Shown here piece by piece: positions 1-64,000 of a DNA stretch of 64,000 nucleotides. Origin of the DNA: Mycoplana rhizolycopersici. GTDB lineage: Bacteria; Pseudomonadota; Alphaproteobacteria; Rhizobiales; Rhizobiaceae. Where the stretch lies: contig NZ_JABXYK010000009.1 in the NCBI RefSeq assembly GCF_013378445.1, positions 62,001-126,000 on the forward strand, read 5' to 3'. The position numbers and the translations under genes were made by a program. The notes under the pieces are model-generated. The model was given only the letters and a program-made list of their open reading frames with translations, was not told the DNA's origin and made no database searches. How positions within the stretch are numbered: position 1 is the stretch's first letter; every line of letters starts with the position of its first letter.

Positions 1-61
1 GCTTTGGCCCGACGGCAAGGCAACGACTGCCGACGAAAGCCGCCGGCGACCCCGGATTTCG

Positions 62-997
62 TTAGCCGGCGAACACGCGCTTGGGACGGAACTCCCCGCC
101 GGCGATCTCTCCGATCGCCACCAGCTTGCCGCGCGCCGTGGCATAGGCCTCGTCGGCGGAAACCGGCGCATCGCGCCCGCGCAGGATGATGGGGTTGCCC
201 ATCCGCAGCCGATGCGCCTGATCGTCATTGATGACGATCTGCGGCAGGTTGGAAAGCGCCTCGCCGGTATCGATCAGGAACGCGTCCAGCGCGGCGAGCC
301 GCTCGGCTTCGTCCTCGATCTCTTCCAGCGCGGTCAACGCCGACAGCGGTACCATCGTGTCCTCGCCGAAGGGAGCGACATAGGTGCGACGCAGCTCGGA
401 TATGTGGCCGAAGCAGCCGAGGTCACGGCCGAAGTCACGGGCGAGCGCCCGGACATAGGTGCCCTTGCCGCACTCGACCTCGAACCTTGCGGTATTCGCA
501 TCAGGGCAACCCAAGAGGGTCAGGCGATGGATCTCGACCTCGCGCGAGGGAATTTCGACCGTCTCGCCGTCGCGGGCGATGTCGTAGGCGCGCTCGCCGT
601 CAATCTTGATCGCCGAAAATTGCGGCGGCACCTGCTGGATGACGCCGGTGTAGCCCGGCAGCAGCGCCTTGATGGCCTCGGGCGCGGGGCGGCCGTCCGA
701 AGACCGCGTCACATCACCCTCGAGATCGTCGGTCGCCCGCTCTTCGCCCCAGGTAACGGTGAATTCGTAGATCTTGCGCCCATCCATCACATAGGGGACG
801 GTCTTCGTCGCATCGCCAAGCGCGATTGGCAGCATGCCGGAGGCAAGCGGGTCGAGCGTGCCGGCATGTCCGGCCTTCTGCGCCTTGAACAGCCACTTGA
901 TCTTGGAGACGGCCTCGGTGGAGCCGAAATCGAACGGCTTGTCGAGAATCAGCCAGCCCGAAATCGGGCGGCCCTTCGGTTTGCGGGGTCTGGACAT
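62..997 (-). CDS. truB: tRNA pseudouridine(55) synthase TruB
   Basis: Isomerises U55 to pseudouridine in the T loop of tRNAs. The 311-residue protein has the TruB signature [19 protein letters not shown] near residues 43-61; Asp49 in it is the expected catalytic aspartate. The N-terminal [17 protein letters not shown] and the mid-protein [16 protein letters not shown] blocks are also typical. Length is normal for the family. It is the last gene visible in a minus-strand operon with rimP, nusA, infB and rbfA, 10 bp after rbfA. The 61 bases beyond its stop (1-61) hold no gene start; rpsO usually follows truB in this group and would lie outside the window. Identification is firm. Confidence 0.97.
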
Positions 998-1007
998 ATT
1001 TTTCTAT

Positions 1008-1409
1008 TTATTCTTCGTCGGTTTCGTCGAGGTCGCGTGCGACCTCGGGAGAGCGCAAAAGCTCGTCGATCTTCTTGTAGTTGTCGAAGCTCGTGTCATC
1101 GCGGAAGCGCACGTCCGGCATGTACTTCATCTGCCGCAGTTGCGGACCGAGACGGCCGCGGATGTACTTGGCATTGCGGTTGAGTGCATCGATGACGGCT
1201 GCGTGGTCAGGAACGCCGAGGGGCGTCACAAAGGCCGTCGCATGCTTGAGATCGGGTGACATACGCACTTCCGAAATGGAAATGACGGTTTTCTCGATCA
1301 ACGGATCGCGCACTTCGCCACGCTGCAGCACCTGGGTGATCGCGGCGCGAACCTGTTCACCGACGCGCAGCATGCGCTGCGAGGGCGCGGAGGACGTTGC
1401 TCTGGTCAT
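1008..1409 (-). CDS. rbfA: 30S ribosome-binding factor RbfA
   Basis: Small KH-fold factor that binds the 30S subunit during 16S rRNA 5'-end maturation and cold adaptation. The 133-residue reading begins [19 protein letters not shown], and the family core ([22 protein letters not shown], then [17 protein letters not shown]) is intact. An upstream in-frame codon at 1460 was rejected because an AGGT element lies just upstream of the ATG at 1409. The tail is acidic (DLDETDEE), as is common in alphaproteobacteria. It sits between infB and truB in the classic operon order, 72 bp after infB. Confidence 0.96.
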
Positions 1410-1481
1410 TGTCGTTACCTTCAAAAAAATGCGAGCGCCGAAACCCTCCGGCGCCCGCATGACAACTGCCTGAACGAGCCG

Positions 1482-4130
1482 TTACAGCGTGCGCGTAACG
1501 TGCTCCACGCGGAAGCACTCGATCGTGTCGCCGGCGCGGATGTCCTCGTAGTTCTCGAAGGCCATGCCGCATTCCTGGCCGGACTGCACTTCGGAGACTT
1601 CGTCCTTGAAGCGCTTGAGCGTCTTGAGCTTGCCTTCGTGGATGACGACGTTGTCGCGAACGAGGCGTACACCCGATCCACGCTCGACCTTGCCTTCCGT
1701 GACGCGGCAACCCGCGACCTTGCCGACCTTGGTGATGTTGAACACCTCCAGGATCTCGGCATTGCCGAGGAAGGTCTCGCGCCGTTCGGGCGACAGCAGG
1801 CCCGACATCGCCGCCTTCACGTCATCCACCAGATCGTAGATGATGTTGTAGTAGCGAATCTCGATGCCCTGGCGCTCGGCGAGGCTGCGGGCCTGCGAAT
1901 TGGCGCGAACATTGAAGCCGATGATCGCCGCATTCGAGGCTTCCGCCAGCGAAATGTCGGACTCGGTGATGCCGCCAGCGCCCGAATGGACGATGCGGGC
2001 ACGGACTTCGTCCGTTCCGAGCTTCTCGAGCGCACCGGCGATCGCTTCGATCGAACCCTGCACGTCGCCCTTGATGACCAGCGGGAACTCCTTCATGCCG
2101 GAGGTCTGCAACTGGGTCATCATCTGCTCGAGCGAGCCGCGCGAGCCGGACTGGCGGGCAACCTGCTTCTCGCGGGCGAGACGCTGGCGGTACTCCGAGA
2201 TTTCGCGGGCGCGGCTCTCGTTCTCGACAACGGCGAACTTGTCGCCTGCCGCCGGCGTGCCGGAAAGGCCGAGGACTTCGACCGGCAGCGACGGACCCGC
2301 AGCCTTCACATGTTCGCCCTTGTCGGTGACGAGCGCGCGCACGCGGCCCCACTGGTCGCCGGCGACGATGATCTGGCCGGGCGTCAGCGTGCCCTTCTGG
2401 ACCAGCACGGTCGCAACCGCACCGCGACCGCGGTCGAGTTCGGCTTCGACGACGACGCCTTCGGCCGTGCGGTTCGGATTGGCCTTGAGATCAAGGATTT
2501 CCGACTGCAGCAGGATCGCCTCGAGCAGTTTGTCAAGGTTGGTGCCGTTCTTGGCCGATACTTCGACGTCGAGCACTTCACCACCCATGGATTCGACAAA
2601 CACCTCGTGCTGGAGGAGCTGCGTGCGAACGCGCTGGGCGTCTGCCGTCGGCTTGTCGATCTTGTTGATAGCCACGATGATCGGAACACCTGCCGCCTTG
2701 GCATGGTTGATGGACTCGATCGTCTGCGGCATCACGCTGTCGTCGGCCGCGACCACAAGGATCGCGATGTCGGTCGCCTGCGCGCCGCGGGCACGCATCG
2801 CCGTAAACGCGGCGTGACCGGGCGTGTCGATGAAGGTGATCTTGTTGCCGTCGTGTTCGACCTGGTAGGCGCCGATGTGCTGGGTGATGCCACCGGCTTC
2901 GCCGGCAACCACGTTAGCATGGCGGATCGCGTCGAGCAGCGAGGTCTTGCCGTGGTCGACGTGGCCCATGATCGTGACGATCGGCGGACGCGACTGCAGT
3001 TCGGCCTCATCGTCGGCAACGTTGAAGATGCCTTCCTCGACGTCGGATTCCGACACGCGCTTGACGGTGTGGCCGAATTCGCCGGCGATGAGTTCAGCCA
3101 GATCGGCGTCGATCAGATCGCCCGGCTTCATCATCTGGCCTTCCTTCATCAGGAATTTTATGACGTCCACGGCGCGTTCGGACATGCGCTGCGACAGTTC
3201 CTGAATGGTGATGGTCTCGGGCAGCACGACTTCGCGCGAAATCTTCTCGCGCGTTTCCTGCATCATGGAGCGCTTGAACTTTTCCTGACGGCGGCGGATC
3301 GCAGCCATCGAGCGACCGCGCGTTGAGCCGTCTTCGTCGGACGAAGCAGTCGTCAGCGTCAGCTTGCCCTGGCGGCGGCCTTCGTCGCCCTTCGGACGAG
3401 CCGGAACCTTTGCCGGTTCGGGACGCGTGACCTTGCCGCGCACCGGCGCGCCGGCACCGCGGGGGCCGCGACTGTCATCCTGCTCCGTCTCGCGGCGTCC
3501 GCGGACTGCCCCTGCCGGTGCGGGAGCCGACGGTGCGGCGGGCCGGGCAACGGCCGGACGGGGTGCTGCAGCGGGCGCTGCTTCCTGCGGTGCGACCGCA
3601 GCAGCCACAGGCTCGGCCTCGGTTTCGCCGCGTGCTTCGGCCTCGGCCTTGCGCTCGGCTTCTTCCTTCTCGCGCTGAATGCGGGCTTCTTCCTCGGCCT
3701 TGCGGCGGGCTTCTTCCTCGACCTTGCGGCGCGCTTCTTCCTCGGCGCGGCGACGGGCGTCCTCGGCCTCGCGCACCTGCGCATCGGCGAGCGCCCTGCG
3801 GCGAGCCTCGATCTCATCCGGAGAAAGCTGGTTCAGCACGACGCCGACACGTGGCCGCTGCGGCTCCTGGCGCGGCGGGGGCGGTGAAACCGGCTGCTGG
3901 CGCACGGGTGCCTGCTCGGCTACGCGAGGCGCAGGCGTCACCGGTTGGATCGGCGGACGTTCGTCCTCCGGGCGCGACGGACGGCGCTTGCGGGTCTCGA
4001 CCACGACCGCCTTCGTGCGGCCACGGCCCATGTCCTGACGCACCGTACCCTGCTGAACCCCCGAGGGTTTCAGGGTCAGCGTCTTCTTGCCCGCTACGCT
4101 GATCGTCTTGTCGTCTTTGTTGTCGGTCAT
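1482..4130 (-). CDS. infB: Translation initiation factor IF-2
   Basis: GTPase that positions initiator fMet-tRNA on the 30S subunit and promotes subunit joining. The 882-residue protein has a long, low-complexity N-terminal region (about 1-260) with Pro/Ala stretches and a charged helical repeat of the type [14 protein letters not shown] near 120-170. An IF2_N segment follows, then the G domain with GHVDHGKT (about 388-395), DTPGH (about 435) and NKID (about 488), and then domains II-IV. The N-terminal extension is usual for rhizobial IF-2. It is downstream of the YlxR/L7Ae gene and upstream of rbfA on the same strand. Confidence 0.98.
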
Positions 4131-4236
4131 TCCGTATCCGTTCCGTTGGATCAGAGCCGGATGCGCAACACCAGACCCTGTCGTTCAATTCCTGTCGCCC
4201 GACGCGCTTGATGCCGGTTTCGGCCGGTCACCCGCG

Positions 4237-4977
4237 TCATCGCTGTGGCTGGCGAGCGTCGCCCTGCGCCCGACCCGAGCCATCGCCACGGTACATTTCG
4301 AGCATGATTGCGCGCTTCACTACACCCTCACCCGCCTGCCCTGCAAGCGCGCAAGCATGGATAAAAGCATTCTGGCCCAAAAGCCCCTCCATTTCGGCCT
4401 GCGAAAGCAGGCGGTAGGAAGCAATTTCGCTTTCTTCGTCCGCAGCAAACATATAGGCCCGCCGCGCCTGATCTATCTTCCTGACACCGTCGGCCGCGGC
4501 ATCAGTGGCATGGAACACCGCCAGCGCCGCACCGCTGCGCACAGCCTTGTCGACATTGGCGCCGCCGGTGACGAACTGGCCGGCCTTGCGGGCAAGGTTC
4601 ATCATCCCCGCAAGCTGCCCCATCAAAAGCCGGTCGACCTCGGCGCCGAGGTCCGGCGAAGCCTTCACCTCGGCCTTCAGCGCGCGTGCGAACAGCTTCT
4701 TCGCCACCGCCTTCTCGATCAGCGCACGCTCGGCCTTGACCCAGCATCCGCGTCCCGGCAACTGCCGCTTCAGATCGGCGACGACACTGCCGTCAGGCCC
4801 GGCGACGAACCGGATAAGTGCATCGGGATCGCCGCTCTCGCGGGTCACGATGCACATGCGGCCGTTCTCGCCGTCGTCGTTCTTTCTGCTCTCGGGCAAC
4901 GGCTTCTCCGGCTGCTGCGTTTCAGTCGCATTTCCGCCTCTCGCAGAGCTGCGGAAATGCTCAATCGTTTTCGTCAC
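4237..4977 (-). CDS. RNA-binding protein, YlxR (DUF448) domain fused to an L7Ae-like domain
   Basis: A 246-residue protein with two RNA-binding modules. Residues about 37-110 match the YlxR/DUF448 fold (RMCIVTRESGDPDALIRFV, then LPGRGCWVKAERALIEKAV). Residues about 115-210 resemble the L7Ae/L30e/YlxQ fold (LMGQLAGMMNLARKAGQFVTGG, then AALAVFHATDAAADGVRKI). In Firmicutes these are two adjacent genes (ylxR, ylxQ) between nusA and infB; here they are one reading frame in the same place, which is common in alphaproteobacteria. The role is inferred as RNA or ribosome-assembly binding; no catalytic residues are seen. The tail after residue 210 is unassigned. Confidence 0.92.
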   Translation of the reverse strand: MTKTIEHFRSSARGGNATETQQPEKPLPESRKNDDGENGRMCIVTRESGDPDALIRFVAGPDGSVVADLKRQLPGRGCWVKAERALIEKAVAKKLFARALKAEVKASPDLGAEVDRLLMGQLAGMMNLARKAGQFVTGGANVDKAVRSGAALAVFHATDAAADGVRKIDQARRAYMFAADEESEIASYRLLSQAEMEGLLGQNAFIHACALAGQAGEGVVKRAIMLEMYRGDGSGRAQGDARQPQR

Positions 4978-5039
4978 CTTGCAATTCCGGAACGGCGGTT
5001 AAGCGCCGCTCCCGGAACCGCTCTTGAGAAGGATCCCGC

Positions 5040-6647
5040 TCAGGCGTCCTGCTCCGCGCCCTCGACAACTTCGACCGGGGCGTCCTCGGTGGCGAGATCG
5101 GCCTCGGTGATCCAGCCTGCTGCCAGACGCGCCTGGACGATCATGGCCTCGGCTTCGGTGCGCGAAACGTCAAACTTCGAGAACAGCCCCTCGAACTTCT
5201 TCGTCTCGCCGTCCTTGCGCTCCGACCAGCCGACCAGATCGTCCGCGGCGCAGCCGGCGAAGTCCTCGACCGTCTTGATCCCGTCCTCGCCGAGCGCAAC
5301 CAGCATCTGCGAGGTCAGGCCGTCGATCTGGCGCAGTTCGTCGGCAACGCCGAGTTCCTTGCGCTTGGCATCCAGTTCCGCCTCGAGGCGGTCGAGATAT
5401 TCGCGGGCGCGGGTCTGGATCTCGGTCGCCGTGTCCTCGTCGAAGCCGTCGATCGAAGCGATCTCGTCGAGATCCACATAGGCGAGTTCCTCGACGGCGG
5501 CGAAGCCTTCGGAGGCGAGCACCTGGCCGACCATTTCGTCGACATCGAGGGCATCCATGAAGAGGTTGGTGCGCTCGTTGAATTCCTTCTGGCGACGCTC
5601 GCTCTCTTCCTGCTCGGTGAGAATGTCGATGTCCCAGCCGGTCAGCTGCGAGGCGAGACGCACGTTCTGGCCGCGGCGGCCGATCGCAAGCGACAGCTGC
5701 TCGTCCGGAACGACCACTTCGATGCGCTCGGCATCCTCGTCGAGAACGACCTTGGCGACTTCCGCCGGCTGAAGGGCGTTGACGATGAAGGAAGCGGGGT
5801 CCTGCGACCACGGAATGATGTCGATCTTCTCGCCCTGCAGCTCGCCGACGACGGCCTGGACGCGCGATCCGCGCATACCGACGCAGGCGCCGACCGGATC
5901 GATCGAGCTGTCGTTGGAGATGACGGCGATCTTGGCGCGCGAACCCGGGTCACGCGCAACCGACTTGATCTGGATGATGCCGTCGTAGATTTCCGGAACT
6001 TCCATGGTGAACAGCTTCACCATGAACTGCGGATGGGTGCGCGACAGGAAAATCTGCGGGCCGCGCTGCTCGCGGCGGACGTCGTAGACGAAGGCTCGGA
6101 CGCGATCGCCGTAGCGCATGTTCTCGCGCGGGATCATCTCGTCGCGGCGGATGATGCCTTCGCCACGGCCGAGATCGACGATGACGTTGCCATATTCGAC
6201 GCGCTTGACCGTGCCGTTGACGATCTCGCCGACACGATCCTTGTATTCGTCGAACTGGCGGTCACGCTCGGCCTCGCGCACCTTCTGCACGATCACCTGC
6301 TTGGCGGACTGGGCGGCGATACGGCCGAAATCCATCGGCGGCAGCGGGTCGGCGATGAAGTCGCCGAGCTTGGCGTCCGGGTTGCGGTCGCGCGCCAGTT
6401 CCAGCGGAATCTGGGTCGAGTAGTCATCGGCGTGCTCGACGACCTCCAGCAGGCGCTGCAGGCGGATCTCGCCGGTCTTGGAGTTGATGTCGGCGCGGAT
6501 GTTCGATTCCGAGCCATACCGCGAACGGGCGGCCTTCTGGATGGCATCGGCCATCGCAGCCAGAACGATTTCGCGATCGATGACCTTTTCGCGGGCCACG
6601 GCATCCGCGATCTGCAGAAGTTCGAGCCGGTTAGCACTGACTGCCAT
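5040..6647 (-). CDS. nusA: Transcription termination/antitermination factor NusA
   Basis: RNA polymerase-associated factor that modulates pausing, intrinsic termination and antitermination. The 535-residue protein shows the NusA N-terminal domain ([20 protein letters not shown]), an S1 domain (around 130-200, [22 protein letters not shown]), KH domains ([47 protein letters not shown]) and C-terminal helix-hairpin-helix-like acidic repeats, ending in an acidic tail ([10 protein letters not shown]). It lies 126 bp after rimP and 62 bp before the ylxR fusion. The leader of this operon contains an intrinsic terminator, so NusA could act on its own transcript (inference). Confidence 0.98.
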
Positions 6648-6773
6648 TGTCTCAAGTCTCCGTTGTCACGCCGGACGCTTCCGCCGGCCATGGGGAGCGG
6701 CGCACCGCTCCGGTTCCATCCTCTACACCGCAACCGCCCAGGCCCTGCCCTGCGGTCACGCTGCACTCAATAT

Positions 6774-7361
6774 TCACTCTTCGTCTTCGCCGTTCTGGTT
6801 CGCCGCTTCCGCCTTTGCGGCCTTGTCGGCGCGCAGCGCGTCACGGATCAGATCGTCGGTCAGGATCAGCTTCGCCTCGGCCAGCGCCGAGAACGGGATC
6901 ACCACGGTCGGTTCCTCGCCGTAGGCGGGCTGATCGCGTTCGACCGTGAAACCGTCCTCATCGCTGGAAACGATCTTTCCGCGAAAGCGCTTGCGGCCAT
7001 CGACGAGGATCGAGGTCTCGCACTTGACGAGATGACCCTGCCAGCGCGCAAAATCCGACTTGCGGACCATCGGACGATCGATGCCCGGCGACGAAACCTC
7101 GAGATGATACGCCTTGTCGACCGGATCCTCAACGTCGAGGACCGGCGAGACGGCCATCGAGACGGCCTCGCAGTCCTCGACGGTCATGGTGCCGTCGTTG
7201 CGCTCGCACATGATCTGCATCGTCAGGCCGTTCTGCGCCGACATACGCACGCGCACCAGGCGATAGCCCAACTGCTCGAGCGTCGGCTCGATAATATCGG
7301 CAACGCGCCGGTCGAGACCCGTCTCAACGATCAGCCGCGGTTCGTTCTGAATTTCCGTCAT
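6774..7361 (-). CDS. rimP: Ribosome maturation factor RimP
   Basis: Factor needed for 30S subunit maturation, binding the pre-30S particle near ribosomal protein S12. The 195-residue form starting [15 protein letters not shown] matches family length. The frame stays open upstream to 7568, but that extension would run through the putative promoter and leader hairpin, so the ATG at 7361 is chosen. Recognisable blocks are [19 protein letters not shown] and [21 protein letters not shown]. The C-terminus is acidic with Ala-rich helices ([21 protein letters not shown]). It is the first gene of the rimP-nusA-infB-rbfA-truB operon. Confidence 0.96.
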
Positions 7362-7454
7362 GGTCGCTTTCTCCACCCGGGCATGGCGCCGGCCGCAATC
7401 GAAGGCTTGGCGGCACGACGGGGCGTCTTCCAGTGTGCGCCTGACCGGGCCAAT

Positions 7455-7486
7455 AAAAAAGAGCGGGTCCTCGCGGGCCCACTCTT
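7455..7486 (-). terminator. Intrinsic terminator/attenuator in the rimP operon leader
   Basis: On the minus strand a hairpin forms from two 12-base arms (7475-7486 and 7459-7470) around a 4-base loop (7471-7474). It has 11 pairs including one G-T wobble, with a single internal mismatch, and is followed by six T residues (7460 to 7455). The nearest upstream promoter-like sequence is at 7514-7542, and rimP starts 94 bases downstream, so the hairpin stands inside the leader of the rimP-nusA-infB operon. Confidence 0.8.
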
Positions 7487-7513
7487 CATCAAACCGATCA
7501 AGAATTTGAGCCT

Positions 7514-7542
7514 GATATATACGCGATCGGCCCGGATTGCAA
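7514..7542 (-). promoter_or_regulatory. Candidate housekeeping promoter for the rimP-nusA-infB operon
   Basis: On the minus strand TTGCAA (7542-7537) is separated by 17 bases from TATATC (7519-7514), close to the rhizobial RpoD pattern of a TTGA-type -35 and TATAT-type -10. A start about 7 bases downstream, near 7507, would place the terminator hairpin 20-50 bases into the transcript. Assigned by motif only. Confidence 0.55.
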
Positions 7543-7666
7543 GGTCGGGCGGCAGGAAGGCCCTGCACCTGTCAAAATTGCAGGTTCACTTATGGTTCAT
7601 CTTGCCGCAGGCGCTGTCCTCGCTATCCTGTCGCGCAACGACGAACAAGAACAGTGAGACTGAGCA

Positions 7667-9298
7667 GTGCCCGACCGCAAATCCCCGCTTGCGCCCTTCA
7701 GGCACAAAACCTTCCGGCTCATCTGGGCGGCGAGCCTGGTCTCCAACTTCGGCGGCCTGGTGCAGTCGGTCGGCGCTGCGTGGATGATGGCGTCGATTTC
7801 CAGCTCGGCCAACATGGTGGCGCTGGTACAGGCCTCGACCTCGCTGCCGATCATGCTGTTTTCGCTGATTTCCGGGGCTCTTGCCGACAGTTTCGACCGC
7901 CGCCGCATCATGCTGACGGCGCAGTTCTTCATGCTTGCCGTGTCGCTGACGCTGACGCTCTTTGCCTGGTGGGGGCTGATCACCCCGTGGCTTTTGTTGT
8001 TCTTCACCTTCCTGATCGGCTGCGGGACCGCCCTCAACAACCCGGCATGGCAGGCCTCCGTCGGCGACATGGTGCCCCGCGAGGACCTTCCGGCGGCCGT
8101 GGCGCTGAATTCGATGGGTTTCAACATTACCCGAAGCGTCGGCCCCGCCGTGGGCGGCGCGATCGTGGCGGCAGCCGGCGCGGCAGCGGCCTTCGCCGCC
8201 AATGCCTGCAGCTATTTCGCCCTCATCTTCGCGCTCCTGCGCTGGAAGCCCGCCGTGCCGGAAAACCCGCTTCCGCGCGAGACGTTCGGGCGGGCAATCT
8301 CCGCCGGACTGCGCTACGTGTCCATGTCGCCCAATATCGGCAAGGTGCTTTTGCGCGGCTTCGCCTTTGGTCTTTCGAGCAGCGCCATTCTGGCGCTTCT
8401 GCCGCTGGTCGCACGCGATCTGGTCGCCGGCGGACCGCTGACATACGGTATCCTGCTCGGCTGTTTCGGCGTCGGCGCGATCGGCGGGGCGCTGACCAGC
8501 GCCTGGGCGCGCGAGCGCTTTACCAGCGAAGCGATCGTGCGCTTTGCCTTCGCCGGTTTTGCGGCAAGCGCGACGATCACGGCAACCAGCAGCTACGCCG
8601 TCATCACCGGCCCCGCACTGTTTATCGCAGGCTCTTGCTGGGTGCTGGCGCTGTCGCTCTTCAACACCACCGTGCAGCTGTCGACGCCGCGCTGGGTCGT
8701 TGCCCGGGCGCTGTCGCTTTACCAGACCACCACCTTCGGCGGCATTGCCGGCGGCAGCTGGCTCTGGGGCGTCGTCGCAGACGGACACGGCGCCGCCAAT
8801 GCACTCCTCTGGGCGGCAGCCGCCATGCTCGTCGGCGGCGCGCTCGGGCTGCGTTACGGCCTGCCGCAGTTCGAATCGCTCAACCTCGATCCGCTCAACC
8901 GCTTCAGCGAGCCGCATCTGCCGCTCGACCTGAAGCCCCGCAGCGGACCCATCGTCATCCTGATCGACTACGAGATCGCCGAAGAAGACATCCCGGCCTT
9001 CCTGACGGCGATGACGGAACGGCGGCGCATCCGCATCCGTGACGGCGCGGGCCAATGGACCCTGATGCGCGACCTTGAAAATCCAACCGTCTGGACCGAG
9101 ACCTACCATGTGCCGACATGGATCGAATATGTCCGCCACAACCAGCGGCGCACGCAGGCCGATGCCGAGAACGGCGATATTCTTCGCGCGCTGCATCGCG
9201 GCGCGGAGCCGCTTCGGGTCCACCGGATGATCGAACGGCAGACGATCCTGCCGAACGAATACGAGCGCTACAAGCAGCACGTGGACATGCACCACTGA
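7667..9298 (+). CDS. MFS transporter of the MFS_3 / EntS-like family
   Basis: Inner-membrane major facilitator of 543 residues. The first ~410 residues carry about 12 hydrophobic segments with MFS loop motifs (GALADSFDRRRIM after TM2; a repeat near IGGALTSAWARERF). The last ~120 residues are soluble and hydrophilic, beginning around PQFESLNLDPLNRF, with a two-strand dimer-type fold likely (GPIVILIDYEI). This architecture matches the transmembrane secretion effector group related to the enterobactin exporter EntS. The substrate cannot be read from sequence. The start is a GTG at 7667 with a poor ribosome-binding site, so the exact start is uncertain. It is divergent from rimP and convergent with the lytic transglycosylase gene. 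Confidence 0.87.
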   Translation: MPDRKSPLAPFRHKTFRLIWAASLVSNFGGLVQSVGAAWMMASISSSANMVALVQASTSLPIMLFSLISGALADSFDRRRIMLTAQFFMLAVSLTLTLFAWWGLITPWLLLFFTFLIGCGTALNNPAWQASVGDMVPREDLPAAVALNSMGFNITRSVGPAVGGAIVAAAGAAAAFAANACSYFALIFALLRWKPAVPENPLPRETFGRAISAGLRYVSMSPNIGKVLLRGFAFGLSSSAILALLPLVARDLVAGGPLTYGILLGCFGVGAIGGALTSAWARERFTSEAIVRFAFAGFAASATITATSSYAVITGPALFIAGSCWVLALSLFNTTVQLSTPRWVVARALSLYQTTTFGGIAGGSWLWGVVADGHGAANALLWAAAAMLVGGALGLRYGLPQFESLNLDPLNRFSEPHLPLDLKPRSGPIVILIDYEIAEEDIPAFLTAMTERRRIRIRDGAGQWTLMRDLENPTVWTETYHVPTWIEYVRHNQRRTQADAENGDILRALHRGAEPLRVHRMIERQTILPNEYERYKQHVDMHH

Positions 9299-9326
9299 CC
9301 GGAGAACCAACTGGCGGCTGAACGGT

Positions 9327-10646
9327 TCAGCGCAGTTTCGTCTTCAGGGACGCATCGGGATAGCAGGTCGGCTGGAGGCCGGCCTTTGCCTGCCAGTCGC
9401 CGAGAGAGCGGCGGGTCTTGTAGCCGGGCAACCCGTCAACCTTGCCGACGTCATAGCCCTTGGCGACCAGCGCCTTCTGCATGGCGAGCACGTCCGAGCG
9501 CAGCATCTTGCCGACATCGCCCCAGGCGCCGGTGAACGCTCCGCTGCCATAAGCGATCCGATCGGCGAGATTGCCGATGTAGAGCGCATAGAGGTCGGAA
9601 TTATTGTATTCCTTGATGACGTAGAAGTTGGGCGTGACGATGAACTCCGGACCGTGGGTGCCGGCCGGGACCAGCATCATGCCGGAGGCGCGCGCCTCGC
9701 TGGGGGCGAACGGCTTGCCGGACACGCGCTCGATGCCGGCGGACGACCAGTGGCCGATCGGCTTTGCAAGGTCCGGTCCTTCCTGCGCGCAGGAAACGCC
9801 ATCGGGGATGCGCACCTCGTAGCCCCAGCCGCGGCCCTGCTCCCACCCCTTCTGGCGCAGGTAATTGGCGATCGAAGCAAGGCTGTCCGGCACCGAATTC
9901 CAGATGTCGCGCACCCCGTCGCCGTCGAAGTCGACGGCATATTTCAGGTAGCTTGTCGGCATGAACTGCGGCTGCCCCATGGCGCCGGCCCACGAGCCCT
10001 TCAGCTGGGCCGGCGTGCGGTCGCCACCGTCGATGATATGCAGGGCTGCGATCAGTTCGCGGCGAAACATGTCCTTGCGGGTCGACATGAAGGCCTTGGT
10101 CGCCAGCACCTCGATCGCCGCATGGGGAATGTCGGCACGGCCGAAGCCGGATTCGCGTCCCCACACGGCGAGGATGATCTCGCCGGGCACGCCATAGGCC
10201 TGCTCCACCTTGCGCAAGGTCGCAGCGTGGGTCTTGGCCAGCGTTCTTCCGCTGGCGGCGAGCCCCTGCAGCCTCTTCTCGGAGAAATAGGCGCCGGGGG
10301 AGGAAAACTCGGCCTGGCTCTGCTTGCGTTCCGTCTTCGGCTTGGATCCGGGCGGCACGAGATCGGGCAGGTCCCAGTTCAGGCTGATGCCCTCGAACGC
10401 CGCCGCGAACGCCTTCTGCGACACGCCGGCCTGCCTGGCCTCCTGCCAGACGTCCTTCTGGAGCCAGGCCTGGAACTGGCGCTCGACGTCTGTCCGGCTC
10501 TGGGCGAGGGCCGGGAGCGGCAGGGCGGCAACGAGCAGCGCCAGCACGGCGGCGCGCGCCTTCCTTTTCCACGATTCCGCCTCCGGCGCACCGGCCACGG
10601 AATGAGACAGATGGCCGGCAGGCCGGGTGAGGTCGCGTCTTCGCAT
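9327..10646 (-). CDS. Lytic murein transglycosylase, MltB type, with C-terminal peptidoglycan-binding domain
   Basis: Periplasmic or envelope enzyme that cleaves the MurNAc-GlcNAc bond to give 1,6-anhydro ends. The 439-residue protein has a long N-terminal arm ending in a hydrophobic signal (VLALLVAALPLPALAQS), then a GH103/SLT_2 domain with the catalytic Glu in AVWGRESGFGR and the family block GSWAGAMGQPQFMPTSYL. A PG_binding_1-type repeat near the C-terminus (MQKALVAKGYDVGKVDGLPG) follows. The ATG at 10646 is preceded by AAGGAG five bases upstream; an earlier in-frame TTG overlapping the recR stop was rejected. It sits 14 bp after recR on the same strand. Confidence 0.93.
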   Translation of the reverse strand: MRRRDLTRPAGHLSHSVAGAPEAESWKRKARAAVLALLVAALPLPALAQSRTDVERQFQAWLQKDVWQEARQAGVSQKAFAAAFEGISLNWDLPDLVPPGSKPKTERKQSQAEFSSPGAYFSEKRLQGLAASGRTLAKTHAATLRKVEQAYGVPGEIILAVWGRESGFGRADIPHAAIEVLATKAFMSTRKDMFRRELIAALHIIDGGDRTPAQLKGSWAGAMGQPQFMPTSYLKYAVDFDGDGVRDIWNSVPDSLASIANYLRQKGWEQGRGWGYEVRIPDGVSCAQEGPDLAKPIGHWSSAGIERVSGKPFAPSEARASGMMLVPAGTHGPEFIVTPNFYVIKEYNNSDLYALYIGNLADRIAYGSGAFTGAWGDVGKMLRSDVLAMQKALVAKGYDVGKVDGLPGYKTRRSLGDWQAKAGLQPTCYPDASLKTKLR

Positions 10647-10660
10647 CGCCGCTCCTTCGG

Positions 10661-11266
10661 TCAAATCGTCGTGCGCGCCCTGAGCGCTGCCGTCAGCGTA
10701 CCTTCGTCGAGATAGTCCAGCTCGCCGCCGACAGGCACGCCATGGGCAAGGCGGGTGATCTTGACGTCCAGCCCCTGCAGCTGGTCGGTGATGTAGTGCG
10801 CGGTGGTCTGGCCCTCGACGGTGGCGTTGACGGCGATGATCAGCTCGCGCACGCCGCCTTCCGACACCCGGTTGATCAGACCGCGGATATTGAGATCGTC
10901 GGGGCCGACGCCGTCCAGCGGAGACAGCGTGCCACCGAGCACATGATAGGCGGCGTTCATCGCGCCGGCGCGCTCAAGCGCCCAGAGGTCGGAAACGTCC
11001 TCGACGACGATGATGACCGAGCGGTCGCGGCGCTCGTCGGTGCAGACCGTGCAGGGATCGACGGTGTCGACATTGCCGCAGCAGGAACAGATCCGAACCT
11101 TGCGATGCGCCTCGCCCATGGCGTCTGCCAACGGGCCGAGCAGTTGATCCTTCTTCTTGACCAGATGCAGCGCGGCGCGGCGCGCGGAACGCGGTCCGAG
11201 CCCCGGCACCTTTGCCAGCAGCTGGATGAGTTTTTCGATTTCGGGTCCGGTGACTCGTTTTGCCAT
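10661..11266 (-). CDS. recR: Recombination mediator RecR
   Basis: Part of RecFOR, which loads RecA on gapped DNA. At 201 residues it is full length: an N-terminal helix-hairpin-helix ([20 protein letters not shown]), a four-cysteine zinc finger ([16 protein letters not shown]) and a Toprim domain ([18 protein letters not shown]). The common alphaproteobacterial order is dnaX-ybaB-recR; here a plus-strand MOSC gene is inserted between ybaB and recR. The start ATG is at 11266. Confidence 0.97.
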
Positions 11267-11327
11267 GGCCGGTTTCTATCCCATATCCTCAAGAAACGGA
11301 ATCCATGCCGCACACAGGGAACAATCG

Positions 11328-11939
11328 ATGAAGATCCTTGCCGTATGCACCGGCGTCGCCCGCCCGGTACCGGGAAAGAGCTATAAGTCCGGCATTTTCA
11401 AGGCGCCGTCCGACGCGCCGATCATGGTCGACCGGGAGGGGCTGATCGGGGATACGATCTGCAACCGCAGGCATCACGGCGGTCCGGAACAGGCGATCTA
11501 CGGCCTCGGTTCAATCGACCTGGACTGGTGGTCGGCCGAACTCGGCCGCACCATTCACCCCGGCACGTTCGGCGAGAATGTCGTCATCGAGGCCATCGAC
11601 AGTCGCAGCATCTGCGTCGGCGACCGGTTCGAGACAGAAAGCGCGCTCATGGAGGTGACTTCGACGCGCGTTCCCTGCGCGACACTCGCCGTGCGCATGG
11701 GCGATCCCGGTTTCGCCAGGCGCTTCATGGATGCAGCCCGACCGGGCTTTTATTGCCGCGTACTGCGTGACGGCGTCATCCAAGCCGGGGACGAGACAAC
11801 ATATGCACCGTTCCAAGGCCCGGCCGTCACCATGCCGGAACTGCTGCGCACCTACGGCAGGAACCTGTCCGACGCCGATCGCGCGCGCTATCTGGCGACG
11901 CCCATCAGCGACAAGCTGCGCGCCGCGCTGACCGGCTGA
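11328..11939 (+). CDS. MOSC-domain protein (YiiM-like)
   Basis: A 203-residue MOSC-fold protein related to the molybdenum-cofactor sulfurase C-terminal domain; stand-alone members such as E. coli YiiM use molybdopterin-type cofactors. The conserved cysteine lies in TSTRVPCATLAVRMG, and the PGTFGENVVI and NRRHHGGPEQAIYG blocks are typical. The start ATG at 11328 gives the family-like MKILAVCTGVARPVPGKS; an earlier in-frame start would overlap recR. It lies alone on the plus strand between recR and ybaB. A weak 7-bp inverted repeat spans its stop codon (11935-11957). The substrate is unknown. Confidence 0.9.
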   Translation: MKILAVCTGVARPVPGKSYKSGIFKAPSDAPIMVDREGLIGDTICNRRHHGGPEQAIYGLGSIDLDWWSAELGRTIHPGTFGENVVIEAIDSRSICVGDRFETESALMEVTSTRVPCATLAVRMGDPGFARRFMDAARPGFYCRVLRDGVIQAGDETTYAPFQGPAVTMPELLRTYGRNLSDADRARYLATPISDKLRAALTG

Positions 11940-12022
11940 TCAACGGAAGCGATCAGCGCGGCCACGCCTGCGCGGCAGCAGCGCCTGTGACTGGCGAAAC
12001 GCGAGCCGCCTTTCGGTGGCGA

Positions 12023-12346
12023 TCAGAACGGCAGCTTGAAGCCCGGCGGGATCGGCAGGCCTGCGGTCAGCGCCTTGGTCTTTTCCGCAGCTAGCGCCTC
12101 GGCCTTGTCCTTGGCGTCCTTGTGAGCGGCGACGATCAGGTCTTCGAGGATCTCGACGTCGTCTTCCTTGAACAGCGAGGGATCGATCTTCAGCCCGTGC
12201 AGATTGCCCTTGCCGTCCAGCGTGACGGTGACCAGACCTCCGCCGGACGTGCCATCGACGGAGAGCGCAGCGATTTCTTCCTGCACCTTCTCCATCTTGG
12301 CCTGCATTTCCTTGACCTTGCCCATCATGCCCATGATGTCGCGCAT
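12023..12346 (-). CDS. YbaB/EbfC family nucleoid-associated protein
   Basis: Small DNA-binding, nucleoid-associated protein of 107 residues starting [29 protein letters not shown] lies upstream of the ATG at 12346, and the longer frame upstream was rejected because it overlaps dnaX. The coiled N-terminal helix and the [29 protein letters not shown] core are diagnostic. It is 34 bp downstream of dnaX on the same strand, a very conserved pairing; a link to DnaX or DNA repair is inferred from context only. Confidence 0.96.
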
Positions 12347-12380
12347 CGGTCGCTCCTTCCGTTCTTCTCTGTGAGATGCA

Positions 12381-14246
12381 TCAAAATTCGATGTCGTCGC
12401 CGGGCAGGATGTCGCCCTCGGCAGACTCGGCCGCTGCGGCAACCTCGACCGTCTCGTTCTCGACTTCCGGCGGCTTGATCCGCACGTCGGTGATCTTGGC
12501 GCCCGGGAAACGCTGCAGGATGGCTGCGACGTCCGGGTCCTGTCGCGCGTCGGCGACGCGCGCCTCTTGCGCCTTGGCTTCGGCTTCGGCAAGCGTCAGG
12601 CCGCCGGCCTCGCGCGAAACGATGACCATCCAGCGGATGCCCGTCCATTCCTCCAGGCGACGCTGCAGATCGCCCACCAGAGACTTCGGCGCATCGTCGG
12701 CAAGGCCGATCTCGGCGCGTCCCGGCTCGAACTTCACCGGCCGGACGAAATTGCGAAGTAGCGCCCGAAGGCGGATGTCGCGGTTCTTCGTGCAGAGCTC
12801 GGAAATATCCTCAAGCGAGGCGACCGGCACCTTCGGCGCGGGCGCTGCCTCCGCCGGTTGCGGAGCGGGCTGGATCGTCGCCTGCGGCTGCTGGTCGCCG
12901 GCCGGCACCGCCCGCAGCATCGTCGCCCCGCCACCGGAGCGCATGCTCGGCTGCTCGGGACTGCGCGCGACTGCGGAAACGGACGTCGGCGCGGGCGCGG
13001 CGCCGGAATAGGCCGGCCCGGACGACGGGCGCTGGCCATTTCCGTTGCCGCCGCCGTTGGCCAGCTCGGCAAGGCGCCGCGCGGCATCTTCCGGCGAAGG
13101 AAGGTGGGCGGCGTGCGCCAGCCGGATCAGCACCATTTCTGCCGCGCCAGCGGGACGGCTCGAGGATTCCGTCTCCGGTATCCCCTTCAGCAGCATCTGC
13201 CAGATGCGCGACAGGGCGGTGATCGCAACGGTCTGCGCCAACTCGGCGCCGCGCACGCGCTCGATCTCGCTCAGCGACTGATCGGTTGCCGCGTCGGGCA
13301 CATATTTCATCCGCGTTACAAGGTGGGTGAAATCGGCAAGGTCCGTGAGCACGACCGGCGGGCTGGCACCGGCCTCGTACTGCGCGGAGAACTCGGCAAG
13401 GGCGGCTGCGACGTCGCCACGGATCACATGCGTGAAGAGATCGACGATACGGGCGCGGTCGGCAAGGCCCAGCATCGAACGCACCGCAGCCGCCTCGACG
13501 ACGCCGCCGCCATGGGCGATCGCCTGGTCGAGCAGCGACAGGCCGTCACGCGCGGAGCCTTCGGCGGCACGCGCGATCATGGCGAGCGCATCGGACTCGG
13601 CCTGCACGCCTTCCTTTCCGAGGATGGTGGAGAAAAGTCCGACGAGATCGGTGGCGGCGATGCGGCGCAGGTCGAAGCGCTGGCAGCGCGACAGCACCGT
13701 AATCGGCACCTTACGGATTTCCGTCGTGGCGAAGATGAATTTCACATGCTCCGGCGGTTCCTCGAGCGTCTTCAGCAGGCCGTTGAAGGCCTGCGTCGAG
13801 AGCATGTGCACTTCGTCGATGATGTAGACCTTGTAGCGCGCCGAGACCGGGCGGTAGCGCACCTGCTCGATGATCTCGCGGATGTCGTCGATGCCGGTGT
13901 GCGAGGCGGCATCCATCTCGATCACATCGACATGCCGGCCTTCCATGATCGCCTGGCAATGCTCGCCCGGCAACTTCAGGTCGATGGTGGGACGGTCGAT
14001 CTCGGCGGTCTTGTAGTTCAGCGCGCGGGCAAGGATGCGGGCGGTCGTCGTCTTGCCGACCCCGCGAACGCCCGTCAGCATGTAGGCCTGCGCGATGCGG
14101 CCGGTCTCGAAGGCGTTGGTCAACGTGCGGACCATCGGCTCCTGGCCGACCATCAGGTCCGTAAAATCCTTGGGACGGTACTTGCGCGCCAGAACCCGGT
14201 ATGCGGCGGGTTTCTCACCTGACGGAAGTGGAGTGTCGTCGCTCAT
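12381..14246 (-). CDS. dnaX: DNA polymerase III subunits gamma/tau
   Basis: Clamp-loader ATPase. The 621-residue protein starts [22 protein letters not shown] (ATG at 14246). It has Walker [13 protein letters not shown], Walker B with DEVH and the SRC motif ([13 protein letters not shown]). The usual four-cysteine zinc module between Walker A and Walker B is not present: the segment reads [14 protein letters not shown] then [19 protein letters not shown] with a single Cys. A Pro/Ala-rich linker (about 400-500) leads to the tau C-terminal region. Upstream on the same strand is the SRP RNA, downstream is ybaB. Confidence 0.97.
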
Positions 14247-14265
14247 CGCCCCTGCCGCATCGCTT

Positions 14266-14293
14266 GAAAATAGCGTCCCGACAGGACAGGACG
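14266..14293 (-). terminator. Possible terminator after the SRP RNA
   Basis: On the minus strand a short inverted repeat (CGTCC near 14293-14289 with GGACG near 14278-14274) is followed by CTATTTTC. It lies between the end of the SRP RNA and the dnaX start. The stem is only about 5 bp, so the call is weak. Confidence 0.35.
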
Positions 14294-14297
14294 TTGG

Positions 14298-14400
14298 GTG
14301 GGAGGCTGGCACGATGACCCGTGCCGGGGCTCGTTAGGGCTGCTTCCTTCCGGACCTGACCCGGTTGGCGAGTGGCTCGTCCACCACCAACCTCCCGACC
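14298..14400 (-). ncRNA. ffs: Signal recognition particle RNA (4.5S, small bacterial type)
   Basis: The minus strand carries the near-invariant SRP core GTCAGGTCCGGAAGGAAGCA (14362-14343), including the GGAA tetraloop and the asymmetric loops bound by Ffh. The ends pair: GGGAGG at 14396-14391 with CCTCCC at 14305-14300, giving a hairpin of about 100 nt. It lies just upstream of dnaX, the usual rhizobial position. The exact ends are estimated from the pairing. Confidence 0.95.
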
Positions 14401-14516
14401 TCCATATCGGCAATATTGGACCAGAATGCAAGCCGGCCTGCCAAAAAACTATTGGTGCGGGGGCGAAGGCGTGGCATGACTCAGTGGGGCGGAGCGCGAA
14501 GACGGGAGCGACGGAT

Positions 14517-14927
14517 TTGAACGCATTCGAGGTGGACGAGCGGCTTGTTCGAGACAGCGAGCTTCTGACCCAGATCGGACTTTGCGAGCTGCGCCTGATG
14601 AAGGATGCCCGCTGGCCCTGGCTCGTTCTCGTGCCCCAGCGCGCCGATGCCTGCGAGATCTTCGACCTCACCCCGCTCGACCAGACGATGCTGACCTTCG
14701 AGATCAACCTGGTGGCGGATGCGCTGAAGCGGGCAACCGGCGCCACCAAGATCAATATCGGAGCGCTCGGCAACATCGTCCGCCAACTCCACGTCCATGT
14801 GATTGCCCGCAGCGAGGGCGACCCGAACTGGCCCGGTCCGGTCTGGGGCTTTGGTGCCGCCGAAAGCTGGACAGGCGAAAAGAAGGTCACGTTCACCAAG
14901 ACACTGCTGGAACATTTGAACTCATGA
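14517..14927 (+). CDS. HIT-family nucleotide-binding protein
   Basis: A 136-residue histidine-triad superfamily protein, likely a nucleotide hydrolase or transferase. The start chosen is a TTG at 14517, preceded by GGGAG and giving the N-terminus (M)NAFEVDERLVRDSELL; no ATG fits the frame at this place. The active-site strand reads NIVRQLHVHVIARSEGD: the first position of the HxHxH triad is Gln, leaving two histidines. This is the only departure from the canonical motif; I recall similar sequences in alphaproteobacterial HIT proteins. Its stop overlaps the nudC start (ATGA), so the two are translationally coupled. Confidence 0.88.
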   Translation: MNAFEVDERLVRDSELLTQIGLCELRLMKDARWPWLVLVPQRADACEIFDLTPLDQTMLTFEINLVADALKRATGATKINIGALGNIVRQLHVHVIARSEGDPNWPGPVWGFGAAESWTGEKKVTFTKTLLEHLNS

Positions 14928-15898
14928 AATCCACGATCTTCGACCTGCACCTGCCGCACGCCGAACCCAGCACCATGGTCGCCTTTGCCGAGAACAGCCT
15001 CGACCGGCGCTCGGAGTACCGCGCGGAAGATTGCATAGCGCGCGCACTCCAGACCGAAGGCGTGCACGCATTTGCGTTTGCCGGCGGAAAGCTTGTCGTC
15101 AAACACGACGAGAAGATCATCGATCCGCTCTTTGCGCCGTACGAGCTGGCCGGGCTCGATCCGATCGTCGACGAGACGATCCTGCTTGGCTACCTGAAGA
15201 ACGGTGAGCCGCGGCTGGCCGTTCCGGTCCGTGCAGACCCCGATACGCTCCATGAGCCGTTGAGGGCCTCCGACGGCCGTACGCTCTACCGCCAGCAGAT
15301 GCTGGACGACGACCTGTTGGGACAATTCGCGCAAGCCTCGGCGCTCCTGACCTGGAACGGCAACAGCCGCTTCTGCGGCAAATGCGGTTCACCGACCCGC
15401 ATGGAGATCGGCGGCTATCGACGGGTATGCAACGCCTGCGGGCACCAGACCTTCCCGCGCACGGATCCGGTCGTCATCATGCTGGCGATCGATCTCGAGC
15501 GTGATCGCTGCCTGCTCGGCCGTTCGCCGCATTTTCCTGAGGGGATGTATTCGTGCCTCGCCGGTTTCGTCGAGCCGGGGGAGACGATCGAGCATGCCGT
15601 GCGGCGTGAGACGCTGGAGGAATCCGGCATCCGCCTCGGCCGCGTGCGCTACCACGCCTCCCAGCCCTGGCCGATGCCGCACTCGCTGATGATCGGCTGC
15701 TACGGCGAAGCGAAATCCTTCGACATTCATCGTGACGAGCAGGAACTGGAGGATTGCCGCTGGTTCTCGCGGGAGGAAACAGCCGCTATGCTGGCGCGAA
15801 CCGCAAGCACCGATCCCGTGACCGGCGCAACCACCTCACCGCCGAAGGGCGCGATCGCGCACCGGCTGATGCGCGACTGGCTGGACTGGCCCGCCTGA
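14924..15898 (+). CDS. nudC: NAD(+)/NADH diphosphatase NudC
   Basis: Nudix hydrolase that splits NADH/NAD+ and removes NAD caps from RNA. The 324-residue protein contains a four-cysteine zinc ribbon (CGKCGSPTRMEIGGYRRVCNACG region, residues about 150-172) and the Nudix box (AGFVEPGETIEHAVRRETLEESG) around residue 215. The Nudix box is complete with the RE-x2-EE metal ligands. The ATG at 14924 overlaps the HIT gene stop by four bases. It is convergent with pheA. Length and domain order match the family. Confidence 0.95.
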   Translation: MKSTIFDLHLPHAEPSTMVAFAENSLDRRSEYRAEDCIARALQTEGVHAFAFAGGKLVVKHDEKIIDPLFAPYELAGLDPIVDETILLGYLKNGEPRLAVPVRADPDTLHEPLRASDGRTLYRQQMLDDDLLGQFAQASALLTWNGNSRFCGKCGSPTRMEIGGYRRVCNACGHQTFPRTDPVVIMLAIDLERDRCLLGRSPHFPEGMYSCLAGFVEPGETIEHAVRRETLEESGIRLGRVRYHASQPWPMPHSLMIGCYGEAKSFDIHRDEQELEDCRWFSREETAAMLARTASTDPVTGATTSPPKGAIAHRLMRDWLDWPA

Positions 15899-15938
15899 AC
15901 TGCCCCGAAACGGCCCGATTGAACGAGCCGGGCACGCC

Positions 15939-16805
15939 TCACATGCTGAGGCGCATCGGATGGGCGCGGTAGCTGCCGAGGATGCGAACCTTCTCCGAGA
16001 AGAACCGCAGCTCCTCCAGCGCGCGCCGCAGGTTGGCGTCGTCCGGATGCCCCTCGATATCGGCATAGAACTGCGTGGCAAAGAACTTGCCGCCGATCTG
16101 GTAGCTTTCCAGCTTCGTCATGTTGATGCCGTTGGTGGCAAAGCCGCCCAGCGCCTTGTAGAGTGCTGCAGGAATGTTGCGCACGTTGAAGACGAAGGTC
16201 GTGACGATCACCTCGTCGGACTTGGTACGCGCCGGAACGTCGGCCTCGCGCGCAAGCACGACGAAGCGGGTGACGTTGCTTTCGGAATCCTCGACGTTCT
16301 CCGCGATGATCTCCAGACCGTAGAGATCGGCGGCCAGTCGGGGCGCGAGCGCCGCCATGCTGCGGTCCCCCTTTTCGGCAACGAGCTTTGCCGCGCCCGC
16401 CGTGTCGCCTGCGATCACCGGCTTCCAGCCGTTCATGCGCACGATCCGCCGGCACTGGCCGAGCGCGTGGATGTGGCTGTGCACCGTGCGGACCTCATCC
16501 TTCGTCACGCCCGGCAGCACCATCAGCTGGAAGCGGATCGGCATGAAATACTCGCCGACGATGTGCAGCCGCGATTCCGGCAGGAGATGATGGATGTCGG
16601 CGACCCGCCCCGCGAGCGTGTTCTCGATGGGGATCATGGCGAGATCGGCATCGCCGTTTTCGACCGCGAGGAAGGCTTCCTCGAAGGTCTGGCAGGGCAG
16701 CGGCTCCATCTGCGGAAACATGTCCCGGCAGGCCATGTCGGAATTCGCGCCAAACTCGCCCTGGAAGGCGATCTTGTTGTTCTTCTGTATCATGGGACGG
16801 TCCAT
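15939..16805 (-). CDS. pheA: Prephenate dehydratase
   Basis: Converts prephenate to phenylpyruvate in phenylalanine synthesis. This is a monofunctional 288-residue enzyme without a chorismate mutase domain. Residues about 8-185 form the PDT domain (KIAFQGEFGANSDMA, then the TRF motif in ESNVTRFVVLA). Residues about 200-280 form the ACT regulatory domain (VFNVRNIPAALYKALGGFA). The classic ESRP effector motif reads ESYQ here (NMTKLESYQIGG). The start ATG overlaps the kdsB stop (ATGA), so it is coupled to kdsB. Confidence 0.95.
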   Translation of the reverse strand: MDRPMIQKNNKIAFQGEFGANSDMACRDMFPQMEPLPCQTFEEAFLAVENGDADLAMIPIENTLAGRVADIHHLLPESRLHIVGEYFMPIRFQLMVLPGVTKDEVRTVHSHIHALGQCRRIVRMNGWKPVIAGDTAGAAKLVAEKGDRSMAALAPRLAADLYGLEIIAENVEDSESNVTRFVVLAREADVPARTKSDEVIVTTFVFNVRNIPAALYKALGGFATNGINMTKLESYQIGGKFFATQFYADIEGHPDDANLRRALEELRFFSEKVRILGSYRAHPMRLSM

Positions 16806-17560
16806 CAGAGGGGCGCGGCCGCAAGCAGCCTGCGGGCCTTTTCGAGATCGGCGGGAGTATCGACACCGAGCGGAACGGTGTCAACGATCTCGGCGTCGAT
16901 GCGAAGGCCGGCCTCGAGCGCACGCAACTGCTCGAGGGACTCGCGCTTTTCGAGGGTCGAAGGCGGCAGCGAGACGAACATCTCCAGCGCCTTGCGCCGA
17001 TAGGCATAGAGGCCGATATGATGGTAGAGCGGCCCATTGCCGTGCGGGGCGGTGGCGCGGGTGAAGTAAAGCGCGCGCAACCGGTTCTGGCCGATAGGCG
17101 AGCCTACGACCTTGACCACGTTCGGGTTCGTCTTTTCCTCCGCATCGGTGATCTCGGTCGTCAGCGTCGCAACGTCCGTCGCCGGATCGGAAAGCGGGTT
17201 CAGCGCGGCGCGGATCGTCGCCGGATCGATGGTCGGAAGGTCACCCTGCACGTTTATGATCACCTTGGCCCGACCGTCCGGGTCGCACTTCAGCAGCGCT
17301 TCGTGGATCCGGTCGGAGCCGGACTGGTGCTCGACCTTGGTCATGACCACTTCGAAGCCTGCCGCCGCCACCGCGTCGAAGGTCTCCTGGTGGTCGACTG
17401 CGACCACCACGCGGCCGGTACCGGATTCGGCGGCGCGCCTTGCCACCTGCACGATCATCGGCGCTCCGCAAATGTCGGCCAGCGGCTTGCCCGGAAGGCG
17501 GGTGGAGGCCATGCGGGCCGGGATCAGGACAAGCGTCTCGTCGAAACTCGAAGAATTCAT
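16805..17560 (-). CDS. kdsB: 3-deoxy-manno-octulosonate cytidylyltransferase
   Basis: Activates Kdo to CMP-Kdo for lipopolysaccharide inner core synthesis. The 251-residue reading begins [20 protein letters not shown]; the nucleotide-binding [19 protein letters not shown] motif and [26 protein letters not shown] blocks are clear. The frame is open upstream to 18124, but that part overlaps the divergent cytochrome gene and lacks family similarity, so the ATG at 17560 is used. It forms a two-gene unit with pheA. Confidence 0.96.
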
Positions 17561-17707
17561 GCGTAGCCCTTCAGATATCGCGCAAAAAGTGTCAAAACGT
17601 CTCAGTGCCGGGCGCACAATGACTGTTGCAACGAAGCAGCAAAAGACATAGGTTCCGCGCAAATTCAAGACTATCGGCATAATAGTGCCGCTTCGTGGGA
17701 GCTGAGG

Positions 17708-18355
17708 ATGAACCCTTATATCAACATGGGCGTGGGCGCCCTGCTTGGCACTATTTTCGTGCTGATGTCGGTGTCGATCGCCTCGGAGGGCATTTTCCAT
17801 TCGGCTGCCCCCGAGAAGGAAGGGTTCACGATCGTCGCAACGGAAGGGACTACCGAGGGCGGCGCGGAGGGTGGAGCCGAGGCCGCAGCGACGCCGATCG
17901 CAACCCTGCTCGCATCGGCCGACGCCTCGGCCGGCGAAACGGCCTTCAAGAAGTGTCAGGCCTGTCATAGCGGAGAGAAGGGCGGACCGAACAAGGTCGG
18001 CCCCGATCTCTGGGACATCGTGAACCGCCCGATCGCCGCGCATGAAGGCTTCAGCTACTCGGCGGCCATGAAGACGTTTGCCGAGGGCGGCAAGCAGGTC
18101 TGGGACTTCGACCACCTCAACCACTTCCTGGCGGCACCGAAGAAGTACATCGCCGGAACCGCGATGGGCTTCGCCGGCCTGAAGAAGGACGACGAGCGCG
18201 CCAACCTGATCGCCTACCTGCGTACGCTTTCCGACAATCCGGCCCCGCTGCCGAGCCCTTCTGCCGAAGGCGCTGCCGCTGCACCGGCCGCCGAAGGCGC
18301 GACCCCGGCCGAAGGCGCGACCCCCGCAGCGGAGCCTGCACCCGCCGCGCAGTGA
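17708..18355 (+). CDS. Membrane-anchored c-type cytochrome
   Basis: A 215-residue class I cytochrome c tethered to the inner membrane. Residues about 8-28 are an uncleaved signal anchor ([21 protein letters not shown]), followed by a Gly/Glu/Ala linker (about 40-70) and the haem domain with CQACH at about residue 83. The likely axial Met is in [13 protein letters not shown]. The tail is an Ala/Pro/Glu low-complexity stretch with a short tandem repeat (AEGATP twice). It resembles CycM, which shuttles electrons to the terminal oxidase in rhizobia; the exact partner is inferred. It is divergent from kdsB and followed by an intrinsic terminator. Confidence 0.92.
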
Positions 18356-18377
18356 TCCTGCCTGACACTCGATTTCG

Positions 18378-18405
18378 AAACCCGGCCAATGGCCGGGTTT
18401 TTCGT
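18378..18405 (+). terminator. Intrinsic terminator of the cytochrome c gene
   Basis: A perfect 10-bp stem AAACCCGGCC (18378-18387) and GGCCGGGTTT (18391-18400) with a three-base loop is followed by TTCGTTT. It lies 22 bases after the cytochrome stop. Confidence 0.88.
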
Positions 18406-18517
18406 TTCAGGCCTCTGCCGAGGGCAGCGGATATCCGCGCTTGCTGGAGCGGCAAAGCCACCCGGTCAGCCGTGCGCGCCCTGCGCGCCGCGCGGAGAAA
18501 GCATTGCCGCGGCCGGA

Positions 18518-19465
18518 TCACGCCCCGAGAAGCCACGCCCAGAACGAGACGCTGACGACGCCCGCCATGGTCGACATCGTGATCGTCGACGACGCCAGCG
18601 CGTGCCCGACATTGAAGTGATTGGCCAGCAGCCAGGCGTTGACGCCCGTCGGAACGGCCGACGTCAGCACGATGGCGGTCGTCCAGTTCTGATCCAGACC
18701 GACGAGGCGGCAGGCAAGGAAGACGCAGGCGGGCAGCAGGAAGAGCTTGAAGGCCGACATCACCATGGCCGGCGCCACGTTGCCGCGAAGGCCGTACTTC
18801 ACCAGCGCCATACCGATCGATACAAGCGCTGCCGGCGCCGCGACCGAGGCAAGCTGATCGACGACGATCTTGGCCGGCCCTTGCAGTGGGACGCCAAAGA
18901 GATGAAACAACGCGCCGCAAACGAGGCCGATCACCAGCGGGTTGCGCACCAGGCTGCGGCTGAGCCCGAGCACGAGGCTGGTGGCACTCTGCGCCGGACG
19001 TGTGCCCTCCTTGCGCTCCGCCAGTTCCATCAGCACCGAGCCGGCAACCATCATCACCGGCAGGTGCACCGACAGCAGAACGGAGATCGCCACCAGGCCG
19101 TCGTCGCCCACGATACGAGACACCAGCGGCAGCCCGATGAAGACGGTGTTGGCAAAGGCCGACGACACGCCTGCCAGAACACCGTAGCGACGATCGCGCC
19201 GAAAGAAGAGCGTCGCCACCAGGTGGGCGATCGCCCAGGTCACGGCGACCCCGCCGAAGTATGCCACCCAGATGCGCCAGGGCGAGCCGCCCTCGAACGT
19301 CGCCTCCGCAATCGTCCTGAACAGCAGTACCGGGACCGCAACCCGAAAGACAAACTCGCCGAGCGCATCGCCGACGGCGGGCTTCAGATAGCCCGTCTTG
19401 ACGAGCACCCAGCCGAGCAGAATGAGCGCGAAAAGGGGAATGACGTTCGTTACGGTATCGGTCAT
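18518..19465 (-). CDS. AEC (auxin efflux carrier) family transporter
   Basis: Inner-membrane transporter of 315 residues with about ten hydrophobic segments and the PIN-like two-repeat layout (MTDTVTNVIPLFALILLGWVLVK at the start; polar central loop around KEGTRPAQSATS). Bacterial members move organic acids or amino-acid-like solutes; the substrate here cannot be deduced. The start ATG at 19465 is followed by a regular hydrophobic helix. It is a single-gene unit on the minus strand. An intrinsic terminator lies about 115 bases upstream of its start, so either a leader attenuator or a separate small RNA precedes it. Confidence 0.87.
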   Translation of the reverse strand: MTDTVTNVIPLFALILLGWVLVKTGYLKPAVGDALGEFVFRVAVPVLLFRTIAEATFEGGSPWRIWVAYFGGVAVTWAIAHLVATLFFRRDRRYGVLAGVSSAFANTVFIGLPLVSRIVGDDGLVAISVLLSVHLPVMMVAGSVLMELAERKEGTRPAQSATSLVLGLSRSLVRNPLVIGLVCGALFHLFGVPLQGPAKIVVDQLASVAAPAALVSIGMALVKYGLRGNVAPAMVMSAFKLFLLPACVFLACRLVGLDQNWTTAIVLTSAVPTGVNAWLLANHFNVGHALASSTITMSTMAGVVSVSFWAWLLGA

Positions 19466-19580
19466 TGGAGCGGGTGCGAGCGACGGGAGAATATGGAGCG
19501 GGGCCGCAAACGAATGCGCGGCACTATCATCTGCAATGGGTAGCGGAAGCGGATGGCGCGGTCCACTGCCGCGCGAAATG

Positions 19581-19605
19581 AAAAAAGCGGGGACTTGCCC
19601 CGCTT
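19581..19605 (-). terminator. Strong intrinsic terminator on the minus strand
   Basis: AAGCGGGG (19585-19592) and CCCCGCTT (19598-19605) form a perfect 8-bp stem with a five-base loop. On the minus strand the stem is followed by a run of six T. No coding gene ends here: the nearest minus-strand gene to the right is at 20337-20663. Confidence 0.8.
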
Positions 19606-19780
19606 CCTCATCCCCGCCTGTGGCGGGAAGCGATCCGTCTGCTGCCAGTACATCCGTGGTCAGCGAGAACGAACCGAAACTTTGCGACGCACCGTGCCGG
19701 GCGTCTATGGCACCCCTTCTAAGAGTTCACGGTTACAGCCGTGTGACAGAAGGCGGTGCCGATCTGATTGCCCCAGCATC
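19606..19780 (-). ncRNA. Candidate small RNA or AEC leader ending at the 19581 terminator
   Basis: Several short perfect hairpins stand in series on the minus strand before the terminator: CACGG/CCGTG (19728-19743), GTGCC/GGCAC (about 19694-19713) and CCCGCC/GGCGGG (19613-19627). The region has no convincing reading frame with a ribosome-binding site. The 5' end is not defined; bounds are approximate. It could instead be an attenuated leader of the AEC gene. Confidence 0.35.
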
Positions 19781-19791
19781 GGCGGATTTGG

Positions 19792-19806
19792 TTAATAAAG
19801 GGTTAA
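19792..19806. promoter_or_regulatory. Full CtrA-type site TTAA-N7-TTAA
   Basis: TTAA at 19792-19795 and TTAA at 19803-19806 are seven bases apart, exactly the alphaproteobacterial CtrA consensus; the two halves lie in a direct repeat GGTTAATAA. It stands between the candidate minus-strand RNA and the plus-strand DUF883 gene. Confidence 0.5.
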
Positions 19807-19860
19807 TAACAGACGCCGATCCGCGGACGAGACGCCGTGCGGAATGATTTGCCTTTTTGG

Positions 19861-19886
19861 GGAACCCGACACAGGTATCTCTAGTT
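19861..19886 (+). promoter_or_regulatory. EcfG-like promoter of the plus-strand DUF883 gene
   Basis: GGAAC (19861-19865) is followed after 17 bases by AGTT (19883-19886), one mismatch from the EcfG/RpoE2 consensus GGAAC-N16/17-CGTT. The -10 ends 36 bases before the start codon at 19923. Confidence 0.45.
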
Positions 19887-19922
19887 CATTCAAGACAAGG
19901 AACTGCACCCAGGAGAATTGCA

Positions 19923-20264
19923 ATGGCAGATGAAAAGCAGCCAGGCCGGCGCGCGCCGCTCGGCGTTGTGGGGTCTTCCAAGAAGTCGGACAAATCCGTC
20001 GAGGATACTGTCGGCGCATACGCTGCCGACGCCGATGCGGAGGCCGCGAAGGCGGCAATTACAGAACAGCTGGAAATCCTGAAGGGCGAGGTGGCGCAGC
20101 TGCGCGAAACCCTAGGCGTGATTGCCGAGAACACCGGGCAATATGCCGTTTCGCGCGTCAATTCGGTGCGGGAGGAGGTGCGCGTCGCGGTTGCCGCCAA
20201 TCCGCTCGGGGCGCTCTTTGGCGCCGCACTCGTCGGATATCTGTTCGGCTTGCGCCGACGCTGA
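19923..20264 (+). CDS. DUF883 (ElaB/YqjD-like) membrane-anchored protein
   Basis: A 113-residue protein starting MADEKQPGRRAPLGVVGSS. It has a polar N-terminus, an amphipathic coiled segment (about 38-75, AITEQLEILKGEVAQLRETLG) and a single C-terminal membrane helix with a basic end (VAANPLGALFGAALVGYLFGLRRR). This is the layout of the ElaB/YqjD/DUF883 family, whose E. coli members anchor ribosomes to the membrane in stationary phase; the function here is inferred only. The ATG at 19923 is preceded by AGGAG. It is convergent with a second member of the same family. Confidence 0.82.
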   Translation: MADEKQPGRRAPLGVVGSSKKSDKSVEDTVGAYAADADAEAAKAAITEQLEILKGEVAQLRETLGVIAENTGQYAVSRVNSVREEVRVAVAANPLGALFGAALVGYLFGLRRR

Positions 20265-20268
20265 TGCG

Positions 20269-20293
20269 TGCCGGCCGCAAACTGCGGCCGGCA
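20269..20293. terminator. Hairpin between two convergent DUF883 genes
   Basis: TGCCGGCCGC (20269-20278) and GCGGCCGGCA (20284-20293) form a perfect 10-bp stem with a five-base loop. It lies directly after one stop codon and before the other. There is no T tract on either strand, so it may be only a transcript-end stabiliser. Confidence 0.45.
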
Positions 20294-20336
20294 GAGCCGG
20301 AAGACTATTCTTCGTCGCAACGAGCAGTCAGCTGCC

Positions 20337-20663
20337 TCAGCGCCAGTAGCGGCTGCTGCGCGACGGCTGTTCGCTGGCCGACGCCAGGAGGTATCCGAGG
20401 GCGACGCCGGCAAGGCCGGCGACAAGAACGAGCGTGGAGACCGCCGCAGGGTGTTCCCGGGCAGCGCCTGCCACAGCCGCCCCCTCGGAGCGCACATATC
20501 CGGCGCCCTGACGTGCGGCGGCACGCACGGACTTGCCCGCCCTGCCGGCCCTGTCGCGCGCCTCATCGACCACTTCGCTCGCCTGGGCGGACATCTCCTT
20601 TCGCAGCCTGTCGATCTCCTCGCGAAGGCTCTGAAGCTGCGTCTGGGCATCCAACTCTGCCAT
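20337..20663 (-). CDS. DUF883-like membrane-anchored protein
   Basis: A 108-residue protein: an amphipathic coiled N-terminal half (LQSLREEIDRLRKEMSAQAS, then an Ala-rich helix), a hydrophobic segment near the C-terminus (VSTLVLVAGLAGVALGYLLA) and a polar, basic tail. It shares the architecture of the convergent gene at 19923-20264. GGGAG precedes its ATG at 20663. An exact EcfG-type promoter match lies 127-151 bases upstream. This suggests stress- or stationary-phase expression (inference). Confidence 0.82.
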   Translation of the reverse strand: MAELDAQTQLQSLREEIDRLRKEMSAQASEVVDEARDRAGRAGKSVRAAARQGAGYVRSEGAAVAGAAREHPAAVSTLVLVAGLAGVALGYLLASASEQPSRSSRYWR

Positions 20664-20789
20664 GGGTGATCTCCCTTTCGATGTTTAAACCAACCGCAAG
20701 GTAAGTGCTGCTGCGCAAATCAAACCGAATTGCGGGTTGCCAACCTTCGGTCCGTTTGGCGGCAAGCCCTCTTGCCGCTCATGCCTAAC

Positions 20790-20814
20790 AACGACCGGAA
20801 ACGGTGGAAGTTCC
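20790..20814 (-). promoter_or_regulatory. EcfG-type general stress promoter
   Basis: On the minus strand GGAAC (20814-20810) is followed after 16 bases by CGTT (20793-20790), an exact match to the EcfG/RpoE2 consensus. It is oriented toward the DUF883 gene starting at 20663. Such a match is expected by chance roughly once in a window of this size. Confidence 0.6.
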
Positions 20815-20877
20815 TGCAACCGCGAAATGTGCCAGAGTTCGCATCGTTGAAATGAAACAGCCACCAGACAAGAAGAA

Positions 20878-20951
20878 CCCGGCGCTGTGCGGGGCGCCGG
20901 GAGGCACAGGTTGGGGCATTTTCTGAGGTGGCGCCGGCGCCACAAAGAAAA
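20878..20951. repeat. Two strong adjacent inverted repeats
   Basis: The first, CCCGGCGC/GCGCCGGG (20878-20885, 20894-20901), has an 8-base loop; on the minus strand it is followed by TTCTTCTTGTC. The second is a perfect 16-bp palindrome (20928-20943) with outer arms TTTTCT (20919-20924) and AGAAAA (20946-20951). Their role is unknown. Confidence 0.6.
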
Positions 20952-21100
20952 GCTTAGGTGCAATCAATGTTTGCGCCAAGTGGAATTGCACAATCTAGCT
21001 CGAATTATCGAGCAGCTAGATCGTTCGATAGCCCGCAGCGCGCGCAAAGCCGCTGCCTTTCAATCATATAAGGACGGTTTCGTCCCCGGACCTTGCTGTA

Positions 21101-21235
21101 TTACTCGACGACGGCGACCTGATCGGCCTGGCTGGACATGGCGTGGTGGTCTACCATTTCGGGAACCAAAGCCAGTCCGAACATGACGGCGACGAACGTG
21201 ACGAAAACCGTCACGGACAGGGTGGTGCGAATCAT
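21101..21235 (-). CDS. Small single-pass membrane protein (44 aa)
   Basis: A 44-codon frame with start ATG at 21235 and a strong AAGGAGG ribosome-binding site eight bases upstream. It has a hydrophobic N-terminal helix (TLSVTVFVTFVAVMFGLALV) and a polar, acidic tail (PEMVDHHAMSSQADQVAVVE). I do not recognise a family. The ribosome-binding site and the composition argue that it is real. No partner gene is adjacent on the same strand within 400 bp. Upstream, between it and the nuclease-like gene, 223 bases carry no other gene. Confidence 0.6.
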   Translation of the reverse strand: MIRTTLSVTVFVTFVAVMFGLALVPEMVDHHAMSSQADQVAVVE

Positions 21236-21458
21236 GGCGGCCCTCCTTTCGGCACTCAGACTATCCCAATGCGGGCCTCCGCACCGGCCTTTTCTGAACG
21301 CCAGATGAACAAAAAAGTTTGAACGGGGAAAGTAACGAAAAGTATACGCCTGACATGCGGCGGCTTCGGAAGCCTGTGGCGGCGCGCGCCGCTTTGACAT
21401 CGGAGACGAAGCGGGCGTACTTACGGCAGCAGATCAGCCAGCGATTCCGGAATAGAAC

Positions 21459-22169
21459 ATGCCCTCCAAAAAACCGCGAAAACGCCGCTCGTCCGGAACC
21501 CGCAAACCGTCGTCCGCGCGCCAGCGCATGTGGCCCTGGTATGCGCTGGGTGTTGCAATCGTCGCCGCGATCGTCGCGCGCGAGAATATGGACAGCCTGA
21601 CGAGCCTGCTTCGGCCAGGCAATACGGTTCGCGTCTCCGAGCAGCCGGCCGCGCGGCCGAAGCCGGCAGAACCGCCGCGACGCGCGCCCGAAAGGCTCGC
21701 CGAACCGGCCGAGAAGCGCCCGCCGACGCCTGCAGCCACGATGCCACCGGCACCGACCCCGGACACGAGGCCGCTTTTGCCGCCGCAGCCGATTCCCGTG
21801 CAGCCCAGCCAGACCGCGGGCGGAACGGCCTTTTTCTATTGCGGGATAAAGCAGGACAACTGCATCATCGACGGGGGCAATTTCGTCTATCACGGCGTGA
21901 AGATCCGGCTGGCGGACATCTATGTTCCGGCGACGAAGGAAGCCAAATGCGACCGCGAGCGCAATCTGGGCGGCGACGCGAAGGAAGCGCTGCGCCTGCT
22001 GCTCAACGCCGGTGATTTCGAACTTGCGGCATGGAAGCCGATCGACGAGGACCAGTACGGCCGCAAGCTGCGCATCGTCGTTCGCGACGGAAAATCGATT
22101 GGCGATGCGCTTGTGGCCCGTGGCTATGCCCGGCCGTGGACCGGCCAGCGCGAATCATGGTGCCCGTGA
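21459..22169 (+). CDS. Membrane-anchored thermonuclease-like (SNase fold) protein with altered active site
   Basis: A 236-residue protein: basic N-terminus, one membrane helix (about 24-40, WPWYALGVAIVAAIVA), a Pro-rich linker (about 65-115) and an SNase-type OB domain (about 120-236). Compared with S. aureus nuclease, the DGDT motif reads DGGN (the metal-binding Asp21 position becomes Gly). The Arg35/Asp40 region is kept (KIRLADI), the Glu43 position is not obvious (VPATKEAKC) and Arg87 is kept (DQYGRKL). It may be a weak nuclease or a non-catalytic binding protein; the domain is probably periplasmic. It is a single gene upstream of the arc operon. Confidence 0.75.
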   Translation: MPSKKPRKRRSSGTRKPSSARQRMWPWYALGVAIVAAIVARENMDSLTSLLRPGNTVRVSEQPAARPKPAEPPRRAPERLAEPAEKRPPTPAATMPPAPTPDTRPLLPPQPIPVQPSQTAGGTAFFYCGIKQDNCIIDGGNFVYHGVKIRLADIYVPATKEAKCDRERNLGGDAKEALRLLLNAGDFELAAWKPIDEDQYGRKLRIVVRDGKSIGDALVARGYARPWTGQRESWCP

Positions 22170-22612
22170 GACATCCGATAGCAAGCGCGCCCGGCAAGCA
22201 TCGCCTCAGTTCACATTCGAGCCGTCGGACCGACTTCTACGTCGGAGGCGGCAAAGGACGCTTGGCGGCACCTGCCACGCCAGCCCCACGCGGCTGTTCT
22301 CGCATGGCATGACCATGCACACGACGTGAGCGAAGGTGCGCCGTGCCGATTCCTTCACCAAAGCCAGAATGCGACGTCACGCAACCATGAAGCGTTCAAG
22401 CCGTATGTGCGCCGGATAGCCGGCCGCCGCGGTGCGCGGCGTGCACGTTTAACGCGTTTCCGGCCGCCACACAATCATGACGGCTTGCGTTCCTCCCCAC
22501 GCAAGTATGCTCCCGGTAAGATACGCTCAGATACGCAGGCCGAGGCACCGCGTCTGCTACAGTGCTCCCACATACCGAGGTTCGAGTAGCGCCCAGGCGT
22601 TGTGGGGGGATC
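22170..22612. other. Upstream region of the arginine deiminase operon
   Basis: A 443-base stretch with no convincing gene. The only notable element is a direct repeat AGATACGC (22519-22526 and 22529-22536), exactly ten bases apart and about 75 bases before the arcD start. I searched by eye for an FNR/FixK/Anr box (TTGAT-N4-ATCAA) and found none. Confidence 0.5.
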
Positions 22613-24085
22613 ATGGCTATCACTCATGATCAGGTCATTGCCACTGAAAAGCCGTCGGACAAGCTGACCTTGCTGCCGTTAACCGCCCTGGTCGTCGGAT
22701 CGATGATCGGCGGCGGCGTCTTCAACTTGCCATCGGACATGTCGCGCGGTGCGGCGCCCGGGGCCATTGTTATCGGCTGGGTCATCACCGGCATCGGCAT
22801 GTTGACATTGGCGCTGGTCTACCAGTCCCTGGCGAACCGCAAGCCGGACCTGAACGCCGGGCCCTATGCTTACGCCAAGGCGGGCTTCGGTCCGTATATC
22901 GGCTTCAACAGCGCCTGGGGATATTGGCTGAGCGCCTTTCTCGGCAACGTGGCCTACGCGGTCGCGATCTTCTCTGCGCTCTCTTTCTTCTTTCCGGCCT
23001 TCGGCGATGGCAACAACCTGATATCCATCGTCGGCGCCTCGCTCTGCCTTTGGCTGATCCATGCACTTGTGCTGAATGGCATCAAGCAGGCCGCCTTCGT
23101 CAACATCGTCACGACAATCGCCAAACTCGTCCCGCTGATGCTCTTTGTGCTGATCGCGATCATTGCCTTCAACTGGGACAAATTCACTTTCGACTTGTGG
23201 GGCCGCGGGACGGAAGGCGGAGCCGCCAGCCTCGGCAGCGTCATGGATCAGGTGAAGAGCACGATGCTCGTGACGCTGTGGGTATTCATCGGTATAGAGG
23301 GCGCCAGCGTCTACTCGGCCCGCGCCGCGCGCCGATCCGACGTCGGACGGGCGACAGTCATCGGCTTCCTCGGCGCCCTCGGCATCTACATCCTCGTCTC
23401 CATCCTGTCGACCGGCATCCTATCGCAACCCGAACTGGCAGGCCTGAAAGTGCCCTCCATGGCCGGCGTACTGGAGCCGCTCGTCGGGCGGTGGGGCGCG
23501 TCGCTGGTCAATCTAGGGCTGATGATCTCCGTCGGCGGAGCCTTCCTGTCCTGGACGCTCCTGTGCGCGGAAATTCCCTATACCTGCGGGCGTGACGGGA
23601 CCTTTCCGAAATGGTTCGCGGTGGAGAATGCCAACGGATCGCCTGTGAACGCGCTGTGGGCCACCAATCTGATGATCCAGGTGTTTCTCATCCTCAGCTT
23701 CTTCTCCAAGAGCGCCTACCAGTTCTTCTATTTCATAGCGTCCGTGGCGATCCTGCCGCCCTACGTGTTTTCCGGCGGCTACGCCCTCAAGCTTGCGCTG
23801 ACCGGCGAAACCTATGGAACGGATGCCAAGGCGCGACGGCGCGGCATGATCGTCGGGTTGATCGCCACGCTTTACGGCATCTGGCTCGTCTACGCCGCCG
23901 GCCTCACCTACCTGCTCATGTGCGCTGTGCTCTTCGTTCCCGGCATCTTCGTCTATGCCCGCGCGCGCAGGGAGCATGGCGAGCCGACATTCGTCGGCGC
24001 CGAACTTCTCATTGCGATCGGGATTGGTCTGCTGGCCCTGCTCGCCGTCTACCTGATGTGGACGGGAGCAATCAGCCCCCTCTAG
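22613..24085 (+). CDS. arcD: Arginine:ornithine antiporter ArcD (APC family)
   Basis: Inner-membrane exchanger of 490 residues with about 12-13 hydrophobic segments and the APC-family N-terminal signature (LTALVVGSMIGGGVFNLPSDM). It resembles the basic amino acid antiporter group that imports arginine and exports ornithine without net energy cost. The ATG at 22613 follows GGGGGGA; a longer upstream frame was rejected. It is the first gene of a five-gene operon, 49 bp before arcA. Substrate assignment rests on the family and on the arcABC neighbours together. Confidence 0.93.
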   Translation: MAITHDQVIATEKPSDKLTLLPLTALVVGSMIGGGVFNLPSDMSRGAAPGAIVIGWVITGIGMLTLALVYQSLANRKPDLNAGPYAYAKAGFGPYIGFNSAWGYWLSAFLGNVAYAVAIFSALSFFFPAFGDGNNLISIVGASLCLWLIHALVLNGIKQAAFVNIVTTIAKLVPLMLFVLIAIIAFNWDKFTFDLWGRGTEGGAASLGSVMDQVKSTMLVTLWVFIGIEGASVYSARAARRSDVGRATVIGFLGALGIYILVSILSTGILSQPELAGLKVPSMAGVLEPLVGRWGASLVNLGLMISVGGAFLSWTLLCAEIPYTCGRDGTFPKWFAVENANGSPVNALWATNLMIQVFLILSFFSKSAYQFFYFIASVAILPPYVFSGGYALKLALTGETYGTDAKARRRGMIVGLIATLYGIWLVYAAGLTYLLMCAVLFVPGIFVYARARREHGEPTFVGAELLIAIGIGLLALLAVYLMWTGAISPL

Positions 24086-24134
24086 TCGCGGTCCGCATTG
24101 CCAATTGTGACAGTTTGCTCGTTGGAGGGACCAG

Positions 24135-25361
24135 ATGCGCAATTTCGGTGTCCATTCGGAAGTCGGAAAGCTGAGAACGGTGATGGTCTGCCGGCCATCG
24201 CTTGCCCACCAGAGGCTCACCCCCGGCAACTGCCACGACCTTTTGTTCGACGATGTCATCTGGGTGCACGAGGCCCAGAAGGACCATTACGATTTCGTCC
24301 TGAAAATGCAGGAACGCGGCGTGGAAGTGCTCGAACTGCACGACCTCCTCGCGGAGACGCTGCCGGACAAGGAGGCCAGGGATTTCGTCCTAGACCGCCG
24401 CATCATTCCCAATGTGCTCGGGACGCAGGTTTCGGAAGCGATGCGTCCGTGGCTGGACGAGATGCCGGCGAAGGAACTGGCAGCCTTCCTGATCGGCGGG
24501 ATCGCCGTCTCCGATCTGCCCGACATACGCGGCAAGGATCTGATGCTGGAGGCGCTCGGAGCGCCGGAGTTCGTCATCCCTCCGATCCCCAACACCCTGT
24601 TCCAGCGTGATCCGTCGTGCTGGATCTATGGCGGAGTGACGGTCAATCCGATGTTCTGGCCGGCCCGCCGAGCCGAGACGCTGCTGCAGCGGGCGGTCTA
24701 CAAGTTCCATCCGTCGTTCAGGGATGGCGACTTCCAGATCTGGTGGGGCGATTCCGATGAACCCTTCGCCAACGCGACGATGGAGGGCGGCGACGTCATG
24801 CCGATCGGAAACGGCGCCGTGCTGATCGGCATGGGCGAGCGCACGACCTACCAGGCCGTCGGCCAGGTGGCGCAGGCGCTGTTCAAGGCAAAGGCTGCAA
24901 CCCGGGTCATCGCCTGCCTGATGCCGAAGAGCCGCGCGGCCATGCACCTCGATACCGTGTTCAGCTTCTGCGACCGGGATCTGGTGACCCTCTTTGCCGA
25001 TGTCGTCGACCAGATCCGCTGCTACAGCGTCTATCCGCGCGGCGACGACGGCACCTTCGAGGTGCATCCGGAGACGAAGCCGATGCTGGATGTCGTCGCC
25101 GACGCGCTCGGATTGAAGAAGCTGCGGACCGTCGCGACCGGTGGCAACGCCTATGAGGCCGAGCGTGAACAGTGGGACGACGGCAACAACGTCGTCGCGC
25201 TCGAACCCGGCGTCGTCATCGCCTACGACCGCAATACCTACACGAACACGCTGCTTCGCAAGGCCGGCGTCGAAGTCATCACGATCCGCGGGGCCGAACT
25301 CGGCCGCGGCCGCGGTGGCGGCCATTGCATGACGTGCCCTGTCTGGCGCGACCCGGTCTGA
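24135..25361 (+). CDS. arcA: Arginine deiminase
   Basis: Cytosolic enzyme that hydrolyses arginine to citrulline and ammonia. At 408 residues it is full length. The nucleophilic Cys lies in [17 protein letters not shown] at the C-terminus; the substrate-binding [12 protein letters not shown] and [10 protein letters not shown] motifs and the catalytic His in [15 protein letters not shown] are intact. A GGAGG ribosome-binding site precedes the ATG. It is the second gene of the operon, between arcD and arcB. Confidence 0.97.
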
Positions 25362-25408
25362 CGGCTGTCGAACCGATACCAACCCTTCAACAGTGCTGGA
25401 GCCGCATC

Positions 25409-26413
25409 ATGAGCCTCAACCTCCGCAATCGCTCGCTTCTGACGGTGCAGGATTATACGCCGCGCGAGTTCCGCTTCCTGCTCGATCTCGCTCGCGACCT
25501 GAAACGGGCCAAATATGCCCGCACGGAGCAGCAGCATCTCAAGGGCAAGGAAATCTGCCTGATCTTCGAGAAGACCTCGACGCGCACGCGCTGCGCCTTC
25601 GAGGTGGCCTGCTCGGACCAGGGGGCGAACGTCACCTATCTCGACCCCGCCGGCTCGCAGATCGGCCACAAGGAATCCTTCAAGGACACCGCACGCGTTC
25701 TCGGGCGCATGTATGACGCGATCGAGTATCGCGGTTCCGCGCAGAAGGGTGTGGAGACGCTGGCGCAATATGCCGGCGTCCCGGTCTATAACGGCCTGAC
25801 CGACGAGTATCACCCCACCCAGATGCTCGCCGACGTCATGACCATGCGCGAGCACAGCGACAAGCCGATCGCCGACATCAAATATGCCTATGTCGGCGAC
25901 ACGCGCTCCAACATGGGCCATTCGCTTTTGATCGTCGGCTGCCTGATGGGCATGGACGTGCGCATCTGCGGACCGAAATCGCTCTGGCCGTCCGACGACT
26001 ATCGCAAGATCGCCGAGGAACTGGCGGATAGATCCGGCGCCCGGCTGACGATCACCGACGATCCCAAGGCCGCAGTCAAGGGCGTCGACTTCATCCACAC
26101 CGACGTGTGGGTATCCATGGGCGAGCCGAAGGACGTCTGGAAGGAGCGCATCAAGCTCCTGATGCCCTATCAGGTCAACACGGCGCTGATGAAGGCCAGC
26201 GGGAATGCCCAGGTCAAGTTCATGCACTGCCTGCCCGCCTTCCACGACACGGATACGGTGGTCGGCAAGCAGATCGCCGACGATTACGGCATCTCCGACG
26301 GGCTGGAAGTCACCAACGAGGTGTTCGAATCCGAAGCCAATATCGCCTTCGAGCAGGCTGAAAACCGCCTGCACACGATCAAGGCCCTTCTCGTGGCAAC
26401 CCTTGGAGACTGA
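25409..26413 (+). CDS. arcB: Ornithine carbamoyltransferase, catabolic
   Basis: Cleaves citrulline with phosphate to ornithine and carbamoyl phosphate in the deiminase pathway. The 334-residue protein starts [21 protein letters not shown] at the ATG 25409; the upstream frame overlaps arcA. Carbamoyl-phosphate binding STRTR (in [14 protein letters not shown]), the HPTQ motif ([14 protein letters not shown]) and the HCLPAFHD ornithine loop are present. Its length and its place between arcA and arcC favour the catabolic form over the ArgF-type anabolic one. Confidence 0.95.
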
Positions 26414-26415
26414 CC

Positions 26416-27351
26416 ATGCGCATCGTGATCGCATTGGGCGGAAATGCGCTCCTCAAGCGCGGCGAGCCGATGACTGCGGAAGTCCAACGTCGCAACATCC
26501 GTGTTGCCGCCGAAGCCATCGCGCCGGTCACCAGGGAGCACCAGGTCGTCATCACCCACGGCAACGGGCCGCAGGTGGGGCTGCTCGCGCTGCAGGGGGC
26601 CGCCTACCGGCCGGAGGAGGCCTATCCGCTGGATGTGCTCGGCGCCGAGACGGAGGGCATGATCGGATACATGCTGGAACAGGAGCTCGGCAACATCCTG
26701 CCCTTCGAGGTGCCGTTTGCAACGCTTTTGACGATGGTGGAGGTCGATGGCGACGATCCCGGCTTCAAGAACCCCACAAAATTCGTGGGACCGGTCTACG
26801 AGAAGGCCGATGCGGATCGGCTGGCGGCCGAAAAGGACTGGGTCTTCAAGCAGGATGGCGAAAAGTGGCGCCGCGTCGTGCCCTCGCCGATGCCCAAGCG
26901 CATCTTCGAAATCCGGCCGGTGAAATGGTTGCTTGAAAAAGGCACGATCGTCATCTGCGCCGGCGGGGGCGGCATCCCCACCATGTACAAGCCGGGCAAG
27001 GAGCGTTTGCTGACCGGCGTCGAGGCGGTGATCGACAAGGACTTCTGCTCGGAACTGCTCGCACGCGAGCTCGAAGCCGACCTGTTCATCATGGCGACCG
27101 ACGCGCAAGCCGTCTTTACCGATTGGGGAAAACCCGAGCAGAAGGCGATCCACCGGGCCAATCCGGAGACGATCAGCAGCTACCCGTTCCCGGCAGGGTC
27201 GATGGGGCCGAAGGTGGAGGCGGCCTGCCACTTCGCCCGCAGCACCGGCAAGGTGGCGGCGATCGGTGCGCTCGCCGATATCGAGGCCATCGTGCGCGGC
27301 GAGCGCGGCACGATCGTCAGTTCCTCATTTTCTGGCATGACATGGCACTGA
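26416..27351 (+). CDS. arcC: Carbamate kinase
   Basis: Transfers phosphate from carbamoyl phosphate to ADP, the ATP-yielding step of the pathway. The 311-residue protein has the amino-acid kinase start [18 protein letters not shown], the [13 protein letters not shown] motif and the [12 protein letters not shown] segment. It starts three bases after the arcB stop, so translation is probably coupled. All expected motifs are intact. Confidence 0.96.
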
Positions 27352-27378
27352 AACCCCTTTGACCTGAACGGGTGGATC

Positions 27379-28836
27379 ATGGCTGACGATGGCGGGAACG
27401 TAGCTTCGGGCGCGGCAGGCCTGCGTCCACCGTCTTTGCTGGACGCGCTTACGCCCTGCGTCACGCTGATCGTGCTTTTGGCGTTGTCCTATCTGCTCTT
27501 CGGCGATACCGCGTCCTCGGGGCCCAACCAGATCGCGCTCGTCTTCTGTGGCCTCGTCGCCGCCGGCATCGCCTACAAGAACGGCATGGCCTGGTCGGGC
27601 ATTCGCGAGGCCGTCGTGCAGGGGATCGCGACCGGCCTGCCGGCCATCATGATCCTGCTGTCGGTCGGCTCGCTGATCGGCACCTGGGCACTCAGCGGCA
27701 CGATCATGTCCATGGTCTACTACGGCTTGAAGCTTCTCAGCCCGAACTATTTCTACGCCACCACGGCGCTCGTCTGCGCCGTGGTCGCCTTCGGCATCGG
27801 CAGTTCCTGGACCGTCGCGGGTACGATCGGCATCGGATTGATGGGCATTGCCACCCATATGGGCCTTTCCCCGGCGATCACCGCGGGCGCGATCATCTCC
27901 GGCGCCTATTTCGGCGACAAGGCGTCTCCCTTGTCCGACACGGTGAACCTGGCAGCGGCGACCGCAGGGTCGGACATCTATGCGCATATCCGCGAATCGC
28001 TCTGGACCTCGATACCGGCTCTCGTGCTGGCGCTCGTGCTGTTCGCCATGCTCGGCAGGCCAGGCGAATTCGATGCCACAGCCGTGCTGCAAGCGATCGA
28101 GGCGAAGATCAAGGTCTCGCTCTGGTCTTTCCCGCCGCTGGCGCTGGTGTTCGGGCTGTCCATCGCACGCATCTCGCCGGTCGTCGCGATCTTCTCCGGT
28201 GCACTGGCCGGCGCGCTGCTGGCTTGCATCCAGGATCCCGGGCGCGTGATCGCTTTCGCCAACATTCCCGACCTCCCGACAGGGCTGGCACTACTGAAGG
28301 GAACGTGGGCGGCGCTTGCCAACGGCTATACGATCACGACGGGCGACAAGGCGATCGACGTCATCCTGAGTCGCGGCGGCATGGCGAGCATGATGAACAC
28401 CGTCTGGCTCATCATCACCGCTCTTGCCTTCGGTGCGGTGGTCGAGCATGCGGGTCTGCTTGGCCGTCTGATCGATCCGCTCGTCGCACGCACCACCACC
28501 AGATCCGGCCTCGTCTCGACCGTCGCCGGCACGGCGGTGATCTCCAACGTCATCACGTCCGACCAGTACATCTCGATCGCGCTGCCGGGCCGGATCTTCC
28601 GGGCAGCCTTCGCCGAGCGCGGCATGGCACCGGTAATGCTCTCACGCGTGATCGGCGACACGGCCACCGTCACCTCCCCGCTCATCCCCTGGAACAGCTG
28701 CGGCGCGTACATGGCAGCAGCCCTCGGCGTCGGCACGATATCCTACGCCGGCTTCTGCTTCTTCAACTTGCTCAACCCGGTGATGACGATCGTCTTCACC
28801 CTGCTCGGCTGGCGGGTCATCACCAAGCAGCGTTAG
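27379..28836 (+). CDS. NhaC-family Na+/H+ antiporter-type transporter
   Basis: Inner-membrane protein of 485 residues with about 11-12 hydrophobic segments and NhaC-family blocks (IAFGSSW-like [61 protein letters not shown]). Relatives exchange Na+ and H+, or malate/lactate, and some act on amino acids. It is 27 bp after arcC and co-directional, so it is probably the last gene of the arc operon. There it might move arginine/ornithine or restore ion balance when the pathway releases ammonia; this is inference. Confidence 0.88.
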
Positions 28837-28906
28837 CAATTGGGCACCGTTTTGCTCGCAGGAGGCACGCGCCTGCTGAAGCCATCACGATGATCTTGGG
28901 GAAGGA

Positions 28907-28996
28907 TGGCGGACAGAGAGGGATTCGAACCCTCGATAGAGTTTCCCCTATACACGCGTTCCAGGCGTGCGCCTTCAACCACTCGGCCACCTGTCC
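28907..28996 (-). tRNA. tRNA-Ser (anticodon GGA)
   Basis: The minus strand folds as a class II tRNA: acceptor GGACAGG paired to CTCTGTCC, D-arm, anticodon stem CACGC with loop CTGGAAC then GCGTG (anticodon GGA), a long variable arm, T-loop GGTTCGAATCCC and an encoded 3' CCA (28909-28907). It reads serine codons UCC/UCU. It lies opposite to and downstream of the arc operon. Confidence 0.96.
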
Positions 28997-29234
28997 ATCC
29001 GCTGACGGCCGGTGGTCAATCCGGCGCGGGCCGCAAAGCTGTTTCCAGTTGGCGGGACGGCGCGATATATACCGATGATGGCGCCGGGATCAACCGCTTT
29101 CTGACAGAAATTTGACGCGCACCTTCAGAAGCGAAAGTTCAGCCGATTGCAACGGGACACAGCGCCCCTTATCTATGTGCAGAAGCATGGAACCGGCCGG
29201 CCTCTCCCCCGCCTCTCCCGGAGTGACAACCACG

Positions 29235-29555
29235 ATGATACGCTTCGTCTTCAGGATGCTCAGCCTCGGCATGCTGGTGCTCGCGATCATGGCCGCGACG
29301 CTGGATGCGATCCAGTCGGTGGCCGCGTCTGCGCCCATCCTGACGCCGCTCGCGGTCGCATGGAGTGCCGCCAGCCCCGAATCGATCGCGTTCGTCGCCG
29401 ACACGCTGATGAACCGGGTGCACCCGGCGCTCTGGGACCCGGCGGCGCTGTGGGTGCTGTCGCAGCCGGCGGCAATCGTGCTGCTGGTCGTGGCGCTGCT
29501 CCTGTGGATGATCGGCTACAAGCGCCGACGGTTCGCCGGCCGCTTCACCGCCTGA
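29235..29555 (+). CDS. Small membrane protein of unknown function
   Basis: A 106-residue protein in the form starting MIRFVFRMLSLGMLVLAIMA (ATG at 29235). The frame is open upstream to 29112, but those residues look random. There are two hydrophobic helices: an N-terminal one (about 4-25) and one near the C-terminus (about 78-97, AAIVLLVVALLLWMIGYKRRR), separated by a polar stretch. I do not recognise a family. It lies 93 bp upstream of msrA on the same strand and may share its promoter. Conservation would settle the start. Confidence 0.6.
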   Translation: MIRFVFRMLSLGMLVLAIMAATLDAIQSVAASAPILTPLAVAWSAASPESIAFVADTLMNRVHPALWDPAALWVLSQPAAIVLLVVALLLWMIGYKRRRFAGRFTA

Positions 29556-29648
29556 ACGAGAAACCGGCCCGAGGCGAGGCCACCGGCCCCGTGCCCGTTC
29601 GCACCGATGAAAATGCCCGGCCTTCCGGGTCTGAAAGGAGTATCTCGC

Positions 29649-30299
29649 GTGTTCCTGATCGACATGTTCAACAAGAAGACGACAATGCCGACGTCTGACG
29701 GCGCCCTGCCCGGCCGGCCGGATCCAATCCCGACGGCGGAGACGCACTTCGTCAATGGCCATCCGTTGAAGGAGCCTTATCCCGACAATACCCGCAGCAT
29801 CCTGCTGGGTCTCGGCTGCTTCTGGGGCGCCGAGCGGCTCTACTGGCAGATCCCCGGCGTCTACGTCACGACGGTCGGATATTCCGGCGGCTTCACCCCG
29901 AACCCGACCTACCAGGAGACGACCACCGGGCTGACCGGCCATACGGAAGTCGTCCGTGTCGTCTACGACCCCAAGATCGTCTCCCTGGAGACGCTTCTGA
30001 AAGTCTTCTTCGAGCAGCACGATCCCACGCAGGGCATGCGGCAGGGCAACGACATCGGCACGACCTATCGGTCGGCGATCTACACCACCGACGACGACCA
30101 GCTGCATACCGCGATCAAGGTGCGCGACCAGTACCAGGCGGCGCTCGACGCGGCCGGGCATGGAAGCAGGATCACCACGGAAATCGCGCCGGCCGGCGCA
30201 TTCTATTTCGCGGAGCCCTACCACCAGCAGTATCTCGCCAAGAATCCCGGCGGCTACTGCGGATTGCGCGGCACCGGCGTCTCCTGCGCCATCGGCTGA
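29649..30299 (+). CDS. msrA: Peptide-methionine (S)-S-oxide reductase MsrA
   Basis: Repairs methionine-S-sulfoxide in proteins. The 216-residue form starts with GTG at 29649, preceded by AGGAG eight bases away, and reads (M)[13 protein letters not shown]. The catalytic Cys is in [13 protein letters not shown], and the [21 protein letters not shown] block is typical. The recycling cysteines near the C-terminus ([13 protein letters not shown]) are present. An intrinsic terminator follows 30 bases after the stop. Confidence 0.95.
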
Positions 30300-30329
30300 C
30301 CGAACACGACGCCTCCGTCGACATGCGGA

Positions 30330-30362
30330 TTGCGGGCCCCGACGGGCCCGCAACGATTTTTT
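30330..30362 (+). terminator. Intrinsic terminator of msrA
   Basis: TTGCGGGCCC (30330-30339) and GGGCCCGCAA (30344-30353) form a perfect 10-bp stem with a four-base loop, followed by CGATTTTTT. Confidence 0.92.
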
Positions 30363-30512
30363 ACCAGTTGAAAAAATTGTCGTGAAATTTTGCTGCCGGC
30401 GTGCAAGGATCGCCGCGTCTGATCCTAGGGAACAGGGTTGGCACTCCGCAGACAGTCACTTTATGGGACGTGCGGGAGGACCCAAAAAAATCAATAGCAA
30501 CAGGGCTGCACG

Positions 30513-31505
30513 ATGAAAAAAACCTTGATCACTTTCCTTGCCACGGCGGCCATGTCGGCGACGGCGCTTGCGGCCGACATCAAGCCGGCGATCATCTACG
30601 ATCTCGGCGGAAAATTCGACAAATCCTTCAACGAAGCAGCCTTCAACGGCGCCGAGAAATTCAAGGCCGAGACCGGCATCGAATATCGCGATTTCGAGAT
30701 CGCCAACGACGCCCAGCGCGAACAGGCCTTGCGCCGCTTCGCCGGCGACGGCAACAACCCGATCGTGATGGCCGGCTTCGCCTGGTCCGCCACGCTGGAA
30801 AAGGTCGCGGCCGAATACCCGGACACCAAGTTCGCCATCATCGACATGGTCGTCGACAAGCCGAACGTTCGCTCCATCGTCTTCAAGGAAGAGGAAGGCT
30901 CCTGGCTCGCCGGCATCATGGCCGCCATGGCGTCGAAGTCCAAGACCGTCTCCTTCGTCGGCGGCATGGACATCCCGCTGATCCACAAGTTCGCTTGCGG
31001 CTATATCGGCGGCGCGAAGTCGACCGGCTCCGACGTCAACGTTCTGGAAGCCTATACCGGCACCACGCCTGACGCCTGGAACGACCCGGTCAAGGGTGGC
31101 GAGATCGCCAAGTCGCAGTTCGACCAGGGCTCGGACGTCGTCTACCATGCCGCAGGCGGCACGGGCGTGGGCATCCTGCAGGCAGCCGCGGATGCGGGCA
31201 AGCTCGGCATCGGCGTCGATTCCAACCAGAACATGCTGCATCCCGGCAAGGTGCTGACCTCGATGCTGAAGCGCGTCGACGTCGCCGTCTACGACGCCTT
31301 CAAATCGGCGAACGACGGCAGCTTCACCCCCGGCATCAACGTGCTCGGTCTGAAGGAAGAGGGCGTCGGCGTCGCGATCGACGACAACAACAAGTCCCTC
31401 ATCACCCCGGAGATGCAGGCCGCCGTCGACAAGGCGAAGGCCGACATCATCGCCGGCACGGTCACCGTCCACGATTACATGTCGGACGAATCCTGCCCCT
31501 ATTGA
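30513..31505 (+). CDS. BMP-family periplasmic nucleoside-binding protein
   Basis: Substrate-binding protein of the PnrA/BMP family, 330 residues, for a nucleoside ABC transporter. The signal peptide MKKTLITFLATAAMSATALA is probably cleaved before ADIKPAIIYDLG; there is no lipobox cysteine. Family blocks are GGKFDKSFNEAAFNG, IVMAGFAWSATLEKVA and DVVYHAAGGTGVGILQAA. The transporter genes start 500 bp downstream after a terminator and the opposite-strand slyX, so this highly expressed component is probably on its own transcript. Its identity as the nucleoside-binding partner is inferred from the downstream cdd/pnp/deo genes. Confidence 0.93.
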   Translation: MKKTLITFLATAAMSATALAADIKPAIIYDLGGKFDKSFNEAAFNGAEKFKAETGIEYRDFEIANDAQREQALRRFAGDGNNPIVMAGFAWSATLEKVAAEYPDTKFAIIDMVVDKPNVRSIVFKEEEGSWLAGIMAAMASKSKTVSFVGGMDIPLIHKFACGYIGGAKSTGSDVNVLEAYTGTTPDAWNDPVKGGEIAKSQFDQGSDVVYHAAGGTGVGILQAAADAGKLGIGVDSNQNMLHPGKVLTSMLKRVDVAVYDAFKSANDGSFTPGINVLGLKEEGVGVAIDDNNKSLITPEMQAAVDKAKADIIAGTVTVHDYMSDESCPY

Positions 31506-31519
31506 CAGAAAACGGAATG

Positions 31520-31558
31520 AAAGCCCGCCGGTTCCCAGCGGACCGGCGGGCTTTCCGT
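31520..31558. terminator. Terminator between the BMP gene and slyX
   Basis: AAAGCCCGCCGGT (31520-31532) and ACCGGCGGGCTTT (31542-31554) form a perfect 13-bp stem with a nine-base loop. The T-rich flank is short on both strands, so it may serve both convergent genes. Confidence 0.78.
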
Positions 31559-31601
31559 GTCCCTCATGGCGGCACTGCGGGCGCGGCCGCCGGCGAGCGG
31601 C

Positions 31602-31832
31602 TCAGTAATGGGGCGGGCGCGTGATGGCAGGCGCTTCGAGCGAATTCTCCTCGACGACGAGGAAACGCTCCGCGAGTTGGTCCAGCTTGGCGCGCATCTG
31701 CTCAACGAGCTTCCATTGCTCGGCCAACTGGTCGGACAGTTCCTCGATCGTTCGGCCCTGGTGGGCGACATGCTCCTCGAGCGCGGCAATGCGGCCAACG
31801 CTGTCTTCGTCGAGGCTCACGGGACTGGTCAT
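31602..31832 (-). CDS. slyX: SlyX family protein
   Basis: A 76-residue coiled-coil protein beginning MTSPVSLDEDSVGRIAALEE, with heptad-like repeats (HVAHQGRTIEELSDQLAEQW) and the SlyX-like ending APAITRPPHY. The function of SlyX is not established in any organism. The ATG at 31832 was chosen over an upstream in-frame codon because the family homology begins here. The gene is inserted on the opposite strand between the binding-protein gene and the rest of the nucleoside transporter. Confidence 0.9.
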   Translation of the reverse strand: MTSPVSLDEDSVGRIAALEEHVAHQGRTIEELSDQLAEQWKLVEQMRAKLDQLAERFLVVEENSLEAPAITRPPHY

Positions 31833-31940
31833 GGTTCGCTCGGCCCGCTTTAAGAGCCGCCTTCCGCTTCGTTGCCGCGGTCTAACCAATCACGGCGGCT
31901 GCGGCAATGGTGCTGGACATCAGCAACGGAAGCAACAAGA

Positions 31941-31963
31941 CTGGCGCGAATAATCCGCGCCAG
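31941..31963 (+). promoter_or_regulatory. Perfect hairpin upstream of the nucleoside transporter operon
   Basis: CTGGCGCG (31941-31948) and CGCGCCAG (31956-31963) form an 8-bp stem with a seven-base loop, 42 bases before the ATG at 32006. There is no T tract, so it is not a simple terminator. It could be an mRNA leader element or an operator. Confidence 0.45.
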
Positions 31964-32005
31964 GCGGACGGACGGGTTCCACCTCCAAAAAGACAACGGA
32001 TCGTC

Positions 32006-33537
<1,532 letters not shown>

Positions 33538-33541
<4 letters not shown>

Positions 33542-34671
33542 GCACCCCTTACGCAAAACTGCCGGGCTGGGTCGAATACGGCCTCATCCCGCTCGTCAAT
33601 CTCGTCGTCGCCTTCGCCGTCGCGGGCCTCGTCGTGCTGCTCGTCGGTGAAAGCCCGCTGGAAGCGGCCTACCATATGGTCAACGGCGCCTTCGGGCGCG
33701 GCGAATACATCGGCTTCACGCTTTACTACGCCACCACCTTCATCTTCACCGGGCTGGCAGTCGCCGTCGCCTTCCATGCCGGCCTGTTCAACATCGGCGG
33801 CGAGGGGCAGGCCTACGTCGCCGGCATCGGCGTCGCGCTCGCCTGCCTCTGGCTCGACCGGTTCATGCCGTGGTACGTGGTCTTTCCGGTGGCGATCCTC
33901 GGCGCCTCCCTGTTCGGTGCGGCGTGGGCGTTCCTGCCCGGCTGGTTCCAGGCCAAGCGCGGCAGCCACATCGTCATCACCACGATCATGTTCAACTTCA
34001 TCGCCGCGAGCCTGATGAACTACATGCTCAACCGGGTGCTGAAGCCGCTCGGTTCGATGTCATTGGAAACGCGCACGTTCGAAGCCGGCGGCCAGTTGCC
34101 GAGGCTCGACTGGCTGATGTCGATCTTCGGACTGAGCGTCGGCACGGCGCCCTTCAACGTCACCTTCCTCCTGGCTCTGGCTGCAAGCTTCGGTGTCTGG
34201 GTGCTGATCTGGCGCACGAAGCTCGGCTACGAGATGCGCACCATGGGCCACAGCCCTTCGGCCGCACGCTACGCCGGCATCAAGGAGGCGCGGATCATCG
34301 TCATCACCATGATGATATCCGGCGCACTCGCCGGCATGATGGCGCTGAACCCGATCATGGGCGAAACCTACCGCATGCAGCTCGACTTCGTGCAAGGCGC
34401 CGGCTTCGTCGGCATCGCGGTAGCGCTGATGGGCCGCTCGCACCCGGCGGGGATCATTCCGGCGGCGATCCTGTTTGGCGTGCTCTACCAGGGCGGCGCG
34501 GAGATCGCCTTCGAGATGCCCTCGATCTCGCGCGACATGATCGTGATCATCCAGGGCCTGGTGATCCTGTTCGCGGGCGCGCTGGAGCACATGTTCCGCC
34601 CCGCCATCACCCGCGCCGTCCTCGCCTTCTCCGGGCGCGGACGCACGCAAGCGGCCGCCAAGGGAGCCTGA
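33538..34671 (+). CDS. Nucleoside ABC transporter permease 1
   Basis: Inner-membrane permease of 377 residues with about 8-10 hydrophobic segments, of the BPD_transp_2 (YufP/NupB-type) family. Typical blocks are ATTFIFTGLAVAVAFHAGLFNIGGEGQ and the cytoplasmic coupling loop GHSPSAARYAGIKEARI. It overlaps the ATPase gene by four bases and precedes permease 2 by four bases, so the three proteins are probably made together as one complex. Confidence 0.94.
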
Positions 34672-34675
34672 GCCG

Positions 34676-35647
34676 ATGGACTATCTCCAGCTGTTCCTCG
34701 AGCTCGCCCAGTCGACGGTGCGGCTTTCGACGCCACTGATCCTGGCGGCGCTTGCAGGCCTTTTCACCGAACGCGCCGGCGTCTTCGACATCGGCCTCGA
34801 AGGCAAGATGCTTGGCGGCGCCTTTGCCGCCGGCTGCGTCGCCTTCGTCGCACAATCGGCGATGGCCGGCCTGCTGGCCGCCGTCGTCGTGTCGGTGCTG
34901 CTGTCGCTGGTGCACGGCTACGCCTCGATCACCCAACGCGGCAACCAGATCGTCTCGGGCGTCGCCATCAACTTCATCGTTGCCGGCTCCACCGTCATTC
35001 TCGGCGAAGCCTGGTTCCGGCAAGGCGGCCGCACGCCGGCGCTTTCCGAGGGCGCCCGCTTTCAGGTGATCGACCTGCCCTTTGCCGAGGAACTACGCGG
35101 CATACCGCTGCTCGGCCCGATCTATGCCGACCTCATCTCCGGCCACCAGGCACTAACCTATATCGCCTTCCTGATGGTGCCGGCGAGCTGGTGGATCCTC
35201 TATCGCACCCGCTTCGGCCTGAGGCTCCGGGCCGTCGGGGAGAACCCCGGCGCGGTCGACACGGCTGGCATCTCGGTGATCTGGATGCGCTACCGTGCCG
35301 TCATCTGCTGCGGCATCCTGTGCGGCATCGCCGGCGCCTATCTGTCGCTCGCCGCCAACGCCGGCTGGACGAAGGGCATGACCGCCGGCAAGGGCTACAT
35401 CGCACTCGCTGCCCTGATCTTCGCCAAGTGGCGACCGGTGCCCGTCATGTTCGCCTGCCTGCTGTTCGGCTTCCTCGACGCGTTCGCGATCCGCTATCAG
35501 AGCACGCCGCTGCCGCTGATCGGCAAGGTGCCGGTACAACTGATGCAGGCGCTGCCCTATATCCTCACCGTCATTCTGCTGGCCGGCTTCATCGGCAAGG
35601 CCATTCCGCCCAAGGCCGGCGGCGTACCCTATGTAAAGGAGCGGTAA
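34676..35647 (+). CDS. Nucleoside ABC transporter permease 2
   Basis: Second BPD_transp_2-type permease, 323 residues, resembling YufQ/NupC. The N-terminal block LSTPLILAALAGLFTERAGVFDIGLEGKMLGG and the coupling loop GENPGAVDTAGISVIWMRY are characteristic. About nine hydrophobic segments. It is followed three bases later by cdd, placing uptake and the first catabolic step in one transcript. Confidence 0.94.
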   Translation: MDYLQLFLELAQSTVRLSTPLILAALAGLFTERAGVFDIGLEGKMLGGAFAAGCVAFVAQSAMAGLLAAVVVSVLLSLVHGYASITQRGNQIVSGVAINFIVAGSTVILGEAWFRQGGRTPALSEGARFQVIDLPFAEELRGIPLLGPIYADLISGHQALTYIAFLMVPASWWILYRTRFGLRLRAVGENPGAVDTAGISVIWMRYRAVICCGILCGIAGAYLSLAANAGWTKGMTAGKGYIALAALIFAKWRPVPVMFACLLFGFLDAFAIRYQSTPLPLIGKVPVQLMQALPYILTVILLAGFIGKAIPPKAGGVPYVKER

Positions 35648-35650
35648 TCC

Positions 35651-36043
35651 ATGTCCCACGATCTGTTCGAAGCGGCGCGCACCGCGATGGGGTTTGCCTA
35701 TGCGCCCTATTCGAAGTTTCCGGTGGGGGCTGCGATCCGCGCCGATGACGGTAAGGTGTATGCCGGCGCCAACATCGAAAACATCTCGTTCCCGCAGGGC
35801 TGGTGCGCCGAGCCGACGGCGATCGGCGCCATGATCATGGGCGGGGCGAAGAAGATCGTCGAAATCGCTGTCATCGCCGAAAAGCTGCCGCTCTGCCCGC
35901 CCTGCGGCGGCTGCCGGCAGAAGATCGCCGAATTCGCCTCTCCTTCGACGCGAATCTATCTCTGCGACGAGACCGGGGTAAAGGAGACCATGACGATCAA
36001 CGAACTGCTGCCGCATAGCTTCAAAACGGAGGTCATCGGATGA
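35651..36043 (+). CDS. cdd: Cytidine deaminase
   Basis: Zinc enzyme that deaminates cytidine and deoxycytidine to uridine and deoxyuridine. At 130 residues it is the short tetrameric type. Zinc ligands are the Cys in WCAEPTAIGAM (with the proton-shuttling Glu) and the two Cys of LCPPCGGCRQKI. Its stop overlaps the start of the phosphorylase gene (ATGA). All active-site residues are present. Confidence 0.96.
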   Translation: MSHDLFEAARTAMGFAYAPYSKFPVGAAIRADDGKVYAGANIENISFPQGWCAEPTAIGAMIMGGAKKIVEIAVIAEKLPLCPPCGGCRQKIAEFASPSTRIYLCDETGVKETMTINELLPHSFKTEVIG

Positions 36044-36849
36044 GGGCGGCACTCGACCACCTCGTACCGCGCCTTGGCGGATTGGCTCCACGTTATGGCG
36101 TCGTCCTCGGCTCCGGCCTGGGCTTGCTGGTGGATGCCGTTGAAGGCGGTGTTCGCATTCCCTATTCGGAGCTGCCGAGCTTTCCCACAAGCTCCGTTTC
36201 CGGCCATGCCGGCGAGATGGTGATCGGCCATTTGCGCGGCGTTCCGGTCATCATGCTGTCGGGTCGGGTGCACTACTACGAAAAGGGCGATGCGAACGCG
36301 ATGCGCGGGCCGATCGAGGTCTTGAAAGGTCTCGGCGTCAGCTCGCTGATCCTGACCAATTCCGCCGGCTCGCTGCGCGAAGACATGCCGCCCGGCTCGG
36401 TGATGCGCATTTCCGACCACATCAATTTTTCCGGCGCCCATCCGTTGATAGGAGTCGAAAGCGACGACCGCTTCGTCGGCATGACCAACGCCTATGACGC
36501 CGGGCTGGCGGCGCAGATGGAAGCGGCGGCGCAGAAGACGGGTACGCCGCTGCATCAGGGCGTTTACATGTGGTTTTCCGGCCCGAGCTTCGAGACGCCG
36601 GCGGAAATCCGCATGGCACGGGTGCTGGGCGCCGACGCTGTCGGCATGTCGACCGTGCCGGAAGTGCTGATTGCGCGTTTCCTCGGTCTCAAGGTGGCGG
36701 CCGCGTCCGTCATCACCAACTACGGCGCCGGCATGACCGGGGCCGAACTCAGCCACCATGAAACGAAGGACATGGCCCCGGTCGGCGGTGCACGGCTCGC
36801 CGCCATCCTCGCCGAAATGATCGCGGCCGGAGAGAATGCCGATGAATGA
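36040..36849 (+). CDS. Purine nucleoside phosphorylase (trimeric, class II type)
   Basis: Phosphorolyses purine nucleosides to base and (deoxy)ribose 1-phosphate. The 269-residue protein has the class II motifs GSGLGLLVDAVEGGVRIPY, a phosphate-binding SGRVHYYEKGD, LILTNSAGSLREDM and SGPSFETPAEIRM with VGMSTVPEVLIAR. It is similar to XapA/PunA proteins rather than the hexameric DeoD. It overlaps cdd by four bases and deoC by eight. Confidence 0.94.
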   Translation: MRAALDHLVPRLGGLAPRYGVVLGSGLGLLVDAVEGGVRIPYSELPSFPTSSVSGHAGEMVIGHLRGVPVIMLSGRVHYYEKGDANAMRGPIEVLKGLGVSSLILTNSAGSLREDMPPGSVMRISDHINFSGAHPLIGVESDDRFVGMTNAYDAGLAAQMEAAAQKTGTPLHQGVYMWFSGPSFETPAEIRMARVLGADAVGMSTVPEVLIARFLGLKVAAASVITNYGAGMTGAELSHHETKDMAPVGGARLAAILAEMIAAGENADE

Positions 36850-37615
36850 AGCCACGCCCCGCCTCGTCGCCGCCAAGGCGCTTTCGTTGCTCGACCTGAC
36901 GGACCTTTCCGACGATTGCGACGCCGCCGCGATCGAGACATTGTGCCGGCAGGCCAACACCCCGTTCGGCCCGACGGCTGCGATCTGCATCTGGCCGCGT
37001 TTCGTGGCCCTGGCGCGAGAACTGCTCGGCGCCGGCAGCGCCATCCGGATTGCAACCGTTGTCAACTTCCCGTCCGGCGACCTTCCGGTCGATGCGGTCA
37101 TTGCCGAGACGCGGCAGGCGATTGCCGACGGCGCAGACGAAATCGATCTCGTCATCCCCTACAAGGCGCTGATCGCCGGGAATGAGGACGCGGTGCGGCA
37201 GATGATCCGCGCCGTCAGGGAGGCCTGCCCGCCGCCGGTGACGCTGAAGACGATCCTTGAGACCGGCGAATTGAAGGACCGCGATCTGATCCGCAACGCC
37301 TCGCATCTCGCGATCTCGTCGGGCACCGACTTCATCAAGACCTCGACCGGCAAGGTGGCGGTCAACGCGACGCTGGAAGCCGCAGACATCATGCTCAACG
37401 CAATCCGCGAGAGCGGCCGCAACGTCGGCTTCAAGCCTGCCGGCGGCGTGCGGACCGTCGGCGAGGCAGCACTCTATCTCAACCTCGCCGCCACGATCCA
37501 CGGTCCCGACTGGGCGATGCCGTCCACCTTCCGTTTCGGCGCCTCCGGACTTCTGGGCGACATCGTCGCCGTGCTCGAGGGACGAGAATCCGGCACGCAG
37601 AGCGCAGCCTACTGA
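36842..37615 (+). CDS. deoC: Deoxyribose-phosphate aldolase
   Basis: Splits 2-deoxyribose 5-phosphate to glyceraldehyde 3-phosphate and acetaldehyde. The 257-residue form starts at the ATG 36842 with GGAGAG seven bases upstream. The Schiff-base Lys is in DFIKTSTGKVAVNATLE; the second conserved Lys is in VGFKPAGGVRTV. It is the longer DeoC class. It overlaps the phosphorylase gene and is followed directly by deoA. Confidence 0.95.
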   Translation: MNEATPRLVAAKALSLLDLTDLSDDCDAAAIETLCRQANTPFGPTAAICIWPRFVALARELLGAGSAIRIATVVNFPSGDLPVDAVIAETRQAIADGADEIDLVIPYKALIAGNEDAVRQMIRAVREACPPPVTLKTILETGELKDRDLIRNASHLAISSGTDFIKTSTGKVAVNATLEAADIMLNAIRESGRNVGFKPAGGVRTVGEAALYLNLAATIHGPDWAMPSTFRFGASGLLGDIVAVLEGRESGTQSAAY

Positions 37616-37617
37616 CG

Positions 37618-38931
37618 ATGCTGCCGCAGGAGATCATACGGCGCAAACGCGACGGCGAGGTGCTCCAGGCGCAGGAGATCTCCGGCTTCATCCAGGCGCT
37701 GACGGATGGCGCGGCGAGCGAGAGCCAGATCGCTGCCTTTGCGATGGCCATCTGGTTCCGCGGCATGGATGCGCGGGAAACGGTCGCATTGACCGAAGCG
37801 ATGCGCGATTCCGGCGACGTGCTCGATTGGCGCGAGATCGACCGGCCGGTGGCGGACAAGCATTCGACCGGCGGGGTCGGCGACAACGTCTCGCTGATGC
37901 TTGCACCGATTGCGGCCGCGTGCGGGCTGGCGGTGCCGATGATCTCCGGCCGCGGGCTCGGCCATACCGGCGGCACACTCGACAAGCTGGAATCGATCCC
38001 CGGCTATGGGATCGACCCGGCGCCCGAACTCTTTCGTCAGGCGGTGAAAGAAGCGGGTTGCGCGATCGTCGGCCAGAGCGCGGCGCTGGCGCCGGCCGAC
38101 CGGCGGCTCTACGCGATACGCGACGTCACCGCGACGGTGGATTCCGTACCGCTGATCACCGCCTCGATCCTGTCGAAGAAGCTGGCAGCCGGCCTGCAGT
38201 CGCTCGTCCTCGACGTCAAGCTCGGTAACGGAGCCTTCATGACCAGCCGCGCGGATGCGGAACGGCTGGCGCAAGCGCTCGTGGAGGTCGCAAACGGTGC
38301 CGGCCTACCGACGACGGCGCTGATCACCGACATGAACCAGCCGCTTGCCGATGCAGTCGGCAACGTGGTCGAGGTCGAAAACTGCATCGACGTCCTGAAG
38401 GGGGCGAAGAAAGGCACACGGCTCGAACGCGTCGTGCTTTCGCTGGCCGCCGAGATGCTGGTCAGCGCAGGCGTCGAAGCAGATGCGGCGGCCGCACATG
38501 GGCGCGCTCAGCGGGCGCTTGCGGACGGAAGTGCGGCCGAGGCTTTCTCGAGGATGGTGTTCCTGCTCGGCGGGCCGGCACGGCTGCTGGATGAGCCGTC
38601 ACGCTGGCTTGCGAGGGCGCCGGTCATCGTGCCGGTCACGGCCGACACAGCGGGCTACGTCGCATCCTGCGATACGCGCGGCATCGGCCTGGCGGTGATC
38701 GAACTCGGCGGCGGCCGGACCAGGCCGGATCAGGTGGTCGACCACCGCGTCGGCTTCGACCAGTTGCTTCCGCTCGGTTCGCGCGCGGAGAAGGGCGACG
38801 AGCTCGGGCGCGTGCACGCGCGCTCGCAAGAAGAGGCCGAGGCCTTCGCTGGACGCCTGCGCGCCCTCTACACGATCGAGGATGCCGCACCCCTGCCCGA
38901 CTATCCGATCGTCAGCCGGATCAGCGGATAA
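37618..38931 (+). CDS. deoA: Thymidine phosphorylase
   Basis: Phosphorolyses thymidine to thymine and deoxyribose 1-phosphate. The 437-residue protein shows the glycosyltransferase family 3 layout: N-terminal helices (LPQEIIRRKRDGEVL), phosphate-binding DKHSTGGVGDNVSLMLAPIAA and the ISGRGLGHTGGTLDKLESIPG signature. It is the last gene of the transporter-salvage operon. Its 3' end overlaps the opposite-strand aspartic protease gene by 11 bases. Confidence 0.96.
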   Translation: MLPQEIIRRKRDGEVLQAQEISGFIQALTDGAASESQIAAFAMAIWFRGMDARETVALTEAMRDSGDVLDWREIDRPVADKHSTGGVGDNVSLMLAPIAAACGLAVPMISGRGLGHTGGTLDKLESIPGYGIDPAPELFRQAVKEAGCAIVGQSAALAPADRRLYAIRDVTATVDSVPLITASILSKKLAAGLQSLVLDVKLGNGAFMTSRADAERLAQALVEVANGAGLPTTALITDMNQPLADAVGNVVEVENCIDVLKGAKKGTRLERVVLSLAAEMLVSAGVEADAAAAHGRAQRALADGSAAEAFSRMVFLLGGPARLLDEPSRWLARAPVIVPVTADTAGYVASCDTRGIGLAVIELGGGRTRPDQVVDHRVGFDQLLPLGSRAEKGDELGRVHARSQEEAEAFAGRLRALYTIEDAAPLPDYPIVSRISG

Positions 38932-39451
38932 GCCGCATGCTGCTGCCGTCCACCTGATAGGATGCGAGCCCCTTCAGGAAGGTCATCCCGACGAGCATGC
39001 CGTCCAGCGACTTGTCGTCCAGCACCATCGCGCCGACGTTCGACACGGTGATGGAGCCGATGGCGACGCTGTCCAGGCGCACATAGGCGGCCCGCGCCCG
39101 GCCGTTGGCCGTATCCACGGCATATCGGAACTCGAGCTTGTTGCGGGAAAAGCCGAGCCGCTCGGCCGTCGACAGATTGATCGCAACCATGCTGGCGCCT
39201 GTATCCACCATGCCTTCGACCTTGCGGCCGTTGATGGTGAAGAGGCCTGAGAAATGCCCCCTGTCGTCGGCTTCGAGCGTCACGCCGCGGTTGCCGGTGT
39301 AGCGAGCGGTCGAGACCGATTGCGCCTGTGCCGCAGCTGTTTGGGCCTTGTCCGGCGCCTCGCCGGGAGCGAGGAAGGTGCCGGCCAATCCGGGCACATA
39401 GACAGCTGCGACCGCAACGGCCGCGACCACGAACAGACTGCGAGCGAACAT
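38921..39451 (-). CDS. Clan AA aspartic protease (TIGR02281-type), membrane-anchored
   Basis: A 176-residue retropepsin-like protein. The N-terminus MFARSLFVVAAVAVAAVYVPG is a signal anchor. A linker (about 35-60) leads to a single aspartic-protease half-domain with the catalytic motif GMVDTGASMVAINL (Asp around residue 85) and a matching flap region. It would act as a dimer in the periplasm; targets are unknown. The ATG at 39451 has AGGAG upstream, so it is preferred over 39472. It is convergent with deoA and unrelated to nucleoside metabolism by sequence. Confidence 0.88.
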   Translation of the reverse strand: MFARSLFVVAAVAVAAVYVPGLAGTFLAPGEAPDKAQTAAAQAQSVSTARYTGNRGVTLEADDRGHFSGLFTINGRKVEGMVDTGASMVAINLSTAERLGFSRNKLEFRYAVDTANGRARAAYVRLDSVAIGSITVSNVGAMVLDDKSLDGMLVGMTFLKGLASYQVDGSSMRLIR

Positions 39452-39621
39452 GGCATCTCCTGCGGGAATCATCCCCGACCCGTGCGAGCTCCGAACTCGA
39501 AGATCGCCGGGCGGATGCCCGCATTAGACCATGCACGGGTTGACGGACCAGAAAGAACCGGTGGAGACGTCCCATTTTGCCACAACGAATGAAAGACGTG
39601 GCTAACGGATAATTAAGACGC

Positions 39622-40251
39622 TTACTTGGTGCCGTACATGCGGTCACCGGCGTCGCCGAGGCCCGGCATGATGTAGCCCTTTTCGTTCAGGTGGCTGTCG
39701 ATGGAGGCGGTATAGACAGGGACATCCGGATGGGCGGCGCGGAAATTGCGGATGCCCTCGGGTGCCGCCAGCAGGCACAGGAAGCGGATGTTGGTGGCGC
39801 CGCGCTCTTTCAGCTTCTCGATTGCGGCGATCGCAGAATTTCCCGTCGCCAGCATGGGGTCGACGACGATGATGAGGCGCTCATTCAGAAGGTCCGGCGC
39901 CTTGAAGAAGTACTCGACGGCCTCGAGCGTCTCATGGTCGCGGTAGACGCCGATATGCGAGACGCGGGCGGAGGGGACCAGTTCGAGCATGCCCTCCAGA
40001 AGGCCGTTGCCGGCGCGCAGGATCGAGGCGAAAACCAGCTTCTTGCCTTCGAGGACCGGCGCATCGATCGTCTGCAGTGGAGTTTCGATGCGCTCGGTGG
40101 TCAGTTCGAGATCACGCGTGACCTCGTAGCAGAGCAGCGTCGAGATCTCGCGCAGCAGCCGGCGGAAGCTGCCGGTGGATGTTTCCTTCTTGCGCATGAT
40201 GGTCAGCTTGTGCTGAACGAGCGGGTGATCGATGACTGTGACGCCGTCCAT
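39622..40251 (-). CDS. upp: Uracil phosphoribosyltransferase
   Basis: Salvages uracil with PRPP to UMP. The 209-residue form starting [21 protein letters not shown] equals the usual family length; an ATG six codons upstream (40269) is possible. PRPP-binding motif [19 protein letters not shown] and the C-terminal uracil-binding [17 protein letters not shown] are intact. It lies 118 bases after add on the minus strand and completes pyrimidine salvage together with cdd and deoA. Confidence 0.97.
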
Positions 40252-40369
40252 GGCCAAACCTTCCGTCATGTTGGTTGATCCCTTCTTTTTTCACATTCGC
40301 TCCATGTCCTGCAAGAGACTGCAGGCGGTGGCATTGCGTCATCCCCGGTTGCGGGCCGGGCGAGCGTGA

Positions 40370-41329
40370 TCAGAGCCGCGCGAGCAGCCCCACCCTCGTC
40401 TCCTCGTCGACGAAGGCAGCCGCGATCGCCGTCCTCGTCATCGCATCCAGTTCCTCGTCGGAAAAGCCCATGATGCGCGAGGCGATATCGTATTCGCGCT
40501 CAAGCGAGGTCTTGAAGAAGGGCGGATCATCGGAATTCAACGTGACCTTCACGCCGGCCGCCTGCAGGCGGCGGAGCGGATGGGCGGCGAGGTCGGGAAA
40601 GACGCCGAGCGCCACGTTGGAGCCGGGGCAGACTTCCAGCACCACGCCTTCTTCGGCCAGCCGCGCCACGAGACCGGGATCCTCGACGGCGCGCACCCCG
40701 TGACCGATGCGGGTCGGGCGGACGACGTCGAGCGCATCGCGCACGCTCGACGCACCGCTCAATTCGCCGGCGTGAATGGTGATCCCCAGCCCGGCGTCGC
40801 GGGCGATATCGAAGGCGCGGGCAAAATCGGCAACAGCACCCATGCGCTCATCCCCCGCCATGTTGAAGCCGGCAATGAGCGGATTTCGGGCCGTCGCAGC
40901 GTAGTGCGCCGCCCATTCGACCCGTTCCGGGCCGCGATGCCGCAATCCGACGACGACCATGCGGCATTCGATGCCACTGCGCATCCGTGCCGCTTCGATC
41001 CCCCGGCCGATGCCGGCAACATAGGCGTCTGCGCCAAGGCCGACAGCCTCCGCATGATCGGGCGAGACAAAGAGTTCGCTGTAGACCGCGCCTGCAGCCG
41101 CCAGTTCGTCGAGATAGGCTTCGGTCAAAAGCGCGTAGTCGTCCTCGCTGCGAAACAGACCGGACACGGCGTCGTAGGCTGCGAGGAAGCTGGTGAAGTC
41201 GTGCCAGACATAGGCGCCGCCCTGCACAAACGCGTCCGTGGCGACGCCGTATCTGCGCGCCTGCGCCAGTGCCAGCGCCGGCGGAACGGCGCCTTCGAGA
41301 TGGCAGTGAAGTTCCGCCTTTTTCAGCAT
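40370..41329 (-). CDS. add: Adenosine deaminase
   Basis: Zinc amidohydrolase converting adenosine and deoxyadenosine to inosine forms. The 319-residue protein begins [21 protein letters not shown]: the HxH zinc ligands are at the start, the HAGE motif ([14 protein letters not shown]) holds the catalytic Glu, RIGHGVRA holds the third ligand and [10 protein letters not shown] the Asp pair. The ATG at 41329 lies five bases after the deoB stop, so the two are in one transcript; a longer upstream reading was rejected. Confidence 0.95.
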
Positions 41330-41334
41330 CCGCG

Positions 41335-42564
41335 TCACAGGAAGCTGCGCCCATGAGGTCCCGGCGCGATGCCGAGATGCTTTGCGATCGTTTCGCCGAT
41401 GTCTGCGAAGGTCGGGCGGATGTCGAGCAGGCGGGAGCGGATGCCCGGCCCGAAGCTCATGATGGGTACGCGCTCGCGGGTATGATCGGTGCCGCGCCAG
41501 GTCGGGTCGCAACCGTGGTCGGCGGTGAGGATCACCAGGTCGCCCGCGTGAAGCTTGCGGTCCACCTCCGGCAGGCGCCGGTCGAAGGCCTCAAGTGCCG
41601 CCGCATAGCCGGCAACGTCACGGCGATGGCCGTAGAGCATGTCGAAATCGACGAAATTGGTGAAGACTAGATCGCCGGCCTCCGCCTCGTCCATGGCCTT
41701 GAGCGTCGCATCGAACAGCGCCATGTTGCCATTGGCCTTGGTCAGTCGGCCGATGCCCCTGTGGGCGAAGATGTCGCCGATCTTGCCCACCGCATGCACC
41801 GTGCGCCCTGCCTCGCTGAGGCGGTCGAGCAGGGTCGGCTCCGGCGGAGGAACGGAATAGTCGCGCCTGTTGCCGGTCCGCTCGAACGTTGCCGGCGTCT
41901 CGCCGACAAAGGGGCGGGCAATGACACGGCCCACCTTTCCGCCGGGCCACTCGTCAAGGATGATGCGGACGGTCTGGCAGAAGGCGAGCAGCCGGTCGAG
42001 GCCGAAATGGCGTTCGTGGGCGGCGATCTGGAAGACGGAATCGGAGGAGGTGTAACAGATCGGTTTGCCGGTGCGGATATGCTCTTCGCCGAGGCGGGCG
42101 ATGATGTCGGTGCCGGAAGCGTGGCAGTTGCCGAGGATGCCGGGCACCTTTCCGAGCTCGCAGATGGTTGAAACGAGATCGGCGGAAAAGGCTTCGCCTT
42201 CGGCAGGGAAGTACCCCCAATCGAACATCACAGGCGTACCGGCAATCTCCCAGTGGCCCGACGGCGTGTCCTTGCCGCGCGAGACTTCGCTCGCCGCGCC
42301 ATGCTGGCCGAAGACGCGGGCAGGCACTTCCATTCCGTCCGGAAAGCGTCCGGACGCAGCTTTGGCCGCATGCAGCAGACCGAGTGCGGACATGTTTGGC
42401 AGCTTCAGCGGCCCGTGACGCAGTCCGGCGCGGTCGGCGGCGCCGGCAGCGCAGAATTCGGCGATGTGGCCAAGCGTATCGGCGCCGTCGTCGCCGAAGT
42501 CTGCCGCATCCGGTCCGCCGCCGATACCGAAGGAATCCAGCACGAATAGAAAGGCTCTCGCCAT
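41335..42564 (-). CDS. deoB: Phosphopentomutase
   Basis: Isomerises (deoxy)ribose 1-phosphate to the 5-phosphate, linking the phosphorylases to DeoC. The 409-residue protein belongs to the alkaline phosphatase superfamily: metal-binding Asp in [16 protein letters not shown], the catalytic Thr in [10 protein letters not shown], and C-terminal [18 protein letters not shown] with metal-binding His/Asp. It is the first gene of the deoB-add-upp arm, on the strand opposite to the transporter arm. Confidence 0.96.
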
Positions 42565-42706
42565 CTGTCACCTATCGACATCGGGTTTGGCTGCGGGCGC
42601 AATGCCTCCGGACGCACTCCGGAACGTTATATGCGCTGCGGCTCAATTACGCTTATCTAGGGTCGGAATGGCATGGAAGAGGTGGCCGGCTCAAGAAAAA
42701 TCGGCG

Positions 42707-43300
42707 TCAGCCACAGGTGGTGCACGTGATGGTGCTGCCCAGTCGCGCACGGCTGTAGCTCGTCCGATGGAGATTGATCGACTTGATCGTCTCGGCGGTC
42801 GCACCGGGAATGGCCACCAGCACCTTGTAGGGCATCGTCAGTTCGGTCCTGACGATGAAGGATTCGACCTTCGTCATTTCCGAGGGCAGCTGCACGGTGG
42901 TGCCCTTCACGTAAGGCACGCCCTTGGCCTCGTTGCGCGACCAGGCAATCGTGGCGTTCCCGTTGTCGTCGATCTGGATGCCGGTGATTTTCAAGGTGTA
43001 GTTGTTGGCGGTGTACGGTGCCAGAAGGTTCGACGCTATCGACGGCATCTCGTCGAGATATGTGGGCGAAACTTCCTTAACCTGGGCGACGACGTCGGCA
43101 ATCGTGGCGGCGGAACGCCCGACCTTGGAGGTGAAGGACCAGGCGACGGAGATTTCGTAGGCTCCAATGTAACCGACGAGCAACAGCGGCATCACGATGG
43201 CAAACTCGACAGCACCCGCTCCATCGCGCGCGCGTATCAGTCTGCAAAAAGCAGCCTTCAGGCTTCGACCTGAACTCGATGTTCTCGTGCTCTTCGTCAT
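42707..43300 (-). CDS. TadE-family minor pilin-like protein
   Basis: Tad pilus pseudopilin of 197 residues. After a basic N-terminus there is a prepilin-like hydrophobic segment (DGAGAVEFAIVMPLLLVGYIGAYE) with the conserved Glu five residues after the presumed cleavage glycine, then a periplasmic domain with a C-terminal CTTCG pair. Its start codon overlaps the stop of the upstream TadE-like gene (43297-43926), so both are co-translated. It belongs to the divergent arm of the pilus cluster. Confidence 0.87.
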   Translation of the reverse strand: MTKSTRTSSSGRSLKAAFCRLIRARDGAGAVEFAIVMPLLLVGYIGAYEISVAWSFTSKVGRSAATIADVVAQVKEVSPTYLDEMPSIASNLLAPYTANNYTLKITGIQIDDNGNATIAWSRNEAKGVPYVKGTTVQLPSEMTKVESFIVRTELTMPYKVLVAIPGATAETIKSINLHRTSYSRARLGSTITCTTCG

Positions 43301-43926
43301 TGATACGCCTCGTTCTGAATGACAGCCGTTGCGACGAGGAGATAGTCGCTCAACGAACCGTCGGGCGCCTGCAGGTTCGCCAGGTAAGGCCGCATGAAAT
43401 CGAGGATAACCGGCCAGCGATAGTAGGCGCGGACGATGTTGATCGCGGATTTTCCGCCCGGCGAAAATTTCAACTTGGTCGTGTCGAGCGGGCCCGTCTC
43501 TGGATCTCCGGTTCGAGGAACCGTGTTGGCCGGCAAATCCGCGAAGCTCGGAGCGCTGCGCACGTCGAGAAATAGCCGGGAAGGAATGTCGATTTCCTGC
43601 AGCGAACAGGTCATCATGATAGTGAGTTCCTCGCAGAATTTGGCGCGGAATGCCGTTTCATCCTTCACGTCGGTCGGCTGGCCGGTATTGAAGGTAATTT
43701 CGCCCATTCTGATCTTGCGGGCGATCTTGTCGTTGGCGTTGACCAGCACTTGCTCGGCGGCAAAGGAAGCAACCGTTTCCATGGTTGCAAAGACGACCAC
43801 AAAGAACATCGGGGCAAGGATTGCGAATTGCAGAGCGGATCCGCCCGAGCGTTCCCGCAGCAGACCTTTCAGCTTGCTCCTTGCTCTTTCCCCAAATCCG
43901 CCCGACGCCGTCAGCATGGTCGCCAT
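43297..43926 (-). CDS. TadE/TadG-family pseudopilin
   Basis: A second pseudopilin-like protein, 209 residues in the form given. It has the hydrophobic segment SALQFAILAPMFFVVVFATME (about 28-48) and a periplasmic part with three cysteines. The start is uncertain: ATGs at 43953, 43926 and 43917 are in frame and none has a strong ribosome-binding site. Its role, with the TadE-like partner, is probably pilus initiation or surface retention (inference from other Tad systems). Confidence 0.83.
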   Translation of the reverse strand: MATMLTASGGFGERARSKLKGLLRERSGGSALQFAILAPMFFVVVFATMETVASFAAEQVLVNANDKIARKIRMGEITFNTGQPTDVKDETAFRAKFCEELTIMMTCSLQEIDIPSRLFLDVRSAPSFADLPANTVPRTGDPETGPLDTTKLKFSPGGKSAINIVRAYYRWPVILDFMRPYLANLQAPDGSLSDYLLVATAVIQNEAYQ

Positions 43927-44122
43927 CCCACCCAAACTCGCGTCGTCATCCATGGACAATCGACGCACAGACCCGTGCGCAGTCCCGTCAGGCGGCCGCA
44001 ACGGCTGCGCAGGGACGCATGTCAACCAGCCTAGAAGATAGAACGTTTATTTTTCGTGAGCGGGAACGGGAGTGTTTTAGAGAATTCTCACTTTTACGCA
44101 GGGCGTGACGGTGAAAGAAGCG

Positions 44123-44560
44123 TCAGGGACCGCTGCCGGCCGCATTCTTACCGCGATCGGCGTGCTGCTCGCAGATCGGCGTGCAGGAGAGTACGGAACG
44201 CTCGGTCTGGCGGAAAACGCGAACCGTGTTGCCCTCGTCGATGGAGACGAGGATGCGCTCGTCCACGATCGCGTTGCCGTCCGCATCGAGCAGGACGAGA
44301 TTGGTCGTTCCGAAATTGCGGCCGGTCAGCACGATGGTCTTGGCGTCCGCGACCGTCGCATCGGCGACTTCGGCATTTCCGACGATGACCTTGCTGACCG
44401 GACGGTCGAGCTTCAGTACGCGCGCGTGATCCATATAGACCCGCATCATCTCACCGTCCTCGGCGCGGGCGACGCCCACGGCCAGACAAGAGGGAAGCAG
44501 GAGAGCGCCAATGGCGAGGCGGATGCCCCCGGAAGTCGCAAGTGTGCCAGCGGTTCTCAT
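44123..44560 (-). CDS. Pilus assembly protein with T2SS/T3SS pil_N-type domain
   Basis: A 145-residue secreted protein: signal peptide (GALLLPSCLAVGVARAED), then a domain homologous to the N-terminal part of the CpaC secretin (LDRPVSKVIVGNAEVADATV, then KTIVLTGRNFGTTNLVLLDADG). Such stand-alone copies accompany Tad loci and may help the secretin; this is inferred. The ATG at 44560 is chosen. It heads the minus-strand arm that also holds the two pseudopilin genes. Confidence 0.84.
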   Translation of the reverse strand: MRTAGTLATSGGIRLAIGALLLPSCLAVGVARAEDGEMMRVYMDHARVLKLDRPVSKVIVGNAEVADATVADAKTIVLTGRNFGTTNLVLLDADGNAIVDERILVSIDEGNTVRVFRQTERSVLSCTPICEQHADRGKNAAGSGP

Positions 44561-44799
44561 CTGCAATGTCCCGAACTGAGGTCGCCTAGAAGATGGACTC
44601 GAATGGTGAATGAAGACTTAAGGGCCCGAAGCTTTCTTCCTGTCGCACCGAAAGCTGCGCGACCGACCCTTCGGCAAAGATGATCGTAACAGGAACAATG
44701 TGGACGCTCTCAGTATAGGCGCAATATAGGAGTGCGTGATAGCGCGCATTTTAGCGGCGATGTTGCTCCTTTGTTTACCACGATATTCGGGAAGCCGCG

Positions 44800-44814
44800 T
44801 TAACGCGATGGTAA
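44800..44814. promoter_or_regulatory. CtrA-like site upstream of the Flp pilin gene
   Basis: TTAA (44800-44803), seven bases, then GTAA (44811-44814): one mismatch from TTAA-N7-TTAA. It lies 113 bases before the pilin start. In Caulobacter pilA is CtrA-controlled. Confidence 0.45.
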
Positions 44815-44817
44815 CCC

Positions 44818-44830
44818 ACTTCCTTAAGCA
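44818..44830 (+). promoter_or_regulatory. Tad promoter element, copy at the pilin gene
   Basis: ACTTCCTTAAGCA, identical in 12 of 13 positions to the sequence at 45941-45953 upstream of cpaB. Both copies are preceded by TAACC. Confidence 0.5.
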
Positions 44831-44927
44831 GCCAGCAATCCGGCCCGTGTAGGTTGCAGTCATCCGAACAACGGCAAACAGTTGTCGGACGTGCTGAACC
44901 AAAACCCTGGAGTTAGGAGAAATTCCC

Positions 44928-45116
44928 ATGACCAAGATCTTCGCTCGCTTCCTGAAGGACGAATCCGGCGCGACCGCCATCGAATATGGCCTGATCGCTG
45001 CCCTGATCTCCGTCGCCCTGATCGGCGGCGCCAGCGCCCTCGGCGGCTCCCTCGACACGACGTTTGGCAATTTGTCGGATGCGCTCGACGAAAACAACAC
45101 CCCGGCCACGCCCTGA
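44928..45116 (+). CDS. pilA: Flp/Fap-type pilin
   Basis: Major structural subunit of the Tad (type IVb) pilus, 62 residues. The leader MTKIFARFLKDESG ends at the cleavage glycine, followed by ATAIEYGLIAALISVALIGG with the conserved Glu-Tyr pair of Flp pilins at positions 5-6 of the mature protein. A strong TTAGGAGA ribosome-binding site precedes it. It has its own promoter region and a downstream terminator, as expected for the most abundant product of the cluster. Confidence 0.95.
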   Translation: MTKIFARFLKDESGATAIEYGLIAALISVALIGGASALGGSLDTTFGNLSDALDENNTPATP

Positions 45117-45161
45117 TCGGCACAGGCGCCATGCGGGCAGCCGCATCGGCATGAGAATGGT

Positions 45162-45198
45162 GAGGACCGCGCCCAAGGGGCCGGTCCTCTCTTCATTT
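45162..45198 (+). terminator. Intrinsic terminator after the pilin gene
   Basis: GAGGACCG (45162-45169) pairs with CGGTCCTC (45182-45189), and an inner GCCC/GGGC pair extends the stem; TCTTCATTTCC follows. It separates the pilin gene from cpaA. Confidence 0.8.
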
Positions 45199-45280
45199 CC
45201 GCAGCGGTCCATCGCGATCTAAAGCTGGTCGCGATTTCTTAATTTTCGTGGGGCAATACTGGGCAGGTGAGGAAGAGCTT

Positions 45281-45793
45281 ATGACCGAAGCAGCCATCTT
45301 TGTCGTATTTCCGATTTGCCTGGCGATTGCAGCGTTATCCGACCTGCTCACCATGACGATCCCCAATCGCGTCTCTGCGATTCTTCTCGCGTCCTTCATT
45401 CTTGTTGCACCGCTGGCGGGACTGACGCTCACAGAGATCGGTCTCCACCTTCTTGCCGGCCTTCTGGTCTTCGGCGTCTGTTTCATGCTCTTCGCCGCAA
45501 ACGTCATGGGCGGCGGTGACGCGAAGCTTTTGACTGCGAGTTCCGTCTGGTTCGGAATGAGTGCCTCGCTGGTGTCCTACCTGCTCTACGTGTCGGTTTT
45601 CGGCGGTCTTCTCACGCTTGTGCTACTCTCGATGCGCGCCCGTTCCAACACGATCCTGGCATCCGGCCTGCCGGTTCCCGATCACCTGCTGACGGAAAAG
45701 AAGGTGCCCTATGGCATCGCGATCGGCATTGCAGCCTTTGTCGCCTATCCGGCATCGCCCCTGATGCAGGCTGCCCTCGCCACCTTCCACTGA
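45281..45793 (+). CDS. cpaA: Prepilin peptidase CpaA (A24 family)
   Basis: Inner-membrane aspartic peptidase that removes the pilin leader. The 170-residue protein has about five hydrophobic helices. The two active aspartates lie in AALSDLLTMTIPNR and in the GxGD-type motif VMGGGDAKLL. It is the short TadV/CpaA form without an N-methylation domain. The ATG at 45281 is preceded by GAGGAAGAG. It lies 164 bases after the pilin gene, beyond a terminator. Confidence 0.94.
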   Translation: MTEAAIFVVFPICLAIAALSDLLTMTIPNRVSAILLASFILVAPLAGLTLTEIGLHLLAGLLVFGVCFMLFAANVMGGGDAKLLTASSVWFGMSASLVSYLLYVSVFGGLLTLVLLSMRARSNTILASGLPVPDHLLTEKKVPYGIAIGIAAFVAYPASPLMQAALATFH

Positions 45794-45934
45794 CGCCGCC
45801 GGCCGCGACGGCTTGCTTAAAGCGTGATTTTCGAACGCCGGGACTGAGAATTCTCGTCCGACTTTAGCCATTGCAATTAAAGATTGAAGGCAAATCCCGG
45901 CAACGTATCATAGTGTGCGCCGCGCAACGCCTCG

Positions 45935-45966
45935 TTAACCACGTCCTTAAGCAAGTCATTAACCAT
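45935..45966. promoter_or_regulatory. Putative control region of the cpaB-tadC operon
   Basis: It contains TTAACC, then ACGTCCTTAAGCA (45941-45953; matches the element at the pilin gene) and a CtrA half-site TTAACCAT (45959-45966), 59 bases before the cpaB start. Confidence 0.5.
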
Positions 45967-46024
45967 AATTATACCATTTGGTGCGCAATGTGACGATGCA
46001 ATCTTGCACGTCCAGGGGCGAACC

Positions 46025-46834
46025 ATGAAACCGGCGCGAATCATTATTCTGGCAGTGGCCGTCTTGTCGGCCGGTGTTGCAGGCTATCTCGCGCTGCAGC
46101 TCGCCCGCGGCAACAAGATCTCCGTCGCAAGCCAGCCGGTGGTCGAACGCGAACCGAGCATCAACGTGCTCGTCGCCAAGCAAAGCCTTCCGATCGGCGC
46201 GCGGCTCAGCGCCGATTCGGTCGGCTGGAGCGAGTGGCCCAAGGGCAACGTCGTCGAGGGCTTCATTACCGAGCAGGGCCGGCCCGATGCGCTGGAAAAG
46301 CTAGCAGGTGCCGTCGTGCGCATGCCGATCTTCAACGGAGAGCCGATCCGGCAGGAAAAGATCGCCGATTCCAGCAGCAAGATCATGTCTTCGCTGCTTC
46401 CCGCCGGGAAGCGGGCGGTATCGACGGAGATCTCGGTTGCCACCGGTGCCGGCGGCTTCATCCTGCCGAACGACCGCGTCGACGTCATCATGGTCCGTGA
46501 AGGCGACGACGACGCCAAGATCACGGAAACCATCCTCAACAATGTCCGCGTGCTGGCGATCGATCAGCAGATCCAGGAGAAGGACGACGGCTCGAAGACC
46601 GTCGTCGGCACCACCGCCACGCTCGAACTGACCCCCGACCAGGCAAAGGTGATCACGGTAGCCCAGCAGATGGCCGAACGGCTGCAGTTGGCGCTTCGCA
46701 GCGTGGCCGATGCCCAGGAGGAAGATACCCAGGCGGCGGAACATCTGCTGAGCGGCGGCGACGGCGCTCCGACCATCCAGGTCATCAAATCCGGCGAGAT
46801 CGTCAGGGCCAACTCGCCCGCGGCCAACCAGTGA
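46025..46834 (+). CDS. cpaB: Pilus assembly protein CpaB (RcpC family)
   Basis: Periplasmic/inner-membrane partner of the secretin, 269 residues. It starts with an uncleaved membrane segment (IIILAVAVLSAGVAGYLALQLA), followed by a SAF domain (about 46-110, NVLVAKQSLPIGARLSADSV) and a beta-rich domain (LPAGKRAVSTEISVATGAGGF, then LPNDRVDVIMV). It opens the seven-gene unit cpaB-cpaC-cpaD-cpaE-cpaF-tadB-tadC. Confidence 0.94.
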   Translation: MKPARIIILAVAVLSAGVAGYLALQLARGNKISVASQPVVEREPSINVLVAKQSLPIGARLSADSVGWSEWPKGNVVEGFITEQGRPDALEKLAGAVVRMPIFNGEPIRQEKIADSSSKIMSSLLPAGKRAVSTEISVATGAGGFILPNDRVDVIMVREGDDDAKITETILNNVRVLAIDQQIQEKDDGSKTVVGTTATLELTPDQAKVITVAQQMAERLQLALRSVADAQEEDTQAAEHLLSGGDGAPTIQVIKSGEIVRANSPAANQ

Positions 46835-46848
46835 AGCAGGAGCGCAAC

Positions 46849-48393
46849 GTGCGTGGAATCGGGAAGAAATTTCGGGCTTCGGTTGCCGGTGGGCTGAGCT
46901 TCTGCCTCGCCTTGTCGGGCATGCCCGCAGCGATGTTCGACGGGGCGGCAGGCAGGGCGGAAGCGGCTTCCGCCTCGATCGTCCGCATCGCCAATGCCGG
47001 ACCTGGGGCGCGCAAATCGCTGAAGCTCGGCCTCAACAAGGCCATCGTCGTCGATCTTCCGACCGATGCGCACGACATTCTGGTGGCCGACCCCATGAAG
47101 GCGGATGCAGTGACGCGGACCTCGCGCCGCATCTACATCTTCGGCAAGGAGATCGGACAGACGAACGTCTTCATCTTCGGACCGAATGGCGAAGAGATCG
47201 TCAGCCTGGACCTCGCCGTCGAGCGGGACATCTCCGGGCTCGAGGCGCATCTTCGCCGCTTCATCCCGGATTCCGACATTTCCGTCGAGATCATCTCCGA
47301 CAACATCGTGCTGACAGGCACCGTGCGAACCCCGCAGGACGCGCTGCAGGCAGCACGCCTCGCCGACGTCTTCCTGACGGGCGGTGAAGCGACAACGCGA
47401 ACCGTAACCGCCCAGGGCAACAACGGCGACGCTGCCATCTTCGGCGAAGATCGGCAGAAGTCGCAGGTCGTCAACATGCTCAAGATCGACGGCGAGGACC
47501 AGGTCACGCTGAAGATCACCGTGGCCGAAGTCAGCCGCCAGGTGCTGAAGCAGCTCGGTTTCAACGGCTCCGTGACCGGCAGCGACGGCGGCATCTCCTT
47601 CCGCAATCCCACCAATCTCGGCGGCGCGATCGACTGGGCGACCAGCGGCGCGCTCACCGGAACGATCGGCGGAACCGCAATCGCAAGCTATATCAGCGCG
47701 ATGGAGCAGGCCGGTGTGATGCGCACGCTGGCCGAACCGAGCCTTACGGCCATTTCCGGCGAACAGGCAAAGTTCTATGTCGGCGGCGACTTCAAGGTGC
47801 TCAGCGAGCAGAGCATCAAGGCAAACGAGGATACCGGCGCGCCCGAAGTCGCCCGCACCTATGACACCGTCGACTACGGCATCCGCCTGAACTTCAGGCC
47901 GGTCGTGCTGTCCGCGGGGCGCATCAGCCTCAAGGTCGAGACTGAAGTTTCCGAGCCGACACTGGAAGGCTCGGCATCGCTGATCGGGCAGAAGGCCATT
48001 CCGGGCGCCACCGCGCTCGGCATTCGCCGCAGGCAGGCATCGACCAGCGTCGAGCTGCCCTCGGGCGGTTCGATCGTCATCGCAGGTCTTGTCCGCGACG
48101 ACATCCGCCAGGCGATGTCCGGCTATCCGGGCCTCTCGAAGATCCCGATCTTCGGCACCCTGTTCCGCTCCAAGGATTTCGTCCGCAACGAGACGGAAAT
48201 GGTGATCATCGCGACGCCCTACCTGGTTCGCCCGGTCGCCAGAACCGCCCTGAACAAGCCCGACGACAATTTCAACCCGACGAACGACGCCGCAAGCTTC
48301 TTCCTCGGTCGCGTCAACCAGATCTACGGCCGCAAGGAAGCAGGTGTGCCCGCCGGCACATACAATGGCTCCGTCGGCTTCATCTACAAGTGA
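46849..48393 (+). CDS. cpaC: Outer-membrane secretin CpaC (RcpA family)
   Basis: Forms the outer-membrane channel of the pilus. The 514-residue form starts with GTG at 46849, six bases after AGGAG; another GTG at 46831 overlaps the cpaB stop. The signal peptide ends near AGRAEAAS. The pil_N domain (LNKAIVVDLPTDAHDILVADP) is followed by a BON-like region and the secretin domain (VMRTLAEPSLTAISGEQAKF, GYPGLSKIPIFGTLFRSKDF). Confidence 0.95.
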   Translation: MRGIGKKFRASVAGGLSFCLALSGMPAAMFDGAAGRAEAASASIVRIANAGPGARKSLKLGLNKAIVVDLPTDAHDILVADPMKADAVTRTSRRIYIFGKEIGQTNVFIFGPNGEEIVSLDLAVERDISGLEAHLRRFIPDSDISVEIISDNIVLTGTVRTPQDALQAARLADVFLTGGEATTRTVTAQGNNGDAAIFGEDRQKSQVVNMLKIDGEDQVTLKITVAEVSRQVLKQLGFNGSVTGSDGGISFRNPTNLGGAIDWATSGALTGTIGGTAIASYISAMEQAGVMRTLAEPSLTAISGEQAKFYVGGDFKVLSEQSIKANEDTGAPEVARTYDTVDYGIRLNFRPVVLSAGRISLKVETEVSEPTLEGSASLIGQKAIPGATALGIRRRQASTSVELPSGGSIVIAGLVRDDIRQAMSGYPGLSKIPIFGTLFRSKDFVRNETEMVIIATPYLVRPVARTALNKPDDNFNPTNDAASFFLGRVNQIYGRKEAGVPAGTYNGSVGFIYK

Positions 48394-48406
48394 GCGGGGC
48401 ACGAAC

Positions 48407-49105
48407 ATGACCGAACGCACCCGCTTCCACGACCCTGTCGAAAGGCACCGCCTCATGCCGATCTCCCGCCTCGTCACGGCCTCTCTCCTCCTCTCGGCGG
48501 CAATGCTGGCCGGTTGCGCGTCCAAGGACGCGACGGCGACCGGGTCGATCCCGGACGACTACCGCACGCGCCATCCGATCGTGCTGACCGAAGCCGAACA
48601 CACTCTTGACGTGCCTGTGGCCTCCGGGGACCGCTCGCTGACGCTTGCCATGCGCGATAACATTCGCGGCTTTGCACAGGACTATGAGGCGAAATCGAAG
48701 GGGACGGTGCAGATCATGGTTCCGCAGGGGTCGCACAATGCGGGCGCTGCAGCATCGCTTCGCAAGGAGATCCGCGCCACGCTCGTGAAGGAAGGCATTC
48801 CCAGCAAGCGCATCATCGAAACGTCCTACAGCGCTGCGGGACAGGGGGATGCGGCGCCGATCCGGCTGGCCTTCATTTCCACCACGGCGAAGACGAACAC
48901 TTGCGGCCAGTGGCCGGAGGACCTGACGCTGAACACGATGGAAAACAGGCAATACTACAATTTCGGCTGCGCGAGCCAGGCCAACCTGGCCGCCCAGATC
49001 GCCAATCCGATGGACCTCGTCGGTCCGCGCGGCATGACGCCCATCGACGCGGAACGCCGAGGCACGGTGATCCAGGACTATCGCGACTACGGAATGAGCG
49101 AGTGA
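48407..49105 (+). CDS. cpaD: Pilus assembly lipoprotein CpaD
   Basis: A 232-residue lipoprotein with lipobox LAGC (in LLLSAAMLAGCASKD). CpaD proteins stabilise the secretin; the family region starts at YRTRHPIVLTEAEHTLDVPV. The ATG at 48407 is preferred, although 48455 (MPISRLVTAS) would place the signal peptide closer to the usual length. It starts 13 bases after cpaC. Confidence 0.9.
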   Translation: MTERTRFHDPVERHRLMPISRLVTASLLLSAAMLAGCASKDATATGSIPDDYRTRHPIVLTEAEHTLDVPVASGDRSLTLAMRDNIRGFAQDYEAKSKGTVQIMVPQGSHNAGAAASLRKEIRATLVKEGIPSKRIIETSYSAAGQGDAAPIRLAFISTTAKTNTCGQWPEDLTLNTMENRQYYNFGCASQANLAAQIANPMDLVGPRGMTPIDAERRGTVIQDYRDYGMSE

Positions 49106-49135
49106 CGGCGAGCGAACAGTGACGGGGCCTTGAAG

Positions 49136-50425
49136 ATGACGAGCATCCAGTACAGCATCGACGCGGCACACGCTGCGGCAGCCGGCCCTGACGAAGGCCC
49201 GGGCGCCGGCGAGCTCGACAACCTGCGCCCGCTGCCGCGCATATCGATCCATGCCTTTTGCGAAAGCGAAGGCATGTTCCAGGCGATGGAGCGCTGCGCG
49301 AGCGACCGGCGGATGTCGAAGGTAAGCTTCCGCATCAACAACGGCAGCATCCAGGCGGCGGTCAACATGTTCTCCGCCGCCCCAACGCCGAATCTGATCA
49401 TACTGGAGGCCTCGGCCCCGCCGTCCGCGCTGATGGGCGAACTGGCTCCGCTCGCCGAGGTTTGCGATCCCAGCACCAAGGTCATCGTCGTCGGCCACCA
49501 CAACGACATCACGCTCTACCGCGAGATGATCCGCAACGGCATTTCGGAATATCTCGTCGCGCCCGTGTCCATGGCCGACGTTCTGAACGCGGTCGCCGCC
49601 ATCTTCGTCGATCCCGAGGCCGAGCCGCTCGGCCGCACGATCGCCTTCATCGGCGCCAAGGGCGGCGTCGGCTCGTCCACCATCGCGCACAATTGCGCCT
49701 GGGACATCTCGAACCTGTTCTCGACGGAAGTGGTGCTGGCCGACCTCGACCTGCCCTACGGCACGGCCAACATCAACTTCGACCAGGATCCGGCGCAGGG
49801 CATGGCGGAAGCCGTCTATACGCCGGAGCGGCTGGACGAGGTGTTTCTCGACCGCCTGCTCGCCAAGTGCTCCGATCATCTGTCGCTGCTCGCCGCGCCG
49901 TCCATGCTCGACCGTGCCTACGATCTGGAGCGCGGATCGTTCCAGCCGATGATGGAGGTGCTCCAGAGAAGCGCGCCGGTGAACGTGCTTGACGTTCCGC
50001 ATGCCTGGTCGGAATGGACGCGCACGCTTCTGTCGGAGGTCGACGAAGTGATCGTGACGGCGGTGCCTGATCTGGCAAACCTGCGCAATGCGAAGAACAT
50101 GTTCGACGCCTTGAAAAAGCTTCGGCCCAACGACCGGCCACCGCATCTGATCCTCAATCAGGTCGGCATGCCGAAGCGGCCGGAGATCGCGCCCAACGAC
50201 TTCTGCGAAGCCATCGAGACGCAGCCGATCGCGATCATTCCGTTCGATGCCCAGCTGTTCGGCGCGGCAGCCAACAGCGGACGGATGATCGCGGAAATGG
50301 ACAAGAAGTCGCCGGCGGCCGAGACCTTCTCGCAGATCGCCCATGTGGTGACGGGGCGAGCCACCGTGAAGAAGCCCAAGAAGGGCGGGCTGGGCAAGAT
50401 GCTGGGGATGCTCGGCCGGAAGTGA
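49136..50425 (+). CDS. cpaE: Pilus assembly ATPase-like protein CpaE
   Basis: A 429-residue localisation factor of the MinD/ParA superfamily with a receiver-like N-terminal domain (about 50-160; no intact phosphoacceptor can be called). The ATPase domain has the deviant Walker A FIGAKGGVGSSTIAHN and VVLADLDLPYGTANINFDQD. CpaE directs the pilus machinery to its cell site in Caulobacter; here it is inferred. The start is the ATG at 49136; a TTG two codons earlier is possible. Confidence 0.93.
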   Translation: MTSIQYSIDAAHAAAAGPDEGPGAGELDNLRPLPRISIHAFCESEGMFQAMERCASDRRMSKVSFRINNGSIQAAVNMFSAAPTPNLIILEASAPPSALMGELAPLAEVCDPSTKVIVVGHHNDITLYREMIRNGISEYLVAPVSMADVLNAVAAIFVDPEAEPLGRTIAFIGAKGGVGSSTIAHNCAWDISNLFSTEVVLADLDLPYGTANINFDQDPAQGMAEAVYTPERLDEVFLDRLLAKCSDHLSLLAAPSMLDRAYDLERGSFQPMMEVLQRSAPVNVLDVPHAWSEWTRTLLSEVDEVIVTAVPDLANLRNAKNMFDALKKLRPNDRPPHLILNQVGMPKRPEIAPNDFCEAIETQPIAIIPFDAQLFGAAANSGRMIAEMDKKSPAAETFSQIAHVVTGRATVKKPKKGGLGKMLGMLGRK

Positions 50426-50462
50426 ACGGGCCAGAGCCTTGACGAGAACTGGATGACACGGA

Positions 50463-51932
50463 ATGTTCGGTAGACGCGGAAACGAAGGCAGTGGAAAGGG
50501 CGGCGGCTTTGCCGGCCATGCGCCGCAGGCCGGCTCGATGCCTCCACCGGTGGCGCTGGCGCCGCAGCCTACGGCCGAACCCGTCCGCGAGACGATCGCC
50601 GTCGCGCCGGCACATCAACCCTCGCCGATCGCCCGCAAGCGCTTGCCGCGCACAGAAGACTACTACGATACAAAGTCGCAGGTCTTCTCGGCCCTGATCG
50701 ACACGATCGACCTGTCGCAGCTCGCCAAACTCGACGCCGAGAGCGCGCGCGAGGAAATCCGCGACATCGTCAACGACATCATCACCATCAAGAACTTCGC
50801 GATGTCGATCTCCGAGCAGGAAGAACTGCTCGACGACATCTGCAACGACGTTCTGGGTTATGGTCCGCTGGAACCGTTGCTCGCACGCGACGACATCGCC
50901 GACATCATGGTCAACGGTGCCGGCAAGACCTACATCGAAGTGAGCGGCAAGGTGCAGGAATCGGAGATCCGCTTCCGCGACAACGCGCAGTTGCTCTCGA
51001 TCTGCCAGCGAATCGTCAGCCAGGTCGGACGCCGGGTCGATGAATCGAGCCCGATCTGCGACGCCCGCCTTCCCGACGGCTCGCGCGTCAACGTTATCGC
51101 TCCGCCGCTTGCCATCGACGGCACGGCACTGACGATCCGAAAGTTCAAGAAGGACAAGCTGACGCTCGATCAGCTCGTGAAGTTCGGCTCGATCACGCCG
51201 GAGGGGTCGACCCTGCTGCAGATCATCGGCCGTGTCCGCTGCAACATCGTGATCTCCGGCGGTACCGGCTCGGGCAAGACGACGCTTCTAAACTGCATGA
51301 CGCGTTACATCGAAACCGACGAGCGCGTTATCACCTGCGAGGACTCGGCCGAACTCCAGCTCCAGCAGCCACATGTGGTGCGCCTGGAAACCCGCCCGCC
51401 GAACATCGAGGGCGAGGGCGAGATCACCATGCGCGATCTCATCAAGAACTGCCTGCGTATGCGACCCGAACGGATCATCGTCGGCGAAGTGCGTGGCCCG
51501 GAGGTGTTCGACCTGCTGCAGGCGATGAACACCGGTCACGACGGTTCGATGGGAACGATCCACGCCAACTCGCCGCGCGAGTGCTTGAGCCGTATGGAAT
51601 CGATGATTGCGATGGGCGGCTACACGCTCCCCGCAAAGACCGTGCGCGAAATCATCGCCGGCTCGGTGGACGTCGTCATCCAGGCCACGCGCCTGCGCGA
51701 CGGCACACGCCGCATTACCCACATTACCGAGGTGGTGGGCATGGAAGGCGACGTCATCGTCACGCAGGACCTGATGCGCTTCGAGATCGAGGGAGAAGAT
51801 GCCAACGGCCGGATTATCGGCCGCCATGTCGGCACCGGCATCGGCAAACCGCACTTCTGGGATCGCGCACGCTATTTCAACGAGGAGCGGCGCCTGGCGG
51901 CAACGCTCGACCAGATGCAGAAACCTGACTGA
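50463..51932 (+). CDS. cpaF: Pilus motor ATPase CpaF (TadA family)
   Basis: Secretion ATPase of 489 residues powering pilus extension (and retraction in Tad systems). The N-terminal ~60 residues are low complexity ([13 protein letters not shown]). The core has Walker [13 protein letters not shown], an Asp box (CEDSAELQL) and Walker [17 protein letters not shown], with the His box [13 protein letters not shown]. All motifs are intact, so it should be active. It lies 37 bases after cpaE. Confidence 0.96.
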
Positions 51933-51943
51933 CCGAGGGGCAG

Positions 51944-52954
51944 ATGTTCGGACTTGATCCCACCATCGTCGCGATCGTCGCCCTGGCGGCGCTGGCCGCC
52001 GGCGCGCTCGGCTATGGCCTGCTGTTCTCGCGAATCGAGACGGAAAAGAAGGCCGAGAGCCGGGTCAACCGGGTCAAGTCCGCCGAAACGGACCAGAACA
52101 AGGTCAGGGCGGCCCGCGAGCGCATGCAGGAAATGTCCAAGCGCCGCAAGTCGGTGCAGGACTCGCTGAAAGACCTGGAGAAGAAGCAGCAGGAGCGCAA
52201 CAAGAAGGCAGCGCCGACCCTCAAGGCAAAGCTGTCGCAGGCTGGCCTCAGCCTCACGCCGACCCAGTTCATTCTGATCGGCCTCGCCTTCGGCCTGTTC
52301 ATGGCGTTCGCCTCGCTGGTGGCCGGCGCGCCGCCGGTCATTTCCGCAGGCCTATTCGTCATCGCGGGCCTGGGCGTGCCGCGCTGGGTTCTCAACTTCA
52401 TCGTCAAGCGGCGCATGAACAAGTTCCTCGAAGAGTTTCCGAACTCGCTGGACGTCATGGTGCGCTCGATCAAGTCGGGCCTGCCGCTGACGGACGCTCT
52501 CCGACTTATTGCCGCCGAAGGACAGGACCCGGTGAAATCCGAGTTCCGTCGCGTCGTCGAATCCCAGCAGATGGGCCTGAGCATCCCGGAAGCCTGCGCA
52601 CGCATGTACACGCACATCCCGCTTCAGGAAGTCAACTTTTTCTCGATCGTCATCGCCATCCAGAGCCAGGCCGGCGGAAACCTGTCGGAGGCGCTGAGCA
52701 ACCTGTCGAAAGTCCTTCGCGAACGGCGGAAGATGAGGGCCAAGGTCTCGGCCATGTCGATGGAGGCGAAGGCGTCTGCGGCGATCATCGGTGCCCTGCC
52801 CCTGATCGTCATGCTGCTCGTCTACCTGACGACGCCCGAATACATGATGATCCTCTTCACTGATCCGCGTGGCCACCTGATCCTCGGATGCTCCGCGGTC
52901 TGGATGTCGATCGGCATTCTGATGATGCGCAACATGATCAATTTCGACATCTGA
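51944..52954 (+). CDS. tadB: Pilus platform protein TadB
   Basis: Inner-membrane T2SSF-domain protein of 336 residues. An N-terminal membrane helix (IVALAALAAGALGYGLLFS) is followed by a charged coiled region (about 30-90), two central membrane segments, the T2SSF helical domain (FLEEFPNSLDVMVRSIKSGLPLTDAL) and two C-terminal helices. It forms the platform with TadC that engages CpaF. Confidence 0.94.
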   Translation: MFGLDPTIVAIVALAALAAGALGYGLLFSRIETEKKAESRVNRVKSAETDQNKVRAARERMQEMSKRRKSVQDSLKDLEKKQQERNKKAAPTLKAKLSQAGLSLTPTQFILIGLAFGLFMAFASLVAGAPPVISAGLFVIAGLGVPRWVLNFIVKRRMNKFLEEFPNSLDVMVRSIKSGLPLTDALRLIAAEGQDPVKSEFRRVVESQQMGLSIPEACARMYTHIPLQEVNFFSIVIAIQSQAGGNLSEALSNLSKVLRERRKMRAKVSAMSMEAKASAAIIGALPLIVMLLVYLTTPEYMMILFTDPRGHLILGCSAVWMSIGILMMRNMINFDI

Positions 52955-52963
52955 GGAAAAGCG

Positions 52964-53947
52964 ATGAAGGATCTGGCAGCGACCCTCACCAATCCTGACC
53001 TGCTCTTGCCGGTCTTCGTCGCACTCGCGGTGCTCGCCACCTTCTATTCGCTCGCCGCACCTTATTTCGAGCGCGGTGACCTCGACAAGCGGATGAAGTC
53101 GGTGGCGCTGGAGCGTGACCAGATCCGCGCACGGGAACGGGCGCGGCTGAACTCCGAAGGGGGCCAGACCAAGGGTTCGCTGCGCGCTCAACAAAACGGC
53201 TCGGTGCGCCAGGTCGTGGAAAAGCTGAACCTGCGTCAGGCACTGGTGGACACGGGCACGGTCAACCGCCTGCGCCAGGCAGGCTACCGCTCGCAGAACG
53301 CGCTCAACATCTTCCTGTTTGCGCGCTTCGTCCTGCCGTTCATCTTCTTCGCGGTCGGCGCATTCTATATCTTCTACCTCGGCTATCTCGGCGACAAGCC
53401 GATGACCATCCGGCTTGTTGCTTCGATTGGCTCCGCCTATCTCGGCTTCTATGCGCCCAACATCTATATCTCGAACCGCATCAGCAAGCGTCAGCTCTCG
53501 ATCAAGCGGGCATGGCCGGACGCGCTAGACCTGCTGCTCATCTGCGTCGAATCGGGCGTCTCGATGGAAGTGGCGTTGCGGCGCGTGGCGGACGAAATCG
53601 CCATGGCCTCACCGGAACTGGCCGAAGAACTGGTCCTGACGACCGCGGAACTTTCCTTCCTGCAGGACCGTCGTGTCGCCTATGAAAACCTCGGCACACG
53701 TACCGGCCTCGACATCGTCAAGGCCGTCATGCAGGCGCTCATCCAGGCCGAACGCTATGGCACGCCGATCGCGCAGGCGCTGCGCGTGCTCGCGCAGGAA
53801 AGCCGTGACACGCGCATGAACGAGGCCGAGAAGAAGGCCGCCGCGCTGCCACCCAAGCTGACGGTGCCGATGATCGTATTCTTCCTGCCGGTGCTGATCG
53901 CAGTCATTCTCGGCCCTGCCGGCATTCAGGTCGCCGACAACTTCTGA
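52964..53947 (+). CDS. tadC: Pilus platform protein TadC
   Basis: Partner of TadB, 327 residues, with the same T2SSF layout: membrane helix near the N-terminus, charged segment (about 45-75), two central helices, the T2SSF domain (WPDALDLLLICVESGVSMEVAL) and a C-terminal helix (VPMIVFFLPVLIAVILGPAGI). It ends the plus-strand arm. The ATG at 52964 follows AGGAAA. The gene is convergent with the TPR lipoprotein gene. Confidence 0.94.
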   Translation: MKDLAATLTNPDLLLPVFVALAVLATFYSLAAPYFERGDLDKRMKSVALERDQIRARERARLNSEGGQTKGSLRAQQNGSVRQVVEKLNLRQALVDTGTVNRLRQAGYRSQNALNIFLFARFVLPFIFFAVGAFYIFYLGYLGDKPMTIRLVASIGSAYLGFYAPNIYISNRISKRQLSIKRAWPDALDLLLICVESGVSMEVALRRVADEIAMASPELAEELVLTTAELSFLQDRRVAYENLGTRTGLDIVKAVMQALIQAERYGTPIAQALRVLAQESRDTRMNEAEKKAAALPPKLTVPMIVFFLPVLIAVILGPAGIQVADNF

Positions 53948-54107
53948 CCGCCGGCCAAGCAACGGCCGTGCCCCGCCCCCGAAGAAGGGTCGGGGAGCGA
54001 CGATTCCGGACTGAAGAGCGTTCGCCCGAGGCCAGAAAAAGCGTCGCGACGCCGCCAGCCCCGATCAAGGACAGGCGAGCGTCGGCGCAGGCGGCGGCAA
54101 TCTCAGT

Positions 54108-54926
54108 TCAGTTGGTGTTGTTGTCGTCGTTCTGGGCGAGTTGCTTCCAGGAGTTCTGCTGGGAAAGCATGCTGCGAAGGTAGGCGACGTTTGCCTCGGC
54201 CTGTTCGGCGCTCAGTTCCTGCCGCGCGATCTGCTCCGCCTCGGCGAAGCGACCCTGCAGACCGATGGCGAGCGCGAGGTTCTGCCGGACGCTGGAATCG
54301 GCGCCGGGCTGCTGCGCGGCCGAACGCAGATAGGTTTCGGCCGTGCGAAGGTCGCGGGCGAGAAGATAGGACATGCCGAGATTGGACATGACCGACGGCT
54401 CGTTGGGCTTGAGGTCGAGCGCTTCGCGGTAGCGAGCGCGCGCCTCGTCGGAGCGGCCCAACTGGTCGAGGATTGCCCCTTCGGCCGACTTCAGCCGCCA
54501 GTCCGGCCGGTCAGGCGTCTGGGCGCGCTGGATCGTGCCCAGCGCCTGCTGGAGTTGGCCGGCCGCCGCCTGCGACTTTCCGTAGGCTGCCAGCACTTCG
54601 CGGTCACTCGAATGGAAGATGGCCACCTGCTGCATGACGGCGAGCGACTGATCGTTCCTTCCGGTCATGCGCAAGAGGTTTGCGTAGTTCAGGCCGGCCT
54701 GACGGTCCTTCGGGTTCTTCTCGTAGGCCTTGCCTACGCTCTCCGCCGCCCGGCTCAACTCGCTGGCGTTCATCTCCGTGATCGGCTTCGACATTTTCGG
54801 AATCGAGCCGGTCGTCATCTTGCTTGTGCCGGTCGAGCACCCCGCAAGGGTGACCGTGACCAGGGCAGTGGCCGTCAAAAGGACGAATTTTCGGCAAGAC
54901 GTTTTTGCGTTGACGAAGCAAAGCAT
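54108..54926 (-). CDS. tadD: TPR lipoprotein TadD
   Basis: Outer-membrane-directed lipoprotein of 272 residues with lipobox TLAGC (about residue 30) and three to five tetratricopeptide repeats (KNPKDRQAGLNYANLLRMTG; LKPNEPSVMSNLGMSYLLAR). TadD proteins help the secretin assemble. It lies on the opposite strand to the main operon, convergent with tadC. Its stop is 160 bases from the tadC stop. An intergenic palindrome lies upstream (54997-55016). Confidence 0.9.
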   Translation of the reverse strand: MLCFVNAKTSCRKFVLLTATALVTVTLAGCSTGTSKMTTGSIPKMSKPITEMNASELSRAAESVGKAYEKNPKDRQAGLNYANLLRMTGRNDQSLAVMQQVAIFHSSDREVLAAYGKSQAAAGQLQQALGTIQRAQTPDRPDWRLKSAEGAILDQLGRSDEARARYREALDLKPNEPSVMSNLGMSYLLARDLRTAETYLRSAAQQPGADSSVRQNLALAIGLQGRFAEAEQIARQELSAEQAEANVAYLRSMLSQQNSWKQLAQNDDNNTN

Positions 54927-54996
54927 GAAAGATCCCCAGAGCGTCTCCTGCAGCGCGAAGGGAAAGAATCACGCCGCAATCCTCACTCCAGCAATA

Positions 54997-55016
54997 TTCT
55001 GTTAACCCTAACAGAA
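54997..55016. promoter_or_regulatory. Palindromic site between tadD and the aminopeptidase gene
   Basis: TTCTGTTA (54997-55004) and TAACAGAA (55009-55016) form a perfect 8-bp inverted repeat with a four-base spacer, in the 134-base divergent region. It is a good candidate operator for tadD, the aminopeptidase gene or both. Confidence 0.5.
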
Positions 55017-55060
55017 CGTTAATTCGCCGATTCCCGGACCTACCGCAAAGGCTCTGCCCC

Positions 55061-56452
55061 ATGGCCCCGTACCAGTTCATCGAACGCCCTTCCCCCTTCA
55101 ACACGCGCGGCGGCAAGACGCTTCCGATCTTCGCGATCACACCGGCCCACATCGAGACGGGGACGATCGACCCGATCGCGCTGGATTGGGCGAGAAAGGC
55201 GGGCTTCAGGGCCGAGTCCGGTTCACTCCTCCTCATTCCCACCGAGGACGGCCATCTGGGCGGCGCGCTGTTCGGCCTGGGCAAGACGCCCTCCGAGGCA
55301 CCCTTCCTGACGGGCAAGCTGGCGCGGACGCTTCCGGCCGGAGACTGGCATATCGAGACGGCGCCGTTGACGGCGAACCGGCTTTCCCTCGGCTATGGTC
55401 TCGGCAGCTACCGGTTCGAGCGCTATCGCGGCGCGACCAAGGACGCGCCGACGCTGCTGATCCCCGGCGATGCGGATGCGGCCGACATCAGGCGTCAGCT
55501 TGCCGGGGTGTTCCTGGCGCGCGACCTCATCAACACGCCGACCAACGACATGGGCCCGGAAGCGCTGGAAGACGTCTTCCGGGCGCTCGGCGAGCACTAC
55601 AAGGCCAAGGTCTCGGTGATAAAGGGCGACGATCTCCTGACGGAGAACTTCCCGCTGATCCACACCGTCGGCAGGGCTTCGGCGGAAGCCCCGCGGCTGC
55701 TCGAGATGCGCTGGGGCAAGAAGGGCCATCGCAAGGTCACGCTTGTGGGCAAGGGCGTCTGCTTCGATACGGGCGGGCTCGACATCAAGCCGGCATCGTC
55801 GATGCTGCTGATGAAGAAGGACCTGGGCGGGGCGGCAAACGTCATGGGTCTGGCGCTGATGATCATGGACGCCAAGCTGAAGATCGACCTGCGCGTGCTG
55901 GTTCCGGCTGTCGAAAACTCGATCTCGGCAAATGCCTTCCGGCCGGGCGACATCTATCGCAGCCGCAAGGGACTGACGGTGCAGATCGACAACACCGACG
56001 CCGAGGGCCGGCTGATCCTTGCCGACGCGCTCGCGCTCGCCGACGAGGACGAGCCGGACCTTCTGATCGACATGGCAACGCTGACGGGCGCTGCCCGCGT
56101 GGCACTCGGTCCCGATCTTCCGCCCTTCTTCACCGACGACGGAGATCTGGCCGCGGACCTCGCCGAGGCCAGCCTCTTTGTGGACGATCCGCTGTGGCGC
56201 ATGCCGCTCTACATGGGCTACGACAAGGACGTATCCGCGCGGATAGCAGACCTGACGAACGCGCCGGCAGGCGGCATGGCAGGCGCCATCACCGCGGCCC
56301 TGTTCCTCAAGCGGTTCGTCACGCGTACCAAGAGCTGGGCGCATTTCGACATCTACGGCTGGGCACCGACCGAACGGCCGCATTCGCCGGTCGGCGGGGA
56401 AGCACAGGCAATTCGCGCGCTCTATCATCATTTGAGAATGTCAGCCGGCTAA
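55061..56452 (+). CDS. Leucyl aminopeptidase family (M17) protein
   Basis: Di-metal aminopeptidase of 463 residues. The M17 ligands are present: Lys in VTLVGKGVCFDTGG, Asp in the same stretch, Asp in MKKDLGGAANVMG and the NTDAEGRLILADAL signature. The N-terminal domain is of the shorter kind found in PepB-like members. It probably takes part in peptide turnover, including peptides from cell wall recycling if the downstream NlpC/P60 gene is a functional partner (inference). Confidence 0.92.
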   Translation: MAPYQFIERPSPFNTRGGKTLPIFAITPAHIETGTIDPIALDWARKAGFRAESGSLLLIPTEDGHLGGALFGLGKTPSEAPFLTGKLARTLPAGDWHIETAPLTANRLSLGYGLGSYRFERYRGATKDAPTLLIPGDADAADIRRQLAGVFLARDLINTPTNDMGPEALEDVFRALGEHYKAKVSVIKGDDLLTENFPLIHTVGRASAEAPRLLEMRWGKKGHRKVTLVGKGVCFDTGGLDIKPASSMLLMKKDLGGAANVMGLALMIMDAKLKIDLRVLVPAVENSISANAFRPGDIYRSRKGLTVQIDNTDAEGRLILADALALADEDEPDLLIDMATLTGAARVALGPDLPPFFTDDGDLAADLAEASLFVDDPLWRMPLYMGYDKDVSARIADLTNAPAGGMAGAITAALFLKRFVTRTKSWAHFDIYGWAPTERPHSPVGGEAQAIRALYHHLRMSAG

Positions 56453-56570
56453 GTAAATTTCCTTTGGCACAACGAATGCGATGCCCCGGATTGCGGGGCC
56501 TCGCATGCCTTGCAAATCTTCACCGATACGGTAGCGTAACGAAGTCTGCGTCGATCGATCGGGAAACACC

Positions 56571-56921
56571 TTGCCATTGGAACTCTCCGCCTCACAGGCG
56601 CTCGGCCTCTGGCATGCGGTCTCTTTCGGTCAGGTCAAGCTCGACGGACGCGACCTGACACTGAGACAGATGGCGATCCTGCTGGAGATCTATCTCGTAC
56701 CGCCGCCGCATACCGTTCGCGGGCTGGCCGCCAAGCTCGGCGTCACCAAGCCCGTCATCACGCGCGCGCTGGACACGATGGGCGACATGGGGTTCGTGAC
56801 GCGCGAACGCGACGAACGCGACCGCCGCAACGTCGTCATCAAGCGCACCGTGGACGGGGCGCTCTACCTTGAGAAGCTGTGCGACCTGATCATCGACCAG
56901 GGCCGTGCTCTGAAACCATGA
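56571..56921 (+). CDS. Small MarR-type winged-helix regulator
   Basis: A 116-residue protein with the winged helix-turn-helix core LRQMAILLEIYLVPPPHTVRGLAAKLGVTKPVITRALDT (shown here from residue about 31) and a wing with RERDERDRRNVV. The MarR dimerisation helices are short. The start is a TTG at 56571. It lies 118 bases after the aminopeptidase gene and four bases before the NlpC/P60 gene, so it may control that pair. Confidence 0.85.
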   Translation: MPLELSASQALGLWHAVSFGQVKLDGRDLTLRQMAILLEIYLVPPPHTVRGLAAKLGVTKPVITRALDTMGDMGFVTRERDERDRRNVVIKRTVDGALYLEKLCDLIIDQGRALKP

Positions 56922-56925
56922 GGCC

Positions 56926-57783
56926 ATGATGAAAAGCCTTCCAGACCGGCGCCTGAACGCCTATCGCAGTGATCTCGCAGACGACGCGTTGCGCGGCATT
57001 GTCGAGGCGCCGCGTTACGTAGCCGGAACTGCGGGGAATGTTTCGGCTCCCGTCGTCGCCTTGCGACCGCGGCCGGACGTGGCGGCAGGCATCGATTCCG
57101 AGCTTCTTTTCGGCGAGACACTGAGGGTGCTGGACCGCGCCGGCGGCTGGGCATGGGTGAAGGCCGATTTCGACGGCTACGTCGGCTATGTCCCAGAGAC
57201 GGATATCTCGAACGCCGGGGCGCCCGCCACCCACGTCGTCGCCGTTCCACGGACTTTCGCCTATACCGGTGCGGACCTGCGCACACCTGCGGCATTTGCT
57301 CTGTCTGTCGGCAGCCGGTTGACCGTGACCGGCGCGACCGAGACGCGCGGCACACGCTATCTGACGCTCGCCGGCGGCCAGTCGGTCGTCGCCTCCCATT
57401 GCGCGCCGGCGGGCCAACCGATTACCGACGACTACGTATCGATCGCCCTGCGCTTTCTGGAAACGCCTTATCTCTGGGGCGGGCGCAGCGGCTTCGGCAT
57501 CGATTGCTCGGCTCTCGTCCAGCTTTCCATGATGATGGCCGGGCTGCGGGCGCCGCGTGATTCAGACATGCAGGCGAACGGTCTCGGCGTAACGATCGAC
57601 CGGGCGGAACTTCGGCGCGGCGACCTCGTGTTCTGGAAGGGACACGTGGCGATCATGGAAGATACAGAGACGATCGTCCATGCGAACGGCAATACGATGA
57701 GCGTGGCGCGCGAGCGGCTGGACAGTGCCATCGAGCGGATCGGCTGGCTCTATCAGCAGCCGACGGGCTATCGCCGGCCGTAG
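56926..57783 (+). CDS. NlpC/P60 family peptidase with SH3-like domains
   Basis: A 285-residue cysteine peptidase. Residues about 38-85 and 100-150 look like SH3-type repeats (ALRPRPDVAAGIDSELLFGE; KADFDGYVGYVPETD). The NlpC/P60 domain (about 165-285) has the catalytic Cys in GFGIDCSALVQLSM, the His in KGHVAIMED and a further polar residue in HANGNT. No signal peptide is visible, so it is probably cytosolic and acts on murein peptides (inference). It starts four bases after the MarR gene. Confidence 0.9.
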   Translation: MMKSLPDRRLNAYRSDLADDALRGIVEAPRYVAGTAGNVSAPVVALRPRPDVAAGIDSELLFGETLRVLDRAGGWAWVKADFDGYVGYVPETDISNAGAPATHVVAVPRTFAYTGADLRTPAAFALSVGSRLTVTGATETRGTRYLTLAGGQSVVASHCAPAGQPITDDYVSIALRFLETPYLWGGRSGFGIDCSALVQLSMMMAGLRAPRDSDMQANGLGVTIDRAELRRGDLVFWKGHVAIMEDTETIVHANGNTMSVARERLDSAIERIGWLYQQPTGYRRP

Positions 57784-57812
57784 GCCGCGCGCAGACCCGG
57801 CGAGAGAACGGA

Positions 57813-58772
57813 TCAATAGCCGCTCGACCGATCGACGAGATGCTGGAGCGGCTCGCCGTTCTCATGACGGGCGATCTGCTGCTCCACATGGGCAAAGAGC
57901 GCCCTGACATCGGAAGCTGCGGCCGCATGCGGGGTGACGAACACCTTGCCGTGGTTCCATAGCCGGCTCTGAAGCGGCAGGGGCTCGGTTTCAAAGACGT
58001 CGAGTGACGCCCCCGCGAGCGTACCGGCATCGAGCGCGGCCAGGATATCGGCCTCAACCTGGCTGCCGCCGCGGCCGGCATTGACGAAGAACGGTCCGCC
58101 GAGCGGCCCGTTCCGGCGCAGCTTCGAAAAGAGCGCCGCATTGAAGATGCCGCGGGTGTCTGCGGTCAACGGCAGCAGGCCCACGAGGATGTCCGTGCGG
58201 GCAAGAAACGCGTCTTGTCCGGCAGCGTCGAACGTCTCCACGCCATCGACGACCTTCTTCCGGCGCGACCAGCCGATGACGTCGAAGCCCATCGTCTTGA
58301 GCTTACTGGCCGCATCCATGCCAAGCACCCCCATCCCCATGATGCCGACCGTCACATCGGCGGCCTCGGGCTGGTCGAGCTCATGCCAGACGCGCTTTTC
58401 GCTCTGCGTCTCATAGGCCTTGAACTGCCGCAGGTGCAGCAGGCACTGCAGGACCACCCATTCGCTCATGCGGTTCGTCAGGCTCGGATCAACGAAGCGA
58501 ACGAGAGGAATGTCCGGCAGGCCGGGAACCGTCAGCAGGTGGTCCACGCCGGCACCACCCGAAAAGATCGCCTCCAGGCCTCGCGCCCTTGAGAACAGGT
58601 CGGGCGACGGCTTCCAGACCACCGCATAGCCGGCATCGGAAAGGTCGCGTGACCTGTTGGCGGGCAATCCGAGATCGATCACCTCACGGCCGGCGAAGGC
58701 ACCCTTCAGTGCCGATGCGACCTGCTCGCGATCGAATTTCAGGTCGATGATGACGGGGCTTTTCTCTGACAC
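57813..58772 (-). CDS. ghrA: Glyoxylate/hydroxypyruvate reductase A type D-2-hydroxyacid dehydrogenase
   Basis: A 319-residue NAD(P)H-dependent enzyme reducing glyoxylate and hydroxypyruvate. The Rossmann motif MGMGVLGMDAASKLK, the NAGRGGSQVEADILAAL segment and the catalytic His in KVFVTPHAAAASDVRALFAH are present. Length and motifs fit GhrA rather than the longer SerA type. It lies on the minus strand 29 bases beyond yejF, so it may be read from the yej transcript. Confidence 0.88.
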   Translation of the reverse strand: MSEKSPVIIDLKFDREQVASALKGAFAGREVIDLGLPANRSRDLSDAGYAVVWKPSPDLFSRARGLEAIFSGGAGVDHLLTVPGLPDIPLVRFVDPSLTNRMSEWVVLQCLLHLRQFKAYETQSEKRVWHELDQPEAADVTVGIMGMGVLGMDAASKLKTMGFDVIGWSRRKKVVDGVETFDAAGQDAFLARTDILVGLLPLTADTRGIFNAALFSKLRRNGPLGGPFFVNAGRGGSQVEADILAALDAGTLAGASLDVFETEPLPLQSRLWNHGKVFVTPHAAAASDVRALFAHVEQQIARHENGEPLQHLVDRSSGY

Positions 58773-58801
58773 GGCGATCCTGCATGAAAATGGAAGGAGA
58801 T

Positions 58802-60442
58802 TTACTGGTGGACCACGTCCGACTTGACCGCGGCCAGATCGAACGCGGCAGCCATCAGCGCCCGGGTGTAGGGCATTTCCGGCGCCTCGATGATGCGCGA
58901 CGCCAGCCCCTGCTCCACCACCTTGCCGGCGCGCATGACGATGATGTCGTTGGCAAGCGCACGAACGACCTTCAGGTCGTGGCTGATGAAAAGGTACGCG
59001 AGATTGTGTTTGGCCTGCAGGTCGCGCAGGAGGTCGACGACCTGGGCCTGTACGCTCATGTCCAGCGCCGAGGTTGGCTCGTCCAGCATCACGAAGTGCG
59101 GCTTCAGCACCATGGCGCGGGCGATCGCAATGCGCTGGCGCTGGCCGCCGGAGAACTCGTGGGGGTAGCGCCAGCGGGTGGATGCGTCGAGGCCCGTCTC
59201 CTCGAGGGCTGCGGCAACGCGGCGGTCGCGCTCGTCGGCGGTGAGCTTGGGCTCGTGGATCTGCAGCCCCTCGGCGACGATGTCGGCCACCGACATGCGC
59301 GGCGAAAGCGAACCGAAGGGATCCTGGAAGACGATCTGCATCCGGTTGCGGAGCGGGCGCATTTCCTGGAACGAATAGCTCGCGATGTCCTTGCCGATAA
59401 AGGCGATCCTGCCCGTGGAGGGAATGAGGCGCGTCAACGCCAGGCCGAGCGTCGTCTTGCCGGAGCCGGATTCACCCACGACGCCGAGCGTGTGTCCGGC
59501 GCGCAGCCTGAGGTCGATACCGTCGACCGCCTTCACGTGATCGACGACCTTGCGCATGAACCCCGCCTTGATCGGGAACCAGACCTTTATGTCGTCGGCC
59601 TCCATGACGACCGGTTTGGTGTCATCAGCCGGTAGCGGCATGCCGCGCGGCTCCGAAGACAGCAGGTGCCTTGTGTAGTCATGCTGCGGATCGGTGAAGA
59701 TCGCTTCCACCGGCCCGCTTTCAACGATCTTGCCCTTGGTCATGACACAGACGCGATCGGCGAATTTGCGGACGATGCCGAGATCATGGGTGATGAAGAG
59801 CATGGACATGCCGTGCTCCTCCTTCAGCTTCTTCAGAAGCTCGAGGATCTGCGCCTGTACCGTGACGTCGAGTGCCGTCGTCGGCTCGTCGGCAATCAGG
59901 AGCTCGGGGCGGTTGGCCAACGCCATCGCGATCATCACGCGCTGGCGCTGGCCCCCGGAAAGTTCGTGCGGGTAGGCGGAAAGCCGCTTCTCCGGCTCGC
60001 GTATGCCGACCTGGTTGAGGAGTTCCAGCGTGCGCGCCCTGGCCGGCGCCCCCTTCAGCCCCTGGTGCAGTTCGAGGACCTCGCCGATCTGCCGCTCGAT
60101 CGAGTGCAGCGGGTTGAGCGAGGTCATCGGCTCCTGGAAGATCATGGTGATGTCGTTGCCGCGCACATGCCGCAGCTTTTCATCCGCCGCGCCTAGAAGA
60201 TCGCGGCCCTTGAACATCACCGAGCCAGACGGGTGGCTGGCGGCGGGATAGGGCAGAAGCTTGAGAATGGAATTCGCCGTCACCGACTTGCCGGAACCGG
60301 ATTCGCCGACGAGCGCCACGACCTCGCCGCGTCCGATCTCGAAGGAAACGTGGTCGACGGCAATCGACGTCTTTCCGCCCTGATGGAAGGCGACCGAGAG
60401 GTCTTCCACCTTGAGGATCGGCTCGCTCTTCTTTTCGTTCAT
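58802..60442 (-). CDS. yejF: Peptide/microcin ABC transporter ATPase YejF
   Basis: A 546-residue ATPase with two fused nucleotide-binding domains. Domain 1: Walker [13 protein letters not shown], signature [14 protein letters not shown]. Domain 2: Walker [13 protein letters not shown], signature [14 protein letters not shown]. Both carry an oligopeptide-transporter C-terminal extension. The ATG at 60442 gives [16 protein letters not shown]; an earlier TTG overlaps the yejE stop. In enterobacteria YejABEF imports microcin C and helps resist antimicrobial peptides. Confidence 0.94.
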
Positions 60443-60450
60443 GGCCGGGC

Positions 60451-61596
60451 TCAACGGAAGGTCTTTCTCGGGTCGAAGGCGTCGCGGGTCGCTTCACCGA
60501 CGAAAATCAAAAGCGACAGCATCAGCGACATGACGATGAAGGCCGTCAGCCCCAGCCACGGCGCCTGCAGGTTCTGCTTGCCCTGGGCGATCAGTTCGCC
60601 CAGCGACGGCGAACCCGGCGGCATGCCGAAGCCCAGGAAGTCGAGCGATGTCAGCGTGGTGATCGACCCCGACAGGATGAAGGGCAGAAAAGTCAGCGTC
60701 GCCACCATCGCATTCGGCAACAGATGGCGGACCATGATCGTGCCGTTGCCGACGCCGAGCGCGCGGGCGGCCCGCACGTATTCGAAGTTTCGCGCCCGGA
60801 GGAACTCGGCGCGCACGACGCCCACGAAGCCGACCCAGGAAAACAGCAGCATGATCGACAGCAGGATCCAGAAGCCGGGTGGCAGGATCGCCGAGATGAT
60901 CAAGAGGATGTAAAGCACCGGCATCGACGACCAGATCTCGATGAAGCGCTGCATCAGAAGATCGGTCCAGCCGCCGAAATAGCCCTGCACGGCACCGGCA
61001 GACACGCCGACGATGGCAGACGCGATCGTCAGCGCGAGCCCGAAAAGGACCGAGATGCGGAAACCGTAGATGGAGCGGGCCAGCACGTCGCGCGCCTGGT
61101 CGTCCGTGCCGAGCCAGTTCATGTTGCCAAGCGTGCAGCCCCGGTCGGCCGCCCCTTCAGGGTAGCCGGAGCAGCGCTCCTCCGCGCTCATCAGCCAGAA
61201 CGGCTTCGTCGGTGCGGAATGGGGGATGTTGGAATTGACGGTGCGATAGGAATAGCGGATCGGCGGCCAGACCATCCAGCCGTTCGCCTCGATCTCGTCG
61301 CGGATGAAGTCGGACTTGTAATCGGTCTCGGCAAGGAAACCGCCGAACTTTTCCTCCGGGTAGTTCACCAGCACAGGAAACAGGATCTCGCCCTTGTAGG
61401 AAGCGATGACCGGCCGGTCGTTGGCGATGAACTCGGCGCAAAGGCTGAGGAAAAACAGCACAAGGAAGATCCAGAGCGACCAGTAGCCGCGCCTGTTCGC
61501 CTTGAAATTCTCCCAGCGCCTCTGGTTGGTGGGGGAGAGAAAGCCCTTTGGCGGAGCCCCTTCGGGAAGGGCGCGGGCGTCGGGAAGAACGGCCAT
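60451..61596 (-). CDS. yejE: Peptide ABC transporter permease YejE
   Basis: Inner-membrane permease of 381 residues of the BPD_transp_1/OppC type. After the N-terminal helix (YWSLWIFLVLFFLSLCAEFIA) there is a large periplasmic loop of about 150 residues, typical of YejE, then five more helices with the coupling loop EYVRAARALGVGNGTIMVRH. The ATG at 61596 overlaps the yejB stop (ATGA). Confidence 0.94.
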   Translation of the reverse strand: MAVLPDARALPEGAPPKGFLSPTNQRRWENFKANRRGYWSLWIFLVLFFLSLCAEFIANDRPVIASYKGEILFPVLVNYPEEKFGGFLAETDYKSDFIRDEIEANGWMVWPPIRYSYRTVNSNIPHSAPTKPFWLMSAEERCSGYPEGAADRGCTLGNMNWLGTDDQARDVLARSIYGFRISVLFGLALTIASAIVGVSAGAVQGYFGGWTDLLMQRFIEIWSSMPVLYILLIISAILPPGFWILLSIMLLFSWVGFVGVVRAEFLRARNFEYVRAARALGVGNGTIMVRHLLPNAMVATLTFLPFILSGSITTLTSLDFLGFGMPPGSPSLGELIAQGKQNLQAPWLGLTAFIVMSLMLSLLIFVGEATRDAFDPRKTFR

Positions 61597-62678
61597 CAGA
61601 CATCCCTCCGCTCGAAGTCGATGCGGGGATCGACCCAGGTGTAGATCAGGTCGGAAATCAAACTGACGACCAGCCCCATCAGCGAGAAGATGAAGAGCGT
61701 TGCAAAGACGATCGGATAGTCGCGACGCACCACGGCTTCGTAGCCGAGGCGGCCGAGGCCGTCGAGCGAGAAGATATATTCGATGAGCAGCGAGCCGGTG
61801 AAGAAGGCCGAAATGAAGGCGCCGGGAAAGCCGGCGATGATGATCAGCATAGCATTGCGGAAGACGTGGCCGTAGAGCACCTGGCGTTCGGTCAACCCCT
61901 TGGCGCGGGCGGTGACGACGTATTGCTTCTTGATCTCGTCGATGAAGGAGTTCTTCGTCAGCAGCGTCGTGGTGGCGAAGGCCGACAGCAGCAGCGTGAT
62001 CAGCGGCAGCGTCATGTGCCACAGGTAGTCGAGCGGCTTCTGCCACCAGGGCAACTGCCAGAAATTGTCGGAGACGATGCCGCGCAGGGGGAACCAGTCG
62101 AAGAAGGATCCGCCCGCGAATACGACGATCAGCAGGATGCCGAACAGGAAGCTGGGCACGGCGTACCCGACGATGATGACACCCGAGGTCCAGACGTCGA
62201 AGGGCGAACCGTCGGAGACCGCCTTCTTGATGCCGAGCGGGATCGAGATCGCGTAGGAGAGGATCAGGATCCAGACGCCGAGCGAGATCGACACCGGCAT
62301 TTTCTCGACGATCAGATCGACGACGGAGGTGTTGCGGAAGAAGCTCTCGCCGAAGTCGAAGCGGATATAGTTGCCCATCATCGTCAGGAAGCGTTCGAGC
62401 GGCGGCTTGTCGAAGCCGAACTGCTTTTCCAGCTTGGCGATGAACTCCGGATCAAGCCCGCGGGCGCCGCGATAGCCCGACGAGGCGTCCTGCGAGAAGT
62501 CCTGCAGCATGTCGCCGCCGCCGGACAGGCGGTCGCCGCCGCCCTGGCTGGTCAGGTCGGAAATCACCTGTTCGACCGGGCCGCCCGGCGCAAACTGCAC
62601 GACGATGAAGGAGATCGCCATGATGCCCACGATCGTCGGGATCATCAGAAGCAGGCGTCTGAGGATGTAGGCGCCCAT
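61596..62678 (-). CDS. yejB: Peptide ABC transporter permease YejB
   Basis: Inner-membrane permease of 360 residues of the OppB type: an N-terminal helix [20 protein letters not shown], a periplasmic loop containing [13 protein letters not shown], and the coupling loop [19 protein letters not shown]. It lies 151 bases after yejA and is coupled to yejE. Six hydrophobic helices are visible. Confidence 0.95.
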
Positions 62679-62829
62679 CAGCCGGGCCTCCGCGTGATCG
62701 CGGTTGCCATGCCGCCACCTGTCGCCCTGTCAGCTCTCAATCCGCGAATTCCCCGATAAACCTTGGCCGCCGTGGCGGTGATTCGTACTGGCTGCCATTT
62801 GGAGCGCCGCCGCGGCCCAATGCAAGCAC

Positions 62830-64000
62830 TCACTCCGGCTTGACCTCGGTCGACCACCAGGCGTCGGGGAAGCCGATGCCGTAGGTCGGTAGCTCAGCCG
62901 GCCGGGTGATGCGGTTCCAGTAGGCGATCGGCGCGGCCATGCGGTAGTACATCGGCACGACGTAGTGATGCGCGAGCAATACGCGGTCCAGGGCTCTCGT
63001 CGCCGCAACCAGTTCCTCCCGGTCCTTGGCGAAGATGATACGGTTTATCAGGGCGTCGATCGCCGGATCGGAAATGCCGGCATAATTCTTGGAGCCCTGG
63101 CGCTCGACCGAGGAAGAACCCCAGTAGTCGCTCTGCTCGTTGCCCGGATGCAGGGTCTGGGCCCAGACGACCCAGGTCATGTCGTAGTCGAAGGCGCGCG
63201 TGCGATTGGTATATTGCGATGGATCGACGGTCCGGACCCGGGCGTCGATACCGATGCGCTTGAGATTGTTGGCGTAGGGAAGGGCGACACGCTCGAGCGT
63301 CGGGCTCGACAGCAGGATCTCGAAGGACAGCGGCTGGCCGGTGTCCTCCTTTACCATGCGATTTCCCTTCAGCACATAGCCTGCATCCTTGAGCAGGACG
63401 ACGGCCTTGCGCAGGTTCTCGCGCTGCTTGCCCGGATCGCCGCCGGCAGGATTTTCGAACGGCGTCGTAAAGACGCTCGGCGGCACCTGATCCTTCAGTT
63501 CGTTGAGGATTTCCAGTTCCTTGCCTTCCGGCAGCCCCGAGGAGGCAAGCTCGGTTCCGAAGAAGAAGCTGTTGACCCGCTTGTACTGCTCATAGAAGAC
63601 CGTCTTGTTCAGTTCCTCGAAATCGAAGGCGTAGCTCAGAGCCTCGCGAACCCGCTCGTCCTGGAACATCGGCTTGCGCATGTTCGGCACCATGGCCTGC
63701 ATGATGCCGGTGGCGCGATACGGGTTGGCGATCTCCTCGCGCTTCACCCGTCCGTCGTTGACGGCGGGAAAGTCGTAACCCGTCGCCCAGCGGCTTGCCT
63801 GATTTTCGAACCAATAGTCCACATTGCCGGCGCGGAATGCCTCGAACTCGACGTTGCGGTCGCCGAAATAGGAATAGTCGATGCGTCCGAAATTGTTCTG
63901 GCCGACATTGACGTTCAGGTCCTTGCCCCAATAGTCGTCGCGCAATACGTAGCGGATCGTCGAACCCGGCGAGAAGGCGGCGATCTTGTAGGGTCCGGAC
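62830..64000 (-). CDS. yejA: Periplasmic peptide-binding protein YejA (5' part cut off by the window edge)
   Basis: C-terminal 390 residues of an SBP_bac_5-family substrate-binding protein. The frame continues to the right edge as GPYKIAAFSPGSTIRYVLRD, typical of the conserved PYK-type core, so the gene is partial here and its signal peptide is outside. Family blocks: FGRIDYSYFGDRNVEFEAF and ALSYAFDFEELNK. It is the first gene of the yejA-B-E-F operon; the 151 bases between it and yejB show nothing notable. Confidence 0.93.
   Translation of the reverse strand, partial: SGPYKIAAFSPGSTIRYVLRDDYWGKDLNVNVGQNNFGRIDYSYFGDRNVEFEAFRAGNVDYWFENQASRWATGYDFPAVNDGRVKREEIANPYRATGIMQAMVPNMRKPMFQDERVREALSYAFDFEELNKTVFYEQYKRVNSFFFGTELASSGLPEGKELEILNELKDQVPPSVFTTPFENPAGGDPGKQRENLRKAVVLLKDAGYVLKGNRMVKEDTGQPLSFEILLSSPTLERVALPYANNLKRIGIDARVRTVDPSQYTNRTRAFDYDMTWVVWAQTLHPGNEQSDYWGSSSVERQGSKNYAGISDPAIDALINRIIFAKDREELVAATRALDRVLLAHHYVVPMYYRMAAPIAYWNRITRPAELPTYGIGFPDAWWSTEVKPE

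Follow-up and report, generated by a model that had tools for sequence, protein, structure and literature searches.

The leader between the promoter and the first gene of the rimP-nusA-infB operon in the window (the whole stretch of 64,000 nucleotides that was analyzed) is conserved and very probably functional. We interpret it as a rimP-leader of a Rhizobiales type, acting as a transcription attenuator in which termination is conditional and NusA is the likely input (probability of about 0.58). The genome belongs to the Rhizobiaceae, near Mycoplana, its best named relatives being Mycoplana azooxidifex and Rhizobium sp. GN54. Pfam confirmed the operon, with the minus-strand order promoter, leader, rimP, nusA, ylxR, infB, rbfA, and truB. 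The genes in and around it are as follows.

6774..7361, minus strand: rimP, first gene of the operon (Pfam RimP_N and RimP C-terminal domain)
5040..6647, minus strand: nusA, candidate effector of the attenuator (Pfam NusA_N, S1, KH_5)
4237-4977, minus strand: ylxR, start uncertain (Pfam)
1482-4130, minus strand: infB (Pfam)
3' of infB, minus strand: rbfA and truB (Pfam)
7667..9298, plus strand: divergent MFS_3 transporter gene, the upstream neighbor, outside the switch (Pfam)
14298-14395, minus strand: bacterial small SRP RNA, ca. 7 kb upstream of the leader and on the same strand

Upstream of rimP, a sigma-70-type promoter is followed by an intrinsic terminator, here called T.

7514..7542, minus strand: promoter TTGCAA-N17-TATATC (sequence; spacing identical in relatives)
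7542-7537, minus strand: promoter -35 box, TTGCAA (sequence)
7519-7514, minus strand: promoter -10 box, TATATC (sequence)
7455..7487, minus strand: T (sequence, RNAfold, conservation in the family)
7487-7478 and 7467-7459, minus strand: 5' and 3' arms of T (sequence)
7477 and 7468, minus strand: internal C7477/A7468 mismatch of T, next to the CC/GG pairs 7476-7475/7470-7469 (sequence)
7481 and 7464, minus strand: wobble pair U7481.G7464 of T, U28.G49 in alignment numbering (all parsed Rhizobiales leaders)
7460-7455, minus strand: U tract of T, six T (sequence)

On the minus strand, the stem of T reads GAAGAGUGGG-C-CC / GG-A-CCCGCUCUUU around a GCGA loop, and RNAfold gave it 12 pairs, including a closing G-U, with one C.A mismatch. 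The segment 7508-7455 folds at -19.8 kcal/mol (z = -2.5 against dinucleotide shuffles), the transcript is predicted to start near 7505-7508, and the ATG of rimP, at 7361, lies 94 nt past the last T of the terminator. A simple terminator scan of the sequence did not pick up T, probably due to the C.A mismatch, and a promoter scan of the sequence likewise passed over TTGCAA-N17-TATATC; since both elements had escaped the scans, the comparative data were taken as decisive. These place the promoter, hairpin, and U tract far beyond chance, and the elements are real. Sequence, folding, and the spacing and pairing found in relatives all agree with the positions and the distance to rimP proposed in an earlier sequence-only reading of this DNA. 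That reading had also considered that a main start mapped between 7455 and 7361 would speak against it, and by sequence inspection no promoter-like site is apparent in that interval.

To evaluate conservation, we collected the regions upstream of RimP homologues at 174 loci of the family (114 close and 60 more distant). The element could be parsed upstream of rimP in 172 of the 174 loci (152 distinct sequences), so that the hairpin, whose lack of conservation would have weakened the sequence-only reading, is in fact strongly conserved. Both exceptions come from small or reduced genomes; in one (L173), the element is altered, its stem showing a compensatory change from G-C to A-U. The other (L174) is a reduced genome whose RimP was the least similar of those in the family search; its rimP leader is devoid of the conserved 5' part, and what remains is a hairpin resembling GGGUGGGC...GCCUGCCC. 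The promoter pattern CTTGnn...TATnnn occurs at one spacing in 143 of the 152 distinct sequences against 2.75 expected from shuffles, several of the statistical controls in this work leaving relatedness in. The 11 pairs of T are held in 99.8% of the cells of the family alignment, and the changes within them are mostly one-sided (A-U/G-U). GGG/CCC is retained in 98 to 99 of 99 family sequences, as is the U run; the position after it is a C.A or U.U mismatch, followed by CC/GG. The distance from the terminator to rimP has deciles of about 40 to 84 nt in the family and is 94 nt in the window.

With a covariance model trained on the family, 99 of the 249 order genomes gave a match, in nearly every case a single one, and all the nonfamily matches for which sequence was fetched in this search (L184 to L204) are upstream of rimP. 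In the own genome, this site alone scores well; one of the weak extra matches (C3:426170) resembles a plain terminator with no rimP nearby and was discarded. One family genome presented a second, weak match to the model (G133:C98:9407-9481; order search, E = 0.005). At the class level, the family-trained model was insensitive and returned mostly ordinary terminators. A promoter, hairpin, and U tract are also found before rimP in many Rhizobiales families other than Rhizobiaceae. The U.G wobble is present in all 167 leaders parsed by script and, by eye, in the 11 unparsed ones. The rimP leaders of other alphaproteobacterial orders keep GUGGGC...GCCC-U6, many of them with a U-A pair at the wobble position.

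The sequence-only reading had missed a second hairpin, P1, which competes with T from the 5' end of the leader and seems to have been undescribed before. A third helix, P3, is predicted to enclose T in the full-length leader.

7481..7505, minus strand: P1, antiterminator-like 5' hairpin (compensatory changes in family and order; swap and shuffle tests)
7505-7496 and 7490-7481, minus strand: 5' strand (AUUCUUGAUC) and 3' strand (GAUGAAGAGU) of P1
7442..7500, minus strand: P3, long-range helix enclosing T (full-leader fold prediction; swap and shuffle test)
7500-7494 and 7448-7442, minus strand: strands of P3, UGAUCGG with CCGGUCA

P1 starts at about +1 of the predicted RNA. In the family, 24 to 29 nt separate the end of the -10 box from the terminator arm, which puts the expected 5' end of the RNA at the base of P1. 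Its consensus is AUUCUUGRUC paired with GAYGAAGAGU, where AAGAGU is also the lower 5' arm of T; nucleotides 7486-7481 are common to both hairpins, which makes the two folds mutually exclusive by sequence. Within the family, 87% of the P1 cells are paired, versus 35 to 62% when the strands are slid, and 44 cells show double changes (shuffles, 0 of 500). Pair 10-21, for example, is A-U in 47 sequences and G-C in 32. Elsewhere in the order, P1 has been re-formed with other bases, loops, and lengths on the same arm of T, as in CUCGA/UCGAG (L184), UCUUAAAC/GUUUGAGA (L190), and UCUAGAC/GUUUAGA (L200), and in L199 as CUCaUGAU/AUCAgGGG, where the terminator arm is now CUCC. The xxGAGU segment is paired as a 3' strand in 74 of 79 leaders from other families (45 expected). 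P1 halves pair more strongly with their own partners (-8.67) than after swapping (-6.83, standard deviation 0.14), while the same test is neutral in core Rhizobiaceae (-8.98 versus -9.03), where P1 is nearly constant. The leader combines T with an upstream helix that excludes it, each with evolutionary support, as expected of a two-state transcription attenuator.

Some lineages have remodeled one or the other arm. In one subgroup of the family (L144, L154, L156, L158, L159, and L162), P1 is rebuilt as UCUC...GAGA in place of the usual UCUU/AAGA, with a different upper stem, and the 3' arm of T is unchanged. In Rhizobiales family f31 (L199, L201, L202, L270, L280, L313, and L318), the terminator arm is GGGG or GGAG with CUCC; the same change is seen in two leaders of another Rhizobiales family (L287 and L316). 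It is compensatory and kept in P1 too. Outside the order, P1 is not a general feature of alphaproteobacterial rimP leaders (18 of 29 against 14.9 expected). Four leaders from small genomes of three other alphaproteobacterial families (L208, L210, L222, and L224) carry ACATTCT(T/C), and a P1-like hairpin is possible there on the terminator arm, for instance, AUUCUUAU/AUAAGAGU in L208. Going by these four, P1 may be older than Rhizobiales.

Stepwise folding of the window leader gave P1 alone at 29 nt (-8.0), P1 together with upper T at 44 nt (-15.6), and full T at 53 nt (-18.8). P1 is stacked upon upper T. The P1 state, the energy of which was computed with a penalty on lower-T pairs, lies about 3 to 5 kcal/mol above the terminated fold. 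The gap from the fold without lower T to the best fold has medians of 4.1, 4.3, and 5.3 kcal/mol by group, roughly half of the 8.1 to 8.5 kcal/mol obtained when the upstream sequence was shuffled. The U.G wobble weakens T exactly where T must displace P1. P3 joins the 5' strand and loop of P1 to the bases just past the U tract and is clearest in core Rhizobiaceae; its own partners gave -9.8, versus -8.92 (standard deviation 0.18) for swapped and -5.18 for shuffled ones. As P3 includes sequence past the U tract, it would form only in read-through RNA.

This anatomy, read from sequence and predicted folds, supports an attenuator with two exclusive states. In the mechanism that we propose, the RNA would begin about 1 to 2 nt before P1, which would fold once some 27 nt had been made and sequester the AAGAGU needed for the lower stem of T. 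With the polymerase at the U tract, upper T (GGG/CCC plus CC/GG) would form beside P1, and the lower arm GCUCUU would then displace the P1 5' strand UUCUU by branch migration, completing T. Displacement in time would end an RNA of ca. 53 nt at T; if it came too late, the polymerase would continue into rimP-nusA-ylxR-infB. Because the P1 and T folds are close in energy, termination would be conditional. NusA on the elongating polymerase would lengthen the pause and help the T hairpin to close, and plentiful NusA would thus give more termination and less new NusA, i.e., autoregulation. Judging from the operon content and from other bacteria, NusA is most likely the input, although we infer the kinetics, the direction of regulation, and the effector itself. 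The idea of the sequence-only reading, an attenuator-like leader under NusA autoregulation, is still the best interpretation, in line with a published proposal (PMC2965389) and with the Bacillus subtilis case (Mondal 2016, cited in PMC12288461). We also put forward, as a tentative and rather doubtful extension, a minimal bistable switch acting from the first RNA nucleotide, in which P1 and T share a six-base strand, the invariant wobble sets the balance, and NusA alone decides; the P1-like hairpins of L208, L210/L222, and L224 would make it an old alphaproteobacterial control that other lineages have lost. For B. subtilis, NusA autoregulation is said to need no antiterminator.

The same balance of energies could be read differently, with T giving a constant read-through, P1 merely weakening it, and no signal being sensed. 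P1 and T are balanced in all groups, and the element, mostly short hairpins, has no ligand pocket or variable aptamer, as such a fixed ratio would allow. However, P1 has been maintained by compensatory changes across the order and the wobble is invariant, which suggests that the balance itself is under selection; moreover, one product of the operon is a termination factor for which autoregulation is known in Escherichia coli and B. subtilis. We regard a fixed ratio as unlikely. Still less probable is a role of the hairpins chiefly in protecting or processing the 5' end of the mRNA, with P3 closing the read-through leader and an RNase cutting near rimP. The better pairing of P3 with its own partners, the cleavage of the E. 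coli leader by RNase III, and a 94-nt RNA of Sinorhizobium meliloti that appears to stop just before rimP (see below) would fit, but P3 is clear in only part of the family, and the T run directly 3' of the stem, which a terminator requires, is consistently retained. Two further candidates were rejected. The 3' arm and U tract of T contain CGCUCUUU, which we take to be close to boxA and which is nearly invariant in the family, as an antitermination site for NusB-S10 might be. Yet the stem changes are compensatory (CUCC in L199, L280, and L313; CCCACUUUUUU in other orders) and destroy this core, whose sequence depends on pairing and follows that of the stem in relatives at the order level; we find such a site very improbable. 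It is hardly credible that a leader peptide, begun at the AUG within GAUGAAG (7489), couples translation to attenuation: the window has a frame of 43 codons (7361-7489, minus strand) ending in ATGA at the rimP start, but outer-family leaders have ACG in place of the AUG, indels in the loop put the frame out of register, the predicted peptides vary in length, the frame is open to rimP in just 41 of 99 sequences, and no ribosome-binding site was seen at the 5' end of the leader. The frame is thus not conserved among relatives.

The same leader has almost certainly been detected before, in S. meliloti. There, an RNA encoded between SMc02910 and SMc02911 was listed as the candidate sRNA sm76 (PMC2573895) and as the mRNA leader SmelC037 (PMC2873474); it was found by Northern blotting, array, and 454 sequencing, with a length of 94 nt and Northern signals of about 90 to 100 and 180 to 210 nt (PMC2573895, PMC2873474). 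The SRP RNA at 259927 and this leader at 267059 (SmelC035/SmelC037) share a strand and lie 7.1 kb from each other; in the window, 6.9 kb separate the SRP RNA start (14395) from the leader (near 7507). From this similar spacing and strand, sm76/SmelC037 is almost certainly the same rimP leader, by synteny in the published tables. Like the window, it has a divergent neighbor gene, a sigma-70 promoter, and a terminator. The published 59% overlap corresponds to about 55 of the 94 nt, which fits the 53 nt predicted from start to U tract; we infer that the RNA runs some 39 nt past the terminator and ends just before rimP. As the S. meliloti RNA is ca. 94 nt rather than ca. 53 nt long, the product ending at T may be scarce, short-lived, or below the size that the methods used could detect. 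This warns that terminated products may not dominate, whereas the sequence-only reading had expected most transcripts to stop there. Its detection by three methods and a 5' sequence, UCUUGAUC, nearly invariant in core Rhizobiaceae could also point to a trans-acting small RNA, whose position before rimP would be incidental or dual. We think this quite unlikely, since the conserved bases covary elsewhere in the order, keeping P1, the fetched copies remain upstream of rimP, and SmelC037 was classed as an mRNA leader (PMC2873474). The attenuator that we favor would instead explain a previously listed candidate sRNA as a leader, where sm76/SmelC037 had been described without a mechanism.

Among known systems, the closest is the rimP-leader, a terminator motif found before rimP-nusA-infB in the majority of species, for which NusA autoregulation was proposed (Naville and Gautheret 2010, Genome Biol 11:R97, PMC2965389) and which was described in 2010 as the attenuator found most widely in bacteria (PMC2965389). 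The sequence-only reading knew of no alphaproteobacterial counterpart; this motif and the RNA detected in S. meliloti qualify that statement, and what seems new is P1. The rimP-leader has a GGGc...gCCC stem and a U run 4 to 130 nt before rimP-nusA-infB; the window leader lies upstream of the same genes with GGGcc...ggaCCC and a U run, 94 nt from rimP. No antiterminator was found in the general form (PMC2965389), a description rather than a strict criterion, whereas in Rhizobiales P1 competes for the lower T stem; since P1 is present here and the general form has no visible antiterminator, we take the Rhizobiales leader as a variant. The fixed U.G wobble in the lower stem is another difference. 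The Rfam family RF01770 (rimP leader) describes the same kind of element at the same genomic place, but it did not match the window leader even at E = 10 (gathering score, 47 bits), its only matches in the own genome being elsewhere and below the cutoff. Weak Rfam matches to L20_leader and ar35 (E of 0.13 to 0.26) were far below the cutoff, and no family reached its gathering score. The Rhizobiales leader would supply a family missing from Rfam.

The metY-rimP-nusA-infB leader of E. coli also has terminators between promoter and rimP, and NusA represses that operon, but it contains a tRNA gene, two terminators (t1/t2), and RNase III sites, and no counterpart of P1 could be recognized by eye. 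The nusA (ylxS) leader of B. subtilis reportedly has no antiterminator structures, unlike the Rhizobiales leader with P1. It precedes the same operon, transcription can end prematurely at an intrinsic terminator within it, and by analogy the same effector may be proposed for both: according to PMC12288461, which cites Mondal 2016, NusA autoregulates in B. subtilis by stimulating leader termination. The Rhizobiales leader offers two predicted states a few defined bases apart in the tractable Sinorhizobium and Agrobacterium, where it makes NusA autoregulation directly testable.

Follow-up and report, generated by a model that had tools for sequence, protein, structure and literature searches.

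Three transcription units of a Tad pilus locus in Mycoplana rhizolycopersici, encoding the pilin, the secretion machinery and a divergently transcribed set of accessory proteins, carry a conserved TTAA box with a common spacing to a -10-like hexamer, which makes a testable rule for the related Rhizobiaceae compared here. CtrA, a cell-cycle regulator and response regulator of the OmpR family, probably coordinates the three units through these CtrA-type boxes, to which it is predicted to bind. The original prediction had seen the hexamer CTTAAG in all three upstream regions and read it as the shared site of a regulator of pilin, secretion and pseudopilin units that it left unnamed; a related and conserved element does stand at all three promoters, and the missing name is probably CtrA. 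We worked on a stretch of 64,000 nucleotides (the window), in which the following genes frame the promoters:

44123 to 44560, minus strand: T2SS-T3SS_pil_N protein (CpaI-like), first gene of the divergent arm (Pfam PF13629, E 4.5e-22)
44928 to 45116, plus strand: Flp pilin gene, pilA (Pfam Flp_Fap, E 1.8e-20)
46025 to 46834, plus strand: cpaB (RcpC/CpaB; Pfam RcpC, E 3.9e-30, and SAF, E 1.4e-11)

The PF13629 score was obtained with the open reading frame 44123 to 44566, for which we chose the ATG at 44560 as start. By Pfam, the right side of the locus continues from the Flp pilin through a type IV leader peptidase, CpaB, a secretin and a protein matching an ATPase family below cut-off to a T2SSE ATPase, while on the minus strand to the left the T2SS-T3SS_pil_N protein is followed by two TadE proteins. 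Homologues named cpaI, cpaJ and cpaK (CpaC-related, TadE, TadF) are likewise reported upstream of pilA1 in Sinorhizobium meliloti (PMC10934763). There, pilA1 and cpaB1 are described as one operon, so that a separate cpaB promoter is not established in that species (PMC10934763). Among 101 loci that we found by CpaB similarity, the nearest named relative is Rhizobium subbaraonis, with 99% identity in CpaB. The best 80 of these 101 loci, which are relatives and not independent samples, were used for each promoter, and counts over 81 rows include the window itself.

Within the window, CTTAAG occurs at 44617-44622, 44823-44828 and 45946-45951 and at no other place, and the two 13-mers ACTTCCTTAAGCA (pilA side) and ACGTCCTTAAGCA (cpaB side) are found where they had been placed, with TAACC before each, at pilA separated from the 13-mer by one additional base. 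The word had also been called rare in such DNA. Its location in Tad intergenic DNA is indeed unusual, but its window total is at chance level (3 copies against a shuffle mean of 2.68, with 56 of 100 shuffles reaching at least 3), and the expected spacing of about 8 kb per copy becomes 9.2 kb with the composition of the window. The whole genome holds 162 copies in 5,603,916 bases, or one per 34.6 kb, which is below the composition estimate. As an aside, the reversed word GAATTC occurs 1,769 times in the same genome, pointing to strong avoidance of CTTAAG.

Across the 80 related loci, CTTAAG is concentrated in the promoter intervals (370 bp before pilA plus 231 bp before cpaB), with 83 copies in 48,080 bp against 14 in the other 495,429 bp (ratio 61). 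Since GTTAAC is even more enriched (120 copies against 9, ratio 137), the enriched core is TTAA; among 24 tested palindromes containing two G or C, the next-ranked reaches 15-fold on five counts in total. The DNA elsewhere is probably mostly coding, which would inflate both ratios. Four loci (L081, L086, L092 and L099) carry an additional CTTAAG that begins 26 nt before the cpaB start codon, outside the boxes described below.

Viewed across relatives, each CTTAAG belongs to a longer element:

44800 to 44828, plus strand: pilA array TTAA-N7-GTAA-N9-TTAAG, with the CTTAAG at 44823-44828 as proximal box
45935 to 45964, plus strand: cpaB array TTAA-N8-TTAA-N8-TTAACC, with the CTTAAG at 45946-45951 as middle box
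44605 to 44621, minus strand: divergent-arm box TTAA-N7-TTCACC, its TTAA contained in the CTTAAG at 44617-44622

At pilA, where the upstream pair of boxes is spaced by N7 and the second pair by N9, the proximal box keeps TTAAG in 78 of 80 loci and the full CTTAAG in 46; the middle box keeps TAAC in 76 and the distal box TTnA in 66, with exact TTAA in 27. The cpaB consensus among relatives runs from TTAACC through a GTAAG-like box to TTAACCATAATTA, with box starts 12 bp apart (pairs spaced by N8). Its distal TTAA is kept in 79/80 loci, and its middle box retains TAAG in 71/80, reading GTAAG in most relatives, CATAAG in L033-L035 and CTTAAG only in R. subbaraonis (1/80); the proximal box matches TTAA-N7-T[AT][CT]ACC in 76/80. 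At the divergent promoter, a pattern that we composed after inspecting the sequences, TTAA-N7-T[TG][CGT]ACC, is present in all 80 loci, in none on the opposite strand, and in 0.1 of 80 per round of 50 mononucleotide shuffles, whereas CTTAAG is found in 27. At the proximal and middle boxes of pilA, at cpaB and at the divergent arm, 71 to 80 of the 80 loci thus preserve the box core, amid variable neighbouring columns.

Some of these counts follow from how the rows were built. Conservation of the proximal TTAA at pilA and cpaB is circular because the rows of these two promoters were anchored on it, and at pilA the base after the anchor TTAA could only be A, G or T. Where a row offered two anchors, as in seven cases at cpaB and one at pilA, the last was used; the divergent-arm counts cover all 80 loci. 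CTTAAG was rejected as the motif itself because its spelling varies while the TTAA core (TAAG at one box) stays constant. The expectation that the motif would recur upstream of orthologous Tad genes therefore holds for a related element at all three promoters but not for the spelling CTTAAG, which is kept in only 46/80, 1/80 and 27/80 loci at pilA, cpaB and the divergent promoter, respectively. In the genome of M. rhizolycopersici, the three-box pattern TTAA-N7/8-KTAA-N8/9-TTAA occurs at three forward places (pilA, cpaB and L112); its rarity alone proves little because the reversed control has two. The third array (L112, positions 1501-1528 on contig C5) is located some 64 bp upstream of an open reading frame on the minus strand, whose product looks like an outer-membrane protein.

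What unites the three promoters is the distance from one box to a putative -10 element:

44850 to 44855, plus strand: pilA -10-like hexamer TAGGTT, 26 nt after the proximal TTAA
45986 to 45991, plus strand: cpaB -10-like hexamer CAATGT, 27 nt after the proximal TTAA
44590 to 44595, minus strand: divergent -10-like hexamer CATCTT, 26 nt after the start of the TTAA

At pilA, 76 of 81 rows have the form xAxxxT at +26 from the proximal TTAA, as do 80 of 80 loci at the divergent promoter; at cpaB, 75 of 81 rows have it at +26 or +27. The remaining offsets from 18 to 31 have it in at most 8 rows, but +24 at cpaB has it in 32 of 81. A CtrA promoter is expected to carry a site at -35 at constant distance from the -10, and with the hexamers taken as putative -10 elements this is the arrangement found. 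Measured from these hexamers, CTTAAG takes the place of the proximal box in the divergent arm and at pilA, but that of the middle box at cpaB. The 12-of-13 match between ACTTCCTTAAGCA and ACGTCCTTAAGCA consequently does not define one shared site, contrary to how it had been read, and the lesson is that two promoters can match this well by coincidence, through boxes that do not correspond. Judged by eye, the cpaB CTTAAG could have served as a -35 element with TTATAC 17 bp downstream, a candidate that we rejected because the next TTAA sits at the common distance. A sigma-70 scan of 44500-46100 returned four sites (shuffle mean 0.7), none with a hexamer on any of the three proximal TTAA.

Several observations bear on CtrA as the regulator. 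The genome encodes a CtrA orthologue, which was the one match at 84% identity to the Caulobacter CtrA sequence (next best at most 38%) and scores 427.5 bits with NF045991 (cut-off 350). The CtrA site is given as TTAA-N7-TTAA (PMC11264516) and for S. meliloti as TAA-N7-TTAAC, and spacings other than 7 are said to bind CtrA weakly in Caulobacter (PMC3616915). This N7 spacing is seen at the divergent box in 80/80 loci and at the proximal cpaB box in 76/80. Against CtrA speak the noncanonical spacings within the arrays (N8 and N8 at cpaB, N9 in the second pair at pilA), the TTAAG instead of TTAAC at pilA and the distal pilA box with its exact TTAA in only 27/80 loci.

Genome-wide, TTAA-N7-TTMACCAT occurs at six places (reversed control, none): the divergent Tad box, three sites near recognisable genes and two with no clear partner. 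By family matches that all stay below curated cut-offs, the three genes look like ftsK, an OmpR-type regulator and an exopolysaccharide sugar transferase; the OmpR-type regulator, which we take to be Rem, has CtrA as its best NCBIfam match (69.6 bits against a cut-off of 350). The sites near these three genes (L115, L117 and L120) lie on the strand opposite the neighbouring gene, unlike the Tad box, which counts against CtrA, with the proviso that TTAA itself is palindromic. Of the two sites with no clear partner, L116 and L118, the family search covered the neighbour of L118, which has a sub-cut-off match only. CtrA motifs are reported for ftsK in S. meliloti (PMC3616915) and predicted for succinoglycan genes in Agrobacterium tumefaciens (PMC7003649), and the cpaA and cpaB promoters of Caulobacter are occupied by CtrA (PMC6169604). 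Our literature search, partly limited to portions of the sources, returned no report of CtrA binding at cpaB or at the divergent arm from Rhizobiaceae.

Taken together, the CTTAAG words would be parts of CtrA-type TTAA arrays in the -35 region of the pilA, cpaB and divergent promoters. CtrA would occupy the half-sites and activate all three units jointly, and pilin, secretion channel and accessory proteins may then be made in the same phase of the cell cycle. Through a TTAA box shared in this way, pilus assembly would be linked to the cell-cycle circuit of CtrA.

The strongest alternative, which we consider unlikely, is that another shared regulator such as the MucR silencer, GcrA or a different OmpR-type protein reads the arrays, either by itself or jointly with CtrA. 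In Caulobacter, MucR acts as a repressor at CtrA-activated promoters of G1-phase genes, with pilA named among the genes of that timing, and one promoter of this type is under conserved MucR control in S. meliloti (PMC4241560). Pilus genes, cpaB among them, are regulated by GcrA in C. crescentus but not in Brevundimonas subvibrioides (PMC7987155). The array pitches of 12 + 12 and 11 + 13 bp, which are noncanonical for CtrA, would also suit such a protein, whereas the constant distance from box to -10-like hexamer fits an activator at -35 and the divergent box has N7 spacing in all 80 loci. It is very improbable that the TTAA boxes are core-promoter -35 elements without a dedicated regulator: the constant 26-27 nt to the hexamer would be expected of them, but conserved boxes lie 12-13 and 24 bp farther upstream at pilA and cpaB, and the divergent promoter has a second half 11 bp downstream. 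Least credible of all is chance emergence of CTTAAG in AT-rich intergenic DNA, which agrees with the window total and is probably right for the spelling at cpaB (1/80 relatives) but is otherwise contradicted by conservation: of the six boxes or box pairs counted, all except the distal pilA box retain their cores in 71 to 80 of 80 loci.

Downstream of its boxes, the pilA promoter region holds a further conserved feature:

44864 to 44888, plus strand: pilA 5' leader hairpin, 8 pairs, with covariation

It follows the predicted pilA start and pairs as CCG-A-NCAAC / GTTGNCGG. Across 81 sequences, 97.2% of cells are paired against 91.2% in shuffles, two-sided changes affect four of the eight pairs (40 cells), and none of 500 shuffles reaches the covariation score; one pair uses six standard types, yet is unpaired in 13/81. 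The alignment comprises the window and 80 distinct sequences from 96 loci given, including 16 of the 30 loci L002-L031. Loci with a short or misplaced pilin hit, or with no such hairpin by eye (among them L015, L025, L028 and L029), had been left out, and the alignment therefore favours the structure. A covariance model of the leader gave 49 matches at E ≤0.01 in 47 of 121 genomes, many of which had also supplied the alignment: 45 of the 73 genomes of the same family (M. rhizolycopersici included) and 2 of 48 outside it. All but two of the 47 have a single match, and for 44 of the 49 matches a comparison by eye places a CpaB match on the same contig no more than 3 kb away. At gathering scores, Rfam had no match in window positions 44000-46500 or in the loci of six relatives, and in evalue mode one match (E 2.4) fell elsewhere than the hairpin. 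The case for the hairpin rests on covariation, as the single-sequence fold of the window leader is unremarkable (z -1.21; 25 of 200 shuffles fold as well). Among the matches listed in a title and abstract search we found no mention of it, and it is possibly an undescribed RNA element separate from the boxes. More tentatively, the three-box, 24-bp arrays of pilA and cpaB may be a Tad-specific noncanonical layout that is read by CtrA, or by CtrA and a partner, and acts with this structured leader to tune pilin output, a combination that we regard as possible but doubtful.

CtrA-type boxes at pilus promoters are of a known kind, and the conserved control sites are real. One of the closest parallels is S. 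meliloti pilA1, the same kind of gene in the same family, which is reported to be bound by CtrA and, in a lacZ fusion, activated by it (PMC4433202). As at the pilA promoter of C. crescentus with its four CtrA sites, multiple TTAA half-sites precede the pilin gene and one overlaps the -35, but here three half-sites have their starts across 24 bp whereas there four bipartite sites are described, the others at least 31 bp upstream of the first (PMC11264516). Six CtrA half-sites are likewise reported before the pilin gene in the ctp promoter of A. tumefaciens, which differs in its reported spacings of 6 and 7 bp (PMC11264516). To these systems our comparison adds, as read from the sequences of these relatives, a box layout common to all three Tad promoters, including those of cpaB and the divergent arm.
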